The notes under the pieces were generated by a model. It did not search any database. It saw only the letters and a program-made list of their open reading frames with translations, and was not told where the DNA came from. From Nitrospirota bacterium (lineage in GTDB: Bacteria > Nitrospirota > JACRHL01), in contig JAOUMB010000014.1 in assembly GCA_029881725.1 (NCBI GenBank), positions 1 through 62,705 on the forward strand: a stretch of 62,705 nt of DNA. Reading direction: 5' to 3'. This document shows positions 1-62,705 of the stretch, piece after piece; the first letter of the stretch is position 1; the number at the start of each line of letters is the position of its first letter. Position numbers and translations under genes: made by a program.

Positions 1-1
1 C

Positions 2-1600
2 CCGCAGCGGGCAGCCATCTTTCGCGCCGGGGGTCACCAGCAACACGCACTGATCGATCTGAACCGCTACTTTGTGCTGGTGCTCAATGACGACCCGAGT
101 ATCAGCGTCATCGACCCGATGCTGGGCATGGCCGGGATCACCAAGCTGTATGCCCAGATCAACCTGTTCGCCCCTGGTGCCGACTGGGTGAAGGGCGATG
201 AGGACCGGGCCCTGTATGTGACCATGCCCACCGCCGATCAGGTGGCGTTTGTGGATGCGGTGCGTTACAAAACGAAAATCAGCGTGGACGCCGGGGACAT
301 GCCCATGCGCCTGATGTTGCACCCGGACGAGACCCGCCTGTGGGTGGGCAACGACAGCCCCAATGCAGACAAGAGCGGCGTCACCGTGCTGGACGCCAAA
401 ACCGGCCGCAAGCTGAAGTTCATCGCCACCGGCGCCGGACACCACGAAATGGCCTTCGCCGCCGCCGGGCGGTACGTGTTCGTCACCAACCGGAAGGCGG
501 GAACCGTCACCGTCATTCATACCGACACCTATCAAAAGGTGTCCGAGATCGCTACCGGCCCGATGCCCATCTCCATCGCGCACGCCGCCGATACAGGCCG
601 GGTGTATGTGGCCGACGGCCAGACCGGCGACATTGCCGCCATCGACACCGAAACCCTCACTGTAGTGTCCCGGGTACGGGACGAACCGGGACTGGGCCCC
701 ATGCAGATCACTCCTGACGGTCGCTTCGGCATGGTACTCAACACCCTGGCCGACAAGGTGGTGGTGTTCGACGCGGACAGCGGCGCCATGCGCCACCACT
801 TCGGGGTGGGCAAACGTCCGTTCCAGCTTTCCTTCACCGAAAACTTCGCCTACGTGCGCGCCATTGAAACCGAGCAGGTCACCCTAATCAATCTGGGAGA
901 ACTGGGTTCCGAAAGCACGCCCCCCACCACCATGTTCGGCGCCGGCAGCGCCGTGGGTGACTGGAGCGAGGCCATCACCCTGGCCCCCAGCATGACCCCG
1001 GCGGCGCGCGAGGCCGCTTCCCTGGTGGTCAACCGGGCCGACAACACGGTTTATTACTACATGGAGGGCATGTCCGCACCGATGGGCAACTTCCGCAACT
1101 ACGGCCACCGCCCGCGCGCCGTGCTGACCGTGGACCGCATGCTCAAGGAGCGCGAGGCCGGGCGCTACTCCGCCCCGATCACCCTGCCGGCTGGAGGAGA
1201 ATACGAACTCATCCTGCAAACCTTTGAGCCGAACCTGACCCACTGCTTCCCGTTCACCGTAATCTCCAACACCCCGGAGACGGAGGCATTGGAAGCCAGG
1301 TTCATCGAACCACCCACCGCGGTCTATCCCGGCGGCAAGGTCACCGTGCGATTTCAGATTGTCGGCTACGAGACCGGCACCGTGCACACCGGCCTGAGCG
1401 GGGCCCGCGCCATGGTCGTCCGCCTTCCCGGAAGCGGCCGTACGGTGGTGGAAGCACACGTGAACGCCGACGGGGTATTTACCGCCGACCTGCCGGTGCC
1501 GTTTGCGGGTGCCTATCAGGTGCAAGTGGCGGTGCCAGAACTAGGGATCGGTTTTGGCGACCTGATCGGCATCAGCTTCATGGCCCGCCTGGGTCCCTAA
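2..1600 (+). CDS. YVTN-type beta-propeller protein, 5' end outside the window
   Basis: The reading frame is open from the first bases of the window, so the true start lies upstream. The visible GTG at 74 is only internal. At least 532 residues are present. The first two thirds contain repeated propeller-blade motifs of the YVTN / cytochrome d1-like type (for example LYVTMPTADQVAFVD, YVFVTNRKAGTVTVI, VYVADGQTGDIAAID). The last 150 residues look like one or two beta-sandwich domains. Proteins of this build are usually periplasmic or surface exposed. The cytochrome c lipoprotein gene 43 bp downstream on the same strand suggests a shared redox role, which is inference. The signal peptide cannot be seen. 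No haem-binding CXXCH is present in the visible part, so a true cytochrome d1 nitrite reductase is not supported. Confidence 0.8.
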   Translation, partial: PQRAAIFRAGGHQQHALIDLNRYFVLVLNDDPSISVIDPMLGMAGITKLYAQINLFAPGADWVKGDEDRALYVTMPTADQVAFVDAVRYKTKISVDAGDMPMRLMLHPDETRLWVGNDSPNADKSGVTVLDAKTGRKLKFIATGAGHHEMAFAAAGRYVFVTNRKAGTVTVIHTDTYQKVSEIATGPMPISIAHAADTGRVYVADGQTGDIAAIDTETLTVVSRVRDEPGLGPMQITPDGRFGMVLNTLADKVVVFDADSGAMRHHFGVGKRPFQLSFTENFAYVRAIETEQVTLINLGELGSESTPPTTMFGAGSAVGDWSEAITLAPSMTPAAREAASLVVNRADNTVYYYMEGMSAPMGNFRNYGHRPRAVLTVDRMLKEREAGRYSAPITLPAGGEYELILQTFEPNLTHCFPFTVISNTPETEALEARFIEPPTAVYPGGKVTVRFQIVGYETGTVHTGLSGARAMVVRLPGSGRTVVEAHVNADGVFTADLPVPFAGAYQVQVAVPELGIGFGDLIGISFMARLGP

Positions 1601-1611
1601 ACATGGCTCCG

Positions 1612-1662
1612 GGACGGCAATCCGTGGCACACTGGCTGCCGCCATGCCACGGATTGCCGTCC
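1612..1662. repeat. 18-bp perfect inverted repeat enclosing a start codon
   Basis: The left arm GGACGGCAATCCGTGGCA (1612-1629) is an exact reverse complement of the right arm at 1645-1662, with a 15-nt loop. The ATG of the downstream cytochrome gene (1644-1646) sits at the loop/stem junction. In mRNA this would form a very stable hairpin over the translation start. There is no T-run, so it is not a standard terminator. Confidence 0.9.
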
Positions 1663-2021
1663 ATCTGCTGATTCTTGCCGCGACGCTTGCCAGCGCCTGC
1701 ACCCCCTCCGGCGATGGGCCATCGTCCGCACCCGAAGGCCGCGTCCTGCTTGGCGAACAGGGGTGTCTGAGTTGCCACGCCATGCAGGGGCAGGGGGGCA
1801 ACATGGGACCGGAACTGGGCTCGGAACTGGCTGCGCGGGGGGAAGAAACCCTGTTCGCCTATTTGCGCGACCCGAAAAACATCAACGTCTACCCCGGCAA
1901 CGGCCATGATGCCTTCACGGCCTTGAGTGAAGCTCAGGCACGGGAGATTGCCCGGTATCTATCCGGCCTGACCGTGTCCAGCCATTACCAGGGGCCAGCT
2001 CCTCCCCGGCCGCCGCAATAA
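1644..2021 (+). CDS. Monohaem cytochrome c lipoprotein
   Basis: A 125-residue protein. The N-terminal hydrophobic segment ends in LASAC, a plausible lipobox with the lipidated Cys at residue 19. A single haem-attachment motif CLSCH lies at residues 41-45, in the typical class I context GEQGCLSCH. It should be a small electron-transfer cytochrome anchored to a membrane in the periplasm. Class I cytochromes usually carry an axial Met just before the C-terminal helix. Here the equivalent place reads NGHDAFTALSEAQ, with His where Met is expected, so bis-His ligation is possible (inference). The gene follows the propeller gene by 43 bp, suggesting co-transcription. No Shine-Dalgarno is evident, and the start is buried in the inverted repeat at 1612-1662. 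Confidence 0.85.
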   Translation: MPRIAVHLLILAATLASACTPSGDGPSSAPEGRVLLGEQGCLSCHAMQGQGGNMGPELGSELAARGEETLFAYLRDPKNINVYPGNGHDAFTALSEAQAREIARYLSGLTVSSHYQGPAPPRPPQ

Positions 2022-2030
2022 AACGCCCCG

Positions 2031-2831
2031 CTACGGGAGGGTGACCCGCTCCGGACAGGTGTAGACGTTCATCCGGTCGCCGCGCACAAAACCGACCAGG
2101 GTCAGGTCCAGGGTTTGGGCCAGTTGCACGGAAAAGGTGGTGGGGGCATTGCGCGAAATGATCAGCGGAACCCGCTGCCGGGCACATTTGAGGGCGATCT
2201 CGCTGGAAATCCGCCCGCTGGACAACATGATTTTTCCCGCCGGGTCGATCCCCTCCAGCAGGCAGCGCCCGAACACCTTGTCCACCGCATTATGCCGGCC
2301 CAGATCCTCGCAGAATACCTCGAGCCCGTCCCCATCCCACAGCATGGCGGAGTGCACCCCGCCGGTGTCCCGATAGGTTTCGGAGCGGTGAATGAAGTCA
2401 CGAATCCTGGCAGAAATGCGCCCGGCGGACAGGGTGGGACCGGCGGGCAACGATTCCATTTCGGCCACGTCGCGGATGAAGGTATAGGTCTGACCCTTGC
2501 CGCAGCCGGAGGTAATCGTGCCCTTGCGCTCCCCGATAAACGGCGAAAGATCCACCCGCTCCGACACGGTGAGCCGCACGATGCCCCGCCCCGCCTCATA
2601 GCGGGCGGAAAGCAGGTCATCCGGATGTTTTAACACCCCCTCCCCGAGCAGAAACCCCACCGCCATCGCCTTGATGTGGGTGGGGCTGCATAGCAGGGTG
2701 GCCACCTCGATGCGATTCACAAACAGGGTGATCACGGTCTCCACCGCCACCGGGTCGTCCACGCGGGCGGCGTTTCCGGCCTGGATGCGCACAATCGGGT
2801 AGCTGCGGATGGGGGGCTGACCGGTATCCAT
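2031..2831 (-). CDS. fdhD: FdhD, formate dehydrogenase accessory sulfurtransferase
   Basis: FdhD moves sulfur from the cysteine desulfurase IscS to the molybdenum cofactor of formate dehydrogenase, making the enzyme active. The 266-residue product matches the family in length and in blocks such as TLFVNRIEVATLLCSP, AMAVGFLLGEGVL and CEDLGRHNAVDKVFG. I chose the ATG at 2831; an in-frame TTG at 2870 would add 13 residues. The sulfur-carrying CXXC of E. coli FdhD is replaced by TSGCGKGQ, so only one of the two cysteines is present. It converges with the cytochrome gene, with 9 bp between the two stops. The NuoF/FdsB-like gene 2 kb away fits a formate dehydrogenase context, but no catalytic subunit is in the window. 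Confidence 0.9.
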   Translation of the reverse strand: MDTGQPPIRSYPIVRIQAGNAARVDDPVAVETVITLFVNRIEVATLLCSPTHIKAMAVGFLLGEGVLKHPDDLLSARYEAGRGIVRLTVSERVDLSPFIGERKGTITSGCGKGQTYTFIRDVAEMESLPAGPTLSAGRISARIRDFIHRSETYRDTGGVHSAMLWDGDGLEVFCEDLGRHNAVDKVFGRCLLEGIDPAGKIMLSSGRISSEIALKCARQRVPLIISRNAPTTFSVQLAQTLDLTLVGFVRGDRMNVYTCPERVTLP

Positions 2832-2934
2832 TGCCACCGCATGGTAAAGGCCGAAAGACGCCCCACACAAGAGTTGTTGCGCACCCGTTCACAACTCCAT
2901 GTATGATATGATCGAAATTGGTCAGGGATTAATC

Positions 2935-4893
2935 ATGGCGACGCATTCCATCCGCACCCCCGTGTTGCTCGCGGCAGCTCTGTCTGTCGTTGCGGGGTTC
3001 TGCGCCGGATTGATTCCGGTGGCAATCGCCTGGCGCCGAAACGGCCTGCCGGGGGTGATGGATTATGGGGACCCGGCCAATGTGCCGGTATACGTCGGAC
3101 TGGGGGGGCTGGCCCTGGTGACCCTGTTTGCCGCCCACGTAGCCGTCAACACGATGGTGGCACGGGTCCGCTCCCTGCGCTCCGCAGTGCGCCGGGCCAC
3201 CGAGGGGCGTCCGAGCCACCCGATTTCCACCCAGGGAAATGACGAACTGGCCGACATTGCCCGGGCGGTCAACCGGGTTACTGAAAAGGCCACCCAGATT
3301 GAACAACAGGGGCGCCGGGCCAGCCTGCGACTGGCCGCCCTGCTGGAGCAGGCGCCGGACCCGCTGCTGCTGCTCGACAGGGACGGCCGTGTGGCCGATG
3401 CCAATGTGCGCGCCCGCGCGTTGCTGGGCCGGGAACGGCCGGAGCTTGCGGCGCTGGAACTGGTCGAACTGATACCCGCCGAAACCGCCCCACGAGAGGC
3501 GTTCTTCCACGCCTTTACCGACTGTGTGACCGCCGGGGCCACGCGCCTGTTCGACACCCAACTGCTGGCCGCCGACGGCAAACCGGTGGCGGTGGAGATT
3601 CATCTGGCGCCCATATGGGGCCTGCGCGGCATCGCGGCACAGGCGGTGGTGCGCAACGTGGCGTCACGCCGGGCGGCGGAAATGGAGCGCATCGAAACGG
3701 CCAAAATGGAGGGAATCGGCACGCTGGCCGCCGGGGTCGCCCACGACTTCAATAACGTGCTGGGCGGTATTCTGGGGTACGCCTCCATGATCAAAAGCAG
3801 CGTGTTTCCGGGGGACCCGGTGTACCGCTACACAGACATCATCGAGCGCTCCGCCGAACGCGCCTCGGAGATGACCGAGCGGCTGCTGGGATATGCCCGC
3901 CGTGCCCGCACCCAGGTCACCCGCGTGTGGCTGGGAGAACTGGTGGACGAGGTGCTGTCGCTGCTGGTGCAGGACCTCGACCGGCACCGGATTCACCTGT
4001 TTCGCGACCTCCCCGAGGGACTGCCGCCGTTGGCGGCGGATGCCGGGCAGTTACATCAGGTGCTTCTCAACCTGTTCATCAACGCCCGGGACGCCATGAG
4101 CGACGGGGGAGAGCTGACCATTCGGGCACGGAGGATGGACTTCGTCTCCGACAGCGCCGGACTGCCCCGTGGCAAGGCGCCAGGGTGCTACGTGCAACTG
4201 AACGTGGCGGATACCGGACAGGGCATGCCCCGGGAAGTGCGGGAGAGGGTGTTCGAACCGTATTTCAGCACCAAGCGCGAAGGCGGTGGCACCGGGTTGG
4301 GGCTGGCCATGGTGTGGGGCATCGTCACCGGCCACGGTGGATGGATCGACGTACAGTCCGAGCCGGGCAAGGGCAGCGTGTTCCAGGTGTACCTGCCCGC
4401 CATGCAATCCCCTCCCGCGGTCACCGACGCTCCGCTGGATGTTGCCGTTACCCCACTGGTGCTGGCGGGCACGCCGGACCCATCCCCACAAACGGCCCCG
4501 GATACGATTCTGGTGGTGGACGACGAAACCATTCTGCTGGAGATGGCGCGGGAAATCCTTGAGAACGCGGGATACAAGGTCCTGCTCGCCCACGATGGCG
4601 TGGATGCAGTGGAAACCTACCGGGCGCATGGGGACGCCATCGCTCTGGTGATCCTTGATATCGTAATGCCGCGCATGGGTGGCAAGGAGGCATTCCGGCA
4701 GATTCGAAAAATGAACCCGAATGCACGGGTGGTGGTGTGCTCCACCTTCTCCCGACACGGCCAGGCCCACGACCTGCTGGAGGCGGGCGCCAACGAGTTC
4801 ATCCAGAAACCGTACCGGGCGGACGCCATGCTCAAGGTGATCCGTCAGGTCCTGGACCGGATTCCCCACCCGGCCGCCGCCAAAAAGGCCTGA
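2935..4893 (+). CDS. Membrane hybrid histidine kinase (HAMP-PAS-HisKA-HATPase-REC)
   Basis: A 652-residue sensor kinase. Two N-terminal membrane helices (about residues 8-30 and 48-70) enclose only a short periplasmic loop. A HAMP-like linker follows, then a PAS domain. The dimerisation/phosphoacceptor helix carries GVAHDFNN with His270. The ATPase domain shows the N box (LLNLFINARDAM), VADTGQGM and TGLGLAMVWGIV. A C-terminal receiver domain begins ILVVDDE and has phospho-acceptor Asp575 in LVILDIVMP. The H-box type is close to NtrB-like kinases. I prefer the ATG at 2935 because AGGGA precedes it and the product then starts just before the first helix; ATGs at 2899 and 2908 are alternatives. 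The signal and the downstream output are unknown. Confidence 0.92.
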   Translation: MATHSIRTPVLLAAALSVVAGFCAGLIPVAIAWRRNGLPGVMDYGDPANVPVYVGLGGLALVTLFAAHVAVNTMVARVRSLRSAVRRATEGRPSHPISTQGNDELADIARAVNRVTEKATQIEQQGRRASLRLAALLEQAPDPLLLLDRDGRVADANVRARALLGRERPELAALELVELIPAETAPREAFFHAFTDCVTAGATRLFDTQLLAADGKPVAVEIHLAPIWGLRGIAAQAVVRNVASRRAAEMERIETAKMEGIGTLAAGVAHDFNNVLGGILGYASMIKSSVFPGDPVYRYTDIIERSAERASEMTERLLGYARRARTQVTRVWLGELVDEVLSLLVQDLDRHRIHLFRDLPEGLPPLAADAGQLHQVLLNLFINARDAMSDGGELTIRARRMDFVSDSAGLPRGKAPGCYVQLNVADTGQGMPREVRERVFEPYFSTKREGGGTGLGLAMVWGIVTGHGGWIDVQSEPGKGSVFQVYLPAMQSPPAVTDAPLDVAVTPLVLAGTPDPSPQTAPDTILVVDDETILLEMAREILENAGYKVLLAHDGVDAVETYRAHGDAIALVILDIVMPRMGGKEAFRQIRKMNPNARVVVCSTFSRHGQAHDLLEAGANEFIQKPYRADAMLKVIRQVLDRIPHPAAAKKA

Positions 4894-4936
4894 GCGGCGC
4901 CCAAAAAACCCGCGGCAACGTCTTCATTGATTTATC

Positions 4937-4971
4937 ATCAAGGAAGGGTCGTTGAAGGGCCCCTCCTTGAT
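4937..4971 (+). promoter_or_regulatory. Leader hairpin in front of the NuoF-like gene
   Basis: ATCAAGGAAGGG (4937-4948) pairs with CCCTCCTTGAT (4961-4971) with one bulged A. The stem ends 12 nt before the ATG at 4984. There is no T-run, so it is not a convincing terminator. The left arm resembles a Shine-Dalgarno and the right arm resembles the 3' end of 16S rRNA, so an effect on translation is possible. Function is inferred only. Confidence 0.45.
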
Positions 4972-4983
4972 AAAGGGCGCGCC

Positions 4984-6465
4984 ATGCACACCGCGACCAG
5001 CCCCGCCGAACCCCTGCTCACCCGGCTCCACCGCCTGCGCCGTGACCCGGGTGGATTGTCCCCGGAAGCGCTTGGCCGAATGGCCAGGGAATGCCACCTC
5101 ACCGACGCGGAACTGACCGATTTCGTCTCTTTCTTCCCGGCCCTCACCCGCCCGGCGGATACCCGCCGGGTATGCACCGGCCCCGCCTGCCGTCTGGCCG
5201 GCGCGCAGACGGATGGAGACGCCAGCTTCTGCCTGGGTTATTGCGAACAGGCCCCGTTCACCCTCCATGGGGAACCCCCGGTGGCGGTGGAGATGGACGA
5301 GCCGCTCGACTGGCTGGCCCGTTTCGACCAAGCGGATGCGGTGGCCGGACTGCTGGATGAGATTGATGCCAGCGGGCTGACCGGCATGGGGGGGGCGGCG
5401 TTCCCCACCGGGAAAAAACTGGCCGCCGTGCGCGACCGGCCGGAGCTCCAAAAATATGTCATCGCCAATGGCGACGAGGGGGAACCGGCCACTTTCAAGG
5501 ACCGCTGGCTGCTGGAACGCCATCCCGACACGGTGCTGGCCGGCGTGCTTCTGGCCTGCCGCATTACCGGTGCCTCCCGCGCAATCCTGTATTTGCGGCA
5601 TGAATACCCCGGCGCAAGGCGACGCATGGCACGCGCCATCCAGAAAGCCACCGTTGCCGGGTGGATTCACACGGAAACACCGGACCCGCACCACCCGGCC
5701 GTCACCGTCGTGGAGGCCGGGGGACCATACATCTGCGGAGAGGAAACGGCGCTGATTGCCTCACTGGAAGGCCGCCGGGGTCATCCGGCACCGGGGCCGC
5801 CCTACCCGGCCCAGTCCGGCCTGAACAAAAAGCCGACGTTGGTGCAGAATGTGGAAACCCTTTTTTACATTGCCCGGATCGCGGAACGGGGCGGTTCCGC
5901 ATGGGGTGACGGCAAGCGGCATATTTCCATAAGCGGCCCGGTGGCGCGCCCCGGCGTGGTGGAACTGCCGCGCGGAATCACCGCACGGCAGGTGCTCGCA
6001 GCCGCCGGGGGGATCACCGGCGGGCGCGCGGTAGCGGCATTTATTCCCGGTGGCGGAGCCTCCGGGCTGTTGCCTCCGGCGGCACTGGACGTTCCACTCA
6101 CGAATGCCGATCTGGCCGAATGGGGCACCGGCGCCGGTACCGGGGGCGTCGTGTTTCTGCCCGAAGGGGCGTGCGTGGTGGACATGGCGGCTCATCTGGC
6201 CACCTTTTACGCCCGGGAGGCGTGCGGTCAGTGCGATCCGTGTCGACGGGGCACGGCGTTTCAGGCGGCTCAATTAACCGCCCTCACCCGTGGTGCCCCC
6301 CTGGATGTGAACGCCCTGTCCGCAACCGCCGGCGCCATGCGCCTGCTGTCCATTTGCGGGCTGGGCCGGTGGGCGCCTGTGGTGGTAGAGACCCTTTTGC
6401 GCCACTTTCCAGACGCGGTGGCCAGTCACGCCGCCGGTACCTGCCCCGCGGGAGTTTGCCACTGA
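4984..6465 (+). CDS. NuoF/FdsB-type NADH-binding flavin/Fe-S subunit
   Basis: A 493-residue protein combining a short thioredoxin-like [2Fe-2S] domain (CTGPACRLAG and CLGYCEQAP in the first 100 residues) with a 51-kDa NuoF-type domain. The latter has the FMN/NADH-binding glycine-rich stretch (GLTGMGGAAFPTGKKL), GPYICGEETALIASLEG, and a C-terminal [4Fe-4S] motif CGQCDPCRRG ... SICGLG. This architecture is typical of the beta subunit of soluble NAD-dependent formate dehydrogenase (FdsB) or of hydrogenase HoxF, in which NAD is reduced with electrons from the partner subunit. With fdhD close by, FdsB is the better guess. The catalytic subunit is not adjacent: the next gene is an opposite-strand PilZ. 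The ATG at 4984 was chosen over a TTG at 4927 that falls before the hairpin. Confidence 0.85.
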   Translation: MHTATSPAEPLLTRLHRLRRDPGGLSPEALGRMARECHLTDAELTDFVSFFPALTRPADTRRVCTGPACRLAGAQTDGDASFCLGYCEQAPFTLHGEPPVAVEMDEPLDWLARFDQADAVAGLLDEIDASGLTGMGGAAFPTGKKLAAVRDRPELQKYVIANGDEGEPATFKDRWLLERHPDTVLAGVLLACRITGASRAILYLRHEYPGARRRMARAIQKATVAGWIHTETPDPHHPAVTVVEAGGPYICGEETALIASLEGRRGHPAPGPPYPAQSGLNKKPTLVQNVETLFYIARIAERGGSAWGDGKRHISISGPVARPGVVELPRGITARQVLAAAGGITGGRAVAAFIPGGGASGLLPPAALDVPLTNADLAEWGTGAGTGGVVFLPEGACVVDMAAHLATFYAREACGQCDPCRRGTAFQAAQLTALTRGAPLDVNALSATAGAMRLLSICGLGRWAPVVVETLLRHFPDAVASHAAGTCPAGVCH

Positions 6466-6553
6466 ATGCCCCCACCATCCCTGGCGTGGGGCTGATTGTT
6501 GCCGCTGTGGCGGTGATTTACCTGTGTTCCAAAACAACTGCCGGATGACCCGG

Positions 6554-7009
6554 CTACGGGTGCATGTCGTCCCCGTGCGTGCTATCGACCATGGCCGCGA
6601 CGGAATACACCATCACATTGCGCAACCGTTGAAAATCGGCCTGCGAGAGGCCGGTAAACCGGATCCCCATGCCAACGTCGTTGTGATAGGCCACTGCGCC
6701 CTCCACCTGAAACGGCTGGGCTCCCAACCCACGCTCCAGCTCCATTTCCAAGGTAACGTGGGTGTTGGCATCCAGCGGGCGCTCGCAGGACATGAACATG
6801 CCACCCATGCCCAGCATGGTGGAATCCCCCCAGATTTCCTTGGCGCCCCAGCGCACGCACACCGGCACCCGTAGCGCATACCGCTTAAACTGACGGCTCC
6901 CCGAGCGGTCCGGAGCGACCGCTGGGCGTTGACCCTTGCGCCGGACGGGAAATTCCCCCTTCTTGCATTTATCGCTGTTGGCACCAAACAGTGCATCCAT
7001 AATGCCCAT
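6554..7009 (-). CDS. PilZ-domain protein, likely c-di-GMP receptor
   Basis: A 151-residue single-domain protein. After a basic N-terminus it shows the PilZ RxxxR motif (RYALR in FKRYALRVPV) and a second motif DSTMLGMGG, where the usual [DN]xSxxG has Thr for Ser. The rest alternates beta strands as in PilZ folds (VTLEMELE, FQVEGAVAYHN, GMGIRFTGL). PilZ domains bind cyclic di-GMP and act on motility, secretion or polysaccharide machinery. The divergent neighbour encodes an HD-GYP phosphodiesterase, so receptor and degrading enzyme share an upstream region. The target is not identifiable. Confidence 0.88.
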   Translation of the reverse strand: MGIMDALFGANSDKCKKGEFPVRRKGQRPAVAPDRSGSRQFKRYALRVPVCVRWGAKEIWGDSTMLGMGGMFMSCERPLDANTHVTLEMELERGLGAQPFQVEGAVAYHNDVGMGIRFTGLSQADFQRLRNVMVYSVAAMVDSTHGDDMHP

Positions 7010-7378
7010 GGCCCGAACTCCCTTTCATGTCCGCTCGCCCTCCGCAAACCGGGGGCGGCTATACCACCATTAATCCACCTCAATAATTGTGCACGTACTG
7101 TGCCATTTAGGCCAAGCATCCCCACCTACCACTTTTTTCTTTATATTTCAATTTCATAGCATCATTCAATCGACGAGACGAATCCGATTTTTTGTACTGC
7201 ATTCGTGCAATAACGTGCAGGTGCACCAAATCGGCCAGGCACTTTTTTCGCACTTCCCCAAACGGGTACCACTGTCTTCGGTGCGCCCGGAAAGCACTGC
7301 TGCAACTTGGGGTTGCGCCGATACCCGCTTGCGGCCAGAATGGTTAGGTATCGACACTTTCCATGGAGCCAGCCATCC
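7010..7378. other. AT-rich intergenic region between divergent c-di-GMP genes
   Basis: This 369-bp stretch has no convincing gene. It is much richer in A and T than its surroundings, especially 7060-7260, with several TGCAC-type repeats (around 7088, 7205 and 7215-7225) that could be regulator sites. It must contain the promoters of the PilZ gene (minus) and the HD-GYP gene (plus). A sigma-54-like element is listed separately. Confidence 0.7.
7237..7252 (+). promoter_or_regulatory. Possible sigma-54 promoter for the HD-GYP gene
   Basis: AGGCACTTTTTTCGCA keeps the -24 GG and -12 GC at the correct spacing compared with TGGCACGNNNNTTGCA, with three mismatches. It lies 126 bp before the start at 7379. 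It is weaker than the other two sigma-54 candidates in the window. Confidence 0.35.
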
Positions 7379-8545
7379 ATGTCCGATCCCGTTTTCAGGT
7401 CCACATCCGCGCTGTTTTCCGGCGCGCCGGTGCCCAGAACCTCCGGTGGGGCGCCGTTGCCCGGGCATTTTGCAAACGCGCCGATCCTGATTGTGGACGA
7501 TCAGCAGACCAACGTGGACATCCTGCGCCGCATGCTGGCGAACTATGGTCTGCTGAACCTGGACGCCACCACCGATTCCCGCGAGGTGGCCGACATGTAC
7601 CGTCGCAACCGGTACGACCTGGTCCTGCTCGACCTGCGCATGCCCCACCTGGACGGCTTTGAGGTGCTGGCCCAGCTGCGCGCCATCGAGGCCGAGGAGG
7701 AAACCACCAGCTATCTGCCGGTGCTGGTGGTGACCGCCCAGGACGATATGCCCACCCGCCTGCGGGCGCTCGAGGAGGGCGCGCAGGACTTTCTGATCAA
7801 GCCGTTCGTGCATGCGGAGGTATTCCGCCGGGTATGCAACATGCTCGAGGTGCGCCTGCTGCACAAGAACATGCGCGATCAGAACCGGGTGCTGGAAGCC
7901 CGCGTGCGGGAACGCACCCGCGAACTGCACGACACGCGGCTGGAAATCATTCGCCGGCTGGGCAAGGCGGTGGACTATCGCGATAACGAAACCGGCAACC
8001 ACGTGGTGCGCATGAGCCAGTATTGTGCCCGGCTGGCCATGGAAATCGGCTGGGATCCGGTGGAATGCGACCTGCTGCTCGATGCCAGCCCCATGCACGA
8101 CATTGGCAAGATCGGCATCCCCGACCGCATCCTGCTCAAACCGGGCAAGCTGGATGCGGAGGAGTGGGAAATCATGAAAACCCACACCACCATCGGCGCC
8201 AAGATCCTTGAAGGCCATCCTTCGGAGTTGTTGCGCATGGCCCACGACATTGCCCTCACCCACCACGAGTGGTGGGACGGCAATGGGTACCCCGCCGGAA
8301 TGGCCGGGCGGGACATCCCCCTGGCTGGACGCATTGTCTCTATATGCGACATGTTTGATGCGCTCTGTTCCGAGCGTCCCTATAAAAAAGCGTGGCCGGT
8401 GGATGAGGCGGTCGCCGAACTGAATGTCTGCGCCGGGCGGCAGCTGGATCCCTATCTGGTGGAGGCGTTTCAGGCCTGTCTTCCCGATATCAAGCGGGTG
8501 CAGGAGCACTACGCCGATCCGTCAGCGCACGCGAGGCCCGAATAA
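7379..8545 (+). CDS. Response regulator with HD-GYP c-di-GMP phosphodiesterase domain
   Basis: A 388-residue protein. A receiver domain (ILIVDDQQ, phospho-acceptor Asp85 in VLLDLRMP, conserved Lys in FLIKPF) is joined by a coiled helix to an HD-GYP domain. That domain has HD at residues 240-241 in MHDIGKIGIPD and HHEWWDGNGYP, the extended HD-GYP signature of enzymes that hydrolyse cyclic di-GMP. Phosphorylation of the receiver is expected to control activity. The architecture is the common RpfG-like one. The ATG at 7379 was chosen because it precedes the receiver domain directly; the longer frame from 7307 adds 24 unlikely residues. The divergent PilZ gene strengthens the c-di-GMP link. Confidence 0.93.
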   Translation: MSDPVFRSTSALFSGAPVPRTSGGAPLPGHFANAPILIVDDQQTNVDILRRMLANYGLLNLDATTDSREVADMYRRNRYDLVLLDLRMPHLDGFEVLAQLRAIEAEEETTSYLPVLVVTAQDDMPTRLRALEEGAQDFLIKPFVHAEVFRRVCNMLEVRLLHKNMRDQNRVLEARVRERTRELHDTRLEIIRRLGKAVDYRDNETGNHVVRMSQYCARLAMEIGWDPVECDLLLDASPMHDIGKIGIPDRILLKPGKLDAEEWEIMKTHTTIGAKILEGHPSELLRMAHDIALTHHEWWDGNGYPAGMAGRDIPLAGRIVSICDMFDALCSERPYKKAWPVDEAVAELNVCAGRQLDPYLVEAFQACLPDIKRVQEHYADPSAHARPE

Positions 8546-8591
8546 TCCGTTCCACCTCTCCCTCCCGGGAGTTGTGATATCCTTCCCGCCC

Positions 8592-9326
8592 ATGCGTGCC
8601 CTGTTCCTGTTGTTTTCAGTAATGCTCGTGGCCACCGGCTGCGCCCGCTTTCACGACGAATCGGCGAAGGAGTTGCGCGATGCCATGGGCATCGAGGTAA
8701 CCCCGGTGCATCTGATCGAGGGCGAGGCGCCCAAGATCAGCTATGCCGCCGAAGAGATCATGGCCCGCGCCGAGGGGCATTACGAAATGCGCCAGTTCGC
8801 GGAAGCGGTGGACGAATACGGCCGGTTTCTGGAACTGCATGCCACCCACCCCTGGGCCCCGTACGCGTTGCACCAGAAGGGCATGAGCTGGGCCCAGCAG
8901 TTCCGCTCCGCCGACCGGGATCCCACCATCCCGTTTCAGGCCCGGCGCAACTTCGAGGCGCTGCTGTCCAACTATCCCGGCAGCCCACCGGAATCCAAGG
9001 CCATGGAATGGCGCGCCTGGGCGGACAACCAGTTGGCCGCGCACGATCTGCACATTGCCCGCTTCTACCTGAAAACCGGTCGCACCGAAGCGGCCCTCTC
9101 CCGCCTGAACGAAATGCTGGCGGAATACCCGGAGTCGGATACCGCCGCCGAGGCGCGCTACGACCTGGGCCGGGCGCTGATCGCCGCCGGTCGCACGGAC
9201 GACGGCGCCGACACCCTGCGCGCCTTTTTAGCCTCCGGCGTGGGCACCAAAAAGCAACAGAAAAAGGCCCGGGAAGCCCTCGCCGGTTTGGGGGAGGCTC
9301 CCACCGCTGCGGACGACGAGGACTAG
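8592..9326 (+). CDS. bamD: BamD-like outer-membrane assembly lipoprotein with TPRs
   Basis: A 244-residue lipoprotein: signal peptide with lipobox ATGC (Cys at about residue 17), then TPR-like helical repeats. These include YEMRQFAEAVDEYGRFLELHATHPWAPYALHQKGMSW, FEALLSNYPGSPPESKAMEWRA and IARFYLKTGRTEAALSRLNEMLAEYPES. Spacing and sequence match the BamD/ComL family, the essential lipoprotein of the BAM complex that inserts beta-barrels into the outer membrane. BamD proteins are about 240-260 residues, so the length fits. The start at 8592 gives the signal peptide; the longer frame from 8424 overlaps the preceding gene. Low-complexity acidic residues end the protein. Confidence 0.85.
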   Translation: MRALFLLFSVMLVATGCARFHDESAKELRDAMGIEVTPVHLIEGEAPKISYAAEEIMARAEGHYEMRQFAEAVDEYGRFLELHATHPWAPYALHQKGMSWAQQFRSADRDPTIPFQARRNFEALLSNYPGSPPESKAMEWRAWADNQLAAHDLHIARFYLKTGRTEAALSRLNEMLAEYPESDTAAEARYDLGRALIAAGRTDDGADTLRAFLASGVGTKKQQKKAREALAGLGEAPTAADDED

Positions 9327-9329
9327 GCC

Positions 9330-9497
9330 GTGGCCCAGCTTGCCCGTCTGCTGCAAACCGCCGGGTTGTTCGTGGTTGGATCGGTGCTGGTGTTCAACCT
9401 GCGCCCGGAAGGCATCACCATGAACACCATGCTGCTGCTGGTCGCCTTCGGCGTTCTGCTGTTTATCCTCGGCACCACCCTACTCCAACGCCCCTGA
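9330..9497 (+). CDS. 55-residue two-helix membrane protein
   Basis: A GTG start 3 bp after the stop of the BamD-like gene opens a 55-residue frame: MAQLARLLQTAGLFVVGSVL, then NLRPEGITMN, then MLLLVAFGVLLFILGTTLLQ and RP. This is two hydrophobic helices with a short polar loop and clear coding sense. Tight spacing suggests translational coupling to bamD. No family is recognised. A small inner-membrane protein is the only supported description. Confidence 0.6.
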   Translation: MAQLARLLQTAGLFVVGSVLVFNLRPEGITMNTMLLLVAFGVLLFILGTTLLQRP

Positions 9498-9645
9498 CCC
9501 TGTTTGGAAGGGTGCGCTGGAAAGCAGCCCGGCCCCGACAAAATTCCCGGGAGGCTCAACACCCTCCCACCGGCAACACCGCGACAGCCCTTTTCAGCCC
9601 TTTTATGGCCGCGCGCAAGCACCCGTGCGCAGGCAGCGGGCGGAT

Positions 9646-10485
9646 TCAGCCGCCAGACACACTTCCGGAGCGGGCGCGGCGGGAAAACAGCTGCCACCAG
9701 GGCGATACCATCCACATGCGGGGAAATATCCGCATGTCAAAATCGCGGAACCCTTCCGGCCCACAGGACTTGAACAGGACCACCGCTTTCTCCAGCCGCT
9801 TCACAAAGCGGCCGATGGTGGGCGCGGGAAAGATATCGGAATGTTCCTTAATGCGGAAATACCCTTCCTCCAGTTGCTGGATGGCGAATTTTCCGTTCTC
9901 CACCTGATGCAGCGACACGGCAATCTGCATCATGCCGCGCAGCAGTTCCCTGCTCGGGCCCTGCTCCACCATCCAGCGCAGTTCCAGTAGCTTGTAGGCC
10001 TCCAGAAAGAGGCCGTTGTTATACAGGGCCGCATACTGATGACACAGGCGTGGCAGGCCGGGCTGCGGCAGGGAGCCTGGGTCAAACCACTCGGAGAGAA
10101 CCTGTTGATAGACCGTACACCGCTGTTTCAAAAAGGGCAGGTGCTCGCGCACGCCGTCAAACAGAGTCAGGTGTTGGTTGGGAGAGGTCCAGTCCACCCG
10201 TGCCAGTTCGTGTGGATCGGTCAATAGCTGGCCGTCGGCCAGGGCCACGGCAAAAACCGGCACCGTTTCCAGCAGCGAGGCGGGACCCCGACGATCGCCC
10301 TTGAGGTAATCAGGCAATCCGTTCCACTCGCGCGCCAGTTCCGACAACGGCATGGCATGTCCGCCCCCGGCGAGAAATGCGCTCAGCCAGCCAACCGGTG
10401 CCGCCTTTTCAGGGGTTTCCAGGGCGTGCACGATCATCCCGGTCATTACACCGCCCATGTCAAAGCTCATTTGGGGCAGACCCAC
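9646..10485 (-). CDS. DUF309-like protein of unknown function
   Basis: A 279-residue protein, no signal peptide or membrane helix. The segment around residues 165-215 (NNGLFLEAYKLLELRWM ... RELLRGMMQIAVSLHQVENGKFAIQQLEEGY) resembles the DUF309 helical fold, whose hallmark is an E-H-E-like helix followed by GLIQ and a small-helix repeat. The typical His of DUF309 (FWEAHE) is changed to FLEAYK. The N-terminal 130 residues are not recognised. It faces bamD and follows the dehydrogenase gene on the same strand with 23 bp between them, so the two may be co-transcribed. Confidence 0.7.
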   Translation of the reverse strand: MGLPQMSFDMGGVMTGMIVHALETPEKAAPVGWLSAFLAGGGHAMPLSELAREWNGLPDYLKGDRRGPASLLETVPVFAVALADGQLLTDPHELARVDWTSPNQHLTLFDGVREHLPFLKQRCTVYQQVLSEWFDPGSLPQPGLPRLCHQYAALYNNGLFLEAYKLLELRWMVEQGPSRELLRGMMQIAVSLHQVENGKFAIQQLEEGYFRIKEHSDIFPAPTIGRFVKRLEKAVVLFKSCGPEGFRDFDMRIFPRMWMVSPWWQLFSRRARSGSVSGG

Positions 10486-10508
10486 GGTTCCCTCCGTTTA
10501 CGGTCGTT

Positions 10509-11465
10509 TCACGCCACCCGGTTGGGGGGCGGCTTGTCTGCAAAAAAGGCGGTGAGATTCTCCACCACCATCATTCCCATGCGCGTCCGCGTTTCCCATG
10601 TGGCGCTGCCCAGATGCGGGGCCACCACCACGTTGGGGAAATCCAGCAGACGCGGATTCACCCGCGGTTCTCCGGTGAACACATCCAGACCGGCCCCCCC
10701 CAGATGCCCTTCGGCCAGGGCGGCAATCATGGCCTCCTCGTCCACCACCTCCCCACGGGCGGTGTTAATCAGGATGGCGCCCGGCCGCATCCGTCCGAAC
10801 GCCCCCGCGTCCAGCAACCCTCGGGTTTCCGGGGTAAGCGGACAGTGCAACGAAATAAAATCACTCTCCGCCAACAGGGCGTCCAGCGACACCTGACGCG
10901 CATCCAGCGCCGCCACCGCACCCGGATCGGCCGGGCGGCGCCCCATGTAGACCACCTCCATGCCAAATCCACGCGCGCGCCGCGCCATGGCCTGACCAAT
11001 GCGACCCAGACCCACAATGCCCAAGGTGCGCCCGGTCAGTTCCCGGCCGGGCATCAGGGTCGGGCCCCACCCGTTCCAAGCCCCGGAGCGCACAAAACGG
11101 TCGCCTTCCACCAGCCGTCTGGCCACTGCCAGCAGCAACCCGAAGGCCAGATCCGCCGTGGCGTCGGTCAGCACACCGGGGGTGTTGGTCACCGTCACAC
11201 CCAGGCGGCGGGCCGCCTCCAAATCCACGTTGTCGGTCCCCGCCGCATAGTTGGCGACGATTCGCGGACCCGCCTGAAGCACCGCTTCGCTTACCCGGTC
11301 GGTGAGCATGGTCACCAGCCCATCGCACCCGGCGGCCGCGGCCAGCAGTTCATCCGGCGCCAGCGGCCCCATGTCGGACGCCGGCCACACAGGCGCAAAC
11401 CGCTCCACCAGGGCCACGGAGACCGGCTCCGGCACCGCACGGGTAATAAAAATTCGAGGCTTCAC
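10509..11465 (-). CDS. D-2-hydroxyacid dehydrogenase (glyoxylate/hydroxypyruvate reductase type)
   Basis: A 318-residue NAD(P)-dependent enzyme of the D-isomer-specific 2-hydroxyacid dehydrogenase family, which interconverts 2-oxo acids and D-2-hydroxy acids. The nucleotide-binding motif GRTLGIVGLGRIGQAMA and the signature blocks INTARGEVVDEEAM and VVAPHLGSATWETR are present, including the catalytic Arg, Glu and His expected in these blocks. The closest functional groups are glyoxylate, hydroxypyruvate or 2-ketogluconate reductases; the substrate cannot be chosen from sequence. I chose the GTG at 11465, which gives VKPRIFITRAVPEP, the normal N-terminus. The open frame extends to 11579. Confidence 0.92.
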   Translation of the reverse strand: MKPRIFITRAVPEPVSVALVERFAPVWPASDMGPLAPDELLAAAAGCDGLVTMLTDRVSEAVLQAGPRIVANYAAGTDNVDLEAARRLGVTVTNTPGVLTDATADLAFGLLLAVARRLVEGDRFVRSGAWNGWGPTLMPGRELTGRTLGIVGLGRIGQAMARRARGFGMEVVYMGRRPADPGAVAALDARQVSLDALLAESDFISLHCPLTPETRGLLDAGAFGRMRPGAILINTARGEVVDEEAMIAALAEGHLGGAGLDVFTGEPRVNPRLLDFPNVVVAPHLGSATWETRTRMGMMVVENLTAFFADKPPPNRVA

Positions 11466-11713
11466 GTCCCGGCTCCCGACCCGACGATGGACTGCCTGCA
11501 CTTGCGGGAAACCGGATCCCCTCTCCGGCTGTCCCCTCACACCTTTTTTTAGTATATGCGCCAAAAACGGCACGGTCATCCCCCAAAGGCAGGATTTCTA
11601 TTGAATCCCGACCGGAGAAGACGGTTTGGAGGCCGAACCCACCCCATGCGATACTACGCAATCGGGCCGGTCAGGATCATTCCCCCGGCTGGATGGGGCC
11701 GCTGATACGGAAT

Positions 11714-13402
11714 ATGCAACGCGTTATTTTCATTTGTTTTTTAGCCATCCTGCCGGTGATTTTCATCACTCCGGCAGGGGCGGCGTCCGACCCCCCCAAG
11801 GCGCAGTTGTTGCGTCTGGAGGAAAAAGTGCGCAACGCCGCCGACAGCCGCCTGACCGGGGTACCGGGGAGGCCGGTACTGGTGCTGGCCTGTTCCGGGT
11901 CCACATGCGGGGAAAACCACCGGGCCCAGGTGCCGGGTGCCCCCAACCGGGATGTGGCCGCGCTGGGCACCACCCTGGCCGCCGGGGGCTGGCTGGTCCT
12001 GGCGGTGGACGGCAAGCCCGGCGACCCGGTTACCGTCACCTGGACCCGCGGCGGCAGTACCGCGACCATTGAGGCGCGGTTGCCACCGGCGGGAAGCGTG
12101 ACCATGGTCGATCAGACCGGCGACGGGCCGGTTACCCGGCAGGAAGTTCCCGGCCCCGAGCACCGGCGGCGGGTAGCCGTGGGCCTGCGGGCGGTGGGTG
12201 ACCTGCTGGGAGCCATCGGTGTATTGCAGGGAGCCGAAGGGCTCACCCCGTCGGACCGTCTGTTGCTGGCCGACCTGTATCTGCAGGCGGACCTGCCCAA
12301 GTTGGCGGATGGCCTGTACCGGGAGTTGGACGCGGTCGCCGCGCACCGTGCTGCCGCCCGCCTGGGGCGCGCACGGGTTGCGCTGGCGCTGGGCGATGCG
12401 AACACCGCGCGCAAGCGGCTCGACAGTCTGGCCCTGAAGCGCGACCATCCGCTGGCCGCCGAGGCCGACGTGGTGCGGGTGGCGGCGCTGCGCCGTACCG
12501 AAGTGGCGGAGGACCTGATTCAGGCGCTACCTGCCGGGGGGAATCCGTTCGTGCATGCGGCGCGGGCCCAAACTTACCTTTCCGTGGGCGACACCTTCTC
12601 CGCCATCAACGAGTTTGACGAGGCGGCCCGGCTGGCCGTGACCAACGACCCGGAGGTGGTCTCCCTGCGCCAACGGGCACTGCTGGCGTCCGCTTCCCTC
12701 TACGCGGATCAGGGGCGTGTGGGCGAAGCCCTGACCCGCTTCGACCGGCTGGACAACGGGCCACTGGCGGATCGGGTCCGCTTCGGTCGCGCGCTGGCCT
12801 TCTTCCGCGCCGGAGATCTCATCAAGACCGTGGCCGAAATCGACACCCTGGAGCGTACCCATCCAGCCAGCGCGTGGCTTCCGGAGGCCCGACTGATGCG
12901 CGGCGACGCCTACCGGAAACTGGCCGCCACCCATCAGGCGGTGGGCGAGTACCGCAAGGCGCTGGCCGCATTCCGCAAGTGGGACACGGAACTGGACACC
13001 CTGCTCACCGAAGTGGCCACCGGGCCGTTCGTTCGCGGCCTCACCGGGCGCCTGTTCGGAGGCGGTGTCACCGGTGCCGCAGCAGACCCGCCCCGAGATC
13101 GCGCGGTGCAGGTACTGTTACGCACTCCCGGCATGGCCGACATCGTTGCCGACCATCGTCAGATGGCCTTTACCGTGGCCCGGCTTGAGCGGCTGGAAGG
13201 GGTGTCCGGCCAGTTGGGCAATTCGCTCCAGGCGTTGCGTGCCGGTCTGGAGGAAGCCGCCCGGGAGCAGGTCCGGGTGGCCCTGGTAAACGAACAGGAG
13301 CGCATTGGTGATCTGGCCATCGCCGCCAGCGTCGGCATGACCCAAACCATTCTGTTCGACCGCTCCGGTGGCCGGGGACTGGTATTCGAGGATGCGCCAT
13401 GA
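11714..13402 (+). CDS. Exported TPR protein, first gene of the AgmX/TolA-like operon
   Basis: A 562-residue protein with an N-terminal signal peptide (MQRVIFICFLAILPVIFI ... AGAA). Helical TPR-type repeats run from about residue 150 to 440 (for example VGDTFSAINEFDEAARLA, YADQGRVGEALTRFDRLD, GDAYRKLAATHQAVGEYRKALAAFRKW). The N-terminal 110 residues look like a beta-rich domain. Its stop overlaps the start of the next gene (ATGA), and the whole run to 18617 is tightly packed. This suggests a periplasmic scaffold working with the large TPR lipoprotein and the TolA-like protein. No enzyme motif is visible. The start at 11714 was chosen for the signal peptide; a frame from 11693 exists. Confidence 0.85.
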   Translation: MQRVIFICFLAILPVIFITPAGAASDPPKAQLLRLEEKVRNAADSRLTGVPGRPVLVLACSGSTCGENHRAQVPGAPNRDVAALGTTLAAGGWLVLAVDGKPGDPVTVTWTRGGSTATIEARLPPAGSVTMVDQTGDGPVTRQEVPGPEHRRRVAVGLRAVGDLLGAIGVLQGAEGLTPSDRLLLADLYLQADLPKLADGLYRELDAVAAHRAAARLGRARVALALGDANTARKRLDSLALKRDHPLAAEADVVRVAALRRTEVAEDLIQALPAGGNPFVHAARAQTYLSVGDTFSAINEFDEAARLAVTNDPEVVSLRQRALLASASLYADQGRVGEALTRFDRLDNGPLADRVRFGRALAFFRAGDLIKTVAEIDTLERTHPASAWLPEARLMRGDAYRKLAATHQAVGEYRKALAAFRKWDTELDTLLTEVATGPFVRGLTGRLFGGGVTGAAADPPRDRAVQVLLRTPGMADIVADHRQMAFTVARLERLEGVSGQLGNSLQALRAGLEEAAREQVRVALVNEQERIGDLAIAASVGMTQTILFDRSGGRGLVFEDAP

Positions 13403-13524
13403 GCCGCACCGACACCAACGGACGCCACCTGCTCATTCTGTTCATCCGCGCCGCCGCGCTGGTGATTCTGGCGGCCAATCTGTATTACCGGTCGGTACGC
13501 GGCTGGGTGGGGCCCGGCGTATGA
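13399..13524 (+). CDS. 41-residue single-helix membrane protein
   Basis: ATG at 13399 overlaps the previous stop (ATGA), and its own stop overlaps the next start (ATGA). The frame encodes MSRTDTNGRH, a hydrophobic helix LLILFIRAAALVILAANLYY, and RSVRGWVGPGV. The double overlap is strong evidence for translation. It looks like a small bitopic inner-membrane protein, perhaps a structural subunit of the envelope complex. No homologue is recognised. Confidence 0.65.
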   Translation: MSRTDTNGRHLLILFIRAAALVILAANLYYRSVRGWVGPGV

Positions 13525-16500
13525 ACCGCGCATCCCTGCTGATCGCCGCCGGGTTGCTGGCCGCCACCGCCGTCGCTGGCTGCGCCTCGGGTAGTTCCGG
13601 GGTGGACCGGGCCGAGGTGAACCGCATCGTCGGCACCGTTCTGTCCGGTCAGGCCGCCGCCGACCCGCGCGAGAAACTTGCGGCACTGGCGGAACTGGAG
13701 GCATTTTTAACCACCACCCCCCATCACAGCGAGCGCTTGGCGCGGGTGCTTACCCAACTGGCGGACCTGTATCGCGAAGTCGAAACCCGCACCCACGAGC
13801 AGGCCCTGGCGCGCCATACCGGCCCGGGCGATCCACCCAGGGCCGATCATCACCGATCCCTGGCCCTGTATAACAAGGTGCTGTCCGATTATCCGGAGCG
13901 CCGCGGCAACCACGTTATTTATTACCAGATGGCCCGTTCCTACGAAGCCATGGGCGAGCCGCGCCTGCAGCGCCACACCCTGGAAGCGTTTCTGAAAATC
14001 GTTCCGCGCGGTCCGGACGCCACCGAGGTTCGCTACCGGTTGGGGGAACTGGCTTTCAGCGACGGCCGTTTCCACCGTGCCGCAGAGCACTACGCCGAGG
14101 TGCTCAAGGATCCCGCAGCAGACCGGCAGCTCCGGGATTTTTCGGCCTACAAACGGGCCTGGGCGCTGTACCTGGCCCCCGACTACCCGATGGCGGTTCC
14201 GGCCGCCGTGGCTTTTCTGGACGAAAAGCAGGTCACCTTCAACCACCGCAGGGTGCTGGACAGCCAAACCATGCCGGAGCCCGACTGGGAACGGGTGCGC
14301 GAGGTGAACGGCCTTTTGGCGCGCATGCTCTACGATCAGGGGGGAGTGGCCGCCCTGCGCCGCGCCATCCCGGAAGACCGCGATTACCTGCACATGGTCT
14401 ATGCCAAGCTGGGCGAAGCCACCGCAACCTACAAAAATTCCCTGGCCGCCGTGCCGGTGTATGAGGATTTTTTAGCGCGCCACCCGAACAGTGCGGAGGC
14501 ACCCCGGTTCATCGAGTACATGGTGGACCGCTACACTGAGTCCCAGGACTTGGAAGCCGCCATCGCGGCCCGCCAGCGGCTGGTGGATCGCTACGGCCCC
14601 GGCACCGGCTGGTGGGACCGGCAGGACGCGGCCACCCGCCGCCGTTTTCTGCCGGTAGTCCGCGAGACCGCCTTCAAACTGGCTCGGCACTACCACTCGG
14701 TGGCCCAGGAAACGTCGCAGCCCGCCGACTACCGGCGCGCCACCTCCGCCTACCGGGAATTCATAAAGCGCTTCGAGGACAGCCGCGAGGCCCCGGAGGC
14801 GGCCTTTCTGCTGGGTGAAGTGCTGTTCGACGCCGGCGACTTCCCGGCCGCCGCCGAGGCCTATGCCCGTTCGGCCTACGGCTTTACCGTACACCAGCGC
14901 GCCGCCGAGGCCGCCTATGCCGCCGTATACGCCCGCGAACAGGCCCTGAAAAACCTCACCGTGGACGATACCGCCTATGGGCCGCGCCTGCACCTGTTGG
15001 TGGAGGCCTTTAACCAATTGGTGGAAAAATTCCCCCGCGAGGAGCGTCTCCCCGCCGCCTACGAGCGGGTGGCCGCGCTGCTGTTCACCACCCGCGACTA
15101 CGTGCGTCTGTATGACGTGTCGGACCGGGTGGTGCGCTTCGGCCCGCGCTCCCGCAAACTGCACGCCAAGGCATGGCGTGCCCTGGGTGAAGCCGCGCTG
15201 GAAACCGGACGCCAGGATCAGGCGGACGCGGCCTTCCGTCAGGCCATCTCCTACCTGGCGGACAACCCGGTGGAACTGGCGGAGGTCAAAAAGCTGCTGG
15301 CCGCCAACGCTATCTCCATGGCCCGCAACGGCACCGGCGACCAGCAAACCGCCCTGGCCCTGCTGGACGCAGCCAAATCACTGCCCGGGGACGATCCGCT
15401 GGCCCAGTCGGCGCGGGTGGACGCGGGACTGGCCTGGCTGAGCGCCGGGGAGTTCGGACAGGCATTGGCGGTGTTCCAGTCGTTCATTACCGCCTACCCC
15501 GATTCCGAGCACCGGGACCGGGTGGCACTGGCGGTGCTGAACGTGGGAGAACGGGCGCTGGAGGCGGGACAGCCCGACACCGCGCGCCGTGCCTGGGCCC
15601 GTTACCGGCAGTGGTTCGCCGGCATCTGGCCGGAGCGGGACATGGCCATCGCCCGCCTTGAGGGCCGCGCGCACATGGAGGCCGGAAATCTGGACGCCGC
15701 CGACCGGGCCTATACTCAGTCCATCGCGATTCACCGGGAGCACTCCGGGCAGGCGCCGGAGGAGATGATCGATCTGCTGGCGGGGATCCGTTACAAACGA
15801 GCCGTCGCCAAATCCGAAGCGGGTCGTCATCGGGACGCAGCGGACCTGTACGAGGGAGTCGCGGATCAACTGCCGGAATCGAGAGTGGTGCCCAATGCCC
15901 TGTTCGCGGCCATTTCGGCGCGGGAGGCCGCTGGGGATGCCACGGGGGCCGTGGCCACGGCGGACCGCCTGTTGCACGACTACCCCCACGCCCCGGAAGC
16001 CGCTGCAGTACAGGAGCGTCTGGGGGAACTGCTGCTGGCCGCCAAACGGCCGGTGGATGCCGGACTCCATTATCAGGCGCGCGCCGCCAACCGTCCGGAC
16101 GCGGAAGCTGCCGGCAACCTGCTGCGCGCCACCGAGATTTTTGAACAGGCCGGGGAGGGGCCCTCGGCTGCCGCCGCCATGATGATCCTGCGTGACCGCA
16201 GCGAGGTCGGCAGCGACCCGTGGGTGGCCGCCCACCGGGAGATGGCCCTGCTGGAATTGACCGGAAACCGCTCCGAGCCGAAACCGGGAAGCCCCGATGC
16301 GGCCAAACTGGAAACCCGTCTGCTGGATGACCTGATGCCTTTGGCAGAGGCCGACGAACTGGATGGCAACGGGCGGCGCATGGCAGCGGAAATCCTCCTC
16401 GCCCGCGCCGGTCAGGAACGCGCCCGCTACGATGCGGTGCGGTTGGTTCCGCCGTTGGAGGAAAACCTGGACGCCAAGCGCATCGCACTCAAAACCGCCA

Positions 16501-16844
16501 TCGCGGCCTTCACCGAGGCGCGCGGACTGCGCTCCCGCGATGTGTCCCTGAATGCCACCCGCCAGATCGGCGAGATGTTCGAGGCCTTCGCGGAGGCCCT
16601 GCTGAATTCGCCGCCCCCGGCCAGCCTGACCGAAACCCAGGTGGCCATTTATCAAAAGGCGGTGGCCAAAAAGGCCCGCCCCTACCAGTCCCGCGCCATC
16701 CAGACCCACGAGGAAAACCTGAAGCGCGCCCGCGAGGGAATCGTAAACGCGGACGTGGAAGCCAGCCTCGCCGCGCTGGGGCGCCTTGATCCGGAATGGT
16801 ATGATCGCCCGGAAATTTCCATGCAGCCTGTTTATGTTCCGTAA
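13521..16844 (+). CDS. Very large TPR lipoprotein of the AgmX/TolA-like operon
   Basis: A 1107-residue lipoprotein: signal peptide MNRASLLIAAGLLAATAVAGC with lipobox VAGC (Cys at residue 21). The remainder is almost entirely TPR-like helical hairpins (for example HVIYYQMARSYEAMGEPRLQ, SAYREFIKRFEDSREAPEAAF, ALAVFQSFITAYPDSEHRD, VATADRLLHDYPHAPEAAA). It probably forms a long superhelical scaffold anchored to the inner or outer membrane. The start is fixed by the ATGA overlap with the 41-residue gene and by the lipobox; the open frame begins at 13368. Its 3' end overlaps the next gene by 11 bp. In Myxococcus, large TPR proteins accompany AgmX/PglI-type proteins in gliding machinery. Shared function here is inference. 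Confidence 0.87.
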   Translation: MNRASLLIAAGLLAATAVAGCASGSSGVDRAEVNRIVGTVLSGQAAADPREKLAALAELEAFLTTTPHHSERLARVLTQLADLYREVETRTHEQALARHTGPGDPPRADHHRSLALYNKVLSDYPERRGNHVIYYQMARSYEAMGEPRLQRHTLEAFLKIVPRGPDATEVRYRLGELAFSDGRFHRAAEHYAEVLKDPAADRQLRDFSAYKRAWALYLAPDYPMAVPAAVAFLDEKQVTFNHRRVLDSQTMPEPDWERVREVNGLLARMLYDQGGVAALRRAIPEDRDYLHMVYAKLGEATATYKNSLAAVPVYEDFLARHPNSAEAPRFIEYMVDRYTESQDLEAAIAARQRLVDRYGPGTGWWDRQDAATRRRFLPVVRETAFKLARHYHSVAQETSQPADYRRATSAYREFIKRFEDSREAPEAAFLLGEVLFDAGDFPAAAEAYARSAYGFTVHQRAAEAAYAAVYAREQALKNLTVDDTAYGPRLHLLVEAFNQLVEKFPREERLPAAYERVAALLFTTRDYVRLYDVSDRVVRFGPRSRKLHAKAWRALGEAALETGRQDQADAAFRQAISYLADNPVELAEVKKLLAANAISMARNGTGDQQTALALLDAAKSLPGDDPLAQSARVDAGLAWLSAGEFGQALAVFQSFITAYPDSEHRDRVALAVLNVGERALEAGQPDTARRAWARYRQWFAGIWPERDMAIARLEGRAHMEAGNLDAADRAYTQSIAIHREHSGQAPEEMIDLLAGIRYKRAVAKSEAGRHRDAADLYEGVADQLPESRVVPNALFAAISAREAAGDATGAVATADRLLHDYPHAPEAAAVQERLGELLLAAKRPVDAGLHYQARAANRPDAEAAGNLLRATEIFEQAGEGPSAAAAMMILRDRSEVGSDPWVAAHREMALLELTGNRSEPKPGSPDAAKLETRLLDDLMPLAEADELDGNGRRMAAEILLARAGQERARYDAVRLVPPLEENLDAKRIALKTAIAAFTEARGLRSRDVSLNATRQIGEMFEAFAEALLNSPPPASLTETQVAIYQKAVAKKARPYQSRAIQTHEENLKRAREGIVNADVEASLAALGRLDPEWYDRPEISMQPVYVP

Positions 16845-17169
16845 ACTCCATATCACCTCTGGAGCGCCCGTCGCCCTCGCCGCCGCGGTCCTGTGCGCGG
16901 CATTGCTGGCCGCAACCGCCGCCTTCGCCCAGCAGGCCGGGAAAGTTCCCAAGCAGCAGAACCGGCAGGTGATCAGCGGCAGCGTGATCGACATCATCGG
17001 AACCTCCGAGTGGCCGCGCGGCGATACCCATATCCCATGGCGGGATTCGGAAGGGTTTCAAGGCGGACCCGAAGTGGATTACGTCCAATACCTGCGCCGG
17101 GAAATTGGCCTGCCGCTGGATCGGGAGTCGGTTCGCCGACGCACCGATCTGGAGCGCTCCGCGCGTTGA
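16834..17169 (+). CDS. Small exported protein of the AgmX/TolA-like operon
   Basis: 111 residues with a clear signal peptide (hydrophobic stretch VALAAAVLCAALLAATAAFA followed by Q). The mature part, about 78 residues, is charged and polar, with HIPWRDSEGF and DYVQYLRREIGLPLDRESV. It starts inside the end of the TPR lipoprotein gene (11-bp overlap) and is followed 14 bp later by the TolA-like gene. I do not recognise a family. Position and coupling suggest a periplasmic accessory component. Confidence 0.7.
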   Translation: MFRKLHITSGAPVALAAAVLCAALLAATAAFAQQAGKVPKQQNRQVISGSVIDIIGTSEWPRGDTHIPWRDSEGFQGGPEVDYVQYLRREIGLPLDRESVRRRTDLERSAR

Positions 17170-17183
17170 TCAACTGAGTTCTA

Positions 17184-18617
17184 TTGCCCGTGCCCCGCGA
17201 TCCCCACGCCAACGACACCCGCCGTTTCCGGCGGGTGCTGTTATTGACTCTGGCCTTGTATGCGGCGCTGGCGACGGTGCTGACCGTATTGCAGTCCCCT
17301 CCCCGCCCGGAACAGGACCAGGCTGAACGCATGCGGGTGGCGCGGCTGCTGATCGACGCGGAGGAACTGGCTCGCCAGCAGGCCGAGGCCGAAGCCAAGA
17401 AACGCGCCGAGGAGGAAGCGGCGCGCCTCAAGGCGGAAGAAGAGGCCCGCAAAAAAGCCGAGGCCGAGGCCCTCCAGCGGGCTGAAGAGGAGGCTCGACG
17501 AAAGGCGGAAGCGGAAGCACGCCAGAAAGCCGAGGAAGAAGCCAGAAAAAAGGCGGAGGAGGAAGCCAGAAAGCGGGCCGAGGAAGAGGCCCGCAAAAAG
17601 GCCGAGGAGGAAGCGCGACGAAAGGCGGAGGAGGAACGCCTGAAGTCCATGGACGCCGAGGCCCGCAAGGCCGAAGAGGCACGCCGGCGCGCCGAGGAGG
17701 AACGCCAACGGGCCGAGGCCGCGCGCAAGGCGGAGGAAGAACGGCAACGGGCCATCGCCGAGGAAGCGCGGAAAAAGGCCGAGGCCGAACAACAACGCGC
17801 CGCCGCCGAGCAGGCCCGCCAGCAGGCGGCTGCCGAGGCTCAGCGCAGGCAGGCTGAACTGGCAAGGCTGGCGGCCATCAAGGCCGCGCTGGAGGAAAAG
17901 CGGCGGCGCGAGGAGGAGGCCCGCCTGGCCGAGCAACAGGCCCTGGCCTCCGGACTGCTGGGAGGCCTCGACGACGATGAAGAGGATTTTGACGACTTCC
18001 TGGCCGACGATACCGACGCACCCTTGGTGGGGGCTGCGGAAACAGGCCTGCTGGGTGGTGCTCCAGCGGCTCCGACCACGGCATCCGCAAAGGGCGGCAC
18101 CGGCGGCTCCGCCGAGATCGACGCACTGCTGGCCGACATCGGTGAACTGGAACAACTGGAGTCCCTGATCGGAAGTACCGAGGTGGCCGCCGCCAGCGAG
18201 GAAGAACTGGCGGCATTTATGGACGACGTGGCCTCCGGGCGCCTGGATGTTTCCGAAATGGCCGCCCGCGCCACCACCCGGATGGAAAGTCCGTTCACCA
18301 TCGAGCGCGAGGTGGGTGGCTTCGGGGTGCGCAAGGCGGAAGATATCCGCGCGGTGATCCACAGCCACCGGGGCGAACTGCAATTCTTCTATGAACAGGC
18401 CCTGGCGAAAATTCCCGGGCTGCGCGGGACGGTGGTGGTGCGCATGGTGATCAATGCCGCCGGGCGGGTTACCGAGGTCCAGGTGGTGGATTCGGACACC
18501 GGTGCCGCCGCCTTCGACCGGGAACTGCTCAACCGCATCCGGGAGTGGAATTTTCCTCCCGTTCCGCGTGGTGAGGTGGAAGGCACCTACCCGTTCCGTT
18601 TCGGTGACGGCATCTGA
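17184..18617 (+). CDS. TolA-like coiled-coil protein with AgmX/PglI C-terminal domain
   Basis: A 477-residue inner-membrane protein. One N-terminal helix (VLLLTLALYAALATVLTVLQ) is followed by a 210-residue Ala/Glu/Lys/Arg-rich coiled coil (repeats such as AEEEARKKAEEEARKRAEE), an acidic Gly/Ala linker, and a 110-residue C-terminal domain. That domain reads VRKAEDIRAVIHSHRGELQFFYEQAL ... VVVRMVINAAGRVTEVQVVDSD ... NRIREWNFPP, the AgmX/PglI (TonB-like) C-terminus. Such proteins span the periplasm and transmit proton-motive-force energy from TolQ/TolR-type motors. No TolQR pair is in this window. The start is TTG 17184 or GTG 17190; neither has a strong Shine-Dalgarno. A terminator follows at 18768-18814. 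Confidence 0.9.
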   Translation: MPVPRDPHANDTRRFRRVLLLTLALYAALATVLTVLQSPPRPEQDQAERMRVARLLIDAEELARQQAEAEAKKRAEEEAARLKAEEEARKKAEAEALQRAEEEARRKAEAEARQKAEEEARKKAEEEARKRAEEEARKKAEEEARRKAEEERLKSMDAEARKAEEARRRAEEERQRAEAARKAEEERQRAIAEEARKKAEAEQQRAAAEQARQQAAAEAQRRQAELARLAAIKAALEEKRRREEEARLAEQQALASGLLGGLDDDEEDFDDFLADDTDAPLVGAAETGLLGGAPAAPTTASAKGGTGGSAEIDALLADIGELEQLESLIGSTEVAAASEEELAAFMDDVASGRLDVSEMAARATTRMESPFTIEREVGGFGVRKAEDIRAVIHSHRGELQFFYEQALAKIPGLRGTVVVRMVINAAGRVTEVQVVDSDTGAAAFDRELLNRIREWNFPPVPRGEVEGTYPFRFGDGI

Positions 18618-18670
18618 GCCGTGCGGACGCAATTCGAGGGGGCTCCCCGTTTTCCCCCGATCGAGGGATT

Positions 18671-18746
18671 GAAGGAAGCCGGGTGCCCGGCTAAATTTAC
18701 AGGTGACCGGGCCGCTTCCTTCGTGCAATCCGCGGCCAGGTCACCT
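18671..18746 (+). repeat. Overlapping inverted repeats after the AgmX/TolA operon
   Basis: GAAGGAAGC (18671-18679) pairs with GCTTCCTTC (18714-18722) around an inner palindrome GCCGGGTGCCCGGC (18678-18691). AGGTGACCGGGCCGC (18701-18715) pairs with GCGGCCAGGTCACCT (18732-18746) with one mismatch. The two stems share bases 18714-18715, so they compete. A terminator hairpin follows 22 nt later. This may be a structured 3' UTR or an attenuator-like leader of the ABC permease genes. Confidence 0.55.
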
Positions 18747-18767
18747 TTCGTGTGTGAACAGCGATTT

Positions 18768-18814
18768 CCGGGCGGTGCCGCTTTTGAGCCGGTGGCACCG
18801 CCCGGTCCGTTTTT
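18768..18814 (+). terminator. Rho-independent terminator after the AgmX/TolA operon
   Basis: CCGGGCGGTGCC (18768-18779) is the exact reverse complement of GGCACCGCCCGG (18794-18805), with a 14-nt loop, followed by TCCGTTTTT. This is a strong intrinsic terminator on the plus strand, ending the operon before the permease gene at 18860. Confidence 0.9.
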
Positions 18815-18859
18815 GACCCCTTCCATTGCACCTGTTCCCTTGAGTTAACCTGCCTTCGC

Positions 18860-19798
18860 ATGGAACAATCCCCGCCCATGGGAATGTTTCTTCTGCGGCG
18901 GCTGACCACGTTGATCCCGGTGCTTCTCGGGGTGCTGACGGCGGTGTTTTTGCTGATTCATATGATCCCCGGCGATCCGGTGGAGGTAATGCTTGGCGAA
19001 ATGGCGCTGCCCGCCGACCGGGAGGCGCTGCGCGTCCAGTTGCATCTGGACCAGCCGCTGGCGGTGCAATACGGCCATTATCTGGTCGGCGTGCTGACCG
19101 GCGACCTGGGCACCAGCATGCATTCCGGACGCCCGGTGCTGGAGATGGTGGCCGAACGGGTGGGCCCAACATTCCTGCTCACCCTGGCGGCCATGGTGGT
19201 CGCCATCTCCGTTGCCCTTCCACTGGGGCTGATCAGCGCCCTCAAGGCGGGTACCGCCGTGGACCACACGGCCATGGTGGGCGCGCTGCTGGGGGTTTCC
19301 ATGCCCAATTTCTGGCTCGGCCCGCTCCTGTTGCTGGCCTTTTCAGTGCATCTGGGTTGGCTGCCGCTGGGGGGACTGGACGGGCCGCTGTCGTTCATCC
19401 TGCCCGCCATCACCCTGGGAACCGCCATGGCCGCCATTCTCACCCGCATGGTGCGCGCCAGCCTGCTGGAGGTCATGGACCGGGAATTCGTGCGCGCCGC
19501 GCTGGCCAAGGGGCTCACCCGCTGGCAGGTCATGGCCCGCCACGTGCTCGCCAACGCCCTGATCCCGGTAATTACCGTGCTGGGCCTGCAATTCGGCGCC
19601 CTGCTGGCCGGAGCCATCATCACCGAAACCGTTTTTTCCTGGCCCGGACTGGGCCGCCTGACCGTAGAGGCCATCCAGACCCGCGACTATCCGGTCGTGC
19701 AGGGATGCGTAATGTTTATCTGCCTGGGGTATCTGGCCGCCAGCCTGCTTACCGATATCTGCTACGCCGCCGCCGACCCGCGGGTCCGCCTGCGCTGA
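18860..19798 (+). CDS. dppB: ABC transporter permease, DppB/OppB type
   Basis: A 312-residue integral membrane protein with the N-terminal signature of peptide-type permeases (FLLRRLTTLIPVLLGV, FLLIHMIPGDPVEVMLG) and the cytoplasmic EAA loop (EFVRAALAKGLTRWQVMARHVLANALIPVI). It would form half of the membrane channel of a dipeptide/oligopeptide/nickel ABC importer. The partner DppC-like gene is 1 kb downstream, separated by a propeller gene. No substrate-binding protein or ATPase gene is in the window, so the substrate is unknown. ATGs at 18878 and 18884 are alternative starts nearer the usual family N-terminus. Confidence 0.9.
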   Translation: MEQSPPMGMFLLRRLTTLIPVLLGVLTAVFLLIHMIPGDPVEVMLGEMALPADREALRVQLHLDQPLAVQYGHYLVGVLTGDLGTSMHSGRPVLEMVAERVGPTFLLTLAAMVVAISVALPLGLISALKAGTAVDHTAMVGALLGVSMPNFWLGPLLLLAFSVHLGWLPLGGLDGPLSFILPAITLGTAMAAILTRMVRASLLEVMDREFVRAALAKGLTRWQVMARHVLANALIPVITVLGLQFGALLAGAIITETVFSWPGLGRLTVEAIQTRDYPVVQGCVMFICLGYLAASLLTDICYAAADPRVRLR

Positions 19799-19808
19799 CG
19801 GCACACAT

Positions 19809-20852
19809 ATGGAAACCGAAACCGTGAACATCCTTGCATCCATCCCCCTGCAACCCGACCCCGCCCTGTCCATTCCGTTCAAGGTCCACCAGGCCGCCGG
19901 GCGCATGGTGGTCCTGAACACCTTCGGCCAGCCTTACCGGCAGGAACTTATGGTGATCGATACCGAAAGTCAGGCGGTGCTGCGCCGGTGGCGTTTCGAA
20001 GGCACCGGTGGCCGCCACCTGTTCAACCTGGATGCCCAACTCACCCCGGACGGGAAACAGGTGCTGTTGGTTGGGGGTGAACTGCTGGACGACACCGGCG
20101 CCAATTTCGGCCCTGAATGCGTGCTGACGGTACTGGACGTGGAAAGCGGCAAACGGCGGCGCGTGAATGCAGGGCCGCTGGGATTCAACTTCGTGTCCGC
20201 ATGCCCGGACGGCCGGCGGTGTGTGGTGCTGCATAACGGAAACAACGAAGACCAGGTTCAGTTCTACGAACTGCGCGTGGTGGACCTGGACACCCTGACG
20301 GTGACCGCCACCCGCAACCTGGACGCTCCGGTGAACAACATCCTGTACCGGCCCGCCGAGGGACGGGCCCTGCTCAGCGTGGGACGCGACGTGGTGTCCT
20401 GGGACCTGAACGAGATGCAGCCGGGGGAGCGCGTCTGTCCACGCTTCAATCATCCGTATCTGCTGGCCCAGTTCGATCCGGCGGACCCGACCATCTACGC
20501 CGCCTACGTGGCCAGCAAGGTGGTGGTCAAGGAAATCGACGTGAACGCCCGCTCGGTAACTGCCCAGCACACCTTCACCTGGGCCTGGACCGCCAGCACC
20601 AACATCGTTCCGTTCGGCACCGGCCACCTGATCTTCCCGCCATCCAGTTCCGCCGGGGCCATCTGCCTGTGGAACCGGACCAACGGCCTCATCGACCACA
20701 AGATGGCCCTGCCGGGCAATATGATCCTGTCCACCCCGCACCCGGACGGGGAACGGATGTACCTGTTTGACTACGAGGCGCAGGCCCTGCATCTGGTGCA
20801 GGCCGCCCCGTTGCTGCAACCGGTCCCCGTGGAGCAGGGAAGCGGCTGGTGA
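19809..20852 (+). CDS. Beta-propeller protein lying between the two permease genes
   Basis: 347 residues, no signal peptide or membrane helix. It is rich in blade-like repeats, such as LMVIDTESQAVLRRW, LTVLDVESGKRRRVNAG, LRVVDLDTLTVTATRNL and KVVVKEIDVNARSVTAQHTF, typical of WD40/YVTN-like propellers. It starts 11 bp after dppB, and its stop overlaps the GTG of the dppC-like gene (GTGA). It is therefore translated with the transporter genes. A cytoplasmic scaffold or sensor role for the transporter is possible but unproven. I know of no standard peptide-transport operon with such a gene. Confidence 0.8.
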   Translation: METETVNILASIPLQPDPALSIPFKVHQAAGRMVVLNTFGQPYRQELMVIDTESQAVLRRWRFEGTGGRHLFNLDAQLTPDGKQVLLVGGELLDDTGANFGPECVLTVLDVESGKRRRVNAGPLGFNFVSACPDGRRCVVLHNGNNEDQVQFYELRVVDLDTLTVTATRNLDAPVNNILYRPAEGRALLSVGRDVVSWDLNEMQPGERVCPRFNHPYLLAQFDPADPTIYAAYVASKVVVKEIDVNARSVTAQHTFTWAWTASTNIVPFGTGHLIFPPSSSAGAICLWNRTNGLIDHKMALPGNMILSTPHPDGERMYLFDYEAQALHLVQAAPLLQPVPVEQGSGW

Positions 20853-21676
20853 GGCGTTTTCCGGTTCTGTTTGGCGGTGGCGTGCTGGGCCTGCTGGCCT
20901 TGTCGGCGCTGCTCGCCCCGTGGCTGTCGCCGGTGGACCCGACGTCCATCGACCTGCCCAACCGCCTGCTCGGGCCGGGAGGGGCCCATCTGCTCGGCCA
21001 GGATGCCCTCGGACGGGATATTCTCAGCCGCATTATCCACGGGGCGCGGGTTTCGCTGTTTGTGGGGGTGGTCACGGTTTCGGTGTCCGTGACTCTGGGG
21101 TGCCTGATCGGCGCTGTGGCCGGTTACCGGGGGGGATGGCTGGATGAGGTCCTGATGCGCGTTGTAGACGTGTTTCTGGCCTTCCCAGGCATATTGCTGG
21201 CGATTGCCCTGACTGCCGTACTGGGGCCGAGCCTGAACAACGTGATTCTGGCCCTGTGCATCATGGGGTGGGTTGGTTACGCGCGCATCGTGCGCGGCCA
21301 GGTGCTGCTGGCCCGGGAACTGACCTTTGTGGAAGCGGCGCGGGCCACCGGATGCTCCGGTCCCCGTATCCTGCTGCGGCACATCCTCCCCAACGTGATG
21401 GCTCCAGTCCTGGTGGAGGCCACTTTCGGCATGGCGGGCGCTATTATCGCCGAAGCCGGACTTTCTTTTCTCGGACTGGGAACCCAGCCTCCCACGCCCA
21501 GTTGGGGAGCCATGCTGGCCGAGGGCGCGGACTACATTCTTTTTGCGCCGCACCTGACAATTTTCCCAGGTGCGGCTATCTTGTTGACTGTGTTGGGTAT
21601 TAACCTGCTGGGAGACGCCCTCAGAGACCGGCTGCAAGGAGGCACCGGGGGGGGCGTGTTGGGAGAGGCAAAATAA
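20849..21676 (+). CDS. dppC: ABC transporter permease, DppC/OppC type
   Basis: A 275-residue membrane protein. The N-terminal part (VDPTSIDLPNRLLGPGGAHLLGQDALGRDILSRIIHGARVS, around residues 28-68) is the hallmark of DppC/OppC permeases. The EAA loop reads LTFVEAARATGCSGPRILLRHILPNVMAPV. It should pair with the DppB-like protein in an importer of peptides or nickel. The GTG start overlaps the preceding stop. The C-terminus (GDALRDRLQGG) is complete. The HU promoter follows directly. Confidence 0.9.
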   Translation: MRRFPVLFGGGVLGLLALSALLAPWLSPVDPTSIDLPNRLLGPGGAHLLGQDALGRDILSRIIHGARVSLFVGVVTVSVSVTLGCLIGAVAGYRGGWLDEVLMRVVDVFLAFPGILLAIALTAVLGPSLNNVILALCIMGWVGYARIVRGQVLLARELTFVEAARATGCSGPRILLRHILPNVMAPVLVEATFGMAGAIIAEAGLSFLGLGTQPPTPSWGAMLAEGADYILFAPHLTIFPGAAILLTVLGINLLGDALRDRLQGGTGGGVLGEAK

Positions 21677-21726
21677 TGACGCCGGGATTTTCCGCCGAAA
21701 AACGCGGAAAACCTTGTGCCATGCGC

Positions 21727-21756
21727 TTGACAAGCACTTTTTGGCTTTCCTAACAT
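21727..21756 (+). promoter_or_regulatory. Sigma-70 promoter of the HU gene
   Basis: TTGACA (21727-21732), an 18-bp spacer and TAACAT (21751-21756) make a good sigma-70 promoter 95 bp before the HU start codon. Confidence 0.7.
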
Positions 21757-21850
21757 ACCGCCCGGAGAGCAGGTTTACAGGGCACAAGCGGCTACCGCTA
21801 GGCCTGACCAACGCCTTTCGCACAACCCACAGGATGGAGGTGGAGCGCAG

Positions 21851-22126
21851 ATGACCAAGGCAGATTTGATTAACGCGGTGGCTGACGCAAGCGGCGACGG
21901 CCTGAGCAAAAAGGGTGTTGAGCGTATTGTGGACAGCATGTTCGCAACCATGGTTGACGCCATTGCAAAGAACGGCCGCTTTGCGTACCCGGGATTCGGC
22001 ACCTTTACGGTGAAGTCCCGTGCCGCGCGTGTGGGCCGCAACCCCCAGACCGGTGCATCGATCCAGATCCCGGCCAGCAAGAGCGTGGGGTTCAAGGCGG
22101 CGCCGAACTTCAAGTCGAAGCTCTAA
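21851..22126 (+). CDS. hup: HU-family DNA-binding protein
   Basis: A 91-residue nucleoid protein of the DNABII family. It begins MTKADLINAVADASG and has the conserved beta-arm region GFGTFTVKSRAARVGRNPQTGASIQIPASKSVGFKA, with the Pro that intercalates DNA in GRNPQTG. HU dimers bend DNA without strong sequence preference. A purine-rich Shine-Dalgarno (GGAGGTGGAG) precedes the ATG. It is flanked by its own promoter and terminator, so it is monocistronic. HU is favoured over IHF because of its overall sequence, though IHF cannot be wholly excluded. Confidence 0.95.
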   Translation: MTKADLINAVADASGDGLSKKGVERIVDSMFATMVDAIAKNGRFAYPGFGTFTVKSRAARVGRNPQTGASIQIPASKSVGFKAAPNFKSKL

Positions 22127-22151
22127 GCGCCACCGTAAAGCCGTTTACGGC

Positions 22152-22182
22152 AAAAGGGCCACCCCTCGGGGTGGCCCTTTTT
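22152..22182 (+). terminator. Rho-independent terminator of the HU gene
   Basis: AAAAGGGCCACCCC (22152-22165) pairs exactly with GGGGTGGCCCTTTT (22168-22181), followed by T and A. It is 25 bp after the HU stop. Confidence 0.92.
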
Positions 22183-22392
22183 AGTATCAGGTATGGCCGC
22201 CAGGTTGGCGACAGGCGGCCTGATCGTGTCATGCCGCTGGCAGAGAGGGGTCAGTCTCGCGGGGGTTCGGCGCCACCCATCCGCCCGTGTGCCTGCCCGC
22301 TCCGGCCCATGCCGGCCGCACCCCGAAGGGTGTGCTCAACACGAAATAGTCCCACCCCGCCCATCCGCCAAGGGGGCAGTCCTTCCGGAAGG

Positions 22393-23280
22393 CTAGGATC
22401 CCCGGCGGGTTGGAGAGCGGCGTACGTGGCGGGAGGCATTGCCGCGGGAGGACTTGGCGTCGCCGGAACCCACATCGGCTGTCACCAGGTCCGCGTCATC
22501 TGCGATCAATTCCGCCTCCAGGGCGGCGTCGGCCTCGTCCAGATCGGCCTCGCTCACCAGGTCGGAGTCATCCGCCGGTTGCGGCCCATCCGTGACCGCC
22601 ACCGGGGTGGCTGGCTGGTCAGAGGGAGAATCCGTGGAACCGGTGGTGCCGGGGTCATCCTGGGAGCGGGTTCCACGGCGGGAACGGCCACGCCCACGAC
22701 CACGGCCGGAAGGGGCGGCATCGTCACCGGAGGGAGCATCCGCCGGCGAGGGCGCCGCCGTGGTAACCACTTCACCCGCCTGATAGCGGCGATCGATGTC
22801 GGCCAGGGCGTCGTGGTATTCAAGAAATTCGTCGTACAGGCCACGGGCCAGTTCGCGACGGTCAATCCCCTCCGGAGCCACCTGCATGTCGAGTTTACCC
22901 AGGGACACGTCGAAGTCGACCTCCTTGAGGGACTCGGTGTCCATCTTGTAGTCGGCGAGCATCTGGCGGATTTCGTTCTGCCCCCGTCCCAGACGGCGGG
23001 CTACCTCACCCAGAGCGCTGGCCCGGAAGGTGCCGTCCGGCATCAAGCCCAGGTAGCAGGCGCAAAACAAATCAAACGGTGCGATGGCCCCCTCGGCCGG
23101 GACGGTGTATGGCGTGGAGTGGGCCTTGCCCTTTTTCGGTGCGTCGATGGCCGGTGGCCGCCTGCGGCCCCCGCCACCCTGTTGCTGTCCACCGCCGGAG
23201 CGTCCCCGGGAGCGTCCACCGCCCCCACCACCTCCCCCGCCGCCCTTACGGCGCCGGGATCCCTTGTTGGGCTCAGCCAC
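22393..23280 (-). CDS. Gly/Arg-rich protein with conserved central helical domain
   Basis: 295 residues in three parts. The N-terminus is an RGG-like, extremely Gly/Arg-rich tail. A conserved-looking domain (about residues 55-160) contains FDLFCACYLGLMPDGTFRAS, ALGEVARRLGRGQNEIRQML and a helical segment ending FLEYHDALADIDRRYQ. A low-complexity acidic/Arg tail follows. The middle part resembles a helix-turn-helix (LGEVARRLGRGQNEIRQMLADY). Basic disordered tails plus a small fold suggest an RNA- or nucleoprotein-associated factor, which is inference. GTG at 23280 has GAGG upstream. It lies 32 bp after ychF on the same strand and may be co-transcribed with it. Confidence 0.72.
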   Translation of the reverse strand: MAEPNKGSRRRKGGGGGGGGGGRSRGRSGGGQQQGGGGRRRPPAIDAPKKGKAHSTPYTVPAEGAIAPFDLFCACYLGLMPDGTFRASALGEVARRLGRGQNEIRQMLADYKMDTESLKEVDFDVSLGKLDMQVAPEGIDRRELARGLYDEFLEYHDALADIDRRYQAGEVVTTAAPSPADAPSGDDAAPSGRGRGRGRSRRGTRSQDDPGTTGSTDSPSDQPATPVAVTDGPQPADDSDLVSEADLDEADAALEAELIADDADLVTADVGSGDAKSSRGNASRHVRRSPTRRGS

Positions 23281-23312
23281 GATGCATCCTCATCATTTTT
23301 TTCCTTGTCTGG

Positions 23313-24407
23313 CTAGACGTTGAACCGGAAGTGCATCACGTCCCCATCGAGGACCCGATATTCCTTGCCTTCCGAACGGAGCAGCCCTTTTTCCTTGGCC
23401 GCCTGCCACGATTCCACCCGGTCCAGGTCTTCGTAATGAACCACCTCGGCCCGGATAAAGCCGCGTTCAAAGTCGGTATGAATTTCTCCGGCCGCCTCCG
23501 GGGCAAGCGCCCCGTCACGGACGGTCCATGCGCGGGCCTCCTTGGGCCCGGCGGTAAAGTAGGTGATCTTGCCAAGCAGCCGGTAGGCGGCGTGTGCCAG
23601 CCGGTCCAGCCCCGCTTCTTCAAGTCCCAAATCTTCCAGATAGGCGGCCCGGTCTTCTTCGGGAAGCTCCGCCAGTTCGCTTTCGATCACGCCGCTGATC
23701 ACCACCACCTCGGCCCCCTGTTCGGCGGCGATTTCGGTGACACGCTTGACGTACGCGTTATTGCCCGCCAGATCGTCCTCGGCCACGTTGGCCACGAACA
23801 GAACCGGCTTGAGGGTAATCAGGTGCGCTTCCCGGAGCAGTTCCCGATCTTCGTCGGAAAGGCCCGCGGACCGCGCCGGTCGGCCATCTTCAAGGGCCTT
23901 CAGCGCCTTGTGGGTGGCATCCAGTTGCCGGATGGCTTCCTTGTCGCCGGACTTGGCTTTCTTGTCCAGCCGGGTGGCCTGCCGGGTCAACGATTCCATA
24001 TCGGCAAGAATCAGTTCCAGATCAATGGTGGTAATGTCCCGTTCCGGGTCCACCCCGCCGTCCACGTGCACCACCTGTGAGTCGTCAAAGCAGCGCACTA
24101 CGTGCAAAATGGCGTCGGTCTCGCGGATGTTGGCCAGAAACTGGTTTCCAAGCCCTTCCCCCTTGCTGGCTCCGGCCACCAGGCCGGCGATATCGACAAA
24201 CTCCACGGTGGCGGGCAGCACCCGTTGGGAGCCGAACAGGGCCGCCAGGCGGGTCAGGCGCGGATCGGCCAGCGGCACCACGCCGACATTCGGCTCGATG
24301 GTGCAGAAGGGATAGTTGGCGCTTTCCGCACCGGCTGCGGTCATGGCGTTAAAAATGGTGGACTTGCCCACGTTGGGCAGGCCCACGATGCCGCAATTGA
24401 CGCCCAT
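23313..24407 (-). CDS. ychF: YchF/OLA1-type GTPase/ATPase
   Basis: A 364-residue P-loop protein of the Obg-related YchF family. Walker A GLPNVGKSTIFNA, DIAGLVAGASKGEGLGNQFL (switch II region) and a C-terminal TGS-type domain (FTAGPKEARAWTVRDGALAPEAAGEIHTDFERGFIRAEVV) are present. YchF binds ribosomes and prefers ATP over GTP. Length and motifs match the family fully. It follows pth in the same direction, the widespread gene order. Confidence 0.97.
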   Translation of the reverse strand: MGVNCGIVGLPNVGKSTIFNAMTAAGAESANYPFCTIEPNVGVVPLADPRLTRLAALFGSQRVLPATVEFVDIAGLVAGASKGEGLGNQFLANIRETDAILHVVRCFDDSQVVHVDGGVDPERDITTIDLELILADMESLTRQATRLDKKAKSGDKEAIRQLDATHKALKALEDGRPARSAGLSDEDRELLREAHLITLKPVLFVANVAEDDLAGNNAYVKRVTEIAAEQGAEVVVISGVIESELAELPEEDRAAYLEDLGLEEAGLDRLAHAAYRLLGKITYFTAGPKEARAWTVRDGALAPEAAGEIHTDFERGFIRAEVVHYEDLDRVESWQAAKEKGLLRSEGKEYRVLDGDVMHFRFNV

Positions 24408-24507
24408 AAATCCGGTCGCCTCAGAGGGGTTGGTTCCAAATTCGCAAACAGTGTGGGCGCATCGCGCCCGTTCCCACCGGTATCAGCACAAACCCGCGTT
24501 TGTCCGG

Positions 24508-25074
24508 TCAGCCCAAGGGATGCACGCGATTTTGTGCCGCGAGCAATCCCTCCTTGAGCAATGTTTCGGCGGCATCCGCCGCCCGTTCCACGCCGTCGGC
24601 CACATGGGGCCGCTCTTCGGGTGTAAATCGCTTTAGCACGTAGTCGCGAACCGCCTCGCCTTCGGGTGGGCGGCCGATGCCAACCCGCACCCGGGCAAAT
24701 GCGCGCGTACCGAAGGATTGGGCGATGTCGCGAATGCCGCGATGCCCGCCGTCGCCCCCCTCGTCCTTGACCCGCACCCGCCCGGCGGGCAGGTCCAGAT
24801 CGTCATGCACCACCACCAGATTGTCCATCTGGCGGCCAAGCCTGGCCCACAGGCCACGCACCGCTTGGGAACTGGTGTTCATATACACCTGGCTGATCGC
24901 CAGGTAGGCAGGCTCGCCCGCCACCTGTCCCTGGCCACCAATGTAGGTGTCCTTGCGGTCGGACAGGGAAATTCCCCACCGGTCGGCAATCCGCGCCACA
25001 ACATCTGCGCCGATGTTGTGGCGGGTGCCGGCATATCGCGGACCGGGATTCGCCAGCCCAAGAATAACCTTCAA
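24508..25074 (-). CDS. pth: Peptidyl-tRNA hydrolase
   Basis: 188 residues. The enzyme frees tRNA from prematurely released peptidyl-tRNA. Family blocks are clear: VILGLANPGPRYAGTRHNIGADVV with the catalytic His, VHDDLDLPAGRVRVKDEGGDGGHRGIRDI with the catalytic Asp, and FARVRVGIGRPP. It lies between rplY (15 bp upstream) and ychF on the same strand, as in many beta- and gammaproteobacteria. Confidence 0.97.
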   Translation of the reverse strand: MKVILGLANPGPRYAGTRHNIGADVVARIADRWGISLSDRKDTYIGGQGQVAGEPAYLAISQVYMNTSSQAVRGLWARLGRQMDNLVVVHDDLDLPAGRVRVKDEGGDGGHRGIRDIAQSFGTRAFARVRVGIGRPPEGEAVRDYVLKRFTPEERPHVADGVERAADAAETLLKEGLLAAQNRVHPLG

Positions 25075-25089
25075 ACCACGGCCCCGGTG

Positions 25090-25734
25090 TTACTCCCCGG
25101 CAGCCTCGCCGCCCTCGGCCGCGCCTTCGCCACCGGCTTCGGTCTCGGTGTCCGCAGCGGCAACCCGCGAAGCGGACACGGCGACGACGGTGGCGTCGGG
25201 GGCGGCGTGAATATGCACCCCTTCCGGCAGGGTCAGGTCGGACACGTGCAGCGAGTCGCCCACGTCCAGCCGGGATGCATCGATCTCCAGCGCGTCCGGA
25301 ATGGCATCCGGCAGACAGTCAATCTCCACCTCGTGCATCATTTGCTGCAGGATGCCCTGGGATTCGCGCACGCCGATGGGTGAGTCACCCACCAGATGGA
25401 TGTTCACGGTCACCGACAACTTGTGACCCTTCTGGGTCTCGTACAGGTCAGCGTGGATGATACGCCCGGTGACCCAGTCCTGCTGCAGGTCGCGCAGCAC
25501 GACGTTTTTCTTTTCGGTCTTGCCGCCACCGGTGATGTTGAGGCCGATCAGACCGTGCGCGGCGCCGTCGCGCTCCCAGGCACGGGTGAACTCCTTGCTC
25601 GACAGGGACAGGGAAACCGGCTCCCCGGCTCCATACATGACGGCCGGAATGCGCCCGGCACTACGCAGGCGACGGGCAACGCCCTTGCCGGTTTCAGTGC
25701 GAATTTCAGCGTCCAGCACGATGTTGGCGGACAT
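25090..25734 (-). CDS. rplY: 50S ribosomal protein L25 (long CTC form)
   Basis: A 214-residue general-stress-protein CTC-type L25, which binds 5S rRNA. The N-terminal L25 domain (VLDAEIRTETGKGVARRLRSAGRIPAVMYG) is followed by the TL5-like C-terminal domain (VEIDCLPDAIPDALEIDASRLDVGDSLHVSDL) and an acidic Ala/Gly/Glu tail. A strong AAGGAGGT Shine-Dalgarno lies 6-13 bases before the ATG at 25734, fixing the start; the open frame goes to 25887. The leader carries two identical hairpins. Confidence 0.96.
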   Translation of the reverse strand: MSANIVLDAEIRTETGKGVARRLRSAGRIPAVMYGAGEPVSLSLSSKEFTRAWERDGAAHGLIGLNITGGGKTEKKNVVLRDLQQDWVTGRIIHADLYETQKGHKLSVTVNIHLVGDSPIGVRESQGILQQMMHEVEIDCLPDAIPDALEIDASRLDVGDSLHVSDLTLPEGVHIHAAPDATVVAVSASRVAAADTETEAGGEGAAEGGEAAGE

Positions 25735-25765
25735 GAGACTTACCTCCTTGGAATATCTGTTCCGC

Positions 25766-25809
25766 GGGGCCGAAGCCCCGATAACCCTGGGGCCGAAGCC
25801 CCGATAACC
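25766..25809 (-). repeat. Tandem 21-bp repeat, each with a UUCG-capped hairpin
   Basis: Two copies of GGGGCCGAAGCCCCGATAACC (25766-25786 and 25789-25809, plus-strand reading). On the minus strand each copy gives GGGGC-TTCG-GCCCC, a stem with the very stable UUCG tetraloop. They lie between prs and rplY, in the rplY leader. They may form RNA processing or termination elements, but no T-run follows. Confidence 0.8.
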
Positions 25810-25828
25810 TGAATCAAAAAAATACCCG

Positions 25829-26770
25829 CTACACGAACAGGCTGCTGACCGACTCCTCCGTGTGCACACGGGCAACCGCCTTGCCAAGCAGGTCGGCCAC
25901 GCTGAGCACGGTGAATTTTGTGTACCGCTCGTCCTTGCCGTTCAACGGAATGGTGTCCGTGGTAATCAGCTCGTCGAAGGGCGAATCAATCAGCCGGTCG
26001 ATGGCCGGCCCCGAAAGCACCGGATGCGAACAGGCGCCGTATACCTTCAGCGCACCCCGTTCCTTGAGCGCGTGGGCCGCCTGAACGATGGTGCCGCCGG
26101 TATCGATCATGTCGTCCAGAAGCAGCACGTCATGGCCGTCCACCTCGCCGATGATGTTCATCAACTGGGCCTTGTTGGGGGCATCGCGGCGCTTGTCGAT
26201 GATCGCCAGGCTGGCATTCAGCCGCTTGGCGAAGGAGCGCGCGCGCTCGGTACCCCCGGCGTCCGGCGATACCACCACCAGGTCGTTGAACTCTTTCTTG
26301 TGCAGATACTCGAGCAGGACCGGCTTGGCGTACAGATGATCCACCGGGATATTGAAAAAGCCCTGAATCTGACCGGCATGAAGGTCGAGGGTGAGCACCC
26401 GGTCGGCACCGGCGGTGGTTACCAGATCCGCGATCAGCTTGGCGGTGATTGGAACTCGCGGGGCGGACTTGCGATCCTGCCGGGCATAGCCAAAATAGGG
26501 AATCACGGCAGTGATGCGGCGGGCGCTGGCACGCTTGAGCGCGTCGAACATGATCAGCATTTCCATCAGGTGATGGTTGGCCGGATCCGACAGGGTCTGG
26601 ATCACGAACACGTCCATGCCGCGCACGTTCTCGTCGATCTGGACCAGCACCTCGCCGTCGGAAAAGGTGGACACGGTGGCGTCACCCAGCGGGATGTCCA
26701 GATAGGCGCACACCTTCTCCGCAAGCGCGGGGTTGGCGTTGCCGCTAAAAATTTTCAACTGGTTGAACAC
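25829..26770 (-). CDS. prs: Ribose-phosphate pyrophosphokinase (PRPP synthase)
   Basis: 313 residues. It makes phosphoribosyl pyrophosphate from ribose 5-phosphate and ATP for nucleotide, His and Trp synthesis. The family features are clear: VSTFSDGEVLVQIDENVRGMDVFVIQ, YFGYARQDRKSAPRVPI, the DLHAGQIQGFF block, and the PRPP-binding VLLLDDMIDTGGTI. Start is GTG 26770 with GGAG upstream. It sits after the tRNA-Gln gene, as in Pseudomonas and relatives. Confidence 0.97.
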   Translation of the reverse strand: MFNQLKIFSGNANPALAEKVCAYLDIPLGDATVSTFSDGEVLVQIDENVRGMDVFVIQTLSDPANHHLMEMLIMFDALKRASARRITAVIPYFGYARQDRKSAPRVPITAKLIADLVTTAGADRVLTLDLHAGQIQGFFNIPVDHLYAKPVLLEYLHKKEFNDLVVVSPDAGGTERARSFAKRLNASLAIIDKRRDAPNKAQLMNIIGEVDGHDVLLLDDMIDTGGTIVQAAHALKERGALKVYGACSHPVLSGPAIDRLIDSPFDELITTDTIPLNGKDERYTKFTVLSVADLLGKAVARVHTEESVSSLFV

Positions 26771-26844
26771 GCTCGTTCACTCCACAAACCAGGCGCCCGG
26801 TTTTCCGGCACCACACAATCCACATTGCGGGACAGCAGGTAAAG

Positions 26845-26919
26845 TGGCTGGGGCGCCAGGATTCGAACCTGGGATTGCCAGTACCAAAAACTGGTGACTT
26901 ACCGCTTGTCGACGCCCCA
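26845..26919 (-). tRNA. trnQ: tRNA-Gln(UUG)
   Basis: The minus strand reads a complete cloverleaf of 75 nt: acceptor TGGGGCG pairing with CGCCCCA, anticodon stem CCAGT/ACTGG with loop TTTTGGT (anticodon TTG), T-arm CCAGGTTCGAATCCTGG, and encoded GCCA at the 3' end. It sits between ispE and prs, a position conserved in many proteobacteria. Confidence 0.97.
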
Positions 26920-27071
26920 ATAAATCGTGGCTGGAATTTCCAGCCTCACCCGGCGCCCGGCCCAACCGGCCCTGACAGCACCTCTATCCGCCGTGGGGCA
27001 TCGGACGCCGCTCACAACAGGTTCATTCCAAACCGATTGCCCGCTGGCCCGAAAAACCGCCATCTTCATCG

Positions 27072-28028
27072 TTAACCGGCCGTTCCGGCGGGCGAAATGA
27101 CCGGTCCGGTGGACACCAGCGGAAGCACCCAAACACGCCAGTCCGGTTTCGCTTGCAACCGGTGGCGGATTTGATCCGCCGTTTCCCGGCTGCCACTCAG
27201 GCAAAAAACCGAGGCACCGCTGCCCGACATCATCGGGCCAACGCCACCTGCCAAAACCAGCGCATCCAGCGCGGTGCCGATTTCCGGCGCCAACGCGATG
27301 GCCAGCGGTTGCAGGTCGTTCTGCGGCTTCCCCCCGTCCGGGCCAGCATGCCGGCCCTCACCATCCGGCTCCGAGGGTGACGCACCCGGCGTCGGTTCCC
27401 CGTTCGCGGAGCTCGAAGTGCTGGTAATTATTGTTGCACCAAGGCCTGCTGTCAACCGTTCCGATGCATGTGTGCGGGCATATTCCAAAAAAACCGCCCG
27501 GGTGTCCATGTGTATCCCCGGAAAAACCAGTACGCACCAGGTATCTGCCAGTGGCTTTTCCGGCATCACCACCTCGCCACGCCCCCCCACCCGCGCGGCC
27601 CCGCCATAAATGAAAAATGGCACGTCGCTGCCCAGATCCGCACCAATGGACGCGAGCTCGGACGGGGGTAGATTCAGGCCCCACAGGCGGTCCAGCCCCA
27701 CCAGCACGGCCGCCGCATCGGAGCTTCCGCCACCCAGCCCGGCGCCGGACGGAATTTCCTTTTTCAGATGAATTCTTACCCCCCGGCGCACCCCGGTGTG
27801 GCGCCGCAACGCCTCGGCGGCACGCACGGCCAGGTTACCGGACCCGGCCAGGGACGGCTCGGAGCACGTAAACGTCACCTCTTGCGGGCCGTCTTCCAGG
27901 GTGAGGTGGTCGTACAGGCCGATGGCGTGAAATCGGGAGTCCAGGCTGTGATAGCCGTCGGCCCGCCGCCCGAGCACGGACAGGTGCAGGTTGATCTTGG
28001 CGGGGGCGAGTACAGAGAGAGCGGTCAT
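27072..28028 (-). CDS. ispE: 4-diphosphocytidyl-2-C-methyl-D-erythritol kinase
   Basis: 318 residues. The GHMP kinase phosphorylates CDP-methylerythritol in the non-mevalonate isoprenoid pathway. The N-terminus LAPAKINLHLSVLGRRADGYH and the ATP-binding SGAGLGGGSSDAAAVL are diagnostic; a C-terminal GHMP motif (GPMMSGSGASVF) is present. An insertion of about 40 Ser/Gly/Pro/Glu-rich residues (SSSANGEPTPGASPSEPDGE region, coded by about 27310-27430) interrupts the usual fold between the two halves. The start at 28028 gives the family N-terminus and lies just beyond the glnA terminator. Confidence 0.95.
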   Translation of the reverse strand: MTALSVLAPAKINLHLSVLGRRADGYHSLDSRFHAIGLYDHLTLEDGPQEVTFTCSEPSLAGSGNLAVRAAEALRRHTGVRRGVRIHLKKEIPSGAGLGGGSSDAAAVLVGLDRLWGLNLPPSELASIGADLGSDVPFFIYGGAARVGGRGEVVMPEKPLADTWCVLVFPGIHMDTRAVFLEYARTHASERLTAGLGATIITSTSSSANGEPTPGASPSEPDGEGRHAGPDGGKPQNDLQPLAIALAPEIGTALDALVLAGGVGPMMSGSGASVFCLSGSRETADQIRHRLQAKPDWRVWVLPLVSTGPVISPAGTAG

Positions 28029-28032
28029 AGGC

Positions 28033-28068
28033 AAAAAAGGGGGGGCCACGGAAATGCCGTGGCCCCCC
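28033..28068 (-). terminator. Rho-independent terminator of glnA
   Basis: On the minus strand GGGGGGCCACGG and CCGTGGCCCCCC form a 12-bp perfect stem with a 5-nt loop, followed by C and six T. It lies 23 bp after glnA and directly in front of ispE. Confidence 0.92.
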
Positions 28069-28090
28069 GGATGGGCTCGTATCCGTCCGG

Positions 28091-29500
28091 TTAGACCGAG
28101 TAGTACATCTCGAACTCGACCGGGTGCGGGGTCATGTTGAGGCGGGTCACCTCTTCCCGCTTCAGCTCGATGTACGAGGCGATGGTCGCATCGCTGAACA
28201 CGCCGCCGCGCTTCAGGAACTCGTTGTCCTCCTCAAGGGCGTTCAACGATTCAGTGAAGGTCGAGGCGACGGTCGGCACGCCCTGCAGCTCCTCGGGCGG
28301 CAGATCGTACAGGTTCTTGTCCATCGGCGCGCCCGGATCGATCTTGTTCTGGATGCCGTCCAGGCCCGCCATCATCATGGCCGCAAAGGCCAGATACGGG
28401 TTGGCGGTGGAATCCGGGAAACGCACCTCGGCGCGACGGCCCTTGGGGCTGTTGGCGGCGGGGATGCGGATCGATGCGGAACGGTTGCGGCCCGAGTAGG
28501 CCAGCAGAACCGGCGCCTCAAAGCCCGGCACCAACCGCTTGTAGGAGTTGGTGGACGCGTTGGTGATCGCGTTCAGGGCCTTGGCGTGCTTGATGATGCC
28601 GCCAATGTAGAAACGCGCCATGTCGGACAGGCCCGCGGGGCCGTCACCGGCGAACAGCGGCTTGCCGCCCTTCCACAGGGACTGGTGCACATGCATGCCG
28701 CTGCCGTTGTCGCCCACCAGCGGCTTCGGCATGAAGGTGGCGGTATACCCGAACTGGTGCGCGGTGTTGTGCACCACGTACTTGAACATCTGCAGGTTGT
28801 CCGCGGTCTTCACCAGGGTGTCGTACTTGAAGTCGATCTCACACTGGTTGGCGGTGGCCACCTCGTGGTGATGCCATTCCATCTGCAGACCGGCCTCGGC
28901 CATGGTCAGCAACATCTGGGTGCGGATGTCGTGGGAGGAATCCACCGGCGGCACCGGAAAATACCCCCCCTTCACGCCCGGACGGTGGCCCAGGTTGCCG
29001 CCGTCGTAGTCACGCTCCGAGTTCCAGGCCGCCTCTTCCGAGTCGATCTGGTACATGGCGCCGGACATGTCGCTCTTGAACCGCACGCTGTCGAACAGGA
29101 AGAACTCCGGCTCCGGACCGAAGTAAACCGTATCGGCCAGACCGGTGGACTGAAGGTAGGCCTCGGCGCGCTTGGCGATACCGCGCGGATCCTTCTCATA
29201 TCCCTCGCCGGTGTACGGATCGAAGATGTCGCAGGACACGATGATGGTCGGCACCTCGGTGAACGGGTCCATCACGGCGCTGTTCGGATCCGGCTTGTAC
29301 ACCATGTCGGAGTTGTTGATTTCGCACCAGCCGGCGATCGACGAACCATCAAACCCGTAGCCGTCCTCGAAGGACTCCTCGGTGAGAGACGAAATCGGCG
29401 CGGAAATGTGCTGCCACTTGCCGCGGCTGTCGGTAAAGCGGAAGTCGACAATCTTCGCGCCCTTTTCCTCCGCCAACCGGAGAACGTCTTGCGGTGTCAT
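28091..29500 (-). CDS. glnA: Glutamine synthetase, type I
   Basis: 469 residues. It makes glutamine from glutamate, ammonia and ATP. Blocks such as [52 protein letters not shown] and NRSASIRIP are typical. The adenylylation site is present: Tyr398 in NLYDLPPEE, so activity is expected to be controlled by GlnE. AAGGAG precedes the ATG at 29500; the open frame extends to 29536. A near-consensus sigma-54 promoter about 112 bp upstream and a terminator downstream make it a single-gene, nitrogen-regulated unit. Confidence 0.97.
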
Positions 29501-29611
29501 TGCATTGCTCCTTGCAGTCGTTGCAAACAAACTCATTTAATTTTCCACCGGACACTCCGTTCGGCCGGCACATCCGGCGACTCCACGGAGAGCCGTCACC
29601 CAATGCACTTC

Positions 29612-29627
29612 TTCAAAAGGCGTGCCA
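29612..29627 (-). promoter_or_regulatory. Sigma-54 promoter candidate for glnA
   Basis: The minus strand reads TGGCACGCCTTTTGAA. The -24 element TGGCACG is perfect. The -12 element TTGAA has A for the usual C. Spacing is correct, and the predicted start site is about 100 bp before glnA. glnA is a classic RpoN/NtrC target. Confidence 0.6.
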
Positions 29628-29784
29628 CGCTTTCGGGTGACGGGTTCCTGACGCGTTTGGTCCGGGGGGTCCGTACAGAACTGTAGCAAAGTCGCGGTCA
29701 AAAAAAAAGGCTGTCGCGAATCCGATAAAACGGGCGCTTCCGCCCCGTCGGAAGGGCGACAAAGCGACCACTTTTTTGTCGAAG

Positions 29785-29804
29785 TAAATACATTTTTGTA
29801 TTTA
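29785..29804. repeat. AT-rich operator-like palindrome
   Basis: TAAATACA (29785-29792) and TGTATTTA (29797-29804) are exact reverse complements separated by TTTT. It lies 124 bp before the DUF4177-like gene in the only clearly AT-rich part of this intergenic region. A dimeric regulator could bind here; none can be named. Confidence 0.6.
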
Positions 29805-29927
29805 AAGCGCCCTTATGGTCGCTGGCTCTTCGGGCGGGATTCGGGTGGATTCCCCCTCCCTGCATGGGATACCCTTACCCCATATTTATTGGCCCACACC
29901 CTGTCAATCCGCAAAGGTGTCCTTCTC

Positions 29928-30110
29928 ATGTTCGACGACGCCACATCCGCCTGGGAGTACCGGGTGGAGCAACTCAGTTCAGTGCAACTTTCAAACCAGC
30001 TCAATTTTCTGGGCAAGGAAGGGTGGGAACTGGTCACCGTCCTGCACAACCCGGATGCCGAGTACCCTTACGAGTGCATCTGCAAGCGCCGCCGCGCCGC
30101 CCGCTATTAA
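29928..30110 (+). CDS. DUF4177-like small protein
   Basis: A 60-residue protein, starting MFDDATSAWEYRVEQLSS. It contains the W-E-Y ... LN-LGKEGWELVTVL pattern typical of the small DUF4177 family. No function is established for the family. The ATG at 29928 gives the family N-terminus; the open frame begins at 29796. It is followed 9 bp later by the ClpS-like gene, suggesting a small operon. Confidence 0.75.
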   Translation: MFDDATSAWEYRVEQLSSVQLSNQLNFLGKEGWELVTVLHNPDAEYPYECICKRRRAARY

Positions 30111-30119
30111 CCTAATCCC

Positions 30120-30437
30120 GTGGCCACCACCACTCCCGAACTGGAAACCGTCGGTTCCACCGCCACCCTGGAGGCGCCGCTGTATAACGTGGTCCTGCTG
30201 GACGACGACGACCACACCTATGAGTACGTCATTCGCATGCTGGCCACCGTGTTCGGGTTCGACGCCAGCAAGGGCATGAACCATGCCCGCGAGGTAGACG
30301 CCCAGGGGCGCACCATCCTGATCACCACCACCCTGGAACACGCGGAGCTCAAGCAAGATCAGGTTCACAGCTTCGGCCCCGACCCGCTGCTGGAACGCAG
30401 CACCGGCCCCATGCGCGCGGTACTGGAACCGGCCTGA
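30120..30437 (+). CDS. clpS: Divergent ClpS-like adaptor of the Clp protease
   Basis: A 105-residue protein with the ClpS core: YNVVLLDDDDHTYEYVIRMLATVFGF ... AREVDAQGR ... HAELKQDQVHSFGPDP. ClpS hands N-end-rule substrates to ClpAP. Against E. coli ClpS, the pocket residues differ: Asn34-Asp35-Asp36 reads Asp-Asp-Asp, Met40 is Tyr, and His66 is Asp. It therefore belongs to a variant subgroup and its substrate choice may be different. Start is GTG 30120. The preceding DUF4177-like gene is 9 bp upstream. No clpA is adjacent. Confidence 0.82.
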   Translation: MATTTPELETVGSTATLEAPLYNVVLLDDDDHTYEYVIRMLATVFGFDASKGMNHAREVDAQGRTILITTTLEHAELKQDQVHSFGPDPLLERSTGPMRAVLEPA

Positions 30438-30440
30438 CCC

Positions 30441-33341
30441 ATGCATTCACGGATGGGATATGCCCTGGCGGCGCTGACCGCCATCGCCTGGCTTGCGGTG
30501 TCTTCCCCGGCCCGTGCGGCCTTTTTGTTCGCCCCCGGTCAGGAATGGTGGAGCATCTCCACCCCGCACTTCATCATCCACTATCCCGCCCCGCTGGCCG
30601 AACGGGCACGCTCCGCCGCCCCCCTGCTGGAGGCCGCCCATGCCCGCCTCACCCCACGCATGGAGTGGACCCCGGCCAACCGCACCCATGTGGTGATTAC
30701 CGACGATTTTGACCCGGCCAACGGCATGGCCACCGCCCTGCCGTTCAACCTGATGATCCTGTTCGCCAGCCCGCCGGACGGCGATACCGACCTGATGCTC
30801 AATCCGGACGGCTGGATGGAAACCCTGGTCACCCACGAATACACCCACATCCTGCACCTGGACCGTGCCGAAGGACTGCCCGGCGGGCTGCAGCAATTGT
30901 TTGGACGCATGCCGCTGCTGTTTCCAAACGCCTACAACACGGGCTGGATGGTGGAAGGCCTCGCCACCCTCGAAGAAACCGCCAACGGCCGCTACGGGCG
31001 CGGGCGCGGCGCCCTGTTTTCCGGCATTCTGCGGACCCAGGCGGCGGAACAGAAGCTGCCACCCATCTCCAAGGCCAGCCACACTTATTCAACCTGGCCC
31101 GGTGGCATGGGTGCGTACCTGTACGGTGTGCATTTTCTGCAATTCCTGAACAACACCTTCGGGGAACACACCACCGGCGTGCTGGTGCGGGAATACAGCG
31201 ACAATATCATTCCCTTTACAGTCGGCCCCAACATGCGCAAGGTACTGCGCGAGTCCCCCACCCGCGCCTGGGACCGCTGGCGCAACGCCCTTGACCGCCA
31301 GGCCAAGCTGGCGGGCGACGGAACTCCCGGCAGCCAGCGCATCACCCACAGCGGGTTTTACACCCAGGGCGGGCGCGTCAGCCCCGATGGCCGCCTGCTG
31401 GCCTGGTCCGAGCGCACCTCCCGCGACCACGCCCGGCTGATGCTGGCCCCGGCGGACAATCCCTCCGCCGCCCGCGAACTCGCCTGGCGCAACGGGGGGC
31501 GCGCCCTGGGCTGGAGTGCGGACAGCCGCATCCTGTATCTTTCCCAGCCGGAATTTTCCGGCTCCTTCCGTCTGTATGACGACCTGTACGCGGTGCGCCT
31601 GCCCAAGGGCAAAACCCGCCGACTCACCCACGGGGCCCGCCTGCGCGACCCGGCGGTGTTGCCCGACGGCACCCTGATTGCGGTCCAGAACGAGCCGTCC
31701 GCCGATGCCACCCGTCTGGTGCGGGTGGATCCCTCCCGTCCCCGGGCCCGTCCGGAGGTGATCTTCGAGCCGGAGCCGGGGGTGGTGGTGTCCCACCCGC
31801 GCCCCGCACCGGGAGGCGGCGCCGTGGCCGTATCCGCCACCCGCCCGGAGGGGGGACGTAATATCGCCCTGATCGGAATGGACGGCAGCGAAACCTGGAT
31901 CACCCGCGGCCGCGCCCGCGACGCGGACCCGGCCTTCAGTCCGGACGGCCGTTACCTGCTGTTCTCCTCGGATCGCACCGGCATCTTCAACCTGTTCGCG
32001 TGGGACAGCGCCGACGGCTCCCTGTGGCGCATCACCGACGAAATCGGCGGTGCTTTCGCCCCGGAGGTGGATCCATCCGGCGGCACGATCTTCTATACCG
32101 GCCTCAACGGCGACGGCTTCGACCAGTACCGCATGCCCTTCGACCCCACCGCCTGGGAGAAAGTGACCGAATCCGACGTCGCCCCGGAGACACCGCCCCT
32201 GCCGCCGTTCCCGAAAACCACCGCCACCATTCATCCGGTGGACCGCATCATCCCGCAGGAAGGCGTCTCCCCGTCCGCACCACGCCGCTATTCACCGTTC
32301 CCCGCCGTTCTGCCCCACTTCTGGTGGCCATCGATCTACGGCGACAACAACCATGCCTATTATGGTGCCTTCACCCTCGGGGCCGACCCGCTGTTGCGTC
32401 ACGCCTATGCGGCAGACCTGACCGTAGACTTCAACAACCAGAAATTCGTCGGCTCACTGCTGTATCAGTACGACCGGTTTTGGCCGACCATTTCGTTTCT
32501 GGCCTCCCGTCTGGAATCGGGAACCACCTACGACGCCCTGGTGCCCGGTCAGGTGCATAGCAGGACGTTTGAGGACAATCTGGCGCTGGCGATCGCATTT
32601 CCATGGAGGCGAGTAAACCAGCAGGCAACCCTGCAACTCGGAGCCGAGACCGAAAGGCAATTTAATGAGGTTGTGTGCTCCGCTCCTTGTGCGGCAACCC
32701 CGCCCCCAGCATTCGAAAACCGATACCTGCTCGGCCTGATCGCCTGGAGCAACGCACAGCGCTACGGTCTGGGCATCAGTCGCACCGATGGCCGCACCCT
32801 GATCGCCGCGCACAAGGAGTCGCGCACCGGCTTCGGTGGCGATTTTAACGGCGCCGTCAGCCGCGCCACCTGGGACGAGTATCTTCCCCTCGGTCATGGT
32901 GGCCACGTGCTGCACGCGCGGGGCATCACGGGCGAAGCCGATACCGCCGTGCCCTTTCGCGCCGGTGGTGTCCCCGGTTTCGTGGACGACCCCTACGACC
33001 GGGCCATCCCGGTGCGCGGGCAGCGCAAGCGGGCCCTCACCGGCGGCACCGGCATGGTGGCCGGTACCCTGGAATACCGCTTTCCCTTCGCCCTGCCGGA
33101 AAAGGGCGGCGGTACCATGCCGCTGTTTCTGGAAAAACTGCACGGTCGCCTATTTTACGACACCGCGCGCCTGTACGACAGTGTGAACGGTTGGAAAGGG
33201 GTGAACGGATCGGGAATCGAAATCGGTTTCGATACGGTTTTCGCCTATTACATTCCGATCACGTTCCTGGCAGGCTACGCCAACGGGAATGGTGTCACCG
33301 GAGAGGACCAGGTCTATCTGCGCGTATCCTTGGGCGAGTGA
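30441..33341 (+). CDS. Outer-membrane protein: gluzincin protease + TolB-like propeller + beta-barrel
   Basis: A 966-residue protein with a signal peptide (MGYALAALTAIAWLAVSSPARA). Domain 1 (about 40-290) is a zinc metallopeptidase of gluzincin type: HEYTH in VTHEYTHILHLDR and the downstream ligand Glu in GWMVEGLATLEE. Domain 2 (about 300-560) has TolB/PD40-like propeller repeats (GRYLLFSSDRTGIFNLFAWD, RVSPDGRLLAWSERTS). Domain 3 (600 to the end) is a beta-barrel like Omp85/surface-antigen proteins, ending GEDQVYLRVSLGE. It probably anchors in the outer membrane with protease and propeller in the periplasm. It starts 3 bp after clpS. A lower-GC patch at about 32560-32710 encodes a loop with two Cys. 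Confidence 0.85.
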   Translation: MHSRMGYALAALTAIAWLAVSSPARAAFLFAPGQEWWSISTPHFIIHYPAPLAERARSAAPLLEAAHARLTPRMEWTPANRTHVVITDDFDPANGMATALPFNLMILFASPPDGDTDLMLNPDGWMETLVTHEYTHILHLDRAEGLPGGLQQLFGRMPLLFPNAYNTGWMVEGLATLEETANGRYGRGRGALFSGILRTQAAEQKLPPISKASHTYSTWPGGMGAYLYGVHFLQFLNNTFGEHTTGVLVREYSDNIIPFTVGPNMRKVLRESPTRAWDRWRNALDRQAKLAGDGTPGSQRITHSGFYTQGGRVSPDGRLLAWSERTSRDHARLMLAPADNPSAARELAWRNGGRALGWSADSRILYLSQPEFSGSFRLYDDLYAVRLPKGKTRRLTHGARLRDPAVLPDGTLIAVQNEPSADATRLVRVDPSRPRARPEVIFEPEPGVVVSHPRPAPGGGAVAVSATRPEGGRNIALIGMDGSETWITRGRARDADPAFSPDGRYLLFSSDRTGIFNLFAWDSADGSLWRITDEIGGAFAPEVDPSGGTIFYTGLNGDGFDQYRMPFDPTAWEKVTESDVAPETPPLPPFPKTTATIHPVDRIIPQEGVSPSAPRRYSPFPAVLPHFWWPSIYGDNNHAYYGAFTLGADPLLRHAYAADLTVDFNNQKFVGSLLYQYDRFWPTISFLASRLESGTTYDALVPGQVHSRTFEDNLALAIAFPWRRVNQQATLQLGAETERQFNEVVCSAPCAATPPPAFENRYLLGLIAWSNAQRYGLGISRTDGRTLIAAHKESRTGFGGDFNGAVSRATWDEYLPLGHGGHVLHARGITGEADTAVPFRAGGVPGFVDDPYDRAIPVRGQRKRALTGGTGMVAGTLEYRFPFALPEKGGGTMPLFLEKLHGRLFYDTARLYDSVNGWKGVNGSGIEIGFDTVFAYYIPITFLAGYANGNGVTGEDQVYLRVSLGE

Positions 33342-33453
33342 ACGCGCTGCACCGGGGATCTCCGGGCGTCGATACACACCGATGGGCGGAAATCCCCGCA
33401 GCGTGTGACACAACACCCCGAGATTTGCACCTGCGCAACGCCCGGCGGGATTC

Positions 33454-33459
33454 TATAAT
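33454..33459 (+). promoter_or_regulatory. -10 box before the CoA-binding protein gene
   Basis: A perfect TATAAT lies 38 bp before the start at 33498. No good -35 is found at 16-18 bp (CTGCGC at 33431 is poor), so the promoter may be activator dependent. Confidence 0.4.
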
Positions 33460-33497
33460 GCCCCCATTATCGAATCCGCGAGAGGGAGTCCCATATC

Positions 33498-33878
33498 ATG
33501 TCCAAGAGCATTGCCATCATCGGCGCATCGTCCAACCGCAGCAAATTCGGCAACAAGGCCGTGCGCGCCTGGGTGCAGGCCGGATACACCGTCTACCCGA
33601 TCAATCCCAAGGACGATACCATCGAGGGCCTGAAGGTCTACCGCTCCGTGGCCGATCTGCCGGAGACCCCGGACTATGCCAATCTCTACGTTCCCCCGGC
33701 GGTCGGCCTGAAGCTGCTGGATGACATTGCCGCCAAGGGCATCAAGGAAGTGTTCGCCAATCCCGGCGCCGACAGCGAGGCGATGGTCATTCGCGGCAAC
33801 GAACTGGGCCTCGACGTGATGCGTGCCTGTTCGATCGTAGCAACGGGAAAGACGCCGATGGATTTTCCCGACTCCTAG
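33498..33878 (+). CDS. CoA-binding domain protein (YccU-like)
   Basis: 126 residues forming a single Rossmann-type CoA-binding domain, as in succinyl-CoA synthetase alpha: SIAIIGASSNRSKFGNKAVRAW at the N-terminus, then GYTVYPINPKDDTIEGLKVYRSVADLP, LYVPPAVGLKLLDDIAAKGIKEVFANPGAD and ACSIVATG. Family members are small cytosolic proteins of mostly unknown role. The gene has its own -10 box and converges with phzF, so it is probably monocistronic. Confidence 0.9.
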   Translation: MSKSIAIIGASSNRSKFGNKAVRAWVQAGYTVYPINPKDDTIEGLKVYRSVADLPETPDYANLYVPPAVGLKLLDDIAAKGIKEVFANPGADSEAMVIRGNELGLDVMRACSIVATGKTPMDFPDS

Positions 33879-33913
33879 GCGGAGGGCCATATCGCTTCGC
33901 GGGAGAGTGAGAC

Positions 33914-34708
33914 CTAGGCGGTCAACTCCCCCCTCACCACCGTCACACACTCCCCGCCCAGCTTCACCCGGTCCCCTTCCAGCCTGATCCGCACGGTGCC
34001 GCCGCGTTTGGAGCACTGGTAGCCGGTCAATTCTGTTTTATTCAGCCGTTTCCCCCAAAATGGCCCCAAAGCGCAGTGGGCGGAGCCGGTTACCGGGTCT
34101 TCATCAATCCCCGCCGCGGGGGCGAAAAAGCGGGAGACGAAATCGACCCCCGGCTCGTCCCCTTCCGCCGTGACGATCAGCCCGCGTGCCTTCACCCGCG
34201 CCAACATGCGAAAGTCGGGCTGTAACTCCCGCACCTGCTGGGCGGTGGGCAGCTCCAGCAACCAGTCCATGCGGTTCTTGCCGGTATAGATGGCGCGCAC
34301 GCCACCCAGCGAACGTTCCAGTTCCGGGGGCGGCGGGGCCAATTGAAGGGGCTTGGAGGGAAAGTCGAGCCAGATCATCCCCCCCTCCCCGCGCTCCGCC
34401 GTCAGCCGCCCGCTGCGGGTCTCGAAGGATAATACCGGAGCCTCCGTGAGGCCCTCGCTCCACAGCACGTGGGAGGCGGCAAGCGTGGCGTGGCCGCACA
34501 GGTCCACCTCCACCGCCGGGGTGAACCAGCGCAGGCGGAAGGCATCATCTTCCTGCCATAAAAAAGCGGTTTCGGAAAGGTTCATCTCCGCCGCCACGGC
34601 CTGCATCCATGCCTCGTCGGCGGGGCCTTCCAGGGGGCAGATGGCCGCAGGGTTGCCGCCGAACGGTTTGTGGGTGAAAGCATCCGCCGTATAGATCCGC
34701 GTGCTCAC
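33914..34708 (-). CDS. PhzF-family isomerase-like protein
   Basis: 264 residues. PhzF-fold proteins isomerise or epimerise small acids; few substrates are known. The N-terminus STRIYTADAFTHKPFGGNPAAI is diagnostic, and the catalytic Glu is present in MNLSETAFLW. The second half repeats the fold (DEDPVTGSAHCALGPFWG). Start is GTG 34708 with GAGGAG 9 bases upstream; the longer frame runs into the pirin gene. Three minus-strand genes (cupin, pirin, phzF) are adjacent with gaps of 11 bp and may form an operon. Confidence 0.92.
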   Translation of the reverse strand: MSTRIYTADAFTHKPFGGNPAAICPLEGPADEAWMQAVAAEMNLSETAFLWQEDDAFRLRWFTPAVEVDLCGHATLAASHVLWSEGLTEAPVLSFETRSGRLTAERGEGGMIWLDFPSKPLQLAPPPPELERSLGGVRAIYTGKNRMDWLLELPTAQQVRELQPDFRMLARVKARGLIVTAEGDEPGVDFVSRFFAPAAGIDEDPVTGSAHCALGPFWGKRLNKTELTGYQCSKRGGTVRIRLEGDRVKLGGECVTVVRGELTA

Positions 34709-34719
34709 AAGGGGCTCCT

Positions 34720-35412
34720 CTAGGGAAGGTCGAACAGCAAGACTTCGGCGCGGACGTCCGTGCCCACCTGGATGTCCGGGGCATCGGGAATCGCCGCCCC
34801 GTCCCCTTCGTCCATGGGATGGCCGTTCACGGTGGCGGTGCCGGTGGCCACGTGGACGTACACATTGCGGCCCGGCTCCGGCGCGTGGATGCGGGTGTCG
34901 TTTTCCAGAACGGTCACGTAGATGCACGCATCCTGATGCATGGGCACCGAGCCGTTGCGCCCGTCCGGCGAGGCGATCAGGCACCAGCGGCCTTCCCGGT
35001 CCCCTTCCGGGAAATAGGCATCCCCGTAACGCGGCGTGTGGTTTCCGGCATCGGGAAGGATCCATATCTGGAAAAAATGCAGGCCGTTCCGGTCCGAGGC
35101 GTTGAACTCGCTGTGGGTGATGCCGGTTCCCGCGCTCATGTACTGCACGCCGCCACGGGTCAGCGTGTTGCCGTTGCCCATGCTGTCCTGGTGACGCAGG
35201 TGGCCTTCGAGGACATAGCTCACGATCTCCATGTCCCGGTGGCCGTGGTTTGGAAACCCGCCCCCGGAGGCCACCCGGTCGTCGTTGAGCACCCGCAGTA
35301 CCGAAAAGCCGTTGCGCTGCGGATCGTAATACCCGCCAAAGGAAAAACTGTGGCGGCTGTCCAGCCAGCCCAGATCCGTATGGCCGCGCTCGGCGGCCCT
35401 AAAAATATGCAT
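34720..35412 (-). CDS. Pirin-family bicupin
   Basis: 230 residues. The pirin N-terminal domain is clear: HSFSFGGYYDPQRNGFSVLRVLNDDRVASGGGFPNHGHRDMEIVSYVL, with the metal-binding His pair in PNHGHRDMEI, and a further ligand region SAGTGITHSEFNAS. Bacterial pirins can be quercetin dioxygenases or redox-sensing regulators. Function here is not assignable. The ATG at 35412 follows a purine-rich AAAGGGGGGAA. It lies 11 bp after the cupin gene on the same strand. Confidence 0.93.
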   Translation of the reverse strand: MHIFRAAERGHTDLGWLDSRHSFSFGGYYDPQRNGFSVLRVLNDDRVASGGGFPNHGHRDMEIVSYVLEGHLRHQDSMGNGNTLTRGGVQYMSAGTGITHSEFNASDRNGLHFFQIWILPDAGNHTPRYGDAYFPEGDREGRWCLIASPDGRNGSVPMHQDACIYVTVLENDTRIHAPEPGRNVYVHVATGTATVNGHPMDEGDGAAIPDAPDIQVGTDVRAEVLLFDLP

Positions 35413-35423
35413 TTCCCCCCTTT

Positions 35424-35753
35424 CTATTCTCGGCCCGGCGGCATGCGCACCCCGTCCAGGCTGACCACCTCGGCTTCCCCCACCACCTCGGCCCGGTGCT
35501 CCACGCCACCGGGCACCGCCAGCATGTCGCCCGGCTCCAGCACCACGCTGTGCCCCCCCATGGTCATGCGGAAACGGCCGGAAACCACACCCTCCAGCTT
35601 GTCCTCCCCGTGGGTGTGCTCCGAAAAAATGGTGCCCGGCGGATACACGTAGTGCGATACCGCAAACCCGCGCTCCGCCATCACCCGCCGCATGGCGTCT
35701 TCGGAAAACGGCCCGTTGTCCGCCTCGTTCCACGCTTCAATCTGAACTTCCAT
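35424..35753 (-). CDS. Small cupin protein
   Basis: 109 residues. A single cupin barrel with the two motifs: GTIFSEHTHGEDKLEGVVSGRF and PGDMLAVPGGVEHRAEV. The His/Glu set for a metal ion (HTH ... E ... H) is intact. Members bind small molecules or act as dioxygenases or isomerases; no substrate can be inferred. The ATG at 35753 gives MEVQIEAWNEADNGPFS; the open frame continues to 35804, which would almost reach the divergent hrpA start. It is the first gene of the cupin-pirin-phzF run. Confidence 0.85.
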   Translation of the reverse strand: MEVQIEAWNEADNGPFSEDAMRRVMAERGFAVSHYVYPPGTIFSEHTHGEDKLEGVVSGRFRMTMGGHSVVLEPGDMLAVPGGVEHRAEVVGEAEVVSLDGVRMPPGRE

Positions 35754-35813
35754 CCGCCTCTCCCGAACTGATGGCTGTTTAACGGTCTCCCAGTATGCCA
35801 CCATTTACTCCCG

Positions 35814-38800
35814 ATGGACGACCGTATCCCCCAGTTGAAAGCCGCCCTCGCCACCGTCATGCGGCGCGATCGCACCCGCCTGATGCGGCGCCTGGAGCAG
35901 GCCGTCACGCGTCTGAAGCGCGAACAGCCCGCCGACCGCATGCTGGAGGGCATCGCCGCCGACCTGAAAGCCTCCGCCGACCTGCGCCAGTGGCGGGCGG
36001 ACCACCTGCCCAAACCGGAATTTCCCGACAACCTGCCGGTGGCGGCCCGGCGGGACGACATCGCCGCCGCGCTGGCCGAAAACCAGGTGATCGTGGTGGC
36101 GGGGGAAACCGGCTCCGGAAAAACCACCCAGTTGCCCAAAATCTGTCTGGCCGCCGGACGCGGCGTGGAGGGCATGATCGGCCACACTCAGCCGCGGCGC
36201 ATCGCCGCGCGTTCGCTGGCGGCCCGCATCGGTGAGGAACTGGGCGATCCCGCCGGTACCACCGTGGGCCACAAGGTGCGCTTTGCCGACCACACCCGTC
36301 CGGAGACCTTCGTCAAGGTCATGACCGACGGCATCCTGCTGGCGGAAGCACGCTCGGACCGGCTGCTGGCCGCCTACGACACCATCATCGTGGACGAGGC
36401 CCACGAGCGCAGCCTGAACATCGACTTCCTGCTCGGCTACCTCAAAAACCTGCTGCCCCGGCGCCCCGACCTGAAGGTGATCGTCACCAGCGCCACCATC
36501 GATACCGCCCGCTTCGCCGAGCACTTCAACGCCCCGGTGGTGGAAGTGACCGGTCGCACCTACCCGGTGGAGGTGCGTTACCGGCCGCTGGAGGGAGACG
36601 ACGGGACCACGGACATGGCCACCGGCATCCTCAACGCAGTAGACGAAATCGCCGCCGAATCCACCGATGGCGACATGCTGGTGTTCCTGCCCGGCGAGCG
36701 CGACATCCGCGAAACCGCCGACGCGTTGCGAAAGCACCACCCGGAGCACACGGAGATCGTTCCCCTGTACGCCCGCCTGTCGGCCTCGGAGCAGGCGCGG
36801 GTGTTCCACCCCGGGTCCAAACGGCGCATCGTGCTGGCCACAAACGTGGCGGAAACCAGCCTTACCGTGCCGCGCATCCACTATGTGATCGACCCGGGCA
36901 CGGCACGCATCAGCCGCTACAGCCCCCGCGCCCGGGTGCAGCGGCTGCCCATCGAAAAAATATCCCAGGCCAGCGCCAACCAGCGCAAGGGGCGCTGCGG
37001 CCGCATTGCCAGCGGCGTCTGCATCCGCCTTTACTCGGGCGAGGATTTCGCCAAACGGGACGAATTCACCGAACCGGAAATTCGCCGCACCAATCTGGCC
37101 GCCGTGATCCTGCGCATGCTGGAACTGAATCTGGGCGACATCGGAGAATTTCCCTTTGTGGAGCCGCCGGACCGGCGCCAGATTGCCGACGGCTACGCCC
37201 TGCTGTCCGAACTGGGGGCCGTGGACGGTCGCCGGGAACTCACCCCGATGGGGCGGCGCATGGCCGGGTTCCACGTGGATCCACGTCTGGCGCGCATGAT
37301 CCTGGCGGCCGATCAGTACCACGCCCTGCGCGAGATGCTGGTAATCACTGCCTTCCTGTCGGTGCAGGACCCCCGGGAGCGCCCCGCCGATCAGCGCACC
37401 AAGGCCGATCAGGCCCACGCCAAATGGAAGCACGAGCGCTCCGATTTCATGGCCGCACTGAACCTGTGGGACTGGTATCACGAGCAGGCCCGCCACCTGT
37501 CCCAGAGCAAGCTGCGCAAGCTGTGCAAGGAGAGCTTCCTCTCGTTCATCCGCATGCGGGAATGGCACGATCTGGAGCGGGAGCTTGCGAACCAGGTCAA
37601 GGAGATGGGTCTGCGTCCAAACCAGGAACCGGCCACCTACGACGAGATTCACAAGTCCCTCCTTTCCGGCCTGCTGGGCCACATGGGACTGCGGGAGGAA
37701 AAACGCGAATACCGGGCCGCCCGCGACGGACGGTTTCTGCTGTTTCCCGGCTCCGGGCTGATCAAGGGCAACAAGAGCGGAACGCCCCCCTGGCTGATGG
37801 CCGCGGAAGTGGTGGAGACCGAGCAGCGCTATGCCCGCACCTGCGCCGCCATCCAGCCCGAATGGGCGGTGGAGGTGGGCGATCATCTGGTCAAGCGCAG
37901 CTGGTCCGACCCGCGTTGGGAAAAGAAACGCGGCGCCGTGGTGGCCACCGAGCGGGCCACCCTCTACGGCCTTCCGGTGCAGCCGGGCAAGACGGTTCAA
38001 TACGGACACGTGAACCCCGGGGAAGCGCGGGAATGGTTCATCCGCGCCGCGCTGATTCCGGGCGAGTTGAACAGTCCGGCGCCGTTCCTGGCCCATAACC
38101 GGGGGGTTCTGGAACAACTGGAGGAGGCCACCGCCAAGAGCCGGGACCGGGGCCTGGGGGTGGACCCGGAGCGCCTGTTCGCCTTTTTCGATGCCCGCCT
38201 GCCGGCGGGCATTTCCGACATCCGCGCCTTCGACCGCTGGCGCAAGGAGGCGGAGCGCAAGGAGCCGCGCCTGCTGTATCTGGATGCGGACGATCTGGGG
38301 GCCCGGGACGCCCTGCCCCCGGACCTGTTTCCGGATCATCTGGACGTGGCCGGGCAGTCGTTGCCGCTGTCGTACCGCTTCCGTCTGGGCCACCCGAAGG
38401 ACGGGGTTACCGTCACCGTGCCGCTGGCCATGCTTGGCGGCCTGACGCCGGAAGCCTTTGGCTGGCTGGTGCCGGGGCTGCTGCGCGACAAGGTGGGGCA
38501 CCTGCTGCGCACTCTGCCCAAGCAATACCGCAAGCGGTTCATGCCATGGCCCCACTGGGCGGGGCGCTTTGCGGACGCGGTCCCACCCGGAGGCGACCTG
38601 ATCGCCACGCTCACCGGCTGGTTGCAGGCGGAATCGCGGGTTACCGTGCCCGCCGACGGCTGGGACGTGTCCAAACTGCCGGAACACCTGAAAATGCGCT
38701 TCCGGGTGGTGGATACCGGTGGCAGAGAATTGGCCGCCGGGCGCGACCTGGGCGACCTTCAGGAGCACCTGGGGGGTGCCGCGCGCACGGATTTCCGAAA

Positions 38801-39668
38801 ACTGCCCAAGGGGCGTTTCGAGAAAAGCGGGCTCACCGAATGGGCGGACGACCTGCCGGAACAGGTGGCCCTGAGCGAGGGGGTGACCGGCTTTCCCGCA
38901 CTCACCGACGAGGGGGCCTCGGTGGCGGTGCGCCTGTATGGCAGCGCCGCCGAGGCCGACGCCCACCACCGGCGCGGCCTGCTCAAGCTGGCCGAATTGC
39001 AGATGGGCAAGGCGTTCCGCCAACTCACCCGTGCCGCCGTGCCGCAGAATGCCGCGCTGCAATACGCGGCCCTGGGCGGCCCCGTCGATCTGCGCGGAGA
39101 TGCCCTGAACGCGGCGCTGGAGCACCTGTTTCAGGTGGAAAAGGGAATTCGCGACCGGGCCGCCTTCGAGGCGCGGCTGGACCACGTGCAACGCCACCTG
39201 ACCGCCACTCTGGCCGAGGCCATCACCTGCGCGGGGGACGCCCTGGCCGAATGGCATCCGGCGGTGACCGCCCTCAAGGCCACCGCCCGTGGTGGCCCCG
39301 AAAGCCTCACCGATATCCGCGAGCACCTGTCCGCCCTGATCCATCCCGGATTCGTGTCCGGCACCCCGTTCGCGCGGCTTCCGCACCTGCCGCGTTTTTT
39401 AAAGGGAGTGAACGTGCGCATCCGCAAGATGAATGAAAATCCGGCGCGGGACGCGGCCCGGCTGGGCGAACTGCTGCCGCTGCTCAATGCGTGGAGTGGC
39501 CGGGTTACGGAATTGAAGGCCGCCGCGCTGGACATTCCACGGGAGGTGGCGGAATTCCGCTGGCTTCTGGAAGAATTGCGCATCTCCCTGTTCGCCCAGG
39601 AGATCAAAACCGCCGTTCCGGTGTCGCTGCAACGCCTGACCCGCATGTGGGAGGAGATTTCCCGGTGA
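35814..39668 (+). CDS. hrpA: ATP-dependent RNA helicase HrpA
   Basis: A 1284-residue DEAH-box helicase. Motif I (GETGSGKTTQLPKICL), Ia (TQPRRIAARSLA), II (DEAHERSLNIDFLLGYL), III (VTSATID) and VI (QRKGRCGR) are all present. The helicase-associated and OB-like domains follow, and the long C-terminal HrpA-specific region (DUF3418-type) runs from about residue 690 to the end. Length matches E. coli HrpA (about 1300). HrpA acts on mRNA and rescues stalled ribosomes in E. coli. It is divergent from the cupin gene, with 60 bp between the two starts. Its stop overlaps the GTG of the next gene (GTGA). Confidence 0.96.
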   Translation: MDDRIPQLKAALATVMRRDRTRLMRRLEQAVTRLKREQPADRMLEGIAADLKASADLRQWRADHLPKPEFPDNLPVAARRDDIAAALAENQVIVVAGETGSGKTTQLPKICLAAGRGVEGMIGHTQPRRIAARSLAARIGEELGDPAGTTVGHKVRFADHTRPETFVKVMTDGILLAEARSDRLLAAYDTIIVDEAHERSLNIDFLLGYLKNLLPRRPDLKVIVTSATIDTARFAEHFNAPVVEVTGRTYPVEVRYRPLEGDDGTTDMATGILNAVDEIAAESTDGDMLVFLPGERDIRETADALRKHHPEHTEIVPLYARLSASEQARVFHPGSKRRIVLATNVAETSLTVPRIHYVIDPGTARISRYSPRARVQRLPIEKISQASANQRKGRCGRIASGVCIRLYSGEDFAKRDEFTEPEIRRTNLAAVILRMLELNLGDIGEFPFVEPPDRRQIADGYALLSELGAVDGRRELTPMGRRMAGFHVDPRLARMILAADQYHALREMLVITAFLSVQDPRERPADQRTKADQAHAKWKHERSDFMAALNLWDWYHEQARHLSQSKLRKLCKESFLSFIRMREWHDLERELANQVKEMGLRPNQEPATYDEIHKSLLSGLLGHMGLREEKREYRAARDGRFLLFPGSGLIKGNKSGTPPWLMAAEVVETEQRYARTCAAIQPEWAVEVGDHLVKRSWSDPRWEKKRGAVVATERATLYGLPVQPGKTVQYGHVNPGEAREWFIRAALIPGELNSPAPFLAHNRGVLEQLEEATAKSRDRGLGVDPERLFAFFDARLPAGISDIRAFDRWRKEAERKEPRLLYLDADDLGARDALPPDLFPDHLDVAGQSLPLSYRFRLGHPKDGVTVTVPLAMLGGLTPEAFGWLVPGLLRDKVGHLLRTLPKQYRKRFMPWPHWAGRFADAVPPGGDLIATLTGWLQAESRVTVPADGWDVSKLPEHLKMRFRVVDTGGRELAAGRDLGDLQEHLGGAARTDFRKLPKGRFEKSGLTEWADDLPEQVALSEGVTGFPALTDEGASVAVRLYGSAAEADAHHRRGLLKLAELQMGKAFRQLTRAAVPQNAALQYAALGGPVDLRGDALNAALEHLFQVEKGIRDRAAFEARLDHVQRHLTATLAEAITCAGDALAEWHPAVTALKATARGGPESLTDIREHLSALIHPGFVSGTPFARLPHLPRFLKGVNVRIRKMNENPARDAARLGELLPLLNAWSGRVTELKAAALDIPREVAEFRWLLEELRISLFAQEIKTAVPVSLQRLTRMWEEISR

Positions 39669-41878
39669 CCCATTTTGCCGTTCCGCTAACCTTGATTCTG
39701 ATCACGCTTGTGTCCGCCTGCGCCGGAACTCCCGCGCCGCCACCCGCCGCACCCACGGTACCGCGTGCGGACGTGATCCACCACGAAATCACCGTGCGCC
39801 CGGACCCCCTGAGCGGCCGCCTGGCGGTGCGCGACAAACTCACCCTGCCCGCGCGCGTGGCCCGTCCCGGTGAGGGGGTCACCTTTTCGCTGGCGCGGGG
39901 GTTGGAAATCACCGCCGCCGTGCCGGGGGTGGAGCGGCAGGACACGGAGGGCACCCTCACCACCGCCGTGTATAAAGGCTGGCCCCAATCCCTGCGCACC
40001 ATGCACATGGAATACAGCGGCGTCTATCCCGGCACTCCCGGCGAGGAGGGGGTCACCCCCGGCTTTGCCCTGCTGTCCGGCTCGGGGGCGTGGTATCCGC
40101 AGTTTTTCGACGCGGACGGCCACCCGGAACCGGTCACCTTCACCCTCACCGCCCTGCTGCCTCCGGACTGGAACGCGGTGTCCCAGGGGGCGGGCCCCCT
40201 GCCGCCCGCTCCGGATTTCACCCCGCCGGAGGGGGAACTGTTCGCCGTACGCTGGCAGACCGACCGCCCCCAGGACGAAATCTATCTGGTGGCCGGACCG
40301 TTCACCAAGTACGAGCAACCCGGAAATCCGGCCACGGCCCAGGCGTTTCTGCTCACCCCGGACCCCTCCCTGGCGGATCGCTACCTGACCGCCGCCACGG
40401 AGTATATGGCCCTCTACAGTGCCCTGATCGCACCCTATCCGTACGAGAAGTTCGCCCTGGTGGAAAACGTGGCGGAAACCGGCTGGGGCATGCCGTCCTT
40501 CACCCTGCTGGGGCGCACCGTGATCCGCCTGCCATTTATCGCGCATACCTCCTTCCCCCACGAAATCGTCCACAACTGGTGGGGCAACGGCGTGCAGGTG
40601 GATTATGCGCAGGGCAACTGGGCCGAGGGGCTCACCCGTTATCTGGCCGATCACCTGCTGGCGGAAGGCGACGGCAGGGGCGCCGCCTATCGGCGGGACG
40701 CGCTGCAAAAGTATGCGGATTTCGTGGCGGTGGACCCGGCGCGGGATTTTCCGCTGGAGCAATTTACCACCCGCGAGGACGAGGCCACTCAGGCGGTGGG
40801 TTACGGCAAGGGGATGATGCTGTTCCACATGTTGCGGGTGCAACTTGGGGACGAGGACTTCAAGCGCGCCCTGACCCGCTTCTATGAGGGGTGGCGCTTC
40901 CGCCGCGCCTCGTGGGAGAACCTGCGGCACAGCGTGGAACAGACGACGGGCAGACCGCTGAAAGCGATATTCATCCAGTGGCTCACCCGCACCGGCGCGC
41001 CGGAACTGGCTCTGGCCGGAGCCGAGGCCATTCCCCCGGACGCCACCACAAAACCAGGGCACGGAGACCAGTTGCGCCTGACCCTGCGCCAGACCCACGC
41101 GGGCGCCCCCTACACCCTGTACGTGCCGGTGGGAATTACCGTGGAACACGACCCGGACGTGGTCACCCGTCTGGTGCGCATCGACCGGGCCGAGCAAACG
41201 GTGGTCCTGGACCTGCCCTCCCGCCCCCTGCATGTGGCGGTGGACCCGTGGTTCGACCTGTTCCGGACCCTGTCCACCACCGAGGTGCCCGCCGCCCTGT
41301 CCGGGTTGTTCGGCTCGGAGGCTCCCCTGTTCGTGCTTCCCTCCGCCGACGGCCCCGAGGCACTGGCCGGGTGGCGCATGCTGGGAGAGGCGTGGAGCGC
41401 CCGCTACGGCGGTGAAATCGTGCAGGACGATGCCCTGGACGCCCTGCCAGCCGGTCGCGCCGTGTGGCTCCTGGGCGCACGAAATCGATTTGTGGAGAAG
41501 GCGGCCCGCATGCTGATCCCGGAAGGGGTGCTGGTGACCGACGGCGGGGTGCTCACCGACGCGGGCACCTGGGACTTTGGCCGCTACTCCCTGGCCTTCG
41601 CCGTGCGTGACACGGCACGGGACGGCGCCCCGCTGGGGTGGCTGACGGCGGAAACGCCGCAGGCGATGGCCGGACTGGCACGCAAGCTGCCCCACTACGG
41701 CAAGTACGGCATGCTCGCCTTCTCGGGGCCGGAACCCACCAACGTGATGAAACAGGCCTGGGCCACTCGGGAATCGCCGCTGGCCAGGGGCGTCACGCAG
41801 GTGGATGGTGAAGTCTGGCAAGGGGATCCAGCCCGCCAGCCGGAGCGCCCCTGGCTCGCCGCCCGGGAGCCACGCTAA
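39665..41878 (+). CDS. M1-family (aminopeptidase N-like) metallopeptidase lipoprotein
   Basis: A 737-residue protein. The signal peptide ends LVSAC, a lipobox, so it is probably an outer-membrane or periplasmic lipoprotein. The gluzincin motif is HEIVHNWWGN with the second Glu 18 residues later (NWAEGLTRYL), exactly as in M1 peptidases. A Tyr in VGYGKGMMLFHMLRVQLGDEDF corresponds to the catalytic Tyr. The exopeptidase signature GAMEN is not found; the equivalent region reads NVAETGWGMPSF, so strict aminopeptidase activity is uncertain. The last 230 residues are an unrecognised extra domain. GTG start overlaps the hrpA stop. Confidence 0.88.
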   Translation: MTHFAVPLTLILITLVSACAGTPAPPPAAPTVPRADVIHHEITVRPDPLSGRLAVRDKLTLPARVARPGEGVTFSLARGLEITAAVPGVERQDTEGTLTTAVYKGWPQSLRTMHMEYSGVYPGTPGEEGVTPGFALLSGSGAWYPQFFDADGHPEPVTFTLTALLPPDWNAVSQGAGPLPPAPDFTPPEGELFAVRWQTDRPQDEIYLVAGPFTKYEQPGNPATAQAFLLTPDPSLADRYLTAATEYMALYSALIAPYPYEKFALVENVAETGWGMPSFTLLGRTVIRLPFIAHTSFPHEIVHNWWGNGVQVDYAQGNWAEGLTRYLADHLLAEGDGRGAAYRRDALQKYADFVAVDPARDFPLEQFTTREDEATQAVGYGKGMMLFHMLRVQLGDEDFKRALTRFYEGWRFRRASWENLRHSVEQTTGRPLKAIFIQWLTRTGAPELALAGAEAIPPDATTKPGHGDQLRLTLRQTHAGAPYTLYVPVGITVEHDPDVVTRLVRIDRAEQTVVLDLPSRPLHVAVDPWFDLFRTLSTTEVPAALSGLFGSEAPLFVLPSADGPEALAGWRMLGEAWSARYGGEIVQDDALDALPAGRAVWLLGARNRFVEKAARMLIPEGVLVTDGGVLTDAGTWDFGRYSLAFAVRDTARDGAPLGWLTAETPQAMAGLARKLPHYGKYGMLAFSGPEPTNVMKQAWATRESPLARGVTQVDGEVWQGDPARQPERPWLAAREPR

Positions 41879-41941
41879 CGCCGGTATGGCCCGTGGTCCA
41901 CCCCTCCCGTCAGCAAATACGGCAGTGGGCCCCGCCCCCAC

Positions 41942-42790
41942 CTAGGGGCTGAAGGGGCCGGTGTAGCCGAAGTGGTAGCCGCCATCCAGGGTGAGGTCTT
42001 CCCCGGTAACGAAGCTGGACAGGTCGGAGCAGAAAAACAGGGCGGCGCGGGCGATGTCTTCCGGCTGGGCCAGACGCCGCAGGGGGGTCTGCGCGGCCAA
42101 AGCCTTTTGCACGCGGGCCGGGGCGTGCGGGGTTTCCGGGGTGAGGGTGAAGCCCGGGCTGATGGCGTTCACGTTGATGCCCAGTTCCCCCACCTCGTTG
42201 GCCAGATCGCGGGCGAACCCCTTGGTGGCGGCCACGGCGGTGGTATAGGCTGAGTAGCCCGGCACCGGGCGCTCCATCATGGCGTTCAGGATAAACACGA
42301 TGCGCCCCTCACGGCGCAGGATCATCTCTTCCAGCACCGCCTGGGTGGTGTTGAAGGCGCCCTTCAGCATCACCTCAAGCTGGGTTTCATAATCCTCCCA
42401 GGTGCGTTGCAGAAAGGGGTGCCGGTCGATGGGGGCGTTGGCGTTGTGGATCAGCGTGTCCACGCGGCCGAACTGCTCCAGGGCGTAATCCATCATGGCG
42501 TCCACCGAGCGGCGGCTGGCCACATCCACCGAGTAGGGCATTCCAACCCCCTCCATGGGTTCCAGATCCTTCATCAGGCGGTCGATCACCTCCAGCCGGC
42601 GGTTGTAGCCCAGCACCACCCGGGCACCCACCTGCACCAGTTGGCGGGCGATGGCCTCGCCCACCGGGCTGGAGGACCCGGTCAGGATGACCACCCGGTC
42701 GCTCAGGTTGATCATGCGGCTGTCCCGCTCCACCGGGGGTGTTTCCGGTGCCCCGCCGGAGGCGCCTCTTCTGCGTGGTCTATCCGACAT
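41942..42790 (-). CDS. Short-chain dehydrogenase/reductase-like protein with degenerate active site
   Basis: 282 residues from ATG 42790, which overlaps the putA stop by 11 bp; an internal ATG at 42715 would give 257 residues, the usual SDR length. The fold is SDR: RVVILTGSSSPVGEAIARQL, TLIHNANAPI, GINVNAISPGFTLTPETP and LTLDGGYHFGYTG. The active site is changed. The glycine motif TGxxxGxG reads TGSSSPVG, the YxxxK reads YTTAV, and the catalytic Ser position appears to be Asn. It may bind NAD(P) or a partner without normal dehydrogenase activity. It is the last gene of the putA operon. Confidence 0.85.
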   Translation of the reverse strand: MSDRPRRRGASGGAPETPPVERDSRMINLSDRVVILTGSSSPVGEAIARQLVQVGARVVLGYNRRLEVIDRLMKDLEPMEGVGMPYSVDVASRRSVDAMMDYALEQFGRVDTLIHNANAPIDRHPFLQRTWEDYETQLEVMLKGAFNTTQAVLEEMILRREGRIVFILNAMMERPVPGYSAYTTAVAATKGFARDLANEVGELGINVNAISPGFTLTPETPHAPARVQKALAAQTPLRRLAQPEDIARAALFFCSDLSSFVTGEDLTLDGGYHFGYTGPFSP

Positions 42791-45737
42791 CCGGTGCAAA
42801 TCCTCTGCGCAAGGTGTTTTCGGTAACGACGCGCGGCACCAGAAACTGGGGGAGGTACTCCTCCCCGCCGGTCTTGGACCCCGCCCCGGAAAGGCGGAAG
42901 CCTCCAAATGGCTGCCGCCCCACCAGGGCGCCCGTGATGCCCCGGTTCACGTACAGGTTACCGACCAGAAGCCGATCCGTCACCTGCTTTACAGCCCGCG
43001 GACTGCGGGAATACAGACCGCCGGTCAGGGCATAGTCGCAATCGTTGGCCAGATGAATGGCCTGATCCAGGCTCTCGGCCCGCAGTACGGAGATGATCGG
43101 GCCGAACACCTCCTCGCGGGCGATGCGGTGCCCGGCGCGAATGCCGGTAAACACCGCCGGGGCCGCATAACAGCCGCCGGGGGAGTCGCCGATCCACGCC
43201 GGGTGCCCTTCCCTGCGGGCCACCTCGAAATAGGCCTCCACCTTGCGCCGGGCGCGGGCATCGACCATGGGGCCGATGCGGCTGTCCGGGTCGTCCGGCG
43301 GCCCCACCGGGAGGACGCGCAGGGCAGCGACAAGACGCTCCACCAGCCGGTCGTGGATTGGCGACAGGGCAATCACGCGGGAACAGGCGGAGCATTTCTG
43401 GCCCTGATAGCCCAGGGCCGAGTGAATGATGCCCAGCACCGCCTCATCCAGATCGGCGGTTTCGTCCACGATGATGGCGTTCTTGCCGCCCATTTCGGCA
43501 ATCACCCGCTTGACGGAGTGTGCGCCGGATGTGGAGGCACGCGCGGCGGCCTCGTTGATGGCCAGCCCCACCTCGCGGGACCCGGTGAAGGCGATCAGCG
43601 CCACGTCCGGGTGTTCCACCAGGGGGAACCCGGCTTCCGGCCCCATACCGGGCAAAAACTGCAACACCCCATCCGGTACGCCCCCCTCGCGGAATGCAGC
43701 CACCAGACGGGACGCGCACACCGGCGAGCGCTCGGAGGGCTTGAACACCACGGGGTTACCGCACACCAGCGCCGCGCCTACCATGCCGCAGGCAATGGCG
43801 ATGGGGAAGTTCCACGGCGCGATCACGGCCGTCACCCCGCGCGGCAGCCATTCGGCGCGGTTGGACTCCCCGGGCTGGGTGCCGACCCGGCGCGGTTTTG
43901 CCAGGCGCTCCATCTGCCAGGCGTAATATTCCAGAAAATCGATGGCCTCGGTCAGGTCCGCGTCCGCATCCCGCCACCCCTTGCCAACCTCGTATACCTC
44001 CAGCGCGGCCAAGTCAAACCGGTCACGGCGCAACACCTGCGCGGTGTTGCGAAGCACGGCGGCGCGCTCCGCCACCGGCACCGCCGCCCACTGGTCAAAC
44101 ATGGCCACTGCCCCGGCCACGGCCTGCGCGGCCTGTTCCGGGCCGCAAGCCGCCACCCGGCCCACCCGCTTGCCGTCGGCGGGGTTGAGGGACTCAATCC
44201 AGGTCCCGGTCAGCACCGGAATGCCGTCAATCAGCGCCGGGTGGTCCTCCCCCAGCCCCTCCCTGACGGCGGTCAGGGCTCCCTGCATGGCCGCCCGCGC
44301 GGCGGGGGTGGAAAAATCCGCCGGCGGCTCGTTGGCGAAGCGGGGGGATTCCTCCCGCGCGGGAGCCGGCGGCATGGGTTCCGGCGGCGGCACAAGCAGT
44401 TCGTCCACGTCCTGCCGGTCGCCATACATGCGGCGCAGGACCGAGGTGTTGGCGGTGTTCTCCAGCAGCCGCCGCACCAGATAGGCCATACCGGGCAGAA
44501 ACGCTCCCACCGGGGCGTAGGCGCGCACCCGGAAACGCTCGGAAACCAGCGCCTTGCGCATGGGCTCGGCCATGCCGTAAATCACCTGAAATTCATAGGC
44601 GTCGTCGGCGATGCCCATCTCGCGGGCCCGCGCCACCGCGTGCGCGATGGAGCGCAGGTTGTGGGTGCCGAAGGCCGGATACAGCCACTCGCGCAGTTCC
44701 AGCAGGCGGACGGTCATCTGCTCGTAGCACCGGTCGGTATCGTCCTTTTCGGTCCACACCGGCACCTCCCATCCGTTCTGCCGGTGGGTGATGACCTCCT
44801 GATCCCAGTAGGCCCCCTTCACCAGCCGCACGGTGATGCGCCGCTCGCTGCGCCGGGCCCACTCGGCCAACTCTTCCAGGTCGTCCGGAGCGGATTTCAG
44901 ATAGGACTGCAGCACCACCCCGCAGGAGGGGCCGGGGGCAAACTCCCCCTCTTCCACCAGGGTGCGGAAGGCGTGCAGGGTAAGGTCCTTGAGCGCGTGG
45001 TTCTCCATGTCCACCTGTACGTGGGCCCCCGCCTCCCGCGCGGCGCGGAAGATGGGCCGCAACGCCTCCCGGGCCCGGTGCAGGGAGGGGTCCCACGCCA
45101 TGGGATCCAGCAGCGGCTCCAGGGCGGACAACTTGACCGAGACATTGGCACGCGGCGCCGGTCCCCCATCGTCGCTCAACAGGGGGTGTTCCGGCCAGGA
45201 GGCGGTTTCCTGAGCCAGCGTGGCAATCAGTTCCAGATACCGTTCCCCGCAGGCATCGGCCTCCTCCCGACTGACGGTCACCTCCCCCAGCAGGTCCACG
45301 CTGCACGCACAGCCACTGTTCCACAGGGCTTTGAGGGGCTTGAGCGCCTTGTGCACGGTTTCCCCGGCGATAAACTGGGAAGCCAGTTCCCCCACCTGCT
45401 TGCGCAACACCCGTGCCGCCACCTTGCGGAACGGGCCGCCCCGGCTGAGGGTGCGTGCCCCCCATCCGAGCACGTCGGCGCTGTCACCCAGGGGTTCAAA
45501 ATACTCCCGCGCCAGACGCATGGCGCGCTCGTCGTCGGAAACCGCCGGGAGCACGTCCACAAAGCGGAACAAGGCCACGCGAAAGGCGTCGTTTTCCATG
45601 GCGCGGGCGATGATGCGCCCCTTCCACTCGGCAGGGGAAAACAACCCCGGCTGCTCGGCGCCCATATGCCGCGCAATGGCGTGGCCGATACGGGTAACCG
45701 CCTCCTGAAGCGGCTGGTTTCCCTCGCTGGCGCCCAT
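42780..45737 (-). CDS. putA: Bifunctional PutA: proline dehydrogenase / P5C dehydrogenase
   Basis: A 985-residue protein. The PRODH barrel (about 100-470) has NVSVKLSAL, VDMENHALKDLTLH, VRLVKGAYWDQEV and the FAD-proximal YEFQVIYGMAEPMRKAL ... RVRAYAPVG. The aldehyde dehydrogenase half (about 510-985) has IAPWNFPIAI, GSREVGLAI, the Glu motif AEMGGKNAIIVDETAD and the catalytic Cys in GYQGQKCSACSR. It oxidises proline to glutamate in two steps. At under 1000 residues with no ribbon-helix-helix domain, it is the short, non-DNA-binding PutA type. ATG overlaps the DUF481 stop (TGATG). Confidence 0.96.
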   Translation of the reverse strand: MGASEGNQPLQEAVTRIGHAIARHMGAEQPGLFSPAEWKGRIIARAMENDAFRVALFRFVDVLPAVSDDERAMRLAREYFEPLGDSADVLGWGARTLSRGGPFRKVAARVLRKQVGELASQFIAGETVHKALKPLKALWNSGCACSVDLLGEVTVSREEADACGERYLELIATLAQETASWPEHPLLSDDGGPAPRANVSVKLSALEPLLDPMAWDPSLHRAREALRPIFRAAREAGAHVQVDMENHALKDLTLHAFRTLVEEGEFAPGPSCGVVLQSYLKSAPDDLEELAEWARRSERRITVRLVKGAYWDQEVITHRQNGWEVPVWTEKDDTDRCYEQMTVRLLELREWLYPAFGTHNLRSIAHAVARAREMGIADDAYEFQVIYGMAEPMRKALVSERFRVRAYAPVGAFLPGMAYLVRRLLENTANTSVLRRMYGDRQDVDELLVPPPEPMPPAPAREESPRFANEPPADFSTPAARAAMQGALTAVREGLGEDHPALIDGIPVLTGTWIESLNPADGKRVGRVAACGPEQAAQAVAGAVAMFDQWAAVPVAERAAVLRNTAQVLRRDRFDLAALEVYEVGKGWRDADADLTEAIDFLEYYAWQMERLAKPRRVGTQPGESNRAEWLPRGVTAVIAPWNFPIAIACGMVGAALVCGNPVVFKPSERSPVCASRLVAAFREGGVPDGVLQFLPGMGPEAGFPLVEHPDVALIAFTGSREVGLAINEAAARASTSGAHSVKRVIAEMGGKNAIIVDETADLDEAVLGIIHSALGYQGQKCSACSRVIALSPIHDRLVERLVAALRVLPVGPPDDPDSRIGPMVDARARRKVEAYFEVARREGHPAWIGDSPGGCYAAPAVFTGIRAGHRIAREEVFGPIISVLRAESLDQAIHLANDCDYALTGGLYSRSPRAVKQVTDRLLVGNLYVNRGITGALVGRQPFGGFRLSGAGSKTGGEEYLPQFLVPRVVTENTLRRGFAPDVG

Positions 45738-46501
45738 CAGAATTCCACGCCGAGCTGGTTGGTGACGGTGGTGTCAGTGGTACGCACACCGGTGGGCGGT
45801 TCGCCATCGTGGCGCATGGTAAAGGCGATTTTGAAGTGCAGGCTCCGCGCCACCGGCAGCAGCAGGGTGGCTTGCGCCAGAAGCCGCACGTCCTTCGGTT
45901 CGCCAAAACGCGGTTGGGCATAGAACGTGCCGGACAAGCGGTTCGTGCCCCAACTGTGGGAAAGGGACAGGTAACTGCTCATACGCACGGCCTCCGGGCT
46001 CCGGTCGTCAGGCCCGCCAAGGGGAACGTCCAGCCGCTCCCCCTCCCACATGGCAGCCAGACCGAAAAAGGCGTGCTGGACCCTTCCCTGCGGCGTGGAA
46101 CGGTCCAGCAGCGTGAAGCGCGGGCCGGTTCCGGCCAGGGTGCGGGCATCCAGCAGGGCAAAGGAATCGTATTCGTGCTGGGCGAACACCTCCCAGCCCA
46201 CATGGCGGGACAGGTGGCGCGTCCAGCGGGCATGCGCGAACCCCCGATCGGCAATCTCCTGCGCGCGCTGCTTGCTGCGGGTAACGTCGGTGGCCACCAG
46301 CACAGTACGAATGCGGGTGTTATGCGCCAGATTCATCGCGGCGCCCCAGGTACTCAGGTCCGAATTGCCGGTACGATTGGAGAGGGAGAACTCCAGCGAA
46401 CCGGACAACCCCTCCCCGTCGGAGCGGAGTGCTTCGGTATTGACCTGGGCGTGGGCGGGCAGCGCGCACATCAGCACCGCGATGACGAACAGGCGTTTCA
46501 T
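45737..46501 (-). CDS. DUF481 outer-membrane protein
   Basis: 254 residues with a signal peptide (MKRLFVIAVLMCALPAHA). The mature part is beta-rich with alternating aromatic strands (GSLEFSLSNRTGNSDLSTWGAAMNL, VGWEVFAQHEYDSFALLDAR, LSGTFYAQPRFGEPKDVRLL) typical of DUF481 (YdiY-like) barrels, ending VTNQLGVEF, a C-terminal Phe as in outer-membrane barrels. Function of the family is unknown. The stop overlaps the putA start (TGATG), so the two are coupled. An extended frame to 46594 overlaps the permease gene and is not used. Confidence 0.85.
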   Translation of the reverse strand: MKRLFVIAVLMCALPAHAQVNTEALRSDGEGLSGSLEFSLSNRTGNSDLSTWGAAMNLAHNTRIRTVLVATDVTRSKQRAQEIADRGFAHARWTRHLSRHVGWEVFAQHEYDSFALLDARTLAGTGPRFTLLDRSTPQGRVQHAFFGLAAMWEGERLDVPLGGPDDRSPEAVRMSSYLSLSHSWGTNRLSGTFYAQPRFGEPKDVRLLAQATLLLPVARSLHFKIAFTMRHDGEPPTGVRTTDTTVTNQLGVEF

Positions 46502-46517
46502 GCCTTGATGATACGGG

Positions 46518-48098
46518 TCAGGGGGCCTCGTGGGAAGCGCCCTCCTGCTCCGGTGCCGGAGGTTGGGAGGGGTATACGGCGAGGGCCACGGCAATCAGCG
46601 CATAGCCGGCGGCAATGGCCCACGGCAGATTGGAACCGGCCTGTCCCGGCAGGAACAGGCGCCCGTCCTCGAACGGGGAATGAATCAGCCCGATCACGGT
46701 AAACACCGCCGCCAGCGCGGCAAACACCGCCCCCTCGCGAAAGCGGCGGTCGATGATCGCGGTAAGCAACGAGGCCCAGATCATGGCCGTGAGAATAAAC
46801 CCGTTGGCCAGCACCAGCACGGTCTGATAGGTGCCCAGCAACTGTCCGCTCAGGTCGGCCATGCCCTTGCCCACTCCGGCCAGGGTCTGCTTCATCTGGA
46901 TCAGCACCAGATCGGCGACGATGGGGATGAAGGCGAGCGCCACCGCGTCATAGTGGCGGCGCGGGGTGACGCGAAAGCCCTGGGAGGCGATTTCCAGCCC
47001 GATGAACACCAGAATCGGCGCCACCGCGGCCACCGGCAGCAGGTCCACGAAAATCGCCAGATAGCCGAACACCCCGCCGAAGCCGATGAACAGCGCCGTG
47101 GCCAGGGTAAACCCGACCCCAGCGCCCATCTTTTTGTAGGCCGGGTGGCCGATGTACGGGGTGGTCTGCACCACCCCCCCGAACAGCCCCACGGCCAGGG
47201 TGGACAGGCCGTCCACGGTGATGATTGCACGGGAGGAATAGTGATCCCCGGCGGCGGCGGCGGATTCGGTGACATCCACGGCGCTGACCAGCACCGTCAG
47301 GGCGAAGGGAATGGCAATGGGCAGATACGGCCCCACATAGGCCAGACCCTCCAGAAACCCGAAGGTGGGCAGCGGCGGGGCAAACAGCAGGGCGTGCCCG
47401 CCCCCGCCCCCGTGGGCGGCCCCCACGGTAAGGCCCAGTCCCTTGAGCACATAGAACAGGGTGGTGCCCGCCAGCACCGCCGCAAACGCGCCGGGAAAGC
47501 CACCCGGCAGACGCACGCGGCCCACCAGGGTGAACAGCACGATGCCCAGCGACACAAGGCCCACCAGCGGCTCCGCGAAGATATGCAGGGACGGCAGAAA
47601 GCCGATCAGCAGCAGCGCCACACCGGCAATGGGACCGAGCAGCCCCGCGCGCGGCACGTGGCGGTGGATGAACGGCCCGGCCATGGCCCCGAGCAGCTTG
47701 GCCAGCCCGCACAGAACGATGATCGCCACCGAAACCTTCCACGCTACATGGGCATCGCCCAGCACCAGATAGGCGGGGCCGGTGATGCCGAAGGTGAACG
47801 CGAACAGGGACGGGGTATCAATGCCCAGCGGCATGGCGGTCCGGTCGCCACGCCCCTCGGCCGTGTCCATGCGCCAGGCCATGCGCGTGAACAGCAGGTT
47901 GCCCAGCAGCACGCCCATGGCCGCGCCGGGGATCATCCGTTGCAGCACCAGATCGGACGGAAACTGAAATACCCCCACCAGAATGGCGGCCATCAGCACC
48001 AGCTGGGTCATGTTGTCGAGCATCAGGCCGAAGAACGCGTTGGCGTCTCCGGGTCGGAACAGGCGGGGCCCCGTGCGGGGGGTGGCGGTTACGGACAT
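46518..48098 (-). CDS. NCS2/AzgA-like nucleobase-type permease
   Basis: 526 residues with about 12-14 hydrophobic helices. Features recall NCS2/AzgA-like transporters: FFGLMLDNMTQLVLMAAIL, TAMPLGIDTPSLFAFTFGITGPAYL, and the conserved helix-8-like region VLVSAVDVTESAAAAGD followed by GLFGGVVQTTPYIGHPAYKKMGAG. Substrates in the family are purines, pyrimidines, ascorbate or ions; the sequence gives no specific choice. The gene follows the FKBP gene by 23 bp and precedes DUF481, in the putA operon, so the transport of a compound linked to proline/amino-acid use is possible. Confidence 0.8.
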   Translation of the reverse strand: MSVTATPRTGPRLFRPGDANAFFGLMLDNMTQLVLMAAILVGVFQFPSDLVLQRMIPGAAMGVLLGNLLFTRMAWRMDTAEGRGDRTAMPLGIDTPSLFAFTFGITGPAYLVLGDAHVAWKVSVAIIVLCGLAKLLGAMAGPFIHRHVPRAGLLGPIAGVALLLIGFLPSLHIFAEPLVGLVSLGIVLFTLVGRVRLPGGFPGAFAAVLAGTTLFYVLKGLGLTVGAAHGGGGGHALLFAPPLPTFGFLEGLAYVGPYLPIAIPFALTVLVSAVDVTESAAAAGDHYSSRAIITVDGLSTLAVGLFGGVVQTTPYIGHPAYKKMGAGVGFTLATALFIGFGGVFGYLAIFVDLLPVAAVAPILVFIGLEIASQGFRVTPRRHYDAVALAFIPIVADLVLIQMKQTLAGVGKGMADLSGQLLGTYQTVLVLANGFILTAMIWASLLTAIIDRRFREGAVFAALAAVFTVIGLIHSPFEDGRLFLPGQAGSNLPWAIAAGYALIAVALAVYPSQPPAPEQEGASHEAP

Positions 48099-48121
48099 GT
48101 CATATCAAGAGGAAAAGCGGA

Positions 48122-48538
48122 TCAATTGATTCCGTACAGTTTTACCTCGAAAACCAGGGTGGCGTTGGGGGGGATCACCCCCGGAATGCCCTTCTCACCG
48201 TAGGCCAGTTCCGGCGGTATGGTCAAGCGCCGCACACCGCCGATGCGCATACCGACAATGCCCTGGTCCCACCCCTCGATGACACTCCCCGCCCCCAGTC
48301 GGAACACCATGGGGCGCACCCGGTTTCTGGAGGAGTCGAACACGGTGCCGTCGATCAGCCAGCCGGTGTAATGGACGGACACAGTCTTCCCCAGGCGCGC
48401 CTCGGCGCCTTCACCCTCTTCCATATCCAGGATGATCACCTTGGGCGGCAGACCCGCCTGCCCTGCCGCATGCACCGCTCCGGTGCCCAGCGTGAATAGG
48501 GCGACCGCAAAAATCACCAACCAAGCCTGATTGCGCAT
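48122..48538 (-). CDS. Periplasmic FKBP-type peptidyl-prolyl isomerase
   Basis: 138 residues. Signal peptide (MRNQAWLVIFAVALFTLGTGAVHA) then one FKBP domain: VSVHYTGWLIDGTVFDSS, the active-site block FRLGAGSVIEGWDQGIVGMRIGGVRRLTIPPELAYG, and PNATLVFEVKLYGIN. The aromatic and Asp residues of the prolyl-isomerase pocket are conserved. It assists folding of envelope proteins. ATG at 48538; longer frames overlap the divergent aldo/keto reductase gene. It is the first of five minus-strand genes with small or negative gaps. Confidence 0.95.
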   Translation of the reverse strand: MRNQAWLVIFAVALFTLGTGAVHAAGQAGLPPKVIILDMEEGEGAEARLGKTVSVHYTGWLIDGTVFDSSRNRVRPMVFRLGAGSVIEGWDQGIVGMRIGGVRRLTIPPELAYGEKGIPGVIPPNATLVFEVKLYGIN

Positions 48539-48608
48539 TGTCCGGGCGCTCCTTTTGAATGCCGCCGAATCCAGACTCCCCATACCGGCGGCGGGTATCA
48601 TATCGGCT

Positions 48609-49568
48609 ATGCACACGAATTGCACGCCGGAAACCATACACCCCCCCCACGCCCCATCCCGGGTGGCGCTGGGGACCTGGGCCCTGGCGGGGGACGGACC
48701 GTGGGGGTACGGCCCGGTGGCCGAGGGGGCGCTGGACGACACCGTGCGCGCCGCCCTGGACGCGGGCTGCCGCTGGGTGGATACGGCGGGCATGTTCGGC
48801 AATGGCGGCGTCGAGTCCCGTCTGGGTGCGCTCCTTGCGCACCATCCGCAGGTGGCGGTCACCACCCGGGTCGGGGTGGGAACCCGCCACAACCATCCGG
48901 CGGCGGACTTTTCCGCCCGGGTGGTGCTGGAGGGGTGCCGGGTAGCGGCGCAGCGGCTGACCCGCCCGCCGGAAACCGTCCTGCTGCATACCCCGTCCAC
49001 CGGCGTGCTGAAGGACCGGATCGCCATGCGCGCCCTGATAGAGGCCCGCGATGCGGGGCTGTGCCGGACCATTGGCGCCAGCGTGTTCGAGCCGGAACAG
49101 GCGCATATCGCCATGGACGTGGGGGCGCAGGTGATCTGCGTGCCCCACAACCCGGCCAACCGGCAGATGGAGGCGGTAATGGCCGAGGCGGCGCGGAACG
49201 GCGTGATCGTGCAGGTGCGGGAGGTGCTCCACAACGGCCGCCTGACCGGCTCCCCCAGGAATCCGCACACCTTCGCCCGCCACGATGTGCGCCGTCAGTG
49301 GCCCCCGCGCATGCTGGACGCCCTGGACGGCATCCGCGCGCGAATCGCCGCTGCGTGCCCGGAATACGGGGTGACCGCCGCGGTAATCGGCTATGCCCTG
49401 GGGCGCCCTTCCGTGTCCCGGGTGGTGGTGGGATGCCGCAGCCCGGAGCAGGCGCGGGCCGCGTTTGCCGCCCGGCCCCTGGACGCCCCCTTTCGGGTCC
49501 GGCTGGAAGCGGCGCTGTATGGTCCGCCCGCTGGCAGGGAGCGTGGCGCGGTGGTGGATAAACCCTAG
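48609..49568 (+). CDS. Aldo/keto reductase homologue with altered catalytic residues
   Basis: 319 residues with the AKR barrel pattern: LGTWALAGDGPWGYGP, DTAGMFGNGGVESRLGALL, TVLLHTPSTGVLKDRIAMRAL, IGASVFEPEQAHIAMD and VIGYALGRPSVSRVVVGCRSPEQ. The tetrad Asp-Tyr-Lys-His of active AKRs seems changed. The Tyr position (DTAxxYG) is Phe, and the Lys position in the next strand (TTRVGVG) is Arg. Only Asp and the HTP His remain. It may be a non-catalytic NADPH-binding protein. ATG 48609. Its stop overlaps the convergent zincin gene stop by 4 bp. Confidence 0.85.
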   Translation: MHTNCTPETIHPPHAPSRVALGTWALAGDGPWGYGPVAEGALDDTVRAALDAGCRWVDTAGMFGNGGVESRLGALLAHHPQVAVTTRVGVGTRHNHPAADFSARVVLEGCRVAAQRLTRPPETVLLHTPSTGVLKDRIAMRALIEARDAGLCRTIGASVFEPEQAHIAMDVGAQVICVPHNPANRQMEAVMAEAARNGVIVQVREVLHNGRLTGSPRNPHTFARHDVRRQWPPRMLDALDGIRARIAAACPEYGVTAAVIGYALGRPSVSRVVVGCRSPEQARAAFAARPLDAPFRVRLEAALYGPPAGRERGAVVDKP

Positions 49569-49975
49569 TCCTCCCGCCCCGGCGGTCCGTCCCCCTCCCA
49601 GGAACAGGCATCCTCGATGGCCTCCAGTTCCTCATCGTCGAAGCCGTAATAGTGCCCCACCTCGTGGATGACCGTGTCCACGATGCAGTCCACCACCGGC
49701 TCGTCATATTCCTCGCACCAGGAAAGGATCGGCTGGCGGTACAGGTGAATGGTATCCGGCACGGTGCCGTGGTAATCGCTGCCCCGCTCGGTGATCGGCC
49801 AGCCCCGGTAGAGGCCCAAAAGGTCGTAGGGGGTTTCGCACTCCATCTCGGCCTGGGTTTCCTCGTCGGGGAACTCCTCCACCAGAAACACCACGTTCTG
49901 AAGCTGGTTTCGGAAGTGGTCCGGCAGGGCGTCGATGGCTGCCGCCACGGCGTCTTCGAACTGCTGCTCGGTCAT
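49565..49975 (-). CDS. Minimal zincin metallopeptidase family protein
   Basis: 136 residues, acidic. Contains VDCIVDTVIHEVGHYYGFDDEELEAIE, where HEVGHYYGFDD is the zinc-binding motif HExxHxxGxxD of small predicted zincins. The N-terminal half (FEDAVAAAIDALPDHFRNQLQNVVFLVEEFP) also matches this family. No substrate is known. ATG 49975 overlaps the stop of the TrpD2-like gene (ATGA), so they are coupled. No signal peptide, hence cytoplasmic. Confidence 0.9.
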   Translation of the reverse strand: MTEQQFEDAVAAAIDALPDHFRNQLQNVVFLVEEFPDEETQAEMECETPYDLLGLYRGWPITERGSDYHGTVPDTIHLYRQPILSWCEEYDEPVVDCIVDTVIHEVGHYYGFDDEELEAIEDACSWEGDGPPGRED

Positions 49976-50991
49976 GCTTCCAGCCAGACCCCCAGCACCT
50001 CGCCCGCATCCCGCGATTCGAGCGCCTGCCGCGCCCGGTCGGCGGCCATGAACGGGTCCGGCGACGCCCCCGCCGCCACCAGCCCCAGCGCGGCGGTAAG
50101 CACCACGGTGGCGGTGGCCTCCCGCGGCCCTTTTCCGGCCAGCACATCGCGCACCATCCACGCGCCCTGCGCGGCATCCGCCACGTGCATGTGGGTGCGG
50201 CTTCCCTCCCCAAACCCCAGCGCGGCCGGGTCGATGGGAATGCCACCCACCGAGCCGTCCGAATGCAGCACCGTGCCCTCCACGGCGGTGAGCGGATTGG
50301 CCTCCGCCTCCCCTTCCAGCCCCCGGAAGGCCAGAATGCTGCGGTAGCCGAGCTGGTGCCCGGCACGGGCGAATTTTTCGAAGGTGCGATCGTGGGACAA
50401 GCCCACCATCATATGGGGCGCGCCAAACGGGTTCACCAGTCGCCCCATGGTGTGAAAGCAGGACCGCAGCCCCATGCGGTGGCGCAGTTCCAGCATGTCG
50501 TGCATGACCGGCGCAAACCGCTCCACCCCCACATAAGCCACCCCCGCCCGCTCCAGATCGGCGGCGGCCTTTTCCGGGGTGGCGTGCGGATCCCCCCCCA
50601 GCGCGCTGATGGCGTCCGCCAGGCTCATGCGGTCCATGGGACGGCCGTGGCCGTGCAGCCCCACCGTCACCCCGCAGGCGGAAAGCACGCAGGCGGCGGC
50701 GATCAGCGCCGGAAAGGTCTGGCGCTTGCCCGCATAGCTGGGCACGGTGAGTACGGCCGCTGGACCGGGGACGCGGGTCAGGTGGCGGTCGGCCACCCGC
50801 ACGAAGGCGGTGAGTTCGTCAGCGCTCTCCTCCTTGATGCGCATGGCCACCAGAAAGGCACCCAGCTCAAACGGGTCGGCCTGGCCGGAAAGCACGGCGT
50901 CCATGGCGGATTCCGCCTCCTCCACCGTCAAATCCTTGGCCTTGCTCACTCCCCGCCCCACCTGGCCGATGGCATGGGTCAATGCACCCAT
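49972..50991 (-). CDS. TrpD2/YbiB-like glycosyltransferase-family protein
   Basis: 339 residues with the anthranilate phosphoribosyltransferase fold: LTVEEAESAMDAVLSGQADPFELGAFLVAMRIKEES, LGGDPHATPEKAAADLER, MHDMLELRHRMGLRSCFHTMGRLVNPFG. The PRPP loop GTGGD of true TrpD is replaced by LTVPSYAGKRQTFP, as in the TrpD2/YbiB group. YbiB of E. coli binds nucleic acids rather than catalysing tryptophan synthesis. So a role in DNA/RNA metabolism is more likely than Trp synthesis. The start ATG at 50991; the gene is coupled to the downstream zincin. Confidence 0.88.
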   Translation of the reverse strand: MGALTHAIGQVGRGVSKAKDLTVEEAESAMDAVLSGQADPFELGAFLVAMRIKEESADELTAFVRVADRHLTRVPGPAAVLTVPSYAGKRQTFPALIAAACVLSACGVTVGLHGHGRPMDRMSLADAISALGGDPHATPEKAAADLERAGVAYVGVERFAPVMHDMLELRHRMGLRSCFHTMGRLVNPFGAPHMMVGLSHDRTFEKFARAGHQLGYRSILAFRGLEGEAEANPLTAVEGTVLHSDGSVGGIPIDPAALGFGEGSRTHMHVADAAQGAWMVRDVLAGKGPREATATVVLTAALGLVAAGASPDPFMAADRARQALESRDAGEVLGVWLEA

Positions 50992-51271
50992 GTAATTTCC
51001 TCCACAAAAGGTGCGCCAGTGTACAACCTGGCGTCGAAACCATGACAGTATGCCGCAGGTTCACCCGGTACGGCCATGCTCCCGGTGCCCACGATCCACC
51101 AAACCGTTTTCCTTGCCCTGGAACGGGTTAGCTCCCCCCGTGAGGAATGGCGGGACGATTCCCGGAGAAATCGCCCTGTACGGCACCCGGTTTGCACCGA
51201 TAGGAAACCGAGGCGCAAGCCGTCAGGGTGAGCCCGGCGCGGGACCACACCCGGAACAAGGGGAGGCGATC

Positions 51272-51430
51272 ATGGGTAACTTTTTTGGACTTCCGGAGCG
51301 CATTCCGGTGGAAACCAACCCCCGCCGCAAGCGCCGCCGCCCCCCGCGCGAGCCGGACCCCACGCCGCTGATGGTGTGGGTGCTGGGCGGACTGGCGTTC
51401 CTGTTCGCCTTCGGCTTCGCCATCACCTGA
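51272..51430 (+). CDS. 52-residue tail-anchored membrane protein
   Basis: GGGGAGG stands 6 bases before the ATG. The product reads MGNFFGLPERIPVETNP, a very basic RRKRRRPPREPDP stretch, and a C-terminal hydrophobic helix LMVWVLGGLAFLFAFGFAIT. This is the layout of a small bitopic protein with cytoplasmic basic N-terminus. No family is recognised. It stands alone between two minus-strand genes. Confidence 0.55.
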   Translation: MGNFFGLPERIPVETNPRRKRRRPPREPDPTPLMVWVLGGLAFLFAFGFAIT

Positions 51431-51460
51431 CCCCCATTCCTGCCCCCATTCCTGCCCCCA
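51431..51460. repeat. Short tandem repeat, 12-bp unit
   Basis: CCCCCATTCCTG is repeated 2.5 times directly after the stop of the 52-residue gene. It is probably a simple slippage product. Confidence 0.7.
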
Positions 51461-51581
51461 CGACAGGTGCTCCGCGCACGGCGATAATATTCTGGGGTAA
51501 TGGAACAGTTTCGGTTGCACGCACGGCTACCAGATGCCGCAGTGCGGTGCGGGCACACCAGACTCAAGACGGGCCGAACGC

Positions 51582-52475
51582 CTAATCGTCGTTCAGGTGG
51601 TGCTCTTCGGAGCGGTCCAGGCGCAGTTGGGCGATCTGTTCGGAAACCAGTCCCAGCAGAAACGTGAGCACGCCGTTGGTAATCAGCAGGGCGCTCATGT
51701 TGGTAAAGCGCAGGGAGGTGAAATACGTGTAGCCGTAGTAACCAAGGCCCAGCGCCAGAAACAGGCCCGAGATGGGCAGGAACACCCGCAGGGGGGAAAA
51801 CAGGGTGCTGATCTTGAGCATGATCAGAAAGAAGCGGATCGCATCGCGGAGCGGGCGGATCTTGGATTTGCCCTTGCGGCGGCGCACCTCGATGGGCTCG
51901 TAATTCACCGAATAGCCGGCGCGAATGGTGGCCAGCGTGATGGTGGACGGGCTGGAAAACGTGTTCGGCAGCAGGTAGGCAAACTGCTTGGCCAGCCGCC
52001 CGCGGATGGCGCGAAAACCGCTGGTCAGGTCCTCGATCTTCTTCTTGGCCAGGTAGGTGGCAAAGGTATTGAAAATACGGTTCGCCACGTCCCGGTGCAG
52101 GTCGGTGTCCGACTTGGAGGTGCGGGCGCCCACCACCATGTGGAAGGTTCCCAGCCCTTCCAGCAGGCGGGGCAGGTCCTGTGGATCGTGCTGGCCGTCG
52201 CCATCCATGATGACGATGTTTTTGCCGTGGGCGGCGCGGATGCCGGTTTTCCAGGCGGCGCCGTTGCCGATGTTGTAGGCGTGGCGCACCACCCGCGCAC
52301 CGGCCTTTTCGGCAATAGGCACGGTGTCGTCGGTGGAGCCGTCGTCCACCACCACCACCTCGGCGCGGTCGCCCATCACCTCGATGATTTCCTTCACCAC
52401 CGGGCCGATGTTCATCTCCTCGTTGTAACAGGGGATGACGATGGAGACTTCGGGTATCTGCTTGCGGTCGTTCAA
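51582..52475 (-). CDS. Family 2 glycosyltransferase with two C-terminal membrane helices
   Basis: 297 residues. The GT2 catalytic domain (VSIVIPCYNEEMNIGPVVKEI, VVVVDDGSTDDT, IVIMDGDGQHDPQDLPRLLEG with the DXD-like motif, DLTSGFRAIRG) resembles dolichol/undecaprenyl-phosphate sugar transferases of DPM1/ArnC-like type. Two helices at the end (VFLPISGLFLALGLGYYGYTY and ALLITNGVLTFLLGLVSEQIA) anchor it in the inner membrane. It probably makes a polyprenyl-phosphate sugar for envelope glycans. The start is an uncommon TTG (52475), the only candidate keeping the first beta strand; it lies 22 bp after the aminotransferase gene. Confidence 0.92.
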   Translation of the reverse strand: MNDRKQIPEVSIVIPCYNEEMNIGPVVKEIIEVMGDRAEVVVVDDGSTDDTVPIAEKAGARVVRHAYNIGNGAAWKTGIRAAHGKNIVIMDGDGQHDPQDLPRLLEGLGTFHMVVGARTSKSDTDLHRDVANRIFNTFATYLAKKKIEDLTSGFRAIRGRLAKQFAYLLPNTFSSPSTITLATIRAGYSVNYEPIEVRRRKGKSKIRPLRDAIRFFLIMLKISTLFSPLRVFLPISGLFLALGLGYYGYTYFTSLRFTNMSALLITNGVLTFLLGLVSEQIAQLRLDRSEEHHLNDD

Positions 52476-52497
52476 GGGATCATCTCAGGACGGTTGA

Positions 52498-53403
52498 TTA
52501 TAATTCCAGCTCCCCGCCCCAATGCTCGATCCCGTGCTCGGAAGCGATGCGGCGGCAATAGGCGGCATACAGGCTGCGTGTGACCGGCCCGGGCTGGCCG
52601 TTTCCGATCTGGTTGCCGTCCAGAAACGTCACCGGCATGACCTCCCAGCCGGTGCCGGTGATGAACAGTTCGTCGGCGGCCACCAGACGGCCCGCGGCAA
52701 CCGGTTTTTCCTCCACCTGCACGCCCCCGGCACGGGCCAGTTCCAGCACCACGGCACGGGTCACGCCGGGCAGGATATCGCCTTCCGGCGGGGTGATCAG
52801 GGTGCCGCCCCACACGCCGAACACGTTGCTCACGCTGCCTTCGGCCACAAAGCCCTTGCCGTTGAGCATGATGGCCTCGTCGGCTCCCCGTTCACGGGCC
52901 TGACGCAGGGCCAGCACGTTGGACATGTAGCTCAGGCACTTGATTTCGGGATTCAGGTGGTCGTGGGAGCGGGTACGCACGTCCACCAGCGCGCAGGTGA
53001 TACCCCGTTCCCAGTCGGCGGGGCCCCGTGGCGGAACCGGACGCGGAAACACCAGCACCGTGGGCGGCCCGTTGGAATGCCCCACCAGCGCCGGACCGGC
53101 CCCCCGGCTGATGGTCACCCGCAGGATCGCGTCGGAAATGCCGTTGGCGCGCACCACCTCATCCAGAATCGCATCCCAGCCGTCCTTTTCGAACGGCAGG
53201 TCGATGTCGGTCACCTGGGCCGAATGGGCCAGACGTTCGAAATGGGCGGACGACTCGAACACCCGGCCGCCGTAGGCACGCACGGTCTCAAATACCCCGT
53301 CACCGAACAGAAAGCCGTGGTCGAAGGGCGAGATGCGCGCGTCGTTGGCGCGCATCAGCTTGCCGTTCAGGTAAACGGCCGGGTTCTCGGCCCACGCGGT
53401 CAT
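52498..53403 (-). CDS. Class IV aminotransferase (PabC/IlvE/Dat family)
   Basis: 301 residues. PLP-dependent fold-type IV enzyme: YLNGKLMRANDARISPFDHGFLFGDGVFETVRAY, the PLP-Lys in NPEIKCLSYMSNVLALRQA, EGSVSNVFGVWGGTLITPP and LPGVTRAVVLELA. Members are branched-chain or D-amino-acid aminotransferases or aminodeoxychorismate lyase (PabC). Next to a pabB/trpE-like gene, with an ATGA overlap, PabC activity is the best guess, but IlvE-like activity cannot be excluded. Confidence 0.9.
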   Translation of the reverse strand: MTAWAENPAVYLNGKLMRANDARISPFDHGFLFGDGVFETVRAYGGRVFESSAHFERLAHSAQVTDIDLPFEKDGWDAILDEVVRANGISDAILRVTISRGAGPALVGHSNGPPTVLVFPRPVPPRGPADWERGITCALVDVRTRSHDHLNPEIKCLSYMSNVLALRQARERGADEAIMLNGKGFVAEGSVSNVFGVWGGTLITPPEGDILPGVTRAVVLELARAGGVQVEEKPVAAGRLVAADELFITGTGWEVMPVTFLDGNQIGNGQPGPVTRSLYAAYCRRIASEHGIEHWGGELEL

Positions 53404-54950
53404 CGTCCGCCCCCTGCGGTCATCGCCTGTTTCCGGGTGTCCATCGCCTGCAAGGCGGAGCGCATGGCCTGGGCCTTGTACAGGGTCTCGTCGTATTCCG
53501 CCTGCGGATCCGAGTCGGCCACGATGCCGGCCCCGGTCTGGAAATGGGCCATCCCGTCCTGCATCAGAATGGTACGGATCAGGATGTTCAGGTCCATATC
53601 CCCTCCCGCCGACAGGTACCCGGCGGAACCGGTATACATGCCTCGCCGGACCGGCTCCAGTTCCTCGATGATCTCCATGCAGCGCACCTTGGGGGCGCCG
53701 GTGATGGTGCCGCCGGGAAATACGGCACGCAGTACCTTCACCAGATCCTGCCCCGGCCCCAGGGTTCCCTCCACGTTGGAGACGATGTGCATCACGTGGG
53801 AGTAATACTCGGCGGTCATGAACTGGTCCACCCGCACGCTGCCGTAGTCGCACACCCGGCCCAGATCGTTGCGCATCAGGTCCACCAGCATCACGTGCTC
53901 GGCCCGCTCCTTGGGGCTGGCGAACAGGTCCTGGCGGTTGCCCCGGTCGCCGTCCGCGTCGGTGCCGCGGGGGCGGGTTCCGGCAATGGGCCGTCCGCTC
54001 ACCCGATCCCCCTGCACCGCCACCAGCCGCTCCGGTGAGGAACTGACCACCTGATAGGCGTCCATGTCCAGGTAACAGGCGAAGGGCGACGGGTTGATGC
54101 GCGCCAGTTCGGAATACAGGCGCCACGGGTCCACGTTGTCCACCGGGGCGGAAAAACGCTGGGAAAGATTGGCCTGAAAGATGTCGCCACGGGCAATGTA
54201 TTCCCGGGCGGATTCCACCATGCGGAAAAAGTGCTGGCGGGTCACCCCGGGGGTGATTTCGCCCACCTGCCCGGCGGGCGCGTCGTGGAACGATTCCGGC
54301 AGCGGCTCATCCAGACAGCCGAGGGCGGCGCCGATGCGTCCACGTCCCAGGCTGTAGAGCATTTCGCGGGAGTACTCCCGGCGCATCTCCGGCTGGGGCA
54401 CCCAGGTGACCCACATCTCGTCCGCCCGATGATCCACGGTGACCACCAGTTCGTAGAACCCCAGGTCCATCTCCGGCAGGCCCAGATCGTCCCCGGCAAT
54501 GGTTGGCAGGCGTTCCAGCTGGCGGGCAAAATCGTAGGAAAACACCCCGCAGGCGCCGCCGAAGAATGGCGGAAACCCTTCCGGACGCGGCGTGTGCCAT
54601 TCGGACAGCAGGGTGCGCAGGGTACGCAGGGGGGAATCCGGCGACAGCCGCGCCGTTCCGTTTTCCCGCTCCAACACCGCGCCGCCCTGGTACACGCGCA
54701 GGGTGAGGACCGGATCGCCCCCCAGAAAGCTGCGCGCCTCGGCCCCTTCGGCGGTGCGTGCGCTCTCCAGCAGAAACGGCCGTTTCATCGGCGCCAGCCG
54801 TTCCAGCAGGCGGCGTGGTGAACGGCCTTCCAGGGGAATGCATGCGCCAACCGCCCAGGAAGCCCCGGGCTCCAGGTACGCGTTTCGGCTCGGGGTCCAG
54901 CGCGGTTGCAAACGGATACTCACAAAAAAAGGGAATGGGAGCAGTCCCAT
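53400..54950 (-). CDS. Chorismate-utilising synthase component I (PabB/TrpE-like)
   Basis: 516 residues from ATG 54950; GTG 54923 is another possible start. The chorismate-binding domain is complete: FQANLSQRFSAPV, FACYLDMDAYQVVSSSPERLV, RPIAGTRPRG, LVDLMRNDLGRVC, YYSHVMHIVSNVEG and TITGAPKVRCMEIIEELEP. PabB of E. coli uses Lys274 in a PIKGT motif, while TrpE has PIAGT. Here the motif is PIAGT, as in anthranilate synthases. The coupled class IV aminotransferase argues for p-aminobenzoate synthesis. No glutamine amidotransferase (PabA/TrpG) gene is present nearby. Confidence 0.9.
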   Translation of the reverse strand: MGLLPFPFFVSIRLQPRWTPSRNAYLEPGASWAVGACIPLEGRSPRRLLERLAPMKRPFLLESARTAEGAEARSFLGGDPVLTLRVYQGGAVLERENGTARLSPDSPLRTLRTLLSEWHTPRPEGFPPFFGGACGVFSYDFARQLERLPTIAGDDLGLPEMDLGFYELVVTVDHRADEMWVTWVPQPEMRREYSREMLYSLGRGRIGAALGCLDEPLPESFHDAPAGQVGEITPGVTRQHFFRMVESAREYIARGDIFQANLSQRFSAPVDNVDPWRLYSELARINPSPFACYLDMDAYQVVSSSPERLVAVQGDRVSGRPIAGTRPRGTDADGDRGNRQDLFASPKERAEHVMLVDLMRNDLGRVCDYGSVRVDQFMTAEYYSHVMHIVSNVEGTLGPGQDLVKVLRAVFPGGTITGAPKVRCMEIIEELEPVRRGMYTGSAGYLSAGGDMDLNILIRTILMQDGMAHFQTGAGIVADSDPQAEYDETLYKAQAMRSALQAMDTRKQAMTAGGGR

Positions 54951-55046
54951 CGGCCCGTGCCCAAAAGGGAATGATACGGAGCCGGGGAGGCAAGGAGCAA
55001 GCGGCGATTCACCGGGTGCACCGCCTGCCCCCGGGGGGCGAAGGGC

Positions 55047-55133
55047 CTATCCGGCCAGTACCGGGACCGGAATGCTCATGACCACCACCAGCAGTACGGC
55101 CCCCAGCCAGGTCAACAGATCCTCGGATGTCAC
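55047..55133 (-). CDS. 28-residue coupled membrane ORF
   Basis: A GTG overlaps the stop of the AMIN/FliO-like gene (GTGA). The 28-residue product is MTSEDLLTWLGAVLLVVVMS followed by IPVPVLAG, a single hydrophobic helix. The overlap and clean hydrophobicity are suggestive, but a frame this short can arise by chance. Confidence 0.3.
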   Translation of the reverse strand: MTSEDLLTWLGAVLLVVVMSIPVPVLAG

Positions 55134-56068
55134 GACGCAATCTCCATATTTTTTTGTTTCGGGCCGGAAAGAGCACTCCGCCGATGCAGCAAACGCACAT
55201 CGGTTTCGGCAAAGGAAAACCGCGGTGTGTGCAACACCGCCTCGGGAATCAGGCTGGAAGTGGCGCTTGCCGGGTGCAGTTCCCCCTCTCCACCGAACAT
55301 CAAGGCCGCGTCCACGTCCGACGCGCCCAACGCATCCAGGTCGGCCACCAGGCGCATCCCGGCGGGTTCCATGCTCACCAGCAGGCGCCGGTCATCGGTT
55401 TCCACCAGCAGCAGCCGCCGGCCATGGCCCACGTTCAATTCCGAGCGCACCTTCAAATTGCCGATGCCCCGACTCCGGCGGCGGGCCAGCAACGACCGGG
55501 CCAGCACACCGCCCAGCAGGAACGCCACCAGCACCGCCGCCATGGCGACGATGGCTTCCCGGCTGGGAAGGTTGTTCCGCAGATCGGCCGCCAGCGCCAT
55601 CGGCCCGGAGGCCACCGGCTGCGGCGCGGACTGCACGGCGGACTGGGCAGCATCCATCGGCAGCAGTTCTTGCCCCACGAACAGGCGCAGTCCGCTGTCG
55701 GTCATGTCCACCCGGATAGCCCCTTCCAACTGGCGGGCATCAAAGTTGTCGGTTTGCAGGCGCACCACCACCTGCTCCGGTGCAATCTGCCGGGCGATAA
55801 CCCGCGACAGCAGCGGATGGCGCACGTCGCGCACCTGCCGCGCCCCGTCCATCACCACCGGGGACAGGGTCATCTGCACCGAGTGGCCGCTGAACGAAAG
55901 CTGGTAATCCGCTTCCCCGGAAAGACCGAAACCGATCTCCAGCACCGCGTCCCGCTCCACAACGGCGATGGACGAAAGGTGCACCGGCATGGCCGCATCG
56001 GCCAGCGTGGGCGCCAGCATCAGCAGACTTAAAAAAATTCCCCGTACCATTCCCCGTTTTTTGTCCAT
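55130..56068 (-). CDS. AMIN-like / FliO-like membrane protein
   Basis: 312 residues. A signal peptide (MVRGIFLSLLMLAPTLADA) is followed by a beta-rich AMIN-like region of about 100 residues (HLSSIAVVERDAVLEIGFGLSG ... VIARQIAPEQVVVRLQTDN). Next come a linker, a membrane helix (AIVAMAAVLVAFLLGGVLARSLL), a basic RRRSRG and a cytoplasmic segment. That segment (LKVRSELNVGHGRRLLLVETDDRRLLVSMEPAGMRLVADL) resembles FliO of the flagellar export gate. No other flagellar gene is nearby. A perfect sigma-54 promoter 106 bp upstream supports a flagellar or motility role. Function is inferred. Confidence 0.7.
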   Translation of the reverse strand: MDKKRGMVRGIFLSLLMLAPTLADAAMPVHLSSIAVVERDAVLEIGFGLSGEADYQLSFSGHSVQMTLSPVVMDGARQVRDVRHPLLSRVIARQIAPEQVVVRLQTDNFDARQLEGAIRVDMTDSGLRLFVGQELLPMDAAQSAVQSAPQPVASGPMALAADLRNNLPSREAIVAMAAVLVAFLLGGVLARSLLARRRSRGIGNLKVRSELNVGHGRRLLLVETDDRRLLVSMEPAGMRLVADLDALGASDVDAALMFGGEGELHPASATSSLIPEAVLHTPRFSFAETDVRLLHRRSALSGPKQKNMEIAS

Positions 56069-56173
56069 GGCATTCCGCTTTCGGACCTCCCTCGCTGCAT
56101 CCCACCGATTTCGCCCCGACGGGCGCTAACTCCGTGCCGATAAAGGGACGGCACTTCCGTGACAGGCTATAAA

Positions 56174-56189
56174 AGCAACATACGTGCCA
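56174..56189 (-). promoter_or_regulatory. Perfect sigma-54 promoter of the FliO-like gene
   Basis: The minus strand reads TGGCACGTATGTTGCT: -24 TGGCACG and -12 TTGCT with exact spacing, matching the RpoN consensus fully. The predicted transcription start is near 56163, 95 bp before the ATG at 56068. Confidence 0.8.
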
Positions 56190-56785
56190 CGTGACAGGAA
56201 ATCCGAACAACCGCACATTTTCACGGGGTTGTCTCAAATCGTAATGGGTGGAGACCCCAGCCAACGGCAGTCCGGTGCCAATCGGTGTCGCATGTTTGAC
56301 GGTAGTGGAATAAACAGGGGACGGTGGCCATGGGTTGGCGGGCAGCAGCCGGAACCGATCCTCTCCCTGGGCGCGGGCTCCCCTTCCCGCCAACCCGCCC
56401 TTGTGCCCGGTTCCGGCCGCCCCCGATCGGGCGGATTCCCGCCCGAGGGAAGGTCCGCGCCGGCGCAGCCTGTCCCCTCGACAGCCACGCCGGCCCGGAA
56501 ACGAATCGCCCCGCGGGCCGACTCGCTCCCCATTTCCCTCCACGCCCGAATACGATTGCAAACTCTGTGCACTTGGCGCGCATTTTTTCAGCGCACCCGC
56601 CCTCCTCGTGGCCAACCCGGCTGTAAATGCCCTTTAATCCGTCAGGTTAGCCCCTGATTCTTGTCTGAAATTTTTTTTAACCCGGCCGCCATCGAAGCCC
56701 GCGCCGTGGGTTTTGGCGCTATTGTCGCCAGGTGGATGCGTCAGCCCCATGGCGGCGGATGCCGGGATGGTGACGCTGCCAGGAC

Positions 56786-56816
56786 AAAAAAAACGGGGCA
56801 CCCCTCGGGGTGCCCC
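56786..56816 (-). terminator. Rho-independent terminator of the NtrC-family gene
   Basis: GGGGCACCCC (56795-56804) pairs with GGGGTGCCCC (56807-56816). On the minus strand it is followed by G and an eight-T run (complement of 56786-56793). It lies 26 bp after the regulator stop. Confidence 0.9.
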
Positions 56817-56841
56817 ATTTGGTCGGAACGGGATCGGGGAT

Positions 56842-58293
56842 TTATTGATTCAGGGAAGACCCGGCCTGGGCCTCGCGCAGCCGCGCCTTGGGGTGGTAAC
56901 GCTCCTCCAGGCCCCGCTTCTTGATCTTTTCCACCAGGGTGGTTCGGTTCAGCCCCAGCATCTGCGCGGCCCGGTTCTTGACCCAACTGGAGCGTTCCAG
57001 CGCTTGCAGGATCAGGGCGTCCTCGAATTCGGAGACGGTTTTGTCAAAGCTCAGCCCGTCTTCCGGCAGCACCACGCGCCCAAGGGCTGCGGTCACGTTG
57101 CGGTGGCCGATCTTCTCCGGCAGCGCCTCGGGGCCGACGATCCCCTCCCCTTCCAGAATCACGATGCGCTCGATGAGGTTTTCCAGTTCGCGGATGTTGC
57201 CCGGCCAGTTGTAGGCCGCCATCAACGCCATGGCATCATCGGTGAACCCTTCCACCTTGCGCCCCTTGTCGCCGTTGAAGCGCTCCAGGAAATGCCGGAT
57301 CAGCAGGGGCAGGTCCTCGGTGCGCTCGCGCAGGGCGGGCACTTCGATGGGAATCACATTCAGGCGGTAGTACAGATCCTCACGGAACTTTTTCTCGCGC
57401 ACCATCTGTTCCAGGTTCTGGTTGGTGGCGGCGACGATGCGCACGTCCACGCGAATGGTGCGGTTGCCGCCCACCCGCTCGAACTCGCGCTCCTGAAGGG
57501 CGCGCAGCAGCTTGACCTGCAACGAGGGGTGCATCTCCCCCACCTCGTCCAGGAACAGGGTGCCGCCGTGGGCCGCTTCGATGCGCCCCACACGGGTGGC
57601 GGAAGCGCCGGTAAAGGAGCCTTTTTCGTGGCCGAACAGCTCGCTTTCCAGCAAATGCTCCGGAATGGCGCCACAGTTGATGGCCACCAGCGGCCGTTCC
57701 CGGCGGCTGGAATTGAAATGAATGGTGCGCGCCACCAGCTCCTTGCCGGTGCCCGACTCGCCGGTGATCAGCACCGTGCTGTCGGTATCGGCCACCCGCT
57801 CGATCATATGAAAGATGCGCTGGGTGGCGGGAGCTTCGCCGATCATGTTCACGAAGCGGTATTTGCTCTTCAGGGAGCTCTTGAGGGCGGTATTTTCCTC
57901 CTTGAGGGCGGAAAACTCCAGGGCCCGGCGCACGGTGATCACCAGTTCGTCCACGTCGAACGGCTTGGCGATGTAGTCGAAGGCACCCGCCTTCATGGCC
58001 GCCACCGCGGTTTCCACACTGCCGTAACCGGTCAGCATGATGCCGGGCAGGGACGGCTGGCGGCGAAACACCGACTCCATGAACTCGATGCCGGTCATCC
58101 CCGGCATGTTCAGGTCGGTCAAATACAGGTGAAACGGTTCCGCATCCAGGCAGGCAAGGGCGTCCTTTCCGGAAGCGGCGGATACCACCCGGTATCCCTC
58201 CTGCTCCAGGATGTAGGTCAAACTCTCACGTACCGTCTCGTCGTCATCGACGACAAGCACGCTGATATCGGGCAGATTCAGCACTTCCCCCAT
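56842..58293 (-). CDS. Sigma-54-dependent NtrC-family response regulator (FlrC/FleQ-like)
   Basis: 483 residues. Receiver domain (VLVVDDDETVRESL, phospho-Asp in YLTDLNMPGMTG, Lys in YIAKPFDV), AAA+ domain (Walker A GESGTGKELVART, the sigma-54 contact GSFTGA in HEKGSFTGAS, GGTLFLDEVGEM, the arginine-finger region FREDLYYRLNV) and a Fis-type helix-turn-helix. The HTH reads KNRAAQMLGLNRTTLVEKIKKRGLE, as in flagellar regulators FleQ/FlrA/FlrC. It should activate RpoN promoters. The neighbouring FliO-like gene has a perfect one. The partner kinase is not adjacent. Confidence 0.93.
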   Translation of the reverse strand: MGEVLNLPDISVLVVDDDETVRESLTYILEQEGYRVVSAASGKDALACLDAEPFHLYLTDLNMPGMTGIEFMESVFRRQPSLPGIMLTGYGSVETAVAAMKAGAFDYIAKPFDVDELVITVRRALEFSALKEENTALKSSLKSKYRFVNMIGEAPATQRIFHMIERVADTDSTVLITGESGTGKELVARTIHFNSSRRERPLVAINCGAIPEHLLESELFGHEKGSFTGASATRVGRIEAAHGGTLFLDEVGEMHPSLQVKLLRALQEREFERVGGNRTIRVDVRIVAATNQNLEQMVREKKFREDLYYRLNVIPIEVPALRERTEDLPLLIRHFLERFNGDKGRKVEGFTDDAMALMAAYNWPGNIRELENLIERIVILEGEGIVGPEALPEKIGHRNVTAALGRVVLPEDGLSFDKTVSEFEDALILQALERSSWVKNRAAQMLGLNRTTLVEKIKKRGLEERYHPKARLREAQAGSSLNQ

Positions 58294-58463
58294 AACGGGT
58301 ACTCCTTCCCTTCCACCCAGTTACAAACAAACAGTGGGGGCCATAACGCGAAACGCCGCGGGCGCAACAATGCGAAATCCAGACGCCCTCCAGCCACCTT
58401 CCCACGTTTACGCTACCAGATGGTTAAACGTAGTGTCAACAATGTGACGGCGGTTATCCATGT

Positions 58464-58967
58464 TCACGAAATTCCGGCCGCGCTCCGGTAGGCCTCAAAA
58501 ACGACGCTGTCAAAGCATACAAATACCACCTGCTCCAGCCCCGGATTGTCCACCAGCGCGGCGCGGGCCTCCGCCAGGGCGATGGGCACCGCCCGTTGCA
58601 CCGGAAAGCGGTAGGCACCGGTGCTGATGGATGGAAACGCCACGGTGCGGATGCCGTGCGCGCGCACCAGCCGAAACACGTTGCGGTAGCAGGAGGCCAG
58701 TTGTTCGTCTCCGCCCTGGCCCCCGTGCCACACGGGACCCACGGTGTGAATCACCCAGCGGGCGGGCAGTGCAAATCCGGGAGTGATGCGCGCCTCGCCG
58801 GTGGGGCAGCCGCCAATGGCGCGGCACGCCTCCAGCAGTTCCGGCCCCGCGGCCCGGTGGATGGCCCCGTCCACGCCCCCGCCCCCCAGCAACGACGTGT
58901 TGGCGGCATTGACGATGGCGTCCACATTCAGCGTGGTAATGTCGCCCCGGACAACCTGGATCCCCAT
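58464..58967 (-). CDS. Macrodomain protein, O-acetyl-ADP-ribose deacetylase type
   Basis: 167 residues. The macrodomain of the YmdB/MacroD type: VRGDITTLNVDAIVNAANTSLLGGGGVDGAIHRAAGPELLEAC, GEARITPGFALPARWVIHTVGP and TVAFPSISTGAYRFPVQRA. The ADP-ribose loops (NAANTSLLGGGGVDGA and STGAYRFP) are intact, so it should hydrolyse O-acetyl-ADP-ribose or remove ADP-ribose from proteins. It lies upstream of the NtrC-family gene with 170 bp between. Confidence 0.95.
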   Translation of the reverse strand: MGIQVVRGDITTLNVDAIVNAANTSLLGGGGVDGAIHRAAGPELLEACRAIGGCPTGEARITPGFALPARWVIHTVGPVWHGGQGGDEQLASCYRNVFRLVRAHGIRTVAFPSISTGAYRFPVQRAVPIALAEARAALVDNPGLEQVVFVCFDSVVFEAYRSAAGIS

Positions 58968-59248
58968 ACAGCCCTCCCCGGTGGTGCGCCGCGCACGGCG
59001 ATAGAATCCGGCCTGTCGGGCGGAACCCGGCGGGACCGGTGTGCGATGGTAGCCGGATTGGGGGGATGGGCGCTACTCGGGGGATTTCCCAGCGCGCGCT
59101 TCGAGGCGAGATTTACCGGATCGGCTGTACACCATGACCCGGATCGGTTTTTTCAATATTGGGAGATCGGAGCCGCGGCCGGGGGGGCGAAACCAGTGAC
59201 TCCGGTCCGGCCCGGTTTCCCCACCCATTCCGAATCCCTTCGTTTGGA

Positions 59249-59449
59249 CTACTGGATGAGGAGGTAGTCGGAGAAGCGGACGGAGCGGTCGATGCGCACG
59301 CACCCGCGGCACATGTCGAGTTCGCGTTGCACCTCGTCATCGGTGCAGGCGTCCAGTTCGATGTCCTCGCAGAAGGTGCACAGAAAGGGGGACTCAAGGC
59401 TCAGGTCCGGAAGGAATTGCTCGTGTTCGATGTGCATCGGCTCGGCCAT
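59249..59449 (-). CDS. 66-residue zinc-ribbon-like acidic protein
   Basis: From ATG 59449, with GGGAG 7 bases upstream; longer starts to 59521 exist. The sequence has CTFC ... C ... CRGC (residues about 25-50), two CxxC pairs able to bind zinc or an Fe-S cluster, in an acidic context (CEDIELDACTDDEVQRELDM). It ends VRFSDYLLIQ. The family is not recognised. It is divergent from lon and shares its upstream region. Confidence 0.65.
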   Translation of the reverse strand: MAEPMHIEHEQFLPDLSLESPFLCTFCEDIELDACTDDEVQRELDMCRGCVRIDRSVRFSDYLLIQ

Positions 59450-59551
59450 ATTCGGCTCCCTGTTTTCGGGTCCGCTGGAATCCCCGCTCCGATTTCCTTT
59501 TCGGTCCATTTGCCTCTCCACTTGAACCCGCCCGATTTTGCGCGGGGCGGG

Positions 59552-59579
59552 TTGACACCCCGTTGAGGGGGATTAAATA
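59552..59579 (+). promoter_or_regulatory. Sigma-70-type promoter of lon
   Basis: TTGACA (59552-59557), 16 bp, TAAATA (59574-59579), 41 bp before the lon ATG. A small inverted repeat CCCC-GTTGA-GGGG lies in the spacer. A sigma-32 promoter, frequent for lon, was not recognised. Confidence 0.6.
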
Positions 59580-59620
59580 GTCTGGAACACCCCCGTTTTA
59601 CGGGAGCACTCAGGAGTTCC

Positions 59621-62149
59621 ATGAGCGACGAGCATTCAGACCGTGCAGCCGATTCGGCCAGCACTCCGCCATTGGACAATGCACAGCCCGTGCCACCCGC
59701 AGAGCCGGGTTCCGCCGAGCGTCCCGACCGGGACCGTCCGACCCGGCTGATCCTGCTTCCCAACGGGGGCAGACCCCTTTTCCCGCAGGCGATGGCGCCG
59801 TTTTCGGTGACCGACCGGCCCGCCGCCCGGGCCGCCGTGGAAGAGCACAGCGCCATGATCGGACTGGTGCAGACCCGCAATCCGGCGTCGGACGCGGTGA
59901 CGGCCCTGTCAGAAATCCATCAGGTGGGACTGTGCGCCAAGGTGGTGCGCTGGATGGGCGCGGAGGATGAGGATACGGACGAGGAAACGGAGGCCCCCGC
60001 CGAGGATGCCCTGTCCGAACTGCACATGGCCCTGTCCGGCAATGCGGGGGACGTGAATCTGGTGCTGCGCGGCGGGCACCGCTTCGTGGTGGACCGCATC
60101 CTCCAGGTGACCCCCTATATCGTGGCCGAGGTGCGCTACCCGGAGGAGTCCCTCAACCTGGACGACCCGCAGACCAAGGCACTGGCCATGGCCCTGATGA
60201 CCGAGGTGCGCCGTCTGGTCAAACGCAGCCCCCTGTTCGACCGGCAGCAGGGCATGATCACCCCGCCGGTGCCGCTGGAGGAGGCGGGACGCCTGGCCGA
60301 CATGGCGGTGGTGCTGACCAGCGCCAGCCGGGAGCGGATGCAGGAAATCCTGTCCGAATTCGACGTGCGGGTGCGCCTGGAAAAGGCCTTGGTGCTGGTG
60401 AAGGAAGAACTGGAACTGGTGGGCCTTCAGCGCGAAATCCACAGCCGCATCGAAGAGAAGGTCAACAAACAGCAACACGAATTCTTCCTTAAGGAACAAC
60501 TCAAGACAATAAAGCGCGAACTGGGCATCGCCGCCGATCCGCGCACCCTGGAGGTGAACCGCTTCCGTGACCGGCTGGAAACCCTGGCCTGTCCCGCGGA
60601 CGTGCGCGGGGTGATCACCGCCGAGTTGGACAAGCTGGAGCTGATCGAACCGGCCAGCCCCGAGTTCAATGTGGGGCGCAACTACCTGGACTGGCTCACC
60701 AGCCTGCCGTGGGGAGTGCACGACGACGAGGCGACGGACCTGAAGCGCGCCCGCCGGGTGCTGGATGCGGACCATTTCGGCCTGGAGGACGTGAAGGAAC
60801 GCATCGTCGAGTACCTGGCCGTGCACCGGCTCAAGCCAAATGGCGTGCGCGGCACCATCCTGTGCCTGACCGGCCCGCCGGGGGTGGGAAAAACCAGTAT
60901 CGGGCGCAGCATCGCCCGCGCCCTGGGGCGCAAGTTTTTCCGCTTCTCCCTGGGCGGCATGCGCGACGAGGCCGAAATCAAGGGCCACCGCCGCACCTAT
61001 GTGGGGGCCATGCCGGGCAAGATCACCCAGGCCCTCAAGCGCGTCGGCACCGCCAACCCGGTCATCCTGCTGGACGAAATCGACAAGCTGTCCTCCAGCT
61101 ACCACGGGGACCCGTCGTCGGCCCTGCTGGAGGTGCTGGACCCGGAACAGAACAGCCAGTTCCTGGACCACTACCTGGACGTGCCGCTGGACCTGTCCCG
61201 CGTATTCTTCATCGCCACCGCCAATGTGATGGACACCATCCCGCGCCCGCTGCTGGACCGCATGGAGGTGATCCGCCTGCCGGGCTATGTGGAGGAGGAA
61301 AAGCTGTCCATCGCCCGCAAATACCTGGTTCCGCGCCAACTCGACGAGCACGGCCTGAACAAGAACCAGCTCCGCTTCAGCACCCCCGCCCTGCGCGGCC
61401 TCACCCGGGGCTGGGCGCGGGAGGCCGGAGTGCGCAAACTGGAGCAACAGATCGCAAAAGTGTGCCGCAAGGTGGCCACCCGTCTGGCCACCGATCCGGA
61501 CACCTTCGAGCCGGTAAACGTTGCCGGGGCGGCCGACCTGAAACCGCTGCTGGGCGAACCGCGCTTCCGCGAAACCGGCCTGACCGCCAAACGCCTGCCG
61601 GGCCACGTGGTGGGACTGGCCTGGACCCGCATGGGCGGCGCGGTGCTGGAGATCGAGGCGATTGCCATCCCCGGCAAAAAAAACGGGTTTAAGCATACCG
61701 GGCAGCTGGGCGGCGTGATGGTCGAATCCACGGCCATTGCCCACAGTTATATATCCAGCCGCGTAAACGATTTCGGCATCGACCCGGAGTATTTTTCAAA
61801 CCACCAGATTCACCTGCACGTGCCCGCCGGGGCCACCCCCAAGGACGGCCCCTCCGCCGGGGTGACCATGGCCACCGCCCTGCTGTCCCTGGCCACCGGC
61901 GCCTCCGCCGCCTCCCGCCTGGGCATGACCGGCGAGTTGACCCTCACCGGCCGGGTGCTGCCGGTGGGCGGCATCCGCGAAAAAATCATCGCCGCCCGCC
62001 GCCACGGACTGAAAGAGATCATCCTGCCGGCGGAAAACGAACGCGACCTGAAGGAACTTCCGGATTACATCACCCGCGGCATCGCCTTCCATCCGGTGGC
62101 CCACTTCGATCAGGTGGTCCCCATCGCCCTGCCCCGGCTGGCGGGGTGA
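59621..62149 (+). CDS. lon: ATP-dependent Lon protease
   Basis: 842 residues. It has the N-terminal substrate-recognition domain with a short, disordered, acidic N-terminal extension of about 45 residues. The AAA+ domain has Walker A GPPGVGKTSIGRS, Walker B ILLDEIDKLSS and the sensor regions, and the C-terminal protease domain has the Ser745-Lys788 dyad (KDGPSAGVTMA and IREKIIAARRHG), 43 residues apart as in E. coli Lon (Ser679, Lys722). It degrades misfolded and regulatory proteins. Length is somewhat above the usual 780-820. Confidence 0.97.
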   Translation: MSDEHSDRAADSASTPPLDNAQPVPPAEPGSAERPDRDRPTRLILLPNGGRPLFPQAMAPFSVTDRPAARAAVEEHSAMIGLVQTRNPASDAVTALSEIHQVGLCAKVVRWMGAEDEDTDEETEAPAEDALSELHMALSGNAGDVNLVLRGGHRFVVDRILQVTPYIVAEVRYPEESLNLDDPQTKALAMALMTEVRRLVKRSPLFDRQQGMITPPVPLEEAGRLADMAVVLTSASRERMQEILSEFDVRVRLEKALVLVKEELELVGLQREIHSRIEEKVNKQQHEFFLKEQLKTIKRELGIAADPRTLEVNRFRDRLETLACPADVRGVITAELDKLELIEPASPEFNVGRNYLDWLTSLPWGVHDDEATDLKRARRVLDADHFGLEDVKERIVEYLAVHRLKPNGVRGTILCLTGPPGVGKTSIGRSIARALGRKFFRFSLGGMRDEAEIKGHRRTYVGAMPGKITQALKRVGTANPVILLDEIDKLSSSYHGDPSSALLEVLDPEQNSQFLDHYLDVPLDLSRVFFIATANVMDTIPRPLLDRMEVIRLPGYVEEEKLSIARKYLVPRQLDEHGLNKNQLRFSTPALRGLTRGWAREAGVRKLEQQIAKVCRKVATRLATDPDTFEPVNVAGAADLKPLLGEPRFRETGLTAKRLPGHVVGLAWTRMGGAVLEIEAIAIPGKKNGFKHTGQLGGVMVESTAIAHSYISSRVNDFGIDPEYFSNHQIHLHVPAGATPKDGPSAGVTMATALLSLATGASAASRLGMTGELTLTGRVLPVGGIREKIIAARRHGLKEIILPAENERDLKELPDYITRGIAFHPVAHFDQVVPIALPRLAG

Positions 62150-62184
62150 CCTATGTTTTATTCATGAGGGACACCGTTTAGTGA

Positions 62185-62213
62185 TTGACTTATTGTTTGT
62201 GCCTCGCTATCAT
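62185..62213 (+). promoter_or_regulatory. Sigma-70 promoter of the globin gene
   Basis: TTGACT (62185-62190), a 17-bp spacer and TATCAT (62208-62213) lie 83 bp before the GTG at 62296. Confidence 0.65.
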
Positions 62214-62295
62214 TGACTTTTTGCACTGCTGTTGTGTGCATCGTCCGCCGTTGTGAGCCACCACACAGCATGCGCTAACCAAGCGGACCCGGATT

Positions 62296-62705
62296 GTGCC
62301 TCGTCTCACCCTCGTTACCGAAAGCTACCGCCGCTGCCTGGCCAACCGGGAGTTCTACGACCAGTTTTTTCTGGGCCTGAACCGGCGAATTCCCGATGTG
62401 TTGCGTTATTTCGAGGATGCGGACATGCGCATCATGCACGGGTTTTTGCGAAAGGCGGTGACCACGTCGCTGATGGAAGCCGCCGGCTCCCCCGCCGCAG
62501 CGAAACAACTGGAAAAAGTGCGCCAGATGCACGGCCAGGGACAACTGGACATCCCGCTGGCGTGGTTTCCCCTGTGGCTGGAAGCGCTGATCGACGCGGT
62601 GCGCGCGGCGGATGCGGAGGTCAGCTATGAGATTGAGACCGCCTGGCGCGAGGTAATGCAGCGCGCCGTGCACCTGGTCACCCCCGACGGGGCCCACTCC
62701 CGGGA
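62296..62705 (+). CDS. Globin-domain protein, 3' end outside the window
   Basis: At least 136 residues; the frame is open to the window end. It begins LTLVTESYRRCLANREFYDQFFLGLNRRIPDVLRYFEDAD, with the Phe of the globin CD region. A proximal-His-like block VRQMHGQGQLDIPLAWFPLWLEALIDAVRAAD follows, corresponding to the F and G helices of bacterial haem globins. It then continues past the H helix, so a further C-terminal domain is possible. Haem binding and O2/NO sensing are inferred from the fold. GTG start; an in-frame stop upstream at 62254 limits the N-terminus. It has its own promoter. Confidence 0.65.
   Translation, partial: MPRLTLVTESYRRCLANREFYDQFFLGLNRRIPDVLRYFEDADMRIMHGFLRKAVTTSLMEAAGSPAAAKQLEKVRQMHGQGQLDIPLAWFPLWLEALIDAVRAADAEVSYEIETAWREVMQRAVHLVTPDGAHSR

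Follow-up and report, generated by a model that had tools for sequence, protein, structure and literature searches.

A perfect inverted repeat with 18-bp arms separates the end of a beta-propeller gene from the start of a small c-type cytochrome gene in a Nitrospirota bacterium, and by its position it is one of the hairpins that this genome carries at the ends of its genes. The repeat is real, strong and locally unusual; it is of a known kind, and its function is unproven. As it stands, it is most likely a strong gene-end hairpin of an ordinary sort in an unusual placement. The DNA analyzed, referred to here as the window, is a complete contig (C3) of 62,705 nucleotides from a genome of 2.96 Mb with 65% GC content, and the features around the repeat are listed in Table 1.

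Table 1. Features at and around the inverted repeat, in window coordinates
Feature	Position	Strand	Basis or remark
Beta-propeller (YNCE / cytochrome d1-like) protein, 3′ part	2..1600	+	Pfam PF21783, PF02239; contig starts inside the gene
Mini-ORF MAPGRQSVAHWLPPCHGLPSIC, 22 codons, spanning the whole hairpin	1603..1671	+	Translation; probably chance
5′ arm of the perfect inverted repeat	1612..1629	+	Begins 11 nt past the stop codon
15-nt loop with inner 4-bp helix TGGC/GCCA	1630..1644	+	Ends on the A of the ATG
3′ arm	1645..1662	+	Doubles as the T-G of the ATG plus codons 2-6 (P R I A V) and a further base of the cytochrome gene
Small membrane-anchored c-type cytochrome (CxxCH) with signal peptide and likely lipobox LASAC	1644..2021	+	Pfam PF00034
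fdhD (formate dehydrogenase accessory), convergent neighbor	2031..2870	-	Pfam PF02634; also neighbors the propeller gene in G003

The two arms (1612-1629, GGACGGCAATCCGTGGCA, and 1645-1662, TGCCACGGATTGCCGTCC) are exact reverse complements with 18/18 pairs (100%), and the loop of 15 nt that separates them ends at 1644 on the A of the ATG, just as an earlier sequence-only reading of this stretch had described. No longer perfect inverted repeat is present in the window when gaps of up to 60 nt are allowed. Folding of the RNA from 1590 to 1690 gives -49.8 kcal/mol compared with a mean of -33.7 over shuffled sequences (sd 2.9; z = -5.6), a stability that none of 200 shuffles matched, and the inner helix within the loop leaves the A of the ATG paired as well. 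At 37 C the predicted probability that the ATG is unpaired is 0.02, which supports the earlier proposal that the start codon is hidden in any RNA containing both arms, and no Shine-Dalgarno sequence is visible in the 22 nt inspected ahead of it, again as proposed. The same reading had suggested heat as one means of opening the stem. However, the ATG stays closed throughout 10-70 C, with an unpaired probability of at most 0.07 at 70 C, and an RNA thermometer is therefore ruled out. Comparison with described RNA families and riboswitches returned no match, the only hit being a miRNA-like hairpin at 29.4 bits, far below its gathering score of 90 bits.

The propeller gene ends in a TAA stop codon at 1598-1600, and a full-length homologue of its protein from the same family is 55% identical. 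Its first part is found on a second contig (C33), with a 2219-aa protein encoded upstream (L050:856-7515, minus strand), and positions 1-343 of the window overlap the end of C33 (L050) with two mismatches. C3 and C33 are probably adjacent but were left unjoined, perhaps through strain variation. Joining them is supported by a genome of the same family (G003), because it shows a comparable gene order: a 2159-aa frame at the place of the 2219-aa protein, then the propeller gene, an oppositely oriented fdhD and the gene for a hybrid histidine kinase. The 2159-aa frame is taken as the same oxidase on the basis of its place, length and translation, not of a profile search. Against the model of the manganese-oxidizing multicopper oxidase MnxG the 2219-aa protein scores 2124 bits, and because this is below the curated cut-off of 3100 we call it MnxG-like only. 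Since the propeller gene follows this MnxG-like multicopper oxidase, the hairpin is located in a likely manganese-oxidation gene cluster. The arrangement of an MnxG-like oxidase followed by a beta-propeller occurs here in a Nitrospirota family with few genomes, and the order in G003 is comparable.

Downstream of the repeat, the cytochrome gene is genuine, as previously thought: its product matches PF00034 with 26.7 bits (cut-off 21.3), and residues 24-119 share 55% identity with a relative in another genome of the family (G001). The lipobox was judged by eye on the translation, from which a lipoprotein signal appears likely. An assembly artefact is an unlikely source of the repeat in the one assembly at hand, because both genes continue normally past the 51 bp.

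Whether such a repeat could arise by chance was assessed with a first-order Markov null of 2.5 Mb, in which 18 perfect repeats of at least 12 bp were found and none longer than 15 bp. Extrapolated from this null by a factor of about 0.27 per added pair (our own extrapolation), the expected number of 18-bp repeats is some 2e-4 for a window of this size and 0.01 for the 2.96-Mb genome, under a model that leaves out template-switch mutation, a process able to make perfect repeats in one step. The earlier reading had placed the repeat far beyond chance for unselected sequence. However, improbability by chance is not evidence of function, because template switching yields perfect repeats in a single event (PMC8794818), and on selection, as on regulated opening, the sequence-only reading was too confident.

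It is possible, if on the unlikely side, that the repeat is itself such a palindrome, neutral or nearly neutral, in which one template switch during replication copied the cytochrome start back into a short spacer or perfected an imperfect repeat. Consistent with this origin, both arms are perfect even though one is coding and the other is not, and the repeat occurs only once in the genome and in no relative examined. If this were its history, perfection would be a sign of youth and not of selection. However, the site 11 nt past a stop codon is the usual place of the strong hairpins of this genome, a preference that a random event would not have, and a newly closed start codon would be expected to do harm if the cytochrome is of importance.

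A genome-wide search also revealed that the 18-bp repeat is single-copy, with no similar second copy; the near copies at 24981 and in L033 fall within what looks like coding sequence, at about the level of a reversed-pattern control. A mobile repeat or REP-like element, which would be repeated at many intergenic places, is therefore ruled out. Intercistronic hairpins that stabilize mRNA are known from REP/PU sequences in malEF and from the puf operon. Like these, the present hairpin lies between co-directional genes and would be expected to raise upstream over downstream expression, but it differs from them in being single-copy and in including the next start codon.

In a sample of 463 kb out of 2.96 Mb we found 21 perfect repeats of at least 12 bp (loop 3-60), compared with about 3 predicted by the null, and the window repeat is second in length among them; the gene-end hairpins of this genome reach 21 bp. 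When the ten longest short-loop repeats of the sample (13-21 bp, loops up to 15 nt) are considered, all nine of the others (9/9) lie downstream of a gene pointing into them, as assigned with a home-made simple gene finder, and most of the nine have terminator-like A/T tracts flanking the stem base. This gene finder set the cytochrome start at 1782, past the haem motif, and its start positions are not relied on. One of the nine, a 15-bp perfect hairpin at L113:13600-13635, has no T tract on either side and begins 5 nt past a stop codon. It lies in a gap of 47 bases between two convergent genes, 5 and 6 nt from their stops. Because nine other strong repeats sit at gene 3′ ends and the window repeat begins 11 nt past a stop, it belongs by position to the gene-end class. 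It is nevertheless an odd member, in that a T tract is missing and its 3′ arm codes for the next gene, and no other strong repeat in the sample extends into the beginning of a gene on its own strand.

The reading that we tentatively prefer, with a confidence that falls a little short of even, is a gene-end hairpin, either a terminator or an mRNA-stabilizing structure, with a 3′ arm made of codons 1-6 of the cytochrome gene that would shut translation of this gene on read-through RNA. The hairpin would form the gene end of the mnxG-like/propeller transcription unit: just past the propeller stop, the RNA would fold into the very stable 18-bp stem, which would either end the upstream mRNA or protect its 3′ end after Rho-dependent or partial termination. 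The 3′ arm would coincide with the first codons of the next gene by accident, so that in a read-through transcript the cytochrome start would be closed in the stem and little cytochrome would be made. What the analysis shows is the repeat, where it lies, how stable its fold is predicted to be and the tendency of this genome to put its strongest repeats at gene 3′ ends; a stop of transcription or of RNA decay at the hairpin, and the effect on the cytochrome, are what we infer.

Measured against an intrinsic terminator, the hairpin has the stable GC-rich stem-loop (18 bp) shortly past the stop codon, but in place of a T-rich tract directly after the stem is ATCTGCTGATTC. Because of the missing tract it would be a poor classical intrinsic terminator by itself, and we file it as a gene-end hairpin only. 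However, a large survey of 1060 species, cited in PMC8355165, found no U stretch in about half of the best hairpins that directly follow stop codons, and 58-66% of the terminator hairpins predicted are no more than 20 nt from the stop (PMC8355165); since tract-less forms are this common, transcription could end here even with the tract missing, and L113:13600-13635 is a precedent for the form within the same genome. The window hairpin shares with these tract-less terminators and gene-end hairpins a stable, GC-rich stem less than 20 nt from the stop, but differs from them in its long stem of 18 bp without mismatch, its 15-nt loop and a 3′ arm that codes for the next, co-oriented gene. A terminator scan that accepts only loops of 3-8 nt with a T tract did not list it and would exclude it in any case. 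Besides the missing tract, further points argue against the gene-end reading. The run into a same-strand gene start is unique among the strong repeats of the sample, no sigma-70-like promoter was found for the cytochrome, although a terminator would cut that gene off from the operon, and the gene-end statistic rests on a gene finder of our own making.

A homologue of the propeller gene is present in 19 of 396 genomes of the phylum, the source genome included. None of the others has the cytochrome at the junction within the 1.1-1.5 kb inspected downstream, L094 giving only a partial match; CxxCH motifs in several of them, about 0.57-0.83 kb past the propeller stop, belong to other proteins. In G003, where a multicopper oxidase, propeller, fdhD and kinase lie in the same order, the propeller junction is without the cytochrome and has instead, at +56 past the stop, a 14-bp hairpin of unrelated sequence followed by a T tract. 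This is a canonical terminator, and its presence after the propeller is in favor of the gene-end reading. In G001 an apparent tRNA gene precedes the cytochrome, whose start carries no hairpin. These two nearest half-tests, the G001 cytochrome and the G003 propeller junction, speak against conservation of the repeat. A protein scan of 84,980 species found no close relatives of the cytochrome, and a scan with a two-sequence alignment found only distant cytochromes and the G001 relative already known. Among the 396 phylum genomes and in the genome_contigs set no second genome with the same junction was found, and covariation therefore cannot be counted.

The lack of conservation also weighs against translational control as the role of the repeat, which we consider unlikely. 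Under such control the stem would keep the cytochrome start closed until it is opened, for example by a protein or by a ribosome that has terminated at 1600 and goes on to translate the mini-ORF. The closed state of the ATG is as expected for this, the start codon of the mini-ORF is only 2 nt past the propeller stop and its frame crosses the stem, and coupling through RNA unfolding at closed start sites is well documented (PMC12548453). However, a 22-codon frame after a chance ATG is itself expected (about 0.6 at this base composition, by our own estimate), the cytochrome ATG would be without a Shine-Dalgarno sequence even when opened, and thermosensing is excluded by the stability of the stem up to 70 C. 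Known start-sequestering hairpins in coupled genes, such as those of MS2, f1 and rpmI-rplT, likewise enclose the start codon in a stem that has to be opened (PMC12548453), but here there is no Shine-Dalgarno sequence and the ribosome arriving from upstream terminates ahead of the stem. In phage f1, an upstream stop well before the hairpin abolishes coupling, and structure just past a stop lowers it (PMC12548453). The propeller frame stops 11 nt short of the stem, only the chance-like mini-ORF enters it, and a ribosome terminating at 1600 would at most touch the stem base. Opening by a coupled ribosome, as had been suggested, is therefore doubtful: the mini-ORF could carry a ribosome through, but a frame of this kind is no surprise. 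Simple translational coupling is unlikely.

In IS10 and IS50, hairpins hide the transposase start in read-through RNA. The present stem resembles these in that it would form solely in RNA entering from upstream and would hide a start codon there, but it differs in that no mobile element is present and no promoter is seen between the arms. A switch by transcript origin in a manganese-oxidation operon, in which operon-long RNA keeps the cytochrome start closed and a near-leaderless RNA starting inside the 15-nt loop from an unrecognized type of promoter is translated, seems highly improbable; if true, it would uncouple the cytochrome from the oxidase.

Alternatively, the repeat could act as DNA, as the site of a dimeric regulator or as part of a promoter, which we regard as very improbable. 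In addition to its inverted symmetry, the end of the 5′ arm and the loop hold TGGCACACTGGCTGC, close to a sigma-54 -24/-12 site, and the pattern TGGCACN5YTGC occurs at 1625-1639. However, RNA from a sigma-54-like site here would start at about 1651, past the only usable start codon, and by this reasoning of our own a sigma-54 promoter at 1625-1639 is rejected even though the spacing fits. Moreover, exact 18-bp half-sites exceed what a regulator needs, and only one second copy exists at 2 or fewer mismatches, inside coding sequence, with none in the mnx contig. The pattern TGGCACN5YTGC occurs at three sites in the window compared with 0.5 expected. At 56175-56189 on the minus strand, TGGCACGTATGTTGC is a near-consensus sigma-54 promoter string roughly 100 nt upstream of the ORF at 55130-56068.

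If a hairpin does shut the cytochrome start codon beside the MnxG-like oxidase, the level of this possible electron acceptor would be under post-transcriptional control, and such control would bear on the use of manganese by Nitrospirota.

Follow-up and report, generated by a model that had tools for sequence, protein, structure and literature searches.

The Agl-Glt core was described by Luciano et al. (2011) as a set of genes conserved in Gamma- and Deltaproteobacteria with an unexplained function, and the core alone was argued not to drive gliding (PMC3169522). Its Group B genes are gltC, gltD, gltE and gltG together with aglR, aglQ and aglS, and the same authors noted a further gene in addition to these seven (PMC3169522). 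In Myxococcus the D28N substitution in AglQ abolishes proton conductance and paralyses the machine. The Agl-Nfs system of this organism moves polysaccharide (PMC3858216). A review cites the likeness of GltF to a TonB box.

To this background we add a locus from a Nitrospirota bacterium, found in a window of 62,705 nucleotides (the whole stretch of DNA that was analysed, which is contig C3 of a 2.96-Mb genome in 126 contigs). Five coupled ORFs of 562, 41, 1107, 111 and 477 aa, all on the + strand between positions 11714 and 18617, correspond by homology and gene order to the Glt, or non-motor, part of the core complex of PMC3169522, and not to an undescribed assembly as a sequence-only reading had proposed. 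It represents a known system in rearranged form, with a single small protein that is new. The features, with the names assigned to them by homology and gene order, are as follows.

11714..13402, + strand, GltC-position protein of 562 aa, with TPR matches and similarity to the gammaproteobacterial GltC profile; orthologues lead the operon in three relatives (G001-G003)
13399..13524, + strand, P41, a predicted single-helix membrane protein of 41 aa, kept at the same place in G001, G002 and G003
13521..16844, + strand, GltD, a TPR lipoprotein of 1107 aa, with TPR matches and homologues in the family, in myxococci and in gammaproteobacteria
16834..17169, + strand, GltF-position exported protein of 111 aa, of a small-protein family that keeps its operon position across the phylum and among gammaproteobacteria
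17184..18617, + strand, GltG of 477 aa with a TTG start, with NF033768 and TonB_C above cut-off
18768..18805, + strand, intrinsic terminator-like hairpin closing the operon, with 15 pairs (12 G-C) and a T run

The junctions are, in order, ATGA, ATGA, an 11-bp overlap and a 14-bp gap, and the hairpin begins 150 bp past the last operon stop; the five-gene coupled run and its strong terminator are thus as first described from the sequence. No convincing sigma-70 promoter was found for the operon. The five ORFs are more than a chance run because each has homologues, in the same order, in other genera, and the gene order in relatives likewise bears out the original description of one linked, conserved, trans-envelope set of TolA/TonB-like and AgmX/Glt-related character.

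Evidence for the individual assignments was drawn in part from Pfam and NCBIfam domain searches. The GltD protein carries a lipobox (AVAGC, recognized by eye) with a Cys that hardly varies across the aligned GltD sequences, and it is 62% and 48% identical to its counterparts in family members and 24-28% identical to those in other families; the TPR matches and this lipobox agree with the earlier account of two TPR proteins, one of them a lipoprotein. A profile built from the window protein and its relatives in the phylum matched myxococcal GltD at 1e-104 (2e-30 for the single sequence) and the gammaproteobacterial loci at 1e-168 or better, while a search of solved structures returned generic TPR proteins only. 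GltG is predicted to have one N-terminal TM helix, a long charged helix and an AgmX/TonB-like C-terminus, scoring 82 bits with NF033768 (cut-off 40), which upholds the AgmX/PglI C-terminus first seen on the TolA-like protein, and 43 bits with TonB_C (cut-off 25). Its profile matched myxococcal FHA-GltG at 3e-28, and it has the only AgmX tail found in the genome. A contig scan with the 477-aa protein was swamped by low-complexity coiled coils, yet it yielded two myxococcal Glt loci.

The GltC-position protein has a signal peptide and an N-terminal beta domain followed by TPRs, with strands predicted at residues 55-144 and helical repeats after them. Residues 181-444 matched the gammaproteobacterial GltC profile at E=9e-12, a match weaker than that of GltD owing to the TPR content, and comparison of the predicted structure with solved structures gave TPR and nothing more specific. 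Sequence similarity to the myxococcal namesakes is weak for this protein and for the GltF-position protein alike.

Neither small protein has a Pfam or NCBIfam match above cut-off, and both had been called unrecognised. For the 111-aa protein this no longer stands, as its family is conserved both across the phylum and among gammaproteobacteria (7e-7 to 1e-17) with an unchanged operon position, which in gammaproteobacteria and in the other families of the phylum is between GltD/E and the motor. Members share a motif of roughly SIIGNxExPKxLYIVPWK in gammaproteobacteria, for which the window version is VIDIIGTSEWPRGDTHIPW. Alignment with myxococcal GltF was in register but weak (1 of 120 shuffles scored as high); the TonB-box likeness of GltF would be consistent with the TonB-like end of GltG gripping this protein. 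For P41 the description still holds, although the protein is conserved in the family: it is kept in all four members (the window genome, G001, G002 and G003) at the same position, ATGA-coupled on both sides, with a core of xLIRAAxLVxxxxxLYYR. A P41 profile found no match in 20 gammaproteobacterial and myxococcal loci, and P41 appears, from these searches, to be specific to this bacterial family and the sole new part of the system.

The standard order, seen in gammaproteobacterial loci and in a myxococcal MAG, is (front gene)-GltC-GltD-GltE-GltF-AglR-AglQ-AglS-GltG; the MAG locus itself reads GltC-GltD-GltE-GltF-AglR-AglQ-AglS-GltG(FHA). Nineteen gammaproteobacterial loci follow front gene-GltC-GltD-GltE-GltF-AglR-ExbD-ExbD-GltG with few exceptions, namely two with GltD in one long ORF and no separate GltC, and one each without GltE, without the small protein and without the motor. 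AglR lies within 5 kb (<=5 kb) of 58 of 81 gammaproteobacterial GltD copies, and one gammaproteobacterium carries AglRQS-GltG on another contig. The window genome resembles the gammaproteobacterial and Geobacter core in gene set, in the order of the genes that are still together and in the small exported protein, but it has two loci and not one, with GltE moved alongside the motor and GltG left in place. The window operon further differs in its extra 41-aa membrane protein, in the N-terminal beta domain of its GltC and in having no separate front gene. This gene of ~180 aa was not found as a separate gene, and its fusion to GltC is without support from profiles, since 15 of 120 shuffles scored as high; the predicted strand order of the two is similar, and a structure model of the front gene product had no specific PDB match.

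Motor genes were the part reported missing. A local search indeed found none at the locus, but the genome does have them: it encodes two MotA/ExbB and three ExbD proteins, among them a trio of one AglR-type ExbB and two ExbDs (AglQ and AglS) at C12:124-1809; the remaining ExbB (C32) and ExbD (C36) are TolQ/TolR-like and encoded separately. A tree of 52 ExbB-type proteins puts all 36 Glt-linked ones, including the C12 protein, on one side of a branch with support of 100/99 and keeps the TolQ of the genome apart from them. Because contig C12 starts within the GltE gene, its sequence just before the trio covers only the C-terminus of a TPR-like protein, which resembles the C-terminal part of the TPR lipoprotein found there in G001. 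In G001, G002 and G003, whose sequence is complete at this point, the trio stands behind a TPR lipoprotein of ~200 aa in the GltE position, which supplies this core member before the motor.

The distant ExbB/ExbD pair that the sequence-only reading suggested looking for is present as this trio, and it is unlinked to the Glt operon in all four genomes of the window's family. In each the core genes lie on two contigs, and in G001-G003 the Glt operon or the motor lies well inside a long contig. From the arrangement expected outside Deltaproteobacteria, with the core genes in a single genomic region, the window genome departs in layout, not in parts, and gammaproteobacteria also show splits. Two other families of the phylum keep one run of TPR-TPR-(TPR lipoprotein, in one family)-small exported protein-ExbB-ExbD-ExbD-TolA/AgmX, and one genome (G026) is split in another way, its AglRQS-GltG lying on a separate contig; only the window's family showed the split in which GltG is left behind and GltE accompanies the motor. 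Relatives were also checked for loss of the small ORFs and for TPR genes unlinked to AgmX genes, and the outcome did not speak against the linkage.

GltD homologues occur in 14 of 61 sampled relatives, and an AglR-type ExbB (>170 bits) occurs in exactly these 14 and is absent from the other 47, where the next score is 79 bits. This co-occurrence is partly shared ancestry, as all members of two families (f1 and f8) are included; within a third (f5) the same two genomes carry both proteins and the others carry neither.

The genes next to the motor were also recorded. In G001 (L110:9935-14067) and G002 (L112:344-3738), GltE-AglRQS is divergent from Wza-type export and Wzz genes, with tyrosine-kinase-type genes also among them in G001. 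A motor beside polysaccharide export was rejected as a general rule, being found in two of the four family members and not in the window's genome, where the corresponding polysaccharide export locus and the motor are on different contigs (C115 and C12).

With the motor located, the five proteins are very probably the non-motor half of an Agl-Glt core that is split in this family into two loci, acting as a PMF-driven transducer that passes force outward from the inner membrane to the outer one; this reading stands on the observed homology, gene order, co-occurrence and motor in the genome. The co-occurrence, with its component of shared ancestry, would point to a physical partnership of the two loci. 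The window would contribute GltC-P41-GltD-GltF-GltG and the start of contig C12 GltE-AglR-AglQ-AglS. AglR and its two ExbD-like chains would form an inner-membrane motor of the 5:2 class that is driven by protons and would move or pull GltG, anchored by its single TM helix and spanning the periplasm on its charged helix. The TonB-like end of GltG could then grip, and do mechanical work on, an outer-membrane-side assembly of the GltF-type peptide, periplasmic GltC and the lipoproteins GltD and GltE. The most likely role of P41, whose gene lies between those for GltC and GltD, is that of an accessory inner-membrane subunit peculiar to the family.

A highly improbable alternative is a static scaffold in which the five proteins bridge the inner and outer membranes with no PMF-driven motor. 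It draws on the absence of a motor gene at the locus and on additional gammaproteobacterial GltC-GltD(-GltE)(-GltF) loci (L181-L190) with no adjacent motor or GltG, which are mostly in genomes with a complete locus elsewhere. However, AglR, AglQ and AglS are present in the window genome and in all family members, AglR co-occurs perfectly with GltD in the sample, and the motor-coupling GltG is retained here, whereas the motor-less copies observed do not have it. Two observations on the surroundings of such loci can be added: L181 adjoins genes matching type VI genes in size, and genes of about 400, 210-224 and 250 aa recur upstream of the front gene in L183, L189 and L190, the product of the ~250-aa gene resembling, by eye, an SH3-type exported protein.

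Returning to the motor of the split core, in the first ExbD (AglQ position; L011:761-1285 and homologues) the intramembrane Asp is replaced by Asn in 26 of 32 aligned rows, including the window genome, and is kept in the myxococcal and f5 rows; the second ExbD has Asp in 32 of 33. Gammaproteobacterial loci also have the Asn, whereas Myxococcus has Asp. If this position is equivalent to D28 of AglQ, an equivalence resting on alignment and gene order, the core motor would work with one Asp per ExbD pair.

This residue also bears on whether the system is a gliding-motility machine like that of Myxococcus xanthus (clusters G1, G2 and M1), an even less probable reading. The two share GltC, GltD, GltE, a GltF-position protein, GltG and AglRQS, the core genes and their order agree with the myxococcal locus, and in both the motor locus is apart from the Glt locus. 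The window genome, however, has a single AgmX-tail protein and so no separate GltJ, its GltG is without the FHA domain, and Asn occupies the site in its first ExbD at which D28N paralyses the Myxococcus machine; the argument in PMC3169522 that the core by itself does not drive gliding stands against this reading as well. Least probable of the three is a role in envelope stability or nutrient uptake, as in Tol-Pal or TonB systems. The TonB_C domain and TolA-like charged helix would suit it, but the TolA models (under cut-off, 44/213 and 24/59 bits), the separate TolQ-like and TolR-like genes and the grouping of the motor with Glt-linked ExbB proteins and not with the TolQ of the genome all point away from it. 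Those systems share with the core its class of motor and a transducer that has one TM helix and a TonB-like end; here there are two different ExbD chains and large TPR partners, and no TolB, Pal or receptor in the operon.

What the split Agl-Glt core drives can be considered by analogy. In the Agl-Nfs spore-coat machine, as here, a Glt-type apparatus has its motor encoded elsewhere (PMC3858216), but the exo/nfs context is not present in the window. We tentatively suggest, by analogy with Agl-Nfs and Agl-Glt of Myxococcus, that the load may be a surface polysaccharide; this link is not seen in the window genome, where export locus and motor are apart. Rather doubtful is the broader idea that the Glt core is a general force module with different loads in different lineages, the split in this family allowing one AglRQS motor to be controlled separately from its transducer, P41 docking the two as a new membrane subunit, and the core elsewhere serving type VI secretion. 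As GltD occurs in 62 of 274 sampled gammaproteobacterial species, the job of the core is a sizeable question, and the split motor, the family-specific subunit and the natural Asn provide handles on motor-transducer coupling and on the load that is driven.

Beside the operon, at 18860-21676 of the window, the gene for a 347-aa protein, beta-propeller-like by eye, lies between two dipeptide/oligopeptide-type ABC permease genes and is coupled to both. In four gammaproteobacterial genomes (G140:C5, G191:C23, G200:C8 and G264:C69; L160-L167), a complete type VI secretion cluster has GltC-GltD-GltE-GltF and AglRQS-GltG on its flanks or next to it. The cluster in G140 encodes, by Pfam, TssG, TssF, TssK, DotU, IcmF, VipB, ImpA and a gp25-type protein, and the other three have the same type VI genes by similarity. 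A full-text literature search found no paper joining the Glt core and type VI secretion, and the AglR proteins of the four loci form one clade with support of 100/100.
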